Positions 1-22,424 of a stretch of 22,424 nucleotides of DNA are shown one piece after another (the first letter of the stretch is position 1; every line of letters starts with the position of its first letter). The position numbers were made by a program, and so were the translations under genes. Source of the DNA: a virus. The notes below the pieces were generated by a model that saw only the letters and a program-made list of their open reading frames with translations, was not told where the DNA came from and made no database searches. The DNA lies in IMG/VR virus record IMGVR_UViG_3300012922_000017, positions 1-22,424 of that record, one strand, 5' to 3'.

Positions 1-29
1 TCGCCCGCCCCCTCGTCTCGGGAGGGTAT

Positions 30-194
30 ATGGCAAATCAGCGGGTTGTCCGCGCTCTTGAAATTCTGCATGCCGTCAAAGAAAAACTTGACGAACAGGG
101 ATGGTTCGTATCGTCTAGGCTCATCTCTGACGCAGAGAATGAGCTTCTGCACCATCTTACCGATTTGAAGAGAGCTGATCGGGCAACGGCATGA
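30..194 (+). CDS. Small hypothetical protein (54 aa) upstream of dnaB
   Basis: Reading from the ATG gives a 54-residue protein beginning MANQRVVRALEILHAV and ending in RADRATA. A GGAGGG ribosome site lies at 21-26, a little close to the start. The stop overlaps the start of the next gene in an ATGA junction at 191-194, the same coupling seen throughout the window, which is the main reason to believe it is real. It is predicted mostly helical, charged, with no membrane segment or cysteine motif. Its base composition is less GC-rich than the following genes. I do not recognise the family; its place just before the helicase suggests a small replication-region accessory protein, but that is inference only. 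Confidence 0.6.
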   Translation: MANQRVVRALEILHAVKEKLDEQGWFVSSRLISDAENELLHHLTDLKRADRATA

Positions 195-493
195 GCGCGG
201 CCAGAAAACCGCCGCGGGACTTGGCCCACAACGCCGAACTCGAACGCGCCAACCTCGAACATATGCTGACGCACCCCGAAGACCTGCCGGAGATGCGGGC
301 CGTGCTCTCGCCGCGCGACTTCTACGACGGGTTCAACCGGAACGTCTACGAAGCGATCCTCAAGGCGCAGGACGACGGTGCTCCGCTTGACCATTGTTTC
401 GTGTCAGCGGTGCGGGCTCGGCTCATCGAGCGCATCCCAGAAATGCCGAACGCGATCCTCGGGACGGCGCTCGCCCGGCTGATCGTGCCGTAG
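191..493 (+). CDS. dnaB: DnaB-type replicative helicase, N-terminal domain (split or frameshifted gene)
   Basis: This 100-residue ORF matches the helical N-terminal domain of DnaB helicases: an N-terminal 'NAELERANLEHML' helix followed by 'LSPRDFYDGFNRNVYEAI', which corresponds to the family pattern of an F-Y..-N/H-..-I-(F/Y)-.-A-(I/L) helix. In DnaB this domain forms the hexamer collar and contacts primase or the loader. It ends at TAG 491-493, exactly where the linker to the ATPase domain should begin, and the rest of the helicase continues in the +1 frame from base 495. Skipping T491 gives '..LARLIVP-SVGSTSRWLTAQL', a good match to the usual DnaB linker region. So it is either half of a split helicase, a programmed +1 frameshift, or one gene broken by an indel or assembly error. 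Confidence 0.82.
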   Translation: MSAARKPPRDLAHNAELERANLEHMLTHPEDLPEMRAVLSPRDFYDGFNRNVYEAILKAQDDGAPLDHCFVSAVRARLIERIPEMPNAILGTALARLIVP

Positions 494-494
494 C

Positions 495-1553
495 GTGGGG
501 TCAACCTCGAGGTGGCTCACTGCACAACTGCGCGCCCAAACCGTCAAGCGGGACATGGCGATCAAGGCGCTGGAACTCGCGGCGGCGTGCTCGAACGGGC
601 ACGAGCTTCCGCAGTTGGTAGAGGCGGCGTCGAAACTCTACCGGGAGGCGCTTGAGGCCGACCCGGACTCCCGCCGGCGCGTTCAGGAAACCGGCGCGGT
701 GATGATCGAGATGGGCGAGGCGGCCCGCCAGCCAACCGGGGTCCGCATCCTCACCGGGATACCGACGCTCGACCGCGTGACCCGCGGCGTGTCCGAGGGC
801 GAGGTCTTCACCATCGTTGCCCGCCCCCAAGTCGGCAAGTCCGCGCTCGCCACGCAGATCGCGCTCAACGCCGCCTGCCGATCGGAGCGCGTCGTTTTCT
901 TCTCCCTTGAGATGCCGCGCGAGCAGACAGTTGGGCGCCTTCTCCAGCAGGCCACAGGCGTAGATGACGAGACGGTCGAGACTTGGGCACGGTGCAACTG
1001 GAAAGGGCTCACACCGAGACAGGTCGCGGCTACGGAGGCCATCAAGGAGCGCATCGTCGTGGTGGATCGCGGGCGCTCCGGCATGGAGCAGCTCGAAGCG
1101 TCCATGATCGAGGCGACCGCCGTCCTCAAGGGAGCCCCGCGGCTGGCCGTGGTCGATTACCTTGGGCTCCTTTCGACCGGCGCACGAAACATCCCGCTCT
1201 ATCAGCGGGTGAGCGAGGCCGCGCTCGAGGTCAAGAGTTTCGCCAAAAGGCACCGGGTCGCGCTCGTGCTGCTGAGTCAAGCTGGCCGCGATCAGGACCA
1301 AGACCGCTCCGAGGGCGCCGGGCGGCTCGGTCTCGACAGCGCCAGGGACTCCGGCCAGGTTGAGGAGGCTGCGGACTTCTTACTGACGATGTGGCGGCCA
1401 GAGTTGGCGTCGAAGTCGAAAGACCCGGAGATGCGGAACATCATCGAAGCCAGCCTCGTCAAAAACCGGCGCTGTGGCAAGCGACCGCCGATCCGCCTGC
1501 GACTGAATCCGATCAGCACGGCGATCGATGAACTCGCGGAGGATCAAAGTTGA
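495..1553 (+). CDS. dnaB: DnaB-type replicative helicase, RecA-like ATPase domain (second part)
   Basis: The 352-residue ORF carries the ATP-dependent 5'-3' helicase core that unwinds DNA at the fork. Walker A is ARPQVGKSA at about residues 109-117, the 'FFSLEMP' stretch follows at 135-141, Walker B is LAVVDY at 217-222, 'LLSQAGRD' at 259-266 fits the SQ-x-N-R motif, 'DSARDSGQVEEAADFLL' at 281-297 fits the conserved R-(D/E)-S-G-x-I-E-x-x-AD segment, and VKNRRCGK at 322-329 fits the arginine-finger K-N-R region. The first legal start is GTG at 495, one base past the upstream TAG, with no visible Shine-Dalgarno site, so independent initiation looks weak. Together with the upstream ORF it totals about 452 residues, a normal full DnaB length. 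Confidence 0.9.
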   Translation: MGSTSRWLTAQLRAQTVKRDMAIKALELAAACSNGHELPQLVEAASKLYREALEADPDSRRRVQETGAVMIEMGEAARQPTGVRILTGIPTLDRVTRGVSEGEVFTIVARPQVGKSALATQIALNAACRSERVVFFSLEMPREQTVGRLLQQATGVDDETVETWARCNWKGLTPRQVAATEAIKERIVVVDRGRSGMEQLEASMIEATAVLKGAPRLAVVDYLGLLSTGARNIPLYQRVSEAALEVKSFAKRHRVALVLLSQAGRDQDQDRSEGAGRLGLDSARDSGQVEEAADFLLTMWRPELASKSKDPEMRNIIEASLVKNRRCGKRPPIRLRLNPISTAIDELAEDQS

Positions 1554-2023
1554 GCGACCAGATGAAGTGGTTCAAGTTGTGGGCGACAGCACCTACAGAT
1601 GCCGAACTTCAGGCTCTCGATCCGTCGATGCGCTGGGCCTGGATCGGGGCCGCCTGCTACACCGCGATTCACGGGACCAAGGGAGTCCTGACCCTGCCGG
1701 TCAACGGGCTCGCCGGACTCGCTCTTTTCATGGCCGTGGAATCGTCTACCGTTACGGAAGCGTTACGCAAGCTGCCACATTTGACCGTCAAAATCGTTAC
1801 GCGTAACGTTACCGTAACATGGGACAACTGGCAACGTTTCCAGCAAGATACCTCTGCCGCAGAAAGGATGCGCCGTTACAGGCAGAGGAGAGGAGAGGAG
1901 AAGATCCCCCCTACCCCCCACGAACAGCAACGACCGGCCTTCGTGAAAACCGAGCGCGAACCGGCGTTCGTTTCACAGACCGATGCCGTGCCACCCTGGG
2001 AGCAGGTCAGGGGTAAACGGTGA
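1550..2023 (+). CDS. Putative replisome organiser / replication initiator-like protein (157 aa)
   Basis: The protein opens with 'MKWFKLWATAPTDAELQALD' after TTG, continues with a helical region around 'MRWAWIGAACYTAIHG', then 'VTEALRKLPHLTV' and 'VTWDNWQRFQ', and finally a basic 'AERMRRYRQRR' stretch. This order (W-x-K-x-W start, winged-helix-like segment, 'I/V-T-x-x-N-W-x-x-x-Q', then R-x-R-x-R-x-R) is typical of the N-terminal part of phage replisome organisers and DnaD-like proteins that load helicase at the origin. The start is TTG 1550 overlapping the helicase stop, or ATG 1562. It follows the helicase, as expected for a loader or initiator. The C-terminus is low-complexity and probably disordered. 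Codon use around 1750-1820 is unusually AT-rich (see origin candidate). The family assignment rests on pattern resemblance only. Confidence 0.6.
   Translation: MSDQMKWFKLWATAPTDAELQALDPSMRWAWIGAACYTAIHGTKGVLTLPVNGLAGLALFMAVESSTVTEALRKLPHLTVKIVTRNVTVTWDNWQRFQQDTSAAERMRRYRQRRGEEKIPPTPHEQQRPAFVKTEREPAFVSQTDAVPPWEQVRGKR
1750..1819. repeat. GTTAC/GTAAC motif cluster inside the initiator-like gene (candidate origin iterons)
   Basis: The heptamer CGTTACG occurs at 1750, 1761 and 1795, its complement CGTAACG at 1802, with variants CGTTACC at 1807 and CGTAACA at 1813. Two overlapping perfect palindromes result, GTTACGCGTAAC (1796-1807) and GTAACGTTAC (1803-1812). Six copies in 70 bases far exceeds chance for a pentamer. 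The codons that create them (GTT, GTA, TTA) are uncommon in this GC-rich window. Phages such as lambda keep origin iterons inside the initiator gene; the analogy is an inference. Confidence 0.45.
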
Positions 2024-2062
2024 TCTGGAAAAACATCCAGTTTCGGTTGTAGGATAGGCAAC

Positions 2063-2542
2063 ATGCAGAACGGCGGCGTCAGGCCGGGGTCGGGTAGGCC
2101 AGCCGGACAGATGGCCATCCCTACACTCGAACGCCGTGCCCTCTACGAACGCTTCCTCGTGGACGAGATGCGGGCCGCACGGGCCCAAGTGGCAGGAGAA
2201 CAATACCGGAGGGCGGTCGCCAAGGACACGCACGAGCAGGCCGTCCAGGCGCTTGTGGCGATGATGTTCGAGGCATCGCAGCGGAAGGAAGGCGCGCGCG
2301 TCCTAGTCCACCTCGACGAGCGGATCAGCGGGAAGATCCCGCAGCCGCTTGAGACGCCACCAGCCCTCCCGCCGTTCGTCCTGATGATCGGCACCAACGG
2401 CGGTCACGTCGCGCTCGGCTACGCCCCTCAGGGCATCGTGCCGGGGATGGAGACCTTCATGCCTCCGGAGGTGAAGGCTCTACCGGCGCCAGCGGGGAAC
2501 GGACACGGTGGGAAGCGCCGACCTCGCAAGGATAGGCCCTGA
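2063..2542 (+). CDS. Putative terminase small subunit (159 aa)
   Basis: The protein begins 'MQNGGVRPGSGRPAGQ', the Gly/Arg-rich opening (R-x-G-S/A-G-R-P) commonly seen in phage small terminases and related helix-turn-helix proteins, followed by a helical charged segment 'LERRALYERFLVDEMRAARAQ' region and a helix-rich centre up to about residue 95 ('LVHLDERISGKIPQPLE'). The 'G-R-x-x-x-x-(E)' style ending before a Pro-rich tail and a basic 'KRRPRKDRP' end are consistent with a DNA-binding protein. Its place directly before the large terminase supports a role in recognising the packaging site and loading TerL. An AGGATAGG-like ribosome site precedes the ATG. Identity is moderate confidence because small terminases diverge quickly. 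Confidence 0.55.
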   Translation: MQNGGVRPGSGRPAGQMAIPTLERRALYERFLVDEMRAARAQVAGEQYRRAVAKDTHEQAVQALVAMMFEASQRKEGARVLVHLDERISGKIPQPLETPPALPPFVLMIGTNGGHVALGYAPQGIVPGMETFMPPEVKALPAPAGNGHGGKRRPRKDRP

Positions 2543-2648
2543 CGCTTACGGCGTGGCCCCAGGCTGTGCGATCTTCGCTTGGCCGCTGTGACCCACGCTT
2601 CGCGCGTAAGCAACCTAGGGCAACGTGGCGCGTTTTAGAGGTATGCTG

Positions 2649-2674
2649 TGATCACCCCTGATCACCCCTGATCA
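2649..2674. repeat. Three phased TGATCA palindromes overlapping the TerL start
   Basis: TGATCACCCC is repeated twice in tandem and followed by a third TGATCA, so three palindromic hexamers sit exactly 10 bases apart, one helical turn. The last A is the A of the TerL ATG, and no good ribosome site lies within the usual distance of that start. It closes a 131-base gap (2543-2673) that holds no gene; the gap also contains a weak GCTTACG/CGTAAGC inverted repeat (2544-2550 and 2605-2611). It could be a protein-binding operator, a small-terminase (pac/cos) site or a simple tandem duplication. Confidence 0.5.
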
Positions 2675-4161
2675 TGCCTATACAATCTCCGGTCAGTCTT
2701 GACATCCTGCGCGGCAAGACGCTCCTGCCGACGCAGGCGCGGTTCCTGTCCTCGCCGGCGCTCCGTAAGGTCTACATCGGCCCGGTCGGATCGGGGAAGA
2801 CTGAGATCACCTGCGTCCAGGCGATCCTGCTGTCGCACTACTACCTGCCGAACAACGGTCTGGTAGGGCGGCAGACGTACCCCGAGCTGCGCGACACAAC
2901 CCGCAAGCGGTTTATGGAAATCTGCCCGCCCGAGTTGATCGACGCGCGCAACACCTCGATCCCCGAGAGCGGCGGGGGCGGGCACGTCGCCTGGAAGGCC
3001 GGCGGGCGGACGATGTTCCGCCACCTCGACACCATGTCCGATCTTGAGTTCGGGTCGCTCGATCTCGGGTACGCCGCGATCGACGAGATCACGGAAACGC
3101 CGCAGCGGTCCTTCGACATGCTCGAAGCGCGCTCCGGCCGTCACTGGAAGGCCGCGCACCTCACGCCGGAGAAGTTCCCCTACTCGCCGTTGTTCGGCGG
3201 TGGCAACCCGGCCGGGCACGACTGGGTCTGGAAACGCTTTTTCGACGAGACGCGCGACGATGTCACGAAACGCATGTATCAGGGCTTTCAGCCGAAGCCG
3301 CGCGAGAACGAGCGCAACCTACCGCCCGGGTACTACGACACCATCGCGCTCGGCAAGCCGGATTGGTGGGTGCGCCGCTACATCCGCGGCGAGCTGTCGG
3401 CGCTTGAGGGCCTGGTCTGGCCCAACTTCGACGAGCAGCTTCACGTCGTCCCTGACCTGCCGGTGCCAAAAGAGTGGCTCAGGTACACCGGGCATGATCA
3501 TGGTCGGCGCAACCCGACGGCCTGTCTGTGGGTCGCGGTCGATTATGATGGCTTCATCCTGGTCTACCGCGAGTACGAGGTCAGCGGGCCGACGCCGCCC
3601 GAGCACGTGCAGGCGATCCTGGCGCGTGAGCAACGGCAGAGCGACAAGATCGCCGAACGGTACGCCGACCCGTCGATGTTCTCGAAGACCATCCCGGGGT
3701 CTGCCGGCAAGTGGCATGCCGTGGCCGACGAGTACGCCGAGTGCGGCCTGGAGATGTTGCCAGGGAACAACGCCCAGCAGCCGACCCTTGACCGCGTCGG
3801 GGCGCTGTTGTGGGCCGACCCCAAGCGTCCGTTCCCCGACTGGCATCCGCGCGCCGGGCAGACCGGATCGCCGCGGCTGTTCTTCGTGCAATCGTGCCGG
3901 AAGACGATCGAGGCGGTATCGTCCTGGCGCTACAAGGAATACCGGCAGGGCGATCTCGGCCTCCGCGAGGAGCCGGTGGACTTCAACGACCACCTGCCGG
4001 ATTGCCTGCGGTACGTCTGCACGGCGTTCCCGGAAGCCCCGGCGCGTCCGCGTCCGAAGCGCGACCTGACCGTGGGCGAGTGGCAGTCGCGGCGCCTGCG
4101 TGACAACTGGCGGCAGGTCGCAAAGAACGCGACCGAGCAGCGACGGGAGGCGGACTATTGA
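2674..4161 (+). CDS. terL: Terminase large subunit (packaging ATPase-nuclease)
   Basis: The 495-residue protein has the two-domain layout of TerL, which pumps DNA into the prohead and cuts the concatemer. ATPase domain: Walker A IGPVGSGKT at residues 35-43, an 'LVGRQTYPELRDT' segment at 63-75 typical of the family, Walker B GYAAIDEIT at 132-140 with catalytic D137/E138, and a 'GGGNPAGHDW' coupling-type motif at 175-184. RNase H-like nuclease domain: 'YTGHDHGRRNP' at 271-281 supplies the first acidic residue (D275), 'RYADPSMF' at 329-336 a second (D332), and 'DFNDHLPDCLRY' at 436-447 the C-terminal acidic cluster. Length is close to P22 gp2 (499). The ATG at 2674 is the only plausible start because an in-frame TGA lies at 2659. 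Confidence 0.95.
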   Translation: MPIQSPVSLDILRGKTLLPTQARFLSSPALRKVYIGPVGSGKTEITCVQAILLSHYYLPNNGLVGRQTYPELRDTTRKRFMEICPPELIDARNTSIPESGGGGHVAWKAGGRTMFRHLDTMSDLEFGSLDLGYAAIDEITETPQRSFDMLEARSGRHWKAAHLTPEKFPYSPLFGGGNPAGHDWVWKRFFDETRDDVTKRMYQGFQPKPRENERNLPPGYYDTIALGKPDWWVRRYIRGELSALEGLVWPNFDEQLHVVPDLPVPKEWLRYTGHDHGRRNPTACLWVAVDYDGFILVYREYEVSGPTPPEHVQAILAREQRQSDKIAERYADPSMFSKTIPGSAGKWHAVADEYAECGLEMLPGNNAQQPTLDRVGALLWADPKRPFPDWHPRAGQTGSPRLFFVQSCRKTIEAVSSWRYKEYRQGDLGLREEPVDFNDHLPDCLRYVCTAFPEAPARPRPKRDLTVGEWQSRRLRDNWRQVAKNATEQRREADY

Positions 4162-4185
4162 CAGCATCCGCACCGGAGGCGTAGC

Positions 4186-4476
4186 GTGTCGCCCGTGAAG
4201 GCTGCCCCCTACCGCAAGCAGGTCGAGTGCCGGAACGGGTGGGTGCTGTTGCAACGCAAAACGCACGGGATGATGCTGTGCCGCTGCGGCTGGAAGTCGA
4301 AGAGCGTGCCGCTCGGCAAAGACCCGCAGGCGTACAGCGCGAAGCTCGACGCGGTGACGAAGGACCACGAGCGAAAGGCGAATCATGCGAGGGTAGCTCC
4401 AAAGAGCCCCGGGCCCATCCGGGATGGGTTGCCGGTGGAAACCCGGCCCCTCGCTCCACCAACCGAGGCGGCATGA
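4186..4476 (+). CDS. Hypothetical protein with CxCGW motif (96 aa)
   Basis: GTG-initiated protein beginning MSPVKAAPYRKQVECRNGWVL-like and carrying 'MLCRCGWKSKS' at about residues 30-40, followed by a helix 'AYSAKLDAVTKDHERKA'. The C-x-C-G-W..., A..., ...D-H arrangement resembles half of a small zinc-binding module seen in phage and actinobacterial hypothetical proteins, with C15, C32, C34 and H56 (approximate numbering) as possible ligands; metal binding is not certain. It lies 24 bases after the terminase stop and its own stop overlaps the next start (ATGA, 4473-4476). The C-terminal third is Pro-rich and probably disordered. Function unknown. Confidence 0.6.
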   Translation: MSPVKAAPYRKQVECRNGWVLLQRKTHGMMLCRCGWKSKSVPLGKDPQAYSAKLDAVTKDHERKANHARVAPKSPGPIRDGLPVETRPLAPPTEAA

Positions 4477-4748
4477 TGCTCAGCTGGCCGTGTAGGGGCT
4501 GCGACTCGAAAGACGGCGAGATCAAGCGCCTGACGCACGCGAACACGGAGTTGCTCAACCGCATCCTGGCGCTGTCCGGTCAGCCGCCGCTTGCGCCGCA
4601 GACTGGCACCGACGCGGACGACGACGCGCCGCTCACGCCTCCCGAGCTGGTCAAGACCATCGCCGAGATGGACGTCGAGGCCGAGGGTTTCCTGAAGGCG
4701 CTCGCTGATAAGCGCGACATGACGCCGGGGGACTTCGCCGATGCGTAG
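4473..4748 (+). CDS. Hypothetical CxxC / coiled-coil protein (91 aa)
   Basis: The protein starts at the ATG that overlaps the previous stop. It has 'WPCRGC' at residues 5-10, then a heptad-like helix 'EIKRLTHANTELLNRILAL' at 16-34, an Asp-rich linker, and a C-terminal helical segment 'PPELVKTIAEMDVEAEGFL'. Small phage proteins with a CxxC followed by a short coiled coil are common near terminase and portal genes, but I cannot assign a function. An open reading frame extends 82 codons further upstream, but that part lies over the preceding gene and is judged a shadow. Its end overlaps the next small gene by 8 bases. Confidence 0.65.
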   Translation: MMLSWPCRGCDSKDGEIKRLTHANTELLNRILALSGQPPLAPQTGTDADDDAPLTPPELVKTIAEMDVEAEGFLKALADKRDMTPGDFADA

Positions 4749-4902
4749 GCTCCTCGCCACCATCGGGCTGATGCTGTCCGCGCTCGCCTGCCACCACGGT
4801 CGCAACCATCACGTCGCCCCTGTCCCGTCGGCGGTCTGTGACGGGCAGGACGACGGCGATCACCACGATCAGCACGACCCCTGCGACGAGGACCGAGACT
4901 GA
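4741..4902 (+). CDS. Tiny His/Asp-rich putative lipoprotein (53 aa)
   Basis: Reading from ATG 4741 gives 53 residues: a two-Arg start and hydrophobic core 'MRRLLATIGLMLSALAC', then a short tail dominated by His and Asp ('HHGRNHH', 'DDGDHHDQHD') with two further Cys. Positively charged N-region, about 12 hydrophobic residues and A-L-A-C fit a lipoprotein signal peptide with a slightly non-ideal lipobox, so C17 would be lipidated. It overlaps the upstream gene by 8 bases and joins the portal gene through TGATG, consistent with translation. Known small phage lipoproteins include Rz1 spanins and superinfection-exclusion lipoproteins such as T5 Llp; this one lacks the Pro-rich Rz1 tail. A metal-binding tail is an inference from composition. 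Function unknown. Confidence 0.6.
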   Translation: MRRLLATIGLMLSALACHHGRNHHVAPVPSAVCDGQDDGDHHDQHDPCDEDRD

Positions 4903-7055
4903 TGCTTGACGCCGCCGCCAACGCCCCACGCGGCTCGCAGTACGGCAACCTCACGCAGGAGCAGTTCCGCAACCCGAAGTCCGAGACCGAGATCGTCGCC
5001 GCCCTGCACAACGACGTCACGTCGAGTGAATGGATCCTTGCGCCGATGCACCGCTCCTGGTACGAGGCGATCCTGTGGACGCTTGGCGAGCATTATCTCG
5101 AATGGAACCAGCGCACGCGGCGCTTTCAGATCCGTCCCGTACGCCTGTATGTCCCGCGGGCGGTGTCGAACCTGATCCTCGGTCGGGTCGAGCGCGGGAT
5201 TTCGATGTTCAAGAAATCCATGCCGGCGGTGCAATACGCCCCGACCTCGACGCAGGCCAAGGACCGCGAGGCTGCGGAAAACGCCACCGGATCGATCCGC
5301 TTCAAGGACCGCCAGGACCGCGCCGAGTCGAAGAAGCGCGACCTCGCCGGCTGGGTCGTCGTCACCGGGACCGGCTACGTCATGGCGCGCGAGGACAAGG
5401 CCGCTGCGGAGCGCATCAAGCAGCCGGTGACGCAACAAGTCACGGACCCGATGACCGGGGAGACGCGCGAGGAGCCGGTGATCGATCCGGAAACCGGCGA
5501 GCCGCAGATGGACGAGATTGTGATGGCCGACGAGGGCATGGAGGTTTGCGCCCCGTTCGAGATCGTCCCTGACTGGAACGCGCGGTATCCGTGGGAGTGG
5601 CGCCGGTACACGCACGTCCGGGCGCGCACGCTCGACTGGGTCGGCCGCGAGTTCGGTTCAGCGGTGCGCGAGTCGATCAAGCCGGAGGCTCCGACCGGAA
5701 TCGTCGGCACGATGGGTTACTACCAGCTCAAGGTTTTGGACATCCAGATGCGCGCCTCCCTGACCGGCAGCTACGGCCTGCCCTACGGGTATGGCGGCGC
5801 GATCGCCGACATGCGGTACATGGAGGACTCGGTCGTTGTGCTGACGCGCTACCAACTCCCGAGCGATGAGAACCCCGATGGCCGCTACCTGGTCGTCGCC
5901 GGCGGCAAGTCGCTGTACGACGGCCCCTACCCCTACGGTTCCAGGATCAACCTGTTCACCTTCCGATGGTCCGTGCTGCCGGGGAGCATCTTCGGCTTCG
6001 GGATGGTCAGAAACCTCATCTCGCCGCAGAAGCGGTATAACGGGATCTCGACGCAGATCGACATGATCCGGAAGACGATGGGGAACCCCTGGATCTTCAG
6101 CGACCGCAAGGCGCAGCTTTCGGTCGATACGCAGACGACCGAGCCGGGGCACCACTTCACCTACAAGAGCCGCCCGGGGATCTCGCAGCCCTTCGTCGTA
6201 CCGGCGCACGGATCCGACGCCGACGCGAAGTACCAGCAGGAAACCGTCAAGCACGAGATGGACGATATCAGCGGGACCGAGGACGTACTGCGCGGCGTGA
6301 ACCCGACCGGGGTGACGGCGGGCGTGACGATCGAGCACCTGACCGAGCAGGCGGTCGAGCGGTTCAAGCCGGCGATCGACGAGAACCGTGACGAGTTTCT
6401 GCGCCTGTACGACATGCGGATCGCCATCGCGCAGAAGTCGAACGCCTGGGCGCAGCCGCGCGAGGTGCAGATGGTTGGCTCCAACGGGCGGACCTCCTCG
6501 AAGCCGCTGTCAGCCGCCGACATCACCGGATCGTTTTCAGCCGAGGCGGAAGATTCGAGCGCCGCGACCATCTCGCACGCGGTCAAGCGGCAGAATATTC
6601 TCCTGCTGGTGGACAAGGGTGGCATCTCGCTCGAGTCCGAGCGCAATCGGGATCTCCTCCGCAAAATGTTCGGCGCTCAGGAGTTTTCCGAAGACGTTGA
6701 CCTTGATAGACGGCGGGCCGAGGATGAGAATGAGCGCATGTACGCAGGCGAGGTCATCCACATCCAGCCGATCGACGACACGGCGGTACACGTCGATACG
6801 CATACGGCCGAGATGAAAAGCGATCGCTTCCAGCACAACACGCCGCGCGACATCCAGCAAAACTTCTACGCGCATCTCAAGGAGCATGCGGTCTCCGAGC
6901 TTCAGGCGCAGCAGGCGCGGGCGGTGCAGGAGGCAGAGGCCGCGGGGATGGTGCCGCCTGGCGCACAGGCCGGAGGACCACCGCCTCCGACCAACGGCGG
7001 GATGCCACCAGAAGGTCCGGCCATCGGGAATGCGCCCGCAGGAGCCGTCCAGTGA
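4902..7055 (+). CDS. Portal protein, P22-class long portal (717 aa)
   Basis: The gene follows terminase and precedes scaffold and coat, the normal place for the portal, the dodecameric ring through which DNA enters and leaves the head. At 717 residues it is near P22 gp1 (725) and far longer than HK97-type portals. The N-terminal part has 'APMHRSWYEAILWTLGEHYLEWN', typical of podoviral portals, then 'KDRQDRAESKKRDLAGWVV' region, a wing with 'DGRYLVVAGGKSLYDGPYPY', a 'NLISPQKRYNGISTQIDMIR' segment typical of the clip/stem approach, and a long helical C-terminus (barrel-like) ending in a Gly/Pro-rich tail. The start ATG overlaps the previous stop as TGATG. Residue-level domain borders cannot be set without a structure comparison. 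Confidence 0.88.
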   Translation: MLDAAANAPRGSQYGNLTQEQFRNPKSETEIVAALHNDVTSSEWILAPMHRSWYEAILWTLGEHYLEWNQRTRRFQIRPVRLYVPRAVSNLILGRVERGISMFKKSMPAVQYAPTSTQAKDREAAENATGSIRFKDRQDRAESKKRDLAGWVVVTGTGYVMAREDKAAAERIKQPVTQQVTDPMTGETREEPVIDPETGEPQMDEIVMADEGMEVCAPFEIVPDWNARYPWEWRRYTHVRARTLDWVGREFGSAVRESIKPEAPTGIVGTMGYYQLKVLDIQMRASLTGSYGLPYGYGGAIADMRYMEDSVVVLTRYQLPSDENPDGRYLVVAGGKSLYDGPYPYGSRINLFTFRWSVLPGSIFGFGMVRNLISPQKRYNGISTQIDMIRKTMGNPWIFSDRKAQLSVDTQTTEPGHHFTYKSRPGISQPFVVPAHGSDADAKYQQETVKHEMDDISGTEDVLRGVNPTGVTAGVTIEHLTEQAVERFKPAIDENRDEFLRLYDMRIAIAQKSNAWAQPREVQMVGSNGRTSSKPLSAADITGSFSAEAEDSSAATISHAVKRQNILLLVDKGGISLESERNRDLLRKMFGAQEFSEDVDLDRRRAEDENERMYAGEVIHIQPIDDTAVHVDTHTAEMKSDRFQHNTPRDIQQNFYAHLKEHAVSELQAQQARAVQEAEAAGMVPPGAQAGGPPPPTNGGMPPEGPAIGNAPAGAVQ

Positions 7056-7273
7056 AACCAGCGCCATCGAAGCCCGCGAAGGTTGCCGAGACCACCGCAA
7101 GCTCGGTCCACGTCACGATCGTCCCGACGAAGGAGGAGGTGCCGAAGAGCGGGCGGATGTGGTGTCCGAAGTGCGGCAACGTCGGCGGCGGAAAATTCTG
7201 TCCTGAGTGCGGCGAGAGAACAGTCGCGGCGAAGGGCCAAGACAAGACCTCGGACGAGGACCAGGATGATTGA
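7052..7273 (+). CDS. Small zinc-ribbon protein (73 aa)
   Basis: GTG-initiated protein overlapping the portal stop as GTGA. It has a Pro/Lys-rich N-terminus, then 'WCPKCGNVGGGKFCPECGER' at residues 37-56 with ligands C38, C41, C50 and C53, a compact zinc ribbon of the double-CxxC type, and an acidic tail 'DKTSDEDQDD'. Such ribbons mediate protein or nucleic-acid contacts; in this position it could be a minor head or scaffolding-associated factor, but no specific role can be given. It overlaps the next gene by 8 bases. Confidence 0.75.
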   Translation: MKPAPSKPAKVAETTASSVHVTIVPTKEEVPKSGRMWCPKCGNVGGGKFCPECGERTVAAKGQDKTSDEDQDD

Positions 7274-7565
7274 CGCCATCAGTCGCCGGGCTGCGCTGCG
7301 TCGTCGCGCGATGCAGGACTACCGGACTCCGGAGACGACTGGCCCGCACGAGTCAGCGGATCGCGCCTCGCTGATCTTCACCGGAGTTCCGGAGGGCGAG
7401 GCCGCGAGCGCGGCAACCCGCTTCGGCCCGCGCGGCTTCAAGATGGCGAAGGATATCAGCGAGACGACCGGGCAGTACGCAATGCGCGTGCTCAAGCCGA
7501 TCGTCAGCAAGGCCGGGCAGATGAGCAAGTCGTATCGGAACGCTGTGCGGGCGGTGGTGCGCTGA
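7266..7565 (+). CDS. Hypothetical basic protein (99 aa)
   Basis: The chosen ATG at 7266 overlaps the end of the zinc-ribbon gene and gives a 99-residue, strongly basic protein beginning MIDAISRRAALRRRAM, with 'FTGVPEGEAASAATRFGPRGFKM' in the middle and a basic helical C-terminus 'KAGQMSKSYRNAVRAVVR'. The frame is open upstream to 7083, but that part is low-complexity Arg/Ser and overlies the preceding gene, so it is excluded. Its stop overlaps the HNH gene start as TGATG. I do not recognise the family; basic charge suggests nucleic-acid or capsid-interior contact, as inference only. Confidence 0.6.
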   Translation: MIDAISRRAALRRRAMQDYRTPETTGPHESADRASLIFTGVPEGEAASAATRFGPRGFKMAKDISETTGQYAMRVLKPIVSKAGQMSKSYRNAVRAVVR

Positions 7566-7993
7566 TGCCCTACCCGCAGAAACATCCGAATCTAGTAAAA
7601 TCTTCAAAGACAGGCCGAAAACAGGACAGTCGCTACATCGCTTCTGTGTGCGGCCACGAGGTTGGAGGTCCGCATTATTCCCAATGCAGAGCCTGTTGGC
7701 GCGCAGGGTGCAAGAATACCCGAGATGGATACTCTTGGGAATCTGTTGGAGGTCGAAGGGCTCAAACACATAGACGTATTGCAGAGCAAGTGCTTGGGCG
7801 CTCTCTACGTCGAGGCGAGGTTGTTCACCATATCGACATGAACAAACTGAACAACCGGAACGACAATCTTCTCATTTGCACTCAGTCCTACCATATGTTC
7901 CTGCATGAACGAATGGGATTCGTATGGGCGGAAGATTATCGACGCAGGTCTGCGTCCATTGATAGCGATTTGTCTATGGCCACCTCTCCGTAG
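7565..7993 (+). CDS. HNH endonuclease (free-standing, homing-type), 142 aa
   Basis: The core is 'RIAEQVLGRSLRRGEVVHH' at about residues 71-89 followed by 'IDMNKLNNRNDNLLIC' at 90-105 and 'QSYHMFLH' at 107-114. This is the HNH_3-type pattern (R-x-x-x-E..LGR.L...E-V-V-H-H-x-(D)-x-N-x-x-N-N-R-x-x-N-L) with H88/H89, N97/N100 and H110/H114 as metal and catalytic positions. An N-terminal Cys set C29, C41, C44, C49 probably binds a structural zinc. Free-standing HNH genes spread between phages by cutting DNA that lacks them, and some HNH proteins instead assist terminase. The gene is visibly more AT-rich than its neighbours, consistent with recent acquisition. Catalytic residues look intact. Confidence 0.88.
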   Translation: MPYPQKHPNLVKSSKTGRKQDSRYIASVCGHEVGGPHYSQCRACWRAGCKNTRDGYSWESVGGRRAQTHRRIAEQVLGRSLRRGEVVHHIDMNKLNNRNDNLLICTQSYHMFLHERMGFVWAEDYRRRSASIDSDLSMATSP

Positions 7994-8002
7994 GAGTGAT
8001 AA

Positions 8003-8197
8003 TTGCCTAGCGTGAGCAAGGCTCAGCAATCTTTCATGGGCGCAGAATTGGCCCGTGCCCGTTCAGGAAAAAGGACTAAAACGCACATGAGTATTTCGCA
8101 ACTCCGTGACTTCGCAGGGACGAAGCGCGGCGGGTTGCCGATGCGGAAGAAGGTCTCGACCGGCTTCCGGCAGGCGGTGAACGGAGCGCACCGATGA
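8003..8197 (+). CDS. Small phage protein, DUF3008-like (64 aa)
   Basis: From TTG 8003, with an AGGAG ribosome site at 7992-7996, the protein reads MPSVSKAQQSFMGAEL..., continues with a basic stretch and 'MSISQLRDFAGTKRGGLP', and ends 'RQAVNGAHR'. The 'SKAQQ-x-FMG' opening and 'DFA-x-T-K-x-x-G-L-P' block are the signature of a widespread small phage protein family (DUF3008-like), usually found near terminase, portal or coat genes and of unknown function. Composition is AT-richer than the flanking structural genes, like the HNH gene before it. Its stop overlaps the next start as ATGA. Confidence 0.75.
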   Translation: MPSVSKAQQSFMGAELARARSGKRTKTHMSISQLRDFAGTKRGGLPMRKKVSTGFRQAVNGAHR

Positions 8198-8451
8198 AAC
8201 TCATCTTTGAACATGCGATGGCTCGTGGATACGTACGATCGGAAGAGTTAACACCAGAGGAGAGAATCCACGCCGCAAGAGTAGCGCGGACACAAAGAAA
8301 CCTGCGGCGACAAATGAAGTCAATCGATCGTGCGGTGCGCGCCAGAGAGATGGACATGGGGCACGGACTCCGACTGTCGATGGAGTTGATGCAGGATTAC
8401 ATTAGCCTCCATCCAGCAGCGGGATATTGCGCGCGGAGGTCCGTGACCTAG
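8194..8451 (+). CDS. Hypothetical helical protein (85 aa)
   Basis: The ATG overlaps the previous stop. The 85-residue product is rich in charged helices ('LTPEERIHAARVARTQRNL', 'SIDRAVRAREMDMGHGL') and has no membrane segment. It belongs to the same AT-richer block as the HNH and DUF3008-like genes and ends just upstream of a transcription terminator, so it is probably the last gene of the terminase-portal transcript. Family not recognised. Confidence 0.55.
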   Translation: MKLIFEHAMARGYVRSEELTPEERIHAARVARTQRNLRRQMKSIDRAVRAREMDMGHGLRLSMELMQDYISLHPAAGYCARRSVT

Positions 8452-8511
8452 ACGAGATTGCCGCCGCGGCGCCGGCCAGCGCAGCGGTTCCCGAAAGGGA
8501 CGGAAAGATTG

Positions 8512-8555
8512 AACGGCTTCGAGGAGCCTCGACTCTTCGGAGCCGTTTTTCTTTT
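8512..8555 (+). terminator. Rho-independent terminator before the scaffold-coat genes
   Basis: An 11-base stem, AACGGCTTCGA at 8512-8522 against TCGGAGCCGTT at 8537-8547 (one G-U pair), closes a 14-base loop and runs into TTTTT-C-TTTT (8546-8555). A second small hairpin, TCCC-GAAA-GGGA (8489-8500), with a GNRA-type loop lies just upstream. The whole gap 8452-8616 (165 bases) holds these two structures and no convincing gene. I see no clear sigma-70 promoter in 8556-8616, although the scaffold-coat genes would need readthrough or one there. Confidence 0.8.
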
Positions 8556-8616
8556 CGGGGACGACGCACTTAACGAACGCGCCTTGCGAGTCCTGCGGGA
8601 CCACCAAGAGGCCACG

Positions 8617-9498
8617 ATGCCCAAGGCAGCACCGGAACAGACAGCAGCAGAGGAAATCACGGAGCGGGTGAACGAGGCCCTCGAAACCGTCGAGGAACCA
8701 GGCGAGGTTCAAGCCGAGCCAGGCAAGCCGAAGACGGAGGAGGAGCCCAAGCCCGAGACCGTGACGATCGACGGGCAGGAGTACGCCCTGGAGGACGTCC
8801 GCAAGTGGAAGTCCGGTCACCTGATGGAGAGCGACTACACGCGCAAGACCCAGGCGCTCGCGCAGGAACGGCGCGCCCTGGAGCAGCGCGAGTCGGCGCT
8901 CGGTCAGCTTTTGGAAAAGTACGAGACCGCGCTCAAGTCGTTCACGCCCGCCGACCCCGCAGCCGAGGAGATCGAGATCGACCCTCGCGCCAAGCGGCTA
9001 TTCGACGAGCGCGACCGCAAGATCGCCGCCGCGATGCAGCAGATCGAGGAGTTGCGCGGCTCGATCACCGAGCGCGAGCAGACCGAGCGGCAGGACCGGA
9101 TCAACCACGAGATCGTGACCGTGGCGGACGAGACGTTGCGCTCACTCCTCAAGGACAAGAAAGTGCCCGAGGATCAGATTGAGCTTTACCGCGACCTGAT
9201 CGCCATGCGCGACCCGGACTGCGCGGACCCGATAACGGGTGAGCTGTCCAAGCAGAGCATCGCAGACGCCATCCGCCGGGAGTTCGCGCCGGTTCACCAA
9301 CGCCTCGCGAAAAGCATGGGAGCGGCCACCAGCCCGACACTCAAAAAGGAGCCTCCCGCTCGGCCCGCGGTCAAACCAGGGCCAGCGGCCAAGGCTTCCC
9401 CCAACGCGCGCCCCAAGGACGCCTTCGACGGCAGCCGGGAACATTTCATGGACCGGCTGAACGCGGCGATGTCTAGCGGGGGCGGTGAGGACTACTGA
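8617..9498 (+). CDS. Capsid scaffolding protein (293 aa)
   Basis: Placed directly before the coat gene, the protein is long, charged and helical: an acidic, Ala/Glu-rich N-terminus, the segment 'ALEDVRKWKSGHLMESDYTR' around residues 57-76, then heptad-like coiled coil ('LAQERRALEQRESALGQLLEKY'-type region at 81-102 and another around 150-190), and a disordered Ala/Pro/Lys-rich C-terminus ending 'SREHFMDRLNAAMSSGGGEDY'. The 'W-x-x-G-x-x-x-x-x-D-Y-T-R-K-T' block is frequent in phage scaffolds. Scaffolds guide coat assembly and leave the prohead. The start is ATG 8617 with an AGAGG ribosome site; the open frame back to 8458 runs through the terminator and is rejected. Length is near P22 gp8 (303). 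The stop overlaps the coat start as TGATG. Confidence 0.85.
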   Translation: MPKAAPEQTAAEEITERVNEALETVEEPGEVQAEPGKPKTEEEPKPETVTIDGQEYALEDVRKWKSGHLMESDYTRKTQALAQERRALEQRESALGQLLEKYETALKSFTPADPAAEEIEIDPRAKRLFDERDRKIAAAMQQIEELRGSITEREQTERQDRINHEIVTVADETLRSLLKDKKVPEDQIELYRDLIAMRDPDCADPITGELSKQSIADAIRREFAPVHQRLAKSMGAATSPTLKKEPPARPAVKPGPAAKASPNARPKDAFDGSREHFMDRLNAAMSSGGGEDY

Positions 9499-10793
9499 TG
9501 GCCGATGTCAACGCAACCAACATCCCCTCAGGCCCGATCTGGGCCATCTTCAAAGAGGTGTACGGCGACCGGATCGCCATGCAGGCGAACGTGCTGCCGT
9601 TCATCTACAACGAGTTCGAGAAGTCGAAAACGCCCTTCGGTGGCAAGTACTTCACCGAGCCGCTTCAGGACGAGGGCGGCCAGGCCGTCGGGTCGTACAA
9701 CGACTCCGAGCAGGTCGCGGACTCACAGGCCGAGACCACGAAGGAGATCCAGATCCGGCCGCGCTTCCACTACGCGACCATCCGGATCTCGGGACCGGCG
9801 CTCGCCGCGGCCCGGAAGAACCTGTTCGCCTTCGTGCAGACGAAGGACTTAGAGGTCAAGTCCAAGACCAATTGGCTGATCTCGCAGCTCAACGCCCAGA
9901 CATACATGCAGGGTCGGGGCATCATGGGCGCGATCGTCGCGCCGATCACCAACGGTGCCGGCGGGTCGTTCACGCTGGACCTGACCCAGAGCGCGGCGCA
10001 TCCGACCTCGCCCAACTGGTTCCGCAAGGGGCTCAAGGTGGATGTCTGGACCTCAACCCTGGCGGCCCGGCGCAACTCGGGCGATACGACCACGAAGAAC
10101 GTCGGCTGGCAGATCGCCTCGTACAACCGGACGACGAACCTGATCACGATCGTCGCCGGGCAGACAACCGCTGGCGTGGTGGCGGGGGACCTCATCTGCT
10201 TCGAGGACGCGCAGTTGACCGGCGCATCGGCTCCGACCGATGCGGCCGGGAAGCAGATCACCGGCCTCGCAACGCTCGTGGACGATGTGACCGAAGGTCC
10301 GCAGACGCTCCAGAACGTGGACCGCAACGTGTTCACGATCTTCCGCGGCAACCGTCTGGCGAACGCCGGGGTCAGGCGATCGCTGTCGCTCGACCTGATG
10401 CAGCAGGCGTTCGACCAGTCGGAGATCCTGAGCGGTCAGCCTCCGGATCTCGTGGTCGGCGGCTTCGGTCAGCGCCGGCAGTACCTCAACCTGCTCTGGT
10501 ACGACGCCCGCTACCAGCCGGAGGAATTCCGCGGCGGGTTCCGGGTCCTGAAGTACAACGGGGTCGACTTCTACGTCGACAAGGACTGCCAGATCGCCAG
10601 GATCTACTTCCTGAACCGGACGATGCTGAACAAGTTCGAGGTGCAGCCCATCGGCATCCTCGACCAGGCGGGGCCGCAGATGGAGCGCGTCCCCAAGTTC
10701 GACGTGTACGAGATCCTGATCGGCGGCTACTTGAACATGGGCGCCATCAGGCCGAACGGGAACACCAAGCTTGTGGATCTGATCGAGCCGTAA
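9498..10793 (+). CDS. Major capsid protein (HK97-fold, 431 aa)
   Basis: Position after the scaffold, length (P22 coat is 430) and sequence features identify the coat. The N-terminal segment 'IWAIFKEVYGDRIAMQANVLP' (14-34) and 'SDSQAETTKEIQIRPRFHYATIRIS' region (75-98) resemble the N-arm and E-loop; 'LDLMQQAFDQ' (298-307) and 'PPDLVVGGFGQRRQYLNLLW' (315-334) fit the spine-helix and A-domain region; the C-terminal third ('FDVYEILIGGYLNM') the P-domain end. Residues about 190-270 are a beta-rich stretch ('NLITIVAGQTTAGVVAGDLICFED') that may be an inserted domain like the P22 I-domain. About 415 copies per T=7 head would be expected if the virion is P22-like. Exact fold borders are inferred. Confidence 0.88.
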   Translation: MADVNATNIPSGPIWAIFKEVYGDRIAMQANVLPFIYNEFEKSKTPFGGKYFTEPLQDEGGQAVGSYNDSEQVADSQAETTKEIQIRPRFHYATIRISGPALAAARKNLFAFVQTKDLEVKSKTNWLISQLNAQTYMQGRGIMGAIVAPITNGAGGSFTLDLTQSAAHPTSPNWFRKGLKVDVWTSTLAARRNSGDTTTKNVGWQIASYNRTTNLITIVAGQTTAGVVAGDLICFEDAQLTGASAPTDAAGKQITGLATLVDDVTEGPQTLQNVDRNVFTIFRGNRLANAGVRRSLSLDLMQQAFDQSEILSGQPPDLVVGGFGQRRQYLNLLWYDARYQPEEFRGGFRVLKYNGVDFYVDKDCQIARIYFLNRTMLNKFEVQPIGILDQAGPQMERVPKFDVYEILIGGYLNMGAIRPNGNTKLVDLIEP

Positions 10794-10809
10794 GGACTCT
10801 CCCTGCGGC

Positions 10810-10845
10810 GGGGCGTCCGGTTGCTCGTAGCTTCCGGGCGCCCCC
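10810..10845 (+). terminator. Strong hairpin after the coat gene (weak terminator or attenuator)
   Basis: GGGGCGTCCGG (10810-10820) pairs with CCGGGCGCCCC (10834-10844) with one G-U pair, an 11-base stem with a 13-base loop. Only three Ts follow, and the next ribosome site (GGAGG, 10849-10853) starts a few bases later, so it probably lowers rather than stops transcription, or stabilises coat mRNA. Confidence 0.6.
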
Positions 10846-10861
10846 TTTGGAGGCCTTGCTG

Positions 10862-11290
10862 ATGAACCACGCCGAGATGACCAGACGCGCCCGGGCGGTT
10901 GATGCCGACCGGCCGTGGATCGAGAACCCCACGATCATGGCGATGATCCGGGGCTACGACGACCGGCTGTTCATCTACTACGACAAGAGCATCAACCGCT
11001 ACTGCGTGGCCCGCCGCGGCGACGTGCAGACCCATTTCATCGCTGTCTGGCAGGACGAGCAGGGGGCCTTCCTGCCGATCGACCGGCGCCTGTTCGAGGC
11101 GGTCTGCCGGTGGGATATGCGGCCGCCGCGGCTCGACGCCGAGAAGTCCGCTGATGCCCTGGCGGCGAAGATGGACGCAGAGGACATCGCCAGGACCGAG
11201 AAACTGGAGAAGGATTTCGAGGACGACGTGGACCACCTGACGAAGGACAACAAGCGCGTCATCCAGAAGGCGATCGACAAGGTCGTCTGA
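10862..11290 (+). CDS. Hypothetical post-capsid protein (142 aa)
   Basis: A strong GGAGG site 8 bases upstream selects ATG 10862. The product starts MNHAEMTRRARAVDADRPW, has a compact, probably folded first half ('GYDDRLFIYYDKSINRYCV', 'IAVWQDEQGAFLPIDRRLFE') and a highly charged helical second half rich in Asp/Lys/Glu. Its place directly behind the coat gene suggests a virion-assembly or head-completion role, but no family is recognised. The same frame is open all the way back to 9485 across the coat gene; that is an effect of high GC content and is not part of this gene. Confidence 0.65.
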   Translation: MNHAEMTRRARAVDADRPWIENPTIMAMIRGYDDRLFIYYDKSINRYCVARRGDVQTHFIAVWQDEQGAFLPIDRRLFEAVCRWDMRPPRLDAEKSADALAAKMDAEDIARTEKLEKDFEDDVDHLTKDNKRVIQKAIDKVV

Positions 11291-11299
11291 GGAGAGACC

Positions 11300-11482
11300 A
11301 TGCCGAAGCTCACCAACCCCGACAAGAACAACGCCGTGATCGCCCATTACGCCGGGACGCCCTACACGATCCCGGCCGGCGGGTCGATCACGGTCGAATC
11401 GCACGAGGCCGCCGCGAAGCTGCACGCGGACCTCGCGCCGCTCGGGGTCACGCTCACGCCTGACAAGAAGGCCAAGGAGTAA
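11300..11482 (+). CDS. Small post-capsid protein (60 aa), paralogue of the next gene's N-terminus
   Basis: A GGAGAG site precedes the ATG. The 60-residue protein has 'IAHYAGTPYTIPAGGSITVE' followed by 'AKLHADLAPLGVTLTPD'. The next gene has the same order of elements near its start ('GQYGGIQYAFPPKTRVTIK', then 'AKISADLSPLGLILVDD'), so the two look like diverged copies of one small beta-rich module. Small proteins in this position are often head-decoration or head-tail joining proteins; that role here is inference. Confidence 0.65.
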   Translation: MPKLTNPDKNNAVIAHYAGTPYTIPAGGSITVESHEAAAKLHADLAPLGVTLTPDKKAKE

Positions 11483-11484
11483 CG

Positions 11485-12177
11485 ATGGCGCATCTCTGGA
11501 ACCCGACGAATCTCCCGATGTTCGGCCAGTACGGCGGCATCCAGTACGCCTTTCCTCCGAAGACCCGCGTGACCATCAAGAACCGCCGGGAGCGCGAGGA
11601 GATCCACGTTGCCGAGGACATCGCGGCCAAGATTTCCGCCGACCTGTCGCCGCTCGGTCTGATCCTTGTGGACGACGAGAACCCCATCCCGATGGAGGAA
11701 GGTGAGCGCATCAGCCGCGAGAACCTCAAGGCGTTCATCTCGGGACTCATCTCCGACTTCAACGACCTGAACGCGGCCCAGGCGTCTGAGAACCTGAAGA
11801 TCTTTCAGGTGCCGAAGCACTACCGTGAGATGAAGAAGATCCTCGACGAGCTGAAGTCCGAGGACGACGAGGACTCGGATGGCTTCATCGGCAAGGAGAA
11901 GCTGGAGGAGATCCGGGAGCGCGGTGAGATCAACCGGGACCAGGCGTTGCGGGCCATGCTGGCCGCCGCCGAGTCCGGCGACCCCGAGGCGCTGATGGCC
12001 GCCGCGAAGGCGGCACAGAAGAAGATCGAGGGCGGGTCGCGCTCGGTCGAGGCCGCTGCCCCTTCCGACGAGTTCGTGACGCGCTCGGCGCCGGGCAGGG
12101 GCGGCGCGCAGCACGGACGCAAGCCGCCGGGGCGCCGCCGCGGGCGACCGCCCGCTTCTGAGGCCGCGGCCGGATGA
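11485..12177 (+). CDS. Hypothetical structural protein with basic AT-hook-like tail (230 aa)
   Basis: N-terminal 65 residues match the small upstream protein. They are followed by helical charged segments ('ENLKAFISGLISDFNDLNAAQ', 'REMKKILDELKSEDDEDSD', 'DQALRAMLAAAESGDPEALM'), and then an abrupt switch to a basic, Arg/Gly/Pro-rich C-terminus, 'GRKPPGRRRGRPPASE', in which 'R-R-G-R-P-P' resembles an AT-hook. Such a tail could contact packaged DNA. It lies 2 bases after the preceding gene and overlaps the adaptor gene as ATGA, so all three are probably co-translated. Function unknown. Confidence 0.65.
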   Translation: MAHLWNPTNLPMFGQYGGIQYAFPPKTRVTIKNRREREEIHVAEDIAAKISADLSPLGLILVDDENPIPMEEGERISRENLKAFISGLISDFNDLNAAQASENLKIFQVPKHYREMKKILDELKSEDDEDSDGFIGKEKLEEIRERGEINRDQALRAMLAAAESGDPEALMAAAKAAQKKIEGGSRSVEAAAPSDEFVTRSAPGRGGAQHGRKPPGRRRGRPPASEAAAG

Positions 12178-13070
12178 TCCAAAACACCCAGCGCCTCGTT
12201 GACCGTCTCCGGCGCTACATCCAGGAGCCGGTCGGGGTGCAGCAGGGCAACACCTTTGCCGATACTGACCTCGTGGACCTGCTGAACGAGGAGCAGGACG
12301 ACATGATCGCCGCGATGGTCGAGGGCTCGGAGGACTACTTCGCCGTCTCGAAGGACATCGCCCTGTCGGCCAACGTCAACGCCTACCCGCTGTTCGGCGG
12401 GTGCCTGTTCCTGAGGAAGGTGCAGTACATCGGGGGTGACATCGTGTCGCAGACGAACCCCACCGACATGATCGAGTCGCGCTTGGTTGAGGGCTCTGAC
12501 TCGGTGGGCGGGACGGCCACCCCGGATCAGTCGCAGTACTTTTACAACTACTACGGGGATGACCTGAACGTCGCTCCGACGCCGACCTCAGACGTCAATC
12601 CCGGCGTGCGCGAGTACGCCATTCGTGATCCAGGGCCGCTGCTTCTGGAGACTGTCGGAGCGGGCGGGATCGTGGACGCCTCGCACATCAAGTTCGCCTC
12701 CCAGGACGCCCCGGCAGAGGACGACATCCTCATCGGGACATACCTTGACATCGTGGCCGGAACCGGCATCGGTCAGCGGCGCAAGATCACGGCCTGGACG
12801 GGCGCGACCCGCCAGGCCACGCTCGACGTCGCCTACAGCCCAGTGCCGGACGCGACCTCGAAGTTCGCCACCGAGTCCCGCATCGTCCGGCTGTTCCACA
12901 ACATGCTGGCGATTGGCGGGGCGATCCGGGCGAAGACCGTTCTCGAGGAGGACATCTCGAAGCTGGTCGGCCTGTACTCGAAGAGTCAGGAGCGGTTCGA
13001 GGACTTCATCTACAAGGCGCGCACTGGAGGGCAGCGGGCGTTGCAGGTCGTTGACTTCGACGTGATCTAG
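12174..13070 (+). CDS. Head-tail adaptor / connector protein (298 aa)
   Basis: The N-terminus 'QNTQRLVDRLRRYIQEP' followed by 'FADTDLVDLLNEEQDDMIA' is the usual opening of podoviral adaptor proteins (a helix, then 'D..L..LLN.aq......'), which seal the portal and connect to the tail (P22 gp4 or T7 gp11 role). A central insertion (about residues 100-200) is beta-rich and low in charge. The C-terminal part returns to a helical pattern, 'HNMLAIGGAIRAKTVLEEDISKLVG-' and 'SKSQERFEDFIYKAR', with a short beta-strand end. It lies between the post-capsid genes and the tail genes, as such proteins do. The precise family is not certain. Confidence 0.65.
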   Translation: MIQNTQRLVDRLRRYIQEPVGVQQGNTFADTDLVDLLNEEQDDMIAAMVEGSEDYFAVSKDIALSANVNAYPLFGGCLFLRKVQYIGGDIVSQTNPTDMIESRLVEGSDSVGGTATPDQSQYFYNYYGDDLNVAPTPTSDVNPGVREYAIRDPGPLLLETVGAGGIVDASHIKFASQDAPAEDDILIGTYLDIVAGTGIGQRRKITAWTGATRQATLDVAYSPVPDATSKFATESRIVRLFHNMLAIGGAIRAKTVLEEDISKLVGLYSKSQERFEDFIYKARTGGQRALQVVDFDVI

Positions 13071-13118
13071 GGGGCGCGGCTTCCCCCGAACCACGACCGG
13101 CCCGACCGCGCGGGCGGT
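13070..13118 (+). other. Two small intergenic hairpins upstream of the next ribosome site
   Basis: The 64-base gap between the adaptor gene and the next gene contains GGGGG (13070-13074)/CCCCC (13083-13087) and ACCGC (13105-13109)/GCGGT (13114-13118). Neither has a T tract, so they are not terminators; they may shape the mRNA next to the AAGGAG ribosome site at 13124-13129. Confidence 0.35.
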
Positions 13119-13134
13119 GGAGTAAGGAGCCCAC

Positions 13135-13659
13135 ATGATCAGACTCGCAAACGCGAATCAGTTCCTCCTCGAATTCGGAGTGTCCAGCGGCGGATCGCTT
13201 GACCCAGCCGCCCCGGCCGCCCCGAACGTCACCCTCAGGTTGCAGCCGACTTCCTCGAAGGCCACGCCGATCATTCTCGCGGCCCCGTGCGACCTTCAGG
13301 TCCTGGCGCTGGCTCTGGCGATCGGCACCGTCGGCGCGGTCGGCAACAGCGTGGACTTTCGCGCCCGCTACAAGGTCGTCAGGTCAGGCTTCGACGGCAC
13401 GATCGGCGCGGACATCACCTCGCTCGTGGACGCCCTGAACTGCACGACCGGGTCGGTCTTCGTCGGGGTCGCCGGGTCGCGTCTGATCGCTCCGGCCATC
13501 GACCCGAAGGCCATCGTGCCGCTCGGGACGCTCCTTCAGGTCAGTTACGTCGAGAGCGGGACCATCGGCACGGCGACCCGTCCGATCGTCGTTCCGATCG
13601 GTCTTGTGATCCAGGCACAGGCCAGCATCGACCCGAGGGACTCGGCCTACAACCGCTAA
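13135..13659 (+). CDS. Hypothetical virion protein, beta-rich (174 aa)
   Basis: AAGGAG lies about 5 bases before the ATG. The protein is Ala/Val/Ile/Thr-rich and almost without charged helices: 'PNVTLRLQPTSSKATPIILAA', 'VDFRARYKVVRSGFDGTIG', 'VPIGLVIQAQASIDPRD'. This composition fits a beta-sandwich structural protein. Located between the adaptor and the nozzle-like protein, it is likely a tail or head-fibre component. Its TAA overlaps the next ATG (TAATG). No family recognised. Confidence 0.65.
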   Translation: MIRLANANQFLLEFGVSSGGSLDPAAPAAPNVTLRLQPTSSKATPIILAAPCDLQVLALALAIGTVGAVGNSVDFRARYKVVRSGFDGTIGADITSLVDALNCTTGSVFVGVAGSRLIAPAIDPKAIVPLGTLLQVSYVESGTIGTATRPIVVPIGLVIQAQASIDPRDSAYNR

Positions 13660-14204
13660 TGCCGCTTCTGGAGCTTCTTCCAGACGCGGATGGGGATTTC
13701 GCGGCATGGACACCATCACCGGCGTCAATACCGGCGCCATTTCAGGCCCTTCAGGATCCAAGTGGAGCGGACGGGGACGGCTCCTACGTCCGCTCCACCG
13801 CCGCCGGGTCTCTGTGCCTCGTGAAGGCGAGCGCGATCCCCAGCCTGCTCCGCATCCTTTCGGTGGCGTTCGTGTCGATCCGGGCGGTCATCCGCAGGAC
13901 CGCGATCGCCGGCCCCTCCGGCATCTTCGCCCCGGTCGTCGGGATTTTCCAGTTCGTCGGCCCGGACGTTCTGGCGGACACGGCGTACACGGAGTACGAC
14001 GGCAGTTCGTTGCCCCGCTGGCGGGCCGAGGTCAACCCGGCGAACGGTCAGCCGTGGACCTGGGCGACGGCCTTGGCGGCTCAGGTCGGGCTCGTGGACA
14101 ACAGCACGGACGACCACGCCCTCAGATGCACGATGTTGCGGAAGCAGATTTGGGTCGAGTACTCGCTGCGCGGCCCGGCGGTGCGCGGGGACTTTCATGG
14201 GTGA
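13659..14204 (+). CDS. Hypothetical tail-associated structural protein (181 aa)
   Basis: The chosen ATG overlaps the previous stop. The protein begins 'MPLLELLPDADGDFAAW', has 'DGSYVRSTAAGSLCLV' and alternating beta strands in the middle, then 'WRAEVNPANGQPWTWATALAAQVGL' region and a C-terminal 'LRKQIWVEYSLRGP'. The pattern 'NP-x-(T/N)-G-x-x-W-T-x-x-x-L' followed by a '(Q/K)-x-x-V-E-(V/Y)' strand is frequent in a jelly-roll-like tail/head protein of unclassified phages, from memory of such proteins. The frame extends open back to 13287 over the preceding gene, which I treat as a shadow. It overlaps the next gene by 8 bases. Confidence 0.65.
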   Translation: MPLLELLPDADGDFAAWTPSPASIPAPFQALQDPSGADGDGSYVRSTAAGSLCLVKASAIPSLLRILSVAFVSIRAVIRRTAIAGPSGIFAPVVGIFQFVGPDVLADTAYTEYDGSSLPRWRAEVNPANGQPWTWATALAAQVGLVDNSTDDHALRCTMLRKQIWVEYSLRGPAVRGDFHG

Positions 14205-16683
14205 TCTGAGGGCGATCGAGGTCTCGGACTTCGGCTTCGGGCTGATGACGAAGCTGTCGCCGACGCAGCAGCCACCCGGGGCCGCCCTGATCTCCTACGA
14301 CTGCGACTACAACTCGCGCAACATCGGGAACCGGAAGGGATTCGCCCCGGTCCTTGAGAACGGCCCCGGGGCGATCAAGGTTGCCGATTTCGAGTCCGGC
14401 GAGGCATGGTCCGGGGGTGCCGCCGATACGACCAACTTCGTGTTGAACGAGGCCGCGGCGACCGGAACGCAGGGACAGTCGTTGTCGATTGCCGGTGGTG
14501 CCGGTGTTGTAGAGATGTTCCTGACGATCGCACCGACGAACATGGGCACTGGACTGCTCGACGTGTTCCACCTGTGGGTGAAATGCACGGCCCTGCCGGC
14601 GACCATCACGGCCTACGTCCTGACGCTCAGGTTCCAGTCCAGCGGAGGCAATTACTACGAGGCGTTCCTGATCAGTCATCAACCGGCACCGCTGGCGCTA
14701 CCACCATCGGAAGACCTTGAAGTCGGCCTGTCCAAGTATTACCGAAAGCGCCGTGGCACCGTCACGGACCCGATTGCTAACGGCTTCCTGAAGGTCGGCA
14801 ATCCCGACTGGACGGCGATCACCGAGATTCGCGTCCGCGGTCAGGCGGTCGGATCAGGATCGGTTGTCGTGACCGTTGACAACCTCCACCGCACGCCAGG
14901 TTTGATGCAGGATCTTTTTCAGTTCAGGCGCGAGACTGGGGCATACGCCGGGGCGACTGACTTCTACGCGGTGACGAACGGCGTGCTCTACCGCAGCAAC
15001 GGGACGCGCTGGGTCTCGATCTTCTCCGGCTTCAACACCGATCGTCCGGTCTACAGCCTGAGCGCGCAGAACCGCCGGGTCCTGACCGACGGCGTGACCA
15101 CGCCGCGCGTGCTGATGGCGGACGGCGCGACGGTCTACCGTCTCGGGATCGTGACGCCCCCGAAGCAGATGGCGGCCTCGCAGATCGGCGGCGGCGCTTT
15201 GCCGGACGGTGACTACTTCGCCCAGGTCCTCTACTACAGCAGCATCACGGGGGAGTTCAGCGCGCCGGATGACCGCGTGCCGAAGACTAAGATCGTCACG
15301 ATTGCTTCGGGCGGCAACGCCGCCGGGATCAGGTTCTCGAATCTGCCGGTGAGCACGGACCCTCAGGTCACGCACCTGATCATCGGCATCCGGCCATCAA
15401 CCGAACCTGAACTGTTCTTCCGCGCCTCCGATGGGCTGTACGGCGAGGTGACGAACGGGACCACGATCTTCGACTTCAACGGCCCAACAGCGAATCTCGC
15501 CACTCTCCTGGCCCGCAGCCTGACCGCCATAGACCCCGACCGCGACTACCCGTCCGTCGTCGATGCCACCACCGGGCAGCCCGTCGAGGCGCACCCGCTC
15601 TTCCTGGCCGAGGCCGGAGGGTATCTTCTGACCGTGATGGCCGAGCAGCCGACGGTCGTCCGCGTGAGCCGGTTCCGCGACGTCGGGTCCTGGGAGATCG
15701 ACGACGAGTTCCCGATCGGCGAGAACGACAACGAGCCGGTCACAGGGATCGCCGTGAGTGCCGGTCACGTCATCGCCATGAAGCGGGACGGGGTCTACCC
15801 CGGGCGCGTAGTCGGCGGTGACGACAAGGTCGTGTTCGATCCACCGATCAGCGACCGCGGGGCGCTCTCGCACAAGGCGATGCAGGTCATCGGATCGGTG
15901 CTGTTCTACCGGGCGATGGACGGGATCTACGCGCTCGCGCCGAACATGATCGCTACGAAGATTTCCGACCTGGCGCAGCCGACTTGGCGCGAGTTGTGGG
16001 ACCCCTACGCCGTTGGCTTCGAGGCTGCGGTGCCAGTGCGCGACACCGAACACGTCGTTTTCTTCGGCCGGTCGCTCGGGCAGTTGCGGAATGACATCGG
16101 CTGGGTCACGCACTACCGGACGGTCGAGGTCAGGGGCGCAGGTTCGAAAAATACCTTCCCGACCTGGGCGCCGACACTCTGGCGGATGCCGGCGGACGTC
16201 GCAACCGAGATCCGGCCGCAGGGCGGCGACGGCACCGGCTGGGAGTCATGGATCGGCGGGAACGGCCAAGTGTTCCGGCTCAACTACGGTTTCGAGGACG
16301 ATGGCCGAGCGGTGTTCATGCAACACCGAACCGCCTTGATCAGTCCGGCGCCGATCCTGGCGTGCCTCTTCAGGTTCGTTGAAATCGAGGCTCTCTGCTC
16401 CGGGCAATTCAACCTGACGGTAGCCGCCTATCTCGGAATGGCGATCAGCGCGGACGCCTCGCCAAGCGTGCCATTGAAAGGAAATGCCGACATACTCGGA
16501 TCGTTCGTCCTCGGCACGGACGTTCTGGGGACGCCGAAGTACATCGCACAGCGGGTGACACTGCCCTTGCGGGCGTCTCGCTATCTGAGCCTTGAGCTAT
16601 CGATCCGGGCGCGATCCGAGGTCGAGGTCTATCGCCTGCGGCCCCGCTACGCTCCCCTCGGGGCTCGGAGGTTCGCGGCATGA
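14197..16683 (+). CDS. Large tail protein, nozzle-like beta-propeller (828 aa)
   Basis: This 828-residue protein starts 'MGDLRAIEVSDFGFGLMTKL' and 'PPGAALISYDCDYNSRNIGNRKGF' (short opening of the form 'L.....N....NIG.R.GF'), a common start of podoviral tail nozzle and stabilisation proteins that describe a list of short repeated blades. The body contains repeated short 'G-x-L-Y-R', 'V-L-Y-Y-S-S-I-T-G-E-F-S', 'DGIYALAP' and 'KRDGVYPGR' strands, typical of propeller or fibronectin-type beta modules. Position before the fibre genes fits the distal tail tube or nozzle that T7 gp12-type or P22 gp10-type proteins form. There are no coiled coils or transmembrane helices. The exact homologue is not determined. 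Confidence 0.7.
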   Translation: MGDLRAIEVSDFGFGLMTKLSPTQQPPGAALISYDCDYNSRNIGNRKGFAPVLENGPGAIKVADFESGEAWSGGAADTTNFVLNEAAATGTQGQSLSIAGGAGVVEMFLTIAPTNMGTGLLDVFHLWVKCTALPATITAYVLTLRFQSSGGNYYEAFLISHQPAPLALPPSEDLEVGLSKYYRKRRGTVTDPIANGFLKVGNPDWTAITEIRVRGQAVGSGSVVVTVDNLHRTPGLMQDLFQFRRETGAYAGATDFYAVTNGVLYRSNGTRWVSIFSGFNTDRPVYSLSAQNRRVLTDGVTTPRVLMADGATVYRLGIVTPPKQMAASQIGGGALPDGDYFAQVLYYSSITGEFSAPDDRVPKTKIVTIASGGNAAGIRFSNLPVSTDPQVTHLIIGIRPSTEPELFFRASDGLYGEVTNGTTIFDFNGPTANLATLLARSLTAIDPDRDYPSVVDATTGQPVEAHPLFLAEAGGYLLTVMAEQPTVVRVSRFRDVGSWEIDDEFPIGENDNEPVTGIAVSAGHVIAMKRDGVYPGRVVGGDDKVVFDPPISDRGALSHKAMQVIGSVLFYRAMDGIYALAPNMIATKISDLAQPTWRELWDPYAVGFEAAVPVRDTEHVVFFGRSLGQLRNDIGWVTHYRTVEVRGAGSKNTFPTWAPTLWRMPADVATEIRPQGGDGTGWESWIGGNGQVFRLNYGFEDDGRAVFMQHRTALISPAPILACLFRFVEIEALCSGQFNLTVAAYLGMAISADASPSVPLKGNADILGSFVLGTDVLGTPKYIAQRVTLPLRASRYLSLELSIRARSEVEVYRLRPRYAPLGARRFAA

Positions 16684-16988
16684 GGCGGATTGGGATTGCC
16701 TTCGTGGACAACGATCCGAACCGCCAGCGGCTTCACCGCGAGGTCGTGGAAAACCTGAATACGCTTGTCGGGTCGGTGGCTGAGACGGGGACGCCGCCGA
16801 CGGCGAATACCGAGTTCGCGGTCGAGCATGGGCTCGGGAAGATCCCGAGTGAGTTCCAGACCTTGATGTCGGATGCCGCCGGGACCGTGTATCGTTCGAG
16901 CGTCAACCGCTGGTCCGACCGGCTCGCCTACCTCAAGTTCTCGGCGTCCGGTGGGCCTTCGGTGCGCGTCAAGCTGAGGTTCAGGTAG
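16680..16988 (+). CDS. Small collar-like tail protein (102 aa)
   Basis: After a short helical N-terminus ('NRQRLHREVVENLNTLVG') the protein has 'ANTEFAVEHGLGKIPSEFQ', 'DAAGTVYRSSVNRWSDR', 'YLKFSASGG' and 'VRVKLRFR'. The order 'T-E-F-x-V-x-H-x-L-G-x-x-P' then an Asp/Gly turn, 'W-t-..., i-t-l', and a final 'v-t-l-x-v' strand is the recurring small beta-barrel found at the ends of many phage fibres and in needle or collar proteins. Here it is a stand-alone gene between nozzle and fibre, so it may join them. Start and stop overlap neighbours (ATGA before; TAG one base before the next ATG). Confidence 0.7.
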   Translation: MRRIGIAFVDNDPNRQRLHREVVENLNTLVGSVAETGTPPTANTEFAVEHGLGKIPSEFQTLMSDAAGTVYRSSVNRWSDRLAYLKFSASGGPSVRVKLRFR

Positions 16989-18431
16989 ATGAGCAATTAC
17001 GTTCCTCCTGGAGATCTTGCGGACGGCGTGCCCGTCACGGGCACGATCTGGAACGCCCTCAAGAACGGGATCGCCAGTTTTTTGAATAACTCGAACCTGG
17101 GCGACGGCAACATCAGCGCGAACCCCGCCGAGCGCATCGCCGGGTCGAAAGTCGATCTCGGAAGTGGTGTCCTGGCAAGCGCGCACCATACACGCCATGA
17201 GCCGGGCGGCGCGGATGAGGTCCAGGACATCGACATCCTGAACACCGGCACGATCGTCAGCGCTCACGCCTCGCGGCACGCCTCGGGCGGCGCCGACCCG
17301 CTACCGGCAGGATCAATCTCGCCGTCGATGCTTCAGTCCGGTGCCGTTCCAGATTCCCTGCTGGCGTCTCGGAAAGATGCCGAGACGTTCTTGGCCAAAG
17401 CGTTCGGTCTGACCTTCACCGAGCGCGGGAAACTGTCCTTTACGCACCCGAACGCTACCGCCGACCCGCGCAGCGCCGGTATCATCCGCAGTGGCAAGGT
17501 TTATTTCGCCTGCCCGGGGATCGATTCGGTCACTCAGCTTGACCCGACCACCGGGACGTTCACCAACATCCAGTTTCCGGCCGGGGACGCGCCGCGAGCC
17601 ATCTGCCTCATCGGGAGCGACATCTACGTCGCCATCAACGGCGACGGCGGGGCGATCAAGCCGAAGATCAAGAAGATCGACTCGAACAACGTGATCACGA
17701 CGATTTGCGACATCACGACGGATGGGGCCGGCAAGATCACTGCGGCCAATGGCGTCCGCTACCTCGTGCCATCGCCTGACGGGACGATCCTGTACGCCCT
17801 GGTCTACGCCGCAGCAGTCCTGCGGTGGGTCGCGCGAATCTCGGTCACGCCGACCTCTGGCGTCCTGCACTCGTTTGACGCTGGTGCCGCCGCGGTCCTG
17901 TCGAGCTTGTACTACGTCAAGGCCGGGTCGAACGATTACGTCGTCTGCCTCGACAACGGCACGGACGCCACGAAGACCATGATCCGGCGCCTCGCTGCGG
18001 CCGACCTGACCGGGAGCACGACGGTTCTGACGGCCAGCAACAAAAACGCCGCGACTCAGGGCGTGTACGACGGGTCGATGCTCATTATCTGGGATATCGG
18101 GGCGACTGCCGCTATCCGAATCTGGGATGTGGCGAGCACGACGATGGTCGAGGCCGCGAACGTCGGCATCCCGACCAACGTCCCGACTGTCGGCACCGCC
18201 CCGCAGGGGAACTCCCAGCCGGCGTTCTTCGACGGCCGGGCGGCGTACTTTGCCACAGACACGACAAGCTCGACAATTATGGTCATCCGCGCCGGTATTT
18301 ACTCAAGCGCCTACAACATCAGGGTTACTTCCGTCGGCGCCAAGCCCGTGCAGGGATTCGCAACCGATGGGATAAACTTGTGGTGCGGACTCGGCAACAC
18401 AGCGTTCTTCGACCGCATCTGTCTCGCGTGA
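16989..18431 (+). CDS. Tail fibre / receptor-binding protein with propeller-like C-terminus (480 aa)
   Basis: The N-terminus (1-60) is short and probably attaches to the tail. Two copies of a fibre repeat follow: AHHTRHEPGGADEV at 65-78 and AHASRHASGGADPL at 92-105. The 'H-x-x-R-H-x-x-G-G-x-D' pattern is a known trimeric shaft motif of phage tail fibres. From about residue 140 to the end the sequence is strand-rich with repeated 'G..iyv.....' and '..i..id...' units ('SGKVYFACPGIDSVTQLD', 'GSDIYVAINGDGG', 'DGSMLIIWDIGATAAIRIWD', 'DGRAAYFATDTTSST'), typical of a beta-propeller. I infer this is the receptor-binding head. GAGG-like ribosome site precedes the ATG. Confidence 0.82.
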   Translation: MSNYVPPGDLADGVPVTGTIWNALKNGIASFLNNSNLGDGNISANPAERIAGSKVDLGSGVLASAHHTRHEPGGADEVQDIDILNTGTIVSAHASRHASGGADPLPAGSISPSMLQSGAVPDSLLASRKDAETFLAKAFGLTFTERGKLSFTHPNATADPRSAGIIRSGKVYFACPGIDSVTQLDPTTGTFTNIQFPAGDAPRAICLIGSDIYVAINGDGGAIKPKIKKIDSNNVITTICDITTDGAGKITAANGVRYLVPSPDGTILYALVYAAAVLRWVARISVTPTSGVLHSFDAGAAAVLSSLYYVKAGSNDYVVCLDNGTDATKTMIRRLAAADLTGSTTVLTASNKNAATQGVYDGSMLIIWDIGATAAIRIWDVASTTMVEAANVGIPTNVPTVGTAPQGNSQPAFFDGRAAYFATDTTSSTIMVIRAGIYSSAYNIRVTSVGAKPVQGFATDGINLWCGLGNTAFFDRICLA

Positions 18432-18438
18432 GGTGGCG

Positions 18439-18672
18439 ATGGCTCGATTGCTGATGAAGGCGGACGGATCGGCGGTCAACTTCGGTGCGCCGTCCCCGGC
18501 GTCGGACGTGAACTACAAGGTGCTCGACCATCCGAACCTTGACGCGATCATCTCGGCGGTGGTGCTGGTCGTGATGGACGAGATCAATCTTGTAAGGACA
18601 GCCGGAGTAATCGGTCTGGCGGCGCGGACGGCGGACGACTGGAAGACGAAGATCGCGGCGAAGCTGCCATGA
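18439..18672 (+). CDS. Hypothetical small protein behind the tail fibre (77 aa)
   Basis: ATG 18439 is preferred over GTG 18433 because GAGGTGG at 18430-18436 then serves as ribosome site. The product has 'ASDVNYKVLDHPNLDAIISAVVLVV' followed by 'RTADDWKTKIAAKLP'. The Ile/Val/Ala-rich helix is interrupted by Asp and Glu and is not a clear membrane span, so a holin call is not supported. It could be a fibre chaperone or trimerisation partner from its position, as inference. Its stop overlaps the next start (ATGA). Confidence 0.55.
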   Translation: MARLLMKADGSAVNFGAPSPASDVNYKVLDHPNLDAIISAVVLVVMDEINLVRTAGVIGLAARTADDWKTKIAAKLP

Positions 18673-19061
18673 GACGAATCCTGATCCCGTTGTTGTTCTC
18701 GGTGACGCTCTGCGCCGCGCAGGAAGCGGTGACGCCGCCGATCGTAAGCCGCAAGTACCACCGCGCCACCATCGCCGACATAGCCGCGGGAAAGGTCCAT
18801 CACACGCACCTCGAGGTGCAGGGATGGGTAACATACGTTCGCCGCGAGGACGACGGCGACCTGCACATCCGGATCTGCAACTCTCCGAAGGTGAAGACGC
18901 TCAACAGAGCGCGCTGCTTAATTTTGGAGTGCATCCCACGCATGCCATGCCCGGCACCCGACATCGGAAAGAAGATCGCGGCGCATGGGATACAGAGATT
19001 CGACAATGAGGTCAATCACCTGTGGTACGAGCTGCACCCTGTCGAAGAAGGTTTCTGGTGA
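18669..19061 (+). CDS. Exported OB-fold-like protein (130 aa)
   Basis: The first 19 residues, 'MRRILIPLLFSVTLCAAQE', form a clear Sec signal peptide with probable cleavage at the AA-Q site; the Cys is not in a good lipobox. The mature part has 'HLEVQGWVTYVRREDDGDLH' (48-67), 'NRARCLILECIPRMPCP' (79-95), 'GKKIAAHGIQRFDNE' (100-114) and 'HLWYELHPVEEGFW' (117-130). The ordered strands 'v-x-G-W-V', 'D-G-D-x-H-I', 'E-x-I-P', 'G-x-x-x-x-x-G-I-x-R-(Y/F)-D' and 'W-(Y/W)-E-(I/L)-H-P-V' are the pattern of small secreted OB-fold proteins found in bacteria. Three cysteines remain after cleavage. It sits among tail genes but is not obviously virion-related, so it may be phage-borne cargo. Confidence 0.7.
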   Translation: MRRILIPLLFSVTLCAAQEAVTPPIVSRKYHRATIADIAAGKVHHTHLEVQGWVTYVRREDDGDLHIRICNSPKVKTLNRARCLILECIPRMPCPAPDIGKKIAAHGIQRFDNEVNHLWYELHPVEEGFW

Positions 19062-19066
19062 TGCGT

Positions 19067-19145
19067 GCTGCGGTAGGGGAAGTGACGGGTCACTCTCCGG
19101 ATTCCAAACCCGGAAACGCGGGTTCAACTCCCGACGCCGCCACCA
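19067..19145 (+). tRNA. tRNA-like element, anticodon CCA (Trp-like), degenerate acceptor
   Basis: A perfect T-loop TTCAACT (19123-19129) lies between GCGGG and CCCGA (4 pairs plus a G-A mismatch). The anticodon arm TCCGGA/CCCGGA (one A-C mismatch next to the loop) frames the 7-base loop TTCCAAA (19102-19108) with anticodon CCA at 19104-19106. A D-arm can be made from GGGGA/TCTCC with 'GG' at the right place in its loop, and encoded CCA ends at 19145. Length (79) fits a tRNA. The acceptor stem is the problem: GCTGCGG against CGCCGCC gives only three Watson-Crick and one wobble pair. The 3' part also resembles the 3' end of tmRNA. It is either a decayed tRNA or a copied tRNA/tmRNA end. Confidence 0.45.
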
Positions 19146-19263
19146 TCGAAGTTGAAGGAGGTGGACCTGGCCTCTCGCCTTAGCAGCAGTCGCATCGGCC
19201 TATGCGAAGTACCGGCAGGGTAAGGCGGCTGGCGGACAGCCATATAGCCCGTCGCGCTCGTAT

Positions 19264-19791
19264 TTGAAGGCGCTTGAAGCCTACCAGCGCGGCGACATCA
19301 ATCGCCTGCACGGTGCCAATCCGTTCGGCGGAACCGACCTCGGCCTGACGCCCGAACAGATGGCCGCGAACATCGGCGGCGGTGTTGATCAAGCGCAGAC
19401 GGAATACAAGTCCGACCTGTCGAACATCGAAGGACAGGCGGCCATGCGCGGAGCACCGGCGGCCACCTCCGGGGCCTTCTACCGCAACCGCCAGCGTGCG
19501 GCCGGGGGACTCCTGGCACGGTCGGCTGAGACCCGCCGGCAGGCCGTCATGACCGACGCCGAGCTACGGCGCCGCGACCTGTACAACCGGCTGGGGGCCG
19601 AGAGCGGTGCCCTGACCGGAAACGCCCCGATGTACAACTACGGCCAGGCCGTCCGCGGCCAGCAGCAGGGGGCCATGTGGGGCGGTCTGTCGAGCCTCCT
19701 GGCGGCCCTGTCAATGGGTAAAGGCGGCAGTACTGGCGGGACCGGCGGGTATACACCAGGCGTTCCATACGGCCGTTCCGGGAGCTTGTAG
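19264..19791 (+). CDS. Putative internal virion / DNA-ejection protein (at least 175 aa; start uncertain)
   Basis: The body is helical and Ala/Gly-rich: 'VDQAQTEYKSDLSNIEGQAA', 'SGAFYRNRQRAAGGLLARS', then a Gly-rich hydrophobic tail 'GAMWGGLSSLLAALSMGKGG'. This composition and position at the head of three similar proteins suggest an ejected internal virion protein (P22 gp7/gp20/gp16 or T7 gp14 type). TTG 19264 is the first legal start but has no ribosome site. The same frame is open from 19156 and the extra part ('LALAAVASAYAKYRQGK', 'YSPSRSYLKALEAYQRGD') looks like real protein. A near-perfect ribosome site (AAGGAGGTG, 19155-19163) sits just before it, yet no ATG, GTG or TTG exists in that frame. 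CTG 19167 lies in the wrong frame. Confidence 0.65.
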   Translation: MKALEAYQRGDINRLHGANPFGGTDLGLTPEQMAANIGGGVDQAQTEYKSDLSNIEGQAAMRGAPAATSGAFYRNRQRAAGGLLARSAETRRQAVMTDAELRRRDLYNRLGAESGALTGNAPMYNYGQAVRGQQQGAMWGGLSSLLAALSMGKGGSTGGTGGYTPGVPYGRSGSL

Positions 19792-21194
19792 TGTTCCCAG
19801 GCGATCCCACGAATCCGCCCGCTCCGGCCCCGGTGGCGGCCACAGGAGCCGCTCCTGAGCCCACTCCGGCTCCGGTCAGGAAACGCCGGTCCATCAAGGG
19901 GTACAGTTTTTTGGATGCCGCGTCCCGGGCCGAGCACCCGATCGTCTCGGCGCTCGTGGCGAACGCCCTGGCCGGGCCGGACGCCTACAAGCTCCTGGGT
20001 GCCCTCCAGCAGCGCGAGGAAGCTCGCCAAGCGACGATGGCCGCGGCCTCTGAGAAGCGGTTCGAGTACGGGCGGAACCTGGCGCTGAAGATGGGCGATG
20101 TCGCGCCGCTCGACCCGAGCGATCCGCTCCGGCCGCAGTTCGAGAAGGCGTTCGGGGCGATGGCGACGGCCAAACCGCCAGAAGGATACCAGCACAAGCC
20201 GCCGGGGAGTTGGATCAAAAAATTGACCCCGCCGCCACATCGGCCAGTCGCCGGAGAGGGCGGGATTTTCGATGTCGGCCCTGGGGAAGGTGGCGGTCTG
20301 GAGGCGCGGCCGATTCCGGTGTTGCCGCCCCTGGGGGCACCACCGCCTACTCCGCAGGGTGCGCCCGGGGCCATCACGAAGCCGATGCCGATCCCTTCAC
20401 CGACCGGCAAGGAACGCCCACAGCCGATCCAGCCTTCAAGAGGCAGGGCACCTATCCAGCCGATCCCGACGCATGAGCCGACCGGGGCGGGCCTGTTCCT
20501 GAAGCCGATTCCAAGAGCCGCCGCTGGTGCCGCCAGCGAGGGCAACGTGACGCTCAAGGAAGTCGAGGGTGGCAAGATCGCCAAGTACGACAAGAAGGGC
20601 AATTTCATGGGCTACGCCGAAGGCCCGGGTGGCGGGACGCAGTTCGCCAAGATCAGCGATCAGGACAAGCAGAAGGCCGAAGCCATCGAGCAGGTCGAGT
20701 CCAACATCAACGCGGCCGAGAAACTTCTGACCGGAATGGTTCAGAGCGGCGAGATGTTCCGCGGTGCCAAGGCAAGCGCCGCCCACTGGCTACCGCAGAC
20801 GGTCACGGAATCATTCCCGAGCCTGGATCAGTACACAGCCTACGAGGGACTCCGGCAGGACATCGGCGCCGGGCTGCGACCGCTGGTCGGCGTCCAGAAC
20901 ATGAGGAACATCCAAGAGATCGACCGCATCCTGAAGAACGTAGCGACATCGGCCGCGAGTCCGGAGAGGATCGCCTTCGCCTTCCAGCGCGTCAGGAGTA
21001 TGGTCGGAGCAGCGAAGCAGGCATTCCTGTCCACACGCCCGCAGATTGCCAATTACCTGTCGGCGCGGCGCGGTACGGTAGAACCGCAAGCGCCGCCTCC
21101 ACCGGAACCCGCCCCTGGCCGCATCGATCTCCTGACGGCCCAGGCCCACAAGCGAGCGCTCGAACTCCAGCGTCAGAAGCGCGGGGGCCAGTGA
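19791..21194 (+). CDS. Putative internal virion / ejection protein with Pro-rich linker (467 aa)
   Basis: GTG 19791 overlaps the previous stop. The order is a Pro/Ala-rich N-tail, a helical block ('FLDAASRAEHPIVSALVANAL' to 'EKRFEYGRNLALKMGD', about 40-105), a long Pro/Gly-rich, probably disordered linker (about 125-245) with repeated 'P-I-P' and 'P-T-P' units, and a helical C-terminal domain from about 285 ('ISDQDKQKAEAIEQVESNIN', 'YTAYEGLRQDIGAGLRPLVG', 'MRNIQEIDRILKNVATSAAS'). No catalytic motif or transmembrane span is visible. Disorder plus helical domains and the genomic position fit an ejection protein that unfolds to pass the portal; this is inference. Confidence 0.6.
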   Translation: MFPGDPTNPPAPAPVAATGAAPEPTPAPVRKRRSIKGYSFLDAASRAEHPIVSALVANALAGPDAYKLLGALQQREEARQATMAAASEKRFEYGRNLALKMGDVAPLDPSDPLRPQFEKAFGAMATAKPPEGYQHKPPGSWIKKLTPPPHRPVAGEGGIFDVGPGEGGGLEARPIPVLPPLGAPPPTPQGAPGAITKPMPIPSPTGKERPQPIQPSRGRAPIQPIPTHEPTGAGLFLKPIPRAAAGAASEGNVTLKEVEGGKIAKYDKKGNFMGYAEGPGGGTQFAKISDQDKQKAEAIEQVESNINAAEKLLTGMVQSGEMFRGAKASAAHWLPQTVTESFPSLDQYTAYEGLRQDIGAGLRPLVGVQNMRNIQEIDRILKNVATSAASPERIAFAFQRVRSMVGAAKQAFLSTRPQIANYLSARRGTVEPQAPPPPEPAPGRIDLLTAQAHKRALELQRQKRGGQ

Positions 21195-22424
21195 TGGCCG
21201 AAGACCCAACGAAGCCGATGCTCTGGCCGTACCTCCAACGTAGTACCCAGCGCACAATACCCGAAATGATGCCTGCATCCGTGGCTACCCCTGTCCCTAG
21301 CAAGGGCGGCCTCAAGGACGAGGAGCGCGAGCAGATCCGGGCCGATCTCGAAGCCGCGAAGTACGACCATGACGTGATCGAACAGACCATCAACGATCTT
21401 GACGCGCAGGCCGGGGCCCCTGGGCTACCTGGCGAGGATCTGATCGCACGGCCAGGGCCCACGGCGACGAAGACGCTCGTGCCGATGCTGCTCGCCGGAG
21501 CCGGTGGAAGCATCAGCCGAAAGTTCCTCGGAGAGGCGCTGACGCGACCGCTGGCGGCGGGTCTCGGGGAAGCTAGCGGGGCGTACACGGGGATGCGCCT
21601 GCCAGATCCGATCGGTCCAGGGGCCTCGCACGAGGAGGCCGAGAAGGCGGCTCTTCTCGCTGGCGGTTTCGGTGGTGGTGCCGAGGCCGGGATGAACATC
21701 CTTGGAGCGCGCGGTCTCGGCAGGATCGCAGCCGTCCCTGACGAGGCCGTAGAAGCGGCTCTGTCGAAAGGTCCGGTAGGAGCCGCGAAGATCACGAAAT
21801 GGCCGTTCCGGCCCGCGCCGCCGAGAGCTACCGAAGACGTGCTCGCCCAAAAACTCCGCGGGAGCATGGCATCCGAACTTCCGGGGATGACGCAGGCAGA
21901 TGAAGCGGTCGCACGCTACCCTGGCAAAGTCGAGTCGCAGCCTATCCGCACGAAACTACGGTCCATGATGCGGAAGCCGATCGGGCGGCGTGGCGTCAAC
22001 CCTGGGCGCCTGCCGACCGAAGCCGAGGAGAGCGCGAACGCGGCCCTTCAGGACGCCATCGACCGTCTCCCCGGCCAGTTCCCGACGATGCAGGCGATGG
22101 AGGACTACCTGCGGCGTGTCCGCGAGCCGGTCGCCGATCAGTTCGGCGTGCCGGTCAAGCGTCTGACTTCACAGGACGTGAAGGAGCTTTCCGGCTTCGT
22201 CCGGCAGTACCGGGACACGCTGCTCGGCGGTGAGAAGGCGCCTGGCCCGGCTGGCTTCTCGGCGGCTCACAAGCGCCTGAAGGCGGTCGAGGCGATCAAG
22301 GAGAAATTCGAGGAACCTGGCGGCGAGCAGTCCATCGGAGCGGAGAGTCAGATCCGCCGCGCCGAGAACAACCAGGAATTGCTCCGGCGCATCCGGGCGG
22401 TCGATCCGAAGATTGCCGACGAGA
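21194..22424 (+). CDS. Putative large internal virion / ejection protein, 3' end cut by window
   Basis: Reading from ATG 21194 (TGATG overlap with the preceding stop) stays open for all 410 codons to the window edge, so the gene is truncated here. Visible parts are a charged helix ('LKDEERE-QIRADLEAAK' and 'HDVIEQTINDLDAQAG'), a Gly/Ala-rich amphipathic region ('TLVPMLLAGAGGSISRKFLG', 'EASGAYTGMRLPDPIGPGAS'), then long charged helical segments ('MQAMEDYLRRVREPVADQFG', 'VKELSGFVRQYRDTLLGGEK'). The Gly/Ala-rich amphipathic part could enter or cross a membrane, as in ejection proteins. I see no lytic transglycosylase or peptidase motif in the visible part; such a domain could still lie beyond the edge. 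Confidence 0.65.
   Translation, partial: MAEDPTKPMLWPYLQRSTQRTIPEMMPASVATPVPSKGGLKDEEREQIRADLEAAKYDHDVIEQTINDLDAQAGAPGLPGEDLIARPGPTATKTLVPMLLAGAGGSISRKFLGEALTRPLAAGLGEASGAYTGMRLPDPIGPGASHEEAEKAALLAGGFGGGAEAGMNILGARGLGRIAAVPDEAVEAALSKGPVGAAKITKWPFRPAPPRATEDVLAQKLRGSMASELPGMTQADEAVARYPGKVESQPIRTKLRSMMRKPIGRRGVNPGRLPTEAEESANAALQDAIDRLPGQFPTMQAMEDYLRRVREPVADQFGVPVKRLTSQDVKELSGFVRQYRDTLLGGEKAPGPAGFSAAHKRLKAVEAIKEKFEEPGGEQSIGAESQIRRAENNQELLRRIRAVDPKIADE

Follow-up and report, generated by a model that had tools for sequence, protein, structure and literature searches.

A stretch of about 170 bp (approximately positions 1750-1919) within the gene for a 157-aa protein is very probably the replication origin of the phage studied here, in which the iterons would be bound by the 157-aa protein and the DnaB helicase would be loaded. 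This confidence comes from many unrelated phages, whose replication initiator genes contain an arrangement of the same kind. The window, i.e., the whole stretch of DNA that was analysed, is an entire IMG/VR virus record of 22,424 bases and represents a phage fragment. Its gene content includes DnaB helicase in two ORFs, the 157-aa gene, TerL, portal and major head protein. Since the 22.4-kb fragment is incomplete, another origin may lie elsewhere in the genome. The features concerned are the following.

191..493, plus strand: ORF for the DnaB N-terminal domain (PF00772)
495..1553, plus strand: ORF for the DnaB C-terminal (helicase) domain (PF03796), directly upstream of the initiator gene
1550..2023, plus strand: 157-aa initiator gene; the TTG start codon shares bases with the DnaB stop, and an in-frame ATG is present at 1562
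1751..1768, plus strand: left arm with two GTTACG iterons, the first at 1751 and the second 11 bp on, at 1762
1780..1792, no strand: TTTGAC-C-GTCAAA, small palindrome between the arms, read from the sequence; 5-bp stem in the fold
1796..1807, no strand: GTTACGCGTAAC, a perfect palindrome that contains two iterons at a distance of 7 bp
1801..1818, minus strand: right arm, in inverse orientation to the left one, with a CGTAAC iteron at 1802 and another 11 bp on, at 1813
1884..1904, plus strand: purine-only tract AGAGGAGAGGAGAGGAGAAGA, the sole purine run of at least 18 nt in the window
1906..1919, plus strand: C tract CCCCCCTACCCCCC, the sole C5..C5 tract in the window, directly after the purine tract

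The core of this region is a cluster of GTTAC and its complement GTAAC at 1751, 1762, 1796, 1803 (minus strand), 1808 and 1814 (minus strand), that is, six sites in 68 bp (1751-1818). These are the same six that a preliminary description had counted in about 70 bases, and the further elements it reported are also exact: three CGTTACG (1750, 1761 and 1795), one complement (1802, minus strand), and two perfect palindromes, GTTACGCGTAAC and GTAACGTTAC (1803-1812). Several features had been missed. One is a seventh GTTAC on the plus strand (1875..1879), which is separated from the main array by 56 bp and lies 4 bases ahead of the purine tract. Others are the 11-bp period within each arm, the adjoining purine and C tracts, and an inverted repeat of 18 nt made by the two arms (1751-1768 and 1801-1818), which are 89% complementary and enclose 32 bp. 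The GTTAC at 1808 sits between the right-arm iterons CGTAAC at 1802 and 1813, and the copies at 1796 and 1808 fill in between the arms and thereby create the two palindromes. The main array and the seventh site are all inside ORF 1550-2023. The limits first proposed, 1750-1819, turned out to be too narrow, because the recurring module extends through the purine and C tracts, to 1919. The purine tract, which has 18 purines in its best 18-mer and thus shares the downstream purine tract of its class (see below), is not AT-rich, with 11 of its 21 bases being G. It is likely to be the opening or helicase-loading side of the origin.

Over the whole window, GTTAC/GTAAC is not in excess (12 found against 12.1 expected), and the expectation of one copy per 512 bases used in the preliminary description is too frequent for such GC-rich DNA. 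What is unusual is the distribution, which is far from even: 7 of the 12 copies lie within 129 bp, and the rest of the 22.4-kb fragment holds five more. Among 400 sequences generated from an order-3 Markov model of the window, none had more than 3 sites in any 70 bp, whereas 6 are observed. When the search is widened to all rare pentamers, some pentamer reached six in 3 of 150 random windows, so that the count alone is moderate evidence. With common GC-rich pentamers included, six per 70 bp is not unusual; the clustering case therefore rests on the rarity of GTTAC. The codon test is stronger than the clustering count. Synonymous re-coding with the codon usage of the phage and the amino acids fixed never produced more than 4 sites (20,000 trials), and shuffling of the gene's own codons gave six sites in 5 of 20,000 permutations. 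The codons of the array are indeed rare in the phage, as had been noted (GTT and GTA account for 11 and 4% of Val codons, and TTA for 1% of Leu codons). Thus, it is codon choice, and not the protein alone, that builds the cluster. The suggestion that the base pattern is selected beyond the amino acids holds on two grounds, that re-coding never reached six sites and that synonymous codons in such arrays are conserved in other lineages.

This conservation was measured in other lineages, namely in the initiator family that includes L135 (see below), since searches for close relatives of the window gene gave none. Where two members have the same amino acid, they also share the codon in 0.81-0.89 of comparisons inside the arrays and in 0.56-0.60 outside them. 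The test leaves the reference out: the array is defined from one sequence and conservation is measured on the others. The seven p values are 0.057, 0, 0, 0.0002, 0.0002, 0.0138 and 0.0106, six of them below 0.02. Absence of such conservation had been named as an argument against an origin, and in these lineages the opposite is found; an even spread of the motif had been named as well, and the clustering in the window contradicts it. Selection acts on the DNA, not just on the protein.

The same kind of array is found in many other phages. A scan of 2.9 million viral contigs with the pattern CGTTACG-CGTTACG-CGTAACG yielded 96 stretches. For 66 of these, the ORF that contains the array encodes a motif of the (N)AERQRRYRER type; the window protein shares this motif as AERMRRYRQRR. 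For a control motif matched in base composition and CpG content (CGATTCG), the corresponding number was none of 20 stretches. Nine of 10 representative ORFs matched a PHROG replication initiation protein or DnaD-like helicase loader, and the tenth had PHROG matches of unknown function only. Distinct genes were defined as ORFs with at least 4 sites in 130 bp, in 40 groups below 70% identity. Across these 40 genes, the motif occurs in both orientations and in every stop-free reading frame, so that a conserved peptide cannot be its source, and the site spacings peak at 5, 7 and 10-12 bp. The window belongs to this class, with at least 4 GTTAC/GTAAC in 130 bp inside an ORF carrying an AERQRRYR-type motif, and its spacings of 11, 7, 5 and 6 bp fit those of the class. 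Of 39 distinct initiator genes, 18 have a purine tract (at least 17 purines in 18) within 80 bp downstream of the array; such a tract occurs upstream in none of the 39, and at 1.1% of random positions. In some loci, simple repeats take the place of GA repeats after the array, with units of ACAGG (L029, L039), TTAGAG (L019) or CTTAC (L015).

Because the loci described so far had been found by the array itself, a protein-based search was run to remove this selection bias. A profile built from four initiators detected five further distinct relatives (L135, L136, L137, L138 and L140), and tblastn added Bradyrhizobium phage ppBjS10J-1. All six have between 3 and 6 copies of GTTAC/GTAAC, which immediately follow the basic motif. 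In bacterial genomes, the same pattern gave 52 stretches, of which 6 are in ORFs with a loosely defined motif, so that the module is found mainly in phage contigs. In most initiators with AERQRRYR, the main array comes just after the basic motif, whereas the iterons of the window are in the winged-helix codons and not directly after the motif, with one site beyond it. Many initiators, among them L017, L018, L008, L010 and L073, have a GTTAC array in the winged-helix codons and a second one about 300 bp away, behind the basic motif; looping between the two arrays is possible in loci of this type. As for the control scan, CGATTCG itself recurred in a 72-bp arrangement, with positions 12 bp apart on both strands, in several prophages of isolates (L104, L105, L110, L111 and others).

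A second class of iterons came from tblastn with a GTTACG-array initiator, which led to annotated homologs in epsilon15, SPN1S, phiPSA1, BUCT711, Carin1, ZX5, Olaya, SAC and PAN70. ZX5, Olaya, SAC and PAN70 have GTAACGC/GCGTTAC sites ahead of a purine-rich tract. In epsilon15, SPN1S, phiPSA1, BUCT711 and Carin1, GTCCGC iterons occupy the same place in the initiator gene; they are followed by GAGAA repeats in the first four, while the tract of Carin1 is looser. C tracts like CCCCCCTACCCCCC come after the GA tract in BUCT711, epsilon15, L042 and L205. The initiators of Xanthomonas phage SAC and Cobetia phage Carin1 are 60% identical over 110 residues and nevertheless have different iterons (GTAACGC and GTCCGC, respectively) at the same place. 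A scan for GTCCGC quartets, with the strand chosen by the tract, gave at least 120 stretches, and among those listed 118 are in ORFs. With related copies included, 112 of these 118 have the exact layout 6-5-6-7-6-5-6 and 108 of the 118 a purine tract within 60 bp. The AERQRRYR-type motif, present with 66 of the 96 GTTACG arrays, is found in none of the 118 listed GTCCGC genes; conversely, an AKRR..RKR-type motif occurs in 95 of these 118 and in 0 of 70 GTTACG genes, which had been selected by the AERQRRYR motif. These sequence comparisons are suggestive of a basic motif that goes with the iteron type, and the pairing is to be taken as a lead only, because the 70 genes were motif-selected and the two classes are partly separate lineages.

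The 157-aa protein is predicted to contain a winged helix at about residues 25-90, followed by the basic helix AERMRRYRQRR. Its AlphaFold model, of modest confidence (pLDDT 67), has the element order H-E-H-H-E-E, which fits a winged helix. Structure searches with this model were weak (best E about 0.1 in PDB and viral searches; VIA-align Z at most 6.3), and the fold matches would indicate a winged helix and nothing further. The solved DnaD N-domain was matched in a sequence search at E 0.76 only, and PHROG, Pfam and NCBIfam gave no match at the usual thresholds, hence none to the O family. A profile comparison against phage initiators of the same architecture reached a probability of 58% and an E of 1e-4 over 116 columns; the wHTH or DnaD-like initiator families compared, PHROG 3926, 2447 and 9474, had no direct match to the window protein. 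By sequence, its kinship to other initiators appears remote. In the viral contigs searched, neither the 157-aa protein nor DnaB had a confirmed relative.

Taken as an origin, the region would work as follows. The 157-aa protein would bind the GTTACG iterons encoded by its own gene, which would act as two 11-bp-spaced pairs in inverse orientation with extra copies, and the winged helix, the basic AERMRRYRQRR helix, or both would read them. An ordered protein complex could then form on the iterons, with one DNA turn per unit, and its binding may open the duplex at or beside the purine and C tracts. The phage's own DnaB, encoded just upstream, would be loaded at the opened site, and the product of 495..1553 is the likely helicase for this step. 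We infer origin activity, as well as binding, opening and loading; the course of these steps follows the analogy with lambda. In the DnaB region, the ORF for the N-terminal domain stops at a TAG and the helicase-domain ORF begins two bases on in another frame; this split is either natural or a frameshift in the assembly. GC skew, which had been recommended as a check, lends no support. In three complete phages with related arrays, the extremes of GC and purine skew track gene direction and not the array. Skew is thus uninformative here, given that the window is a fragment and that skew follows gene direction in the related complete phages.

Other roles of the array have to be weighed. It may be an operator through which the winged-helix protein controls its own gene or operon, with no origin involved. 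Inverted palindromic sites together with a winged-helix protein do suit a repressor-operator pair, the AlphaFold model weakly resembles many winged-helix regulators (Z about 5-6), and iterons of the lambda type can do both jobs. However, the sites are 200-330 bases into the gene, away from its promoter, many lineages have a purine tract attached to them, and the genes that bear such arrays are annotated as replication initiation proteins, not as repressors; we regard a purely regulatory role as improbable. The sites might also be bound not by the phage initiator but by a protein of the host, for instance a replication factor or a nucleoid protein, that recruits the replication machinery, and the presence of the same motif in phages of very different bacteria would agree with this. 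The iteron type, on the other hand, seems to track the basic motif of the initiator itself, a suggestive relation that leaves the host protein a small chance.

It is quite unlikely that the array functions as mRNA, with the 18-nt inverted repeat folded to control translation or stability. The plus strand does fold better than 200 of 200 shuffles (z -4.0), but hairpins are a by-product of iterons in mixed orientation, some arrays have nearly all sites in one orientation, and no Rfam family matched. What speaks most against this explanation is that the DNA motif stays the same from phage to phage, whereas the strength of the hairpin differs widely (z from +0.7 to -7.5). Hardly credible at all is a cluster that arose as a side effect of the wing-strand residues VTRNVTVT, with chance added. 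Val-Thr is encoded by 4 of the 7 sites, and V and T are frequent in beta-strand wings. Against this, the remaining sites are in other frames, where they specify Leu-Arg, Arg-Asn and Arg-Tyr, the six sites were reached in 0 of 20,000 re-codings, and other phages use the motif in all allowed frames with synonymous sites conserved, so that the idea is largely refuted. An origin inside the initiator gene, which the preliminary description had put forward, is the best-supported reading on account of the recurrence of the array in initiator genes and the selection at the DNA level.

The best known precedent is phage lambda, in which an experimentally proven origin lies in gene O, with iterons and an adjoining tract (PMC7466680). 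The lambda origin and its versions in Stx phages share with the window the iterons inside the initiator gene and a strand-asymmetric tract alongside (PMC7466680), as well as a gene position beside replication helicase or loader functions. They differ in having longer direct repeats, whereas the window has GTTACG hexamers in both orientations with an 11-bp period, and an AT-rich tract instead of a purine-only one that is not AT-rich. The window initiator is not recognisably an O protein, and, unlike lambda, the phage has its own DnaB, with no P-type loader seen in the fragment. By analogy, the candidate would act like ori-lambda, and by the features tested it falls outside that family. Closer in design are the initiators of epsilon15 and SPN1S (Uetakevirus), Pseudomonas phage phiPSA1, Klebsiella phage BUCT711 and Cobetia phage Carin1 (PHROG 2509/9474 type). 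They have two direct and two inverted 6-bp iterons with an 11-bp period, and then a GAGAA-type purine tract, often followed by C tracts, inside the initiator gene; they differ from the window in the GTCCGC iteron, the fixed 7-bp central gap and the AKRR..RKR motif. The AERQRRYR initiators, e.g., L024, L095, L135 and ppBjS10J-1, have the iteron, spacings and basic motif of the window and in many cases the purine tract, and Escherichia phage ZX5 is a looser case of the GTTACG-array initiators.

The open full-text papers searched gave no description of iterons of either sequence, GTTACG or GTCCGC, within initiator genes of phages; an earlier description elsewhere, for example in subscription papers, is possible. 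In one paper considered as a report of GTTACG repeats (PMC3483164), the sequences in question are ribosome-binding sites. Tentatively, it may be that many tailed phages of very different bacteria share an undescribed origin design, in which hexamer iterons with an 11-bp period and a purine tract lie inside the initiator gene and a basic helix reads the iteron, AERQRRYR for GTTACG and AKRR..RKR for GTCCGC. If this is true, the iteron would be predictable from the basic helix, and sequence alone would suffice to map origins in large numbers of uncultured phages. To our knowledge, replication origins are known for few phages, and uncultured phages are almost a blank in this respect. Here, a candidate origin is placed within about 170 bp in an orphan 22-kb fragment without a close relative, and the same search rule locates the module in many other phages. 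One DNA stretch carries two codes, a protein sequence and the sites of a putative origin. The iterons drift through all reading frames and even switch sequence between 60%-identical initiators, and their place is kept.

Several observations concern the rest of the window. A search of a phage collection by DNA and by protein gave no relatives. The best match of its TerL to known phages is below 30% identity; TerL (2674-4161) is closest, at 28-29%, to the Paenibacillus larvae podoviruses SV21 and API480. Similar cross-phylum kinship is reported for Sinorhizobium phage AP-20-A in a 2026 paper (PMC13299392). Tandem TGATCACCCC repeats (gtgatcacccctgatcacccctgatcatg) at 2645-2676 reach the start of TerL and include a cluster of GATCA; these TGATCACCCC repeats are possibly a packaging site or an operator. 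At 7500-8250, the GC content falls to about 0.53, compared with 0.65 for the genome.
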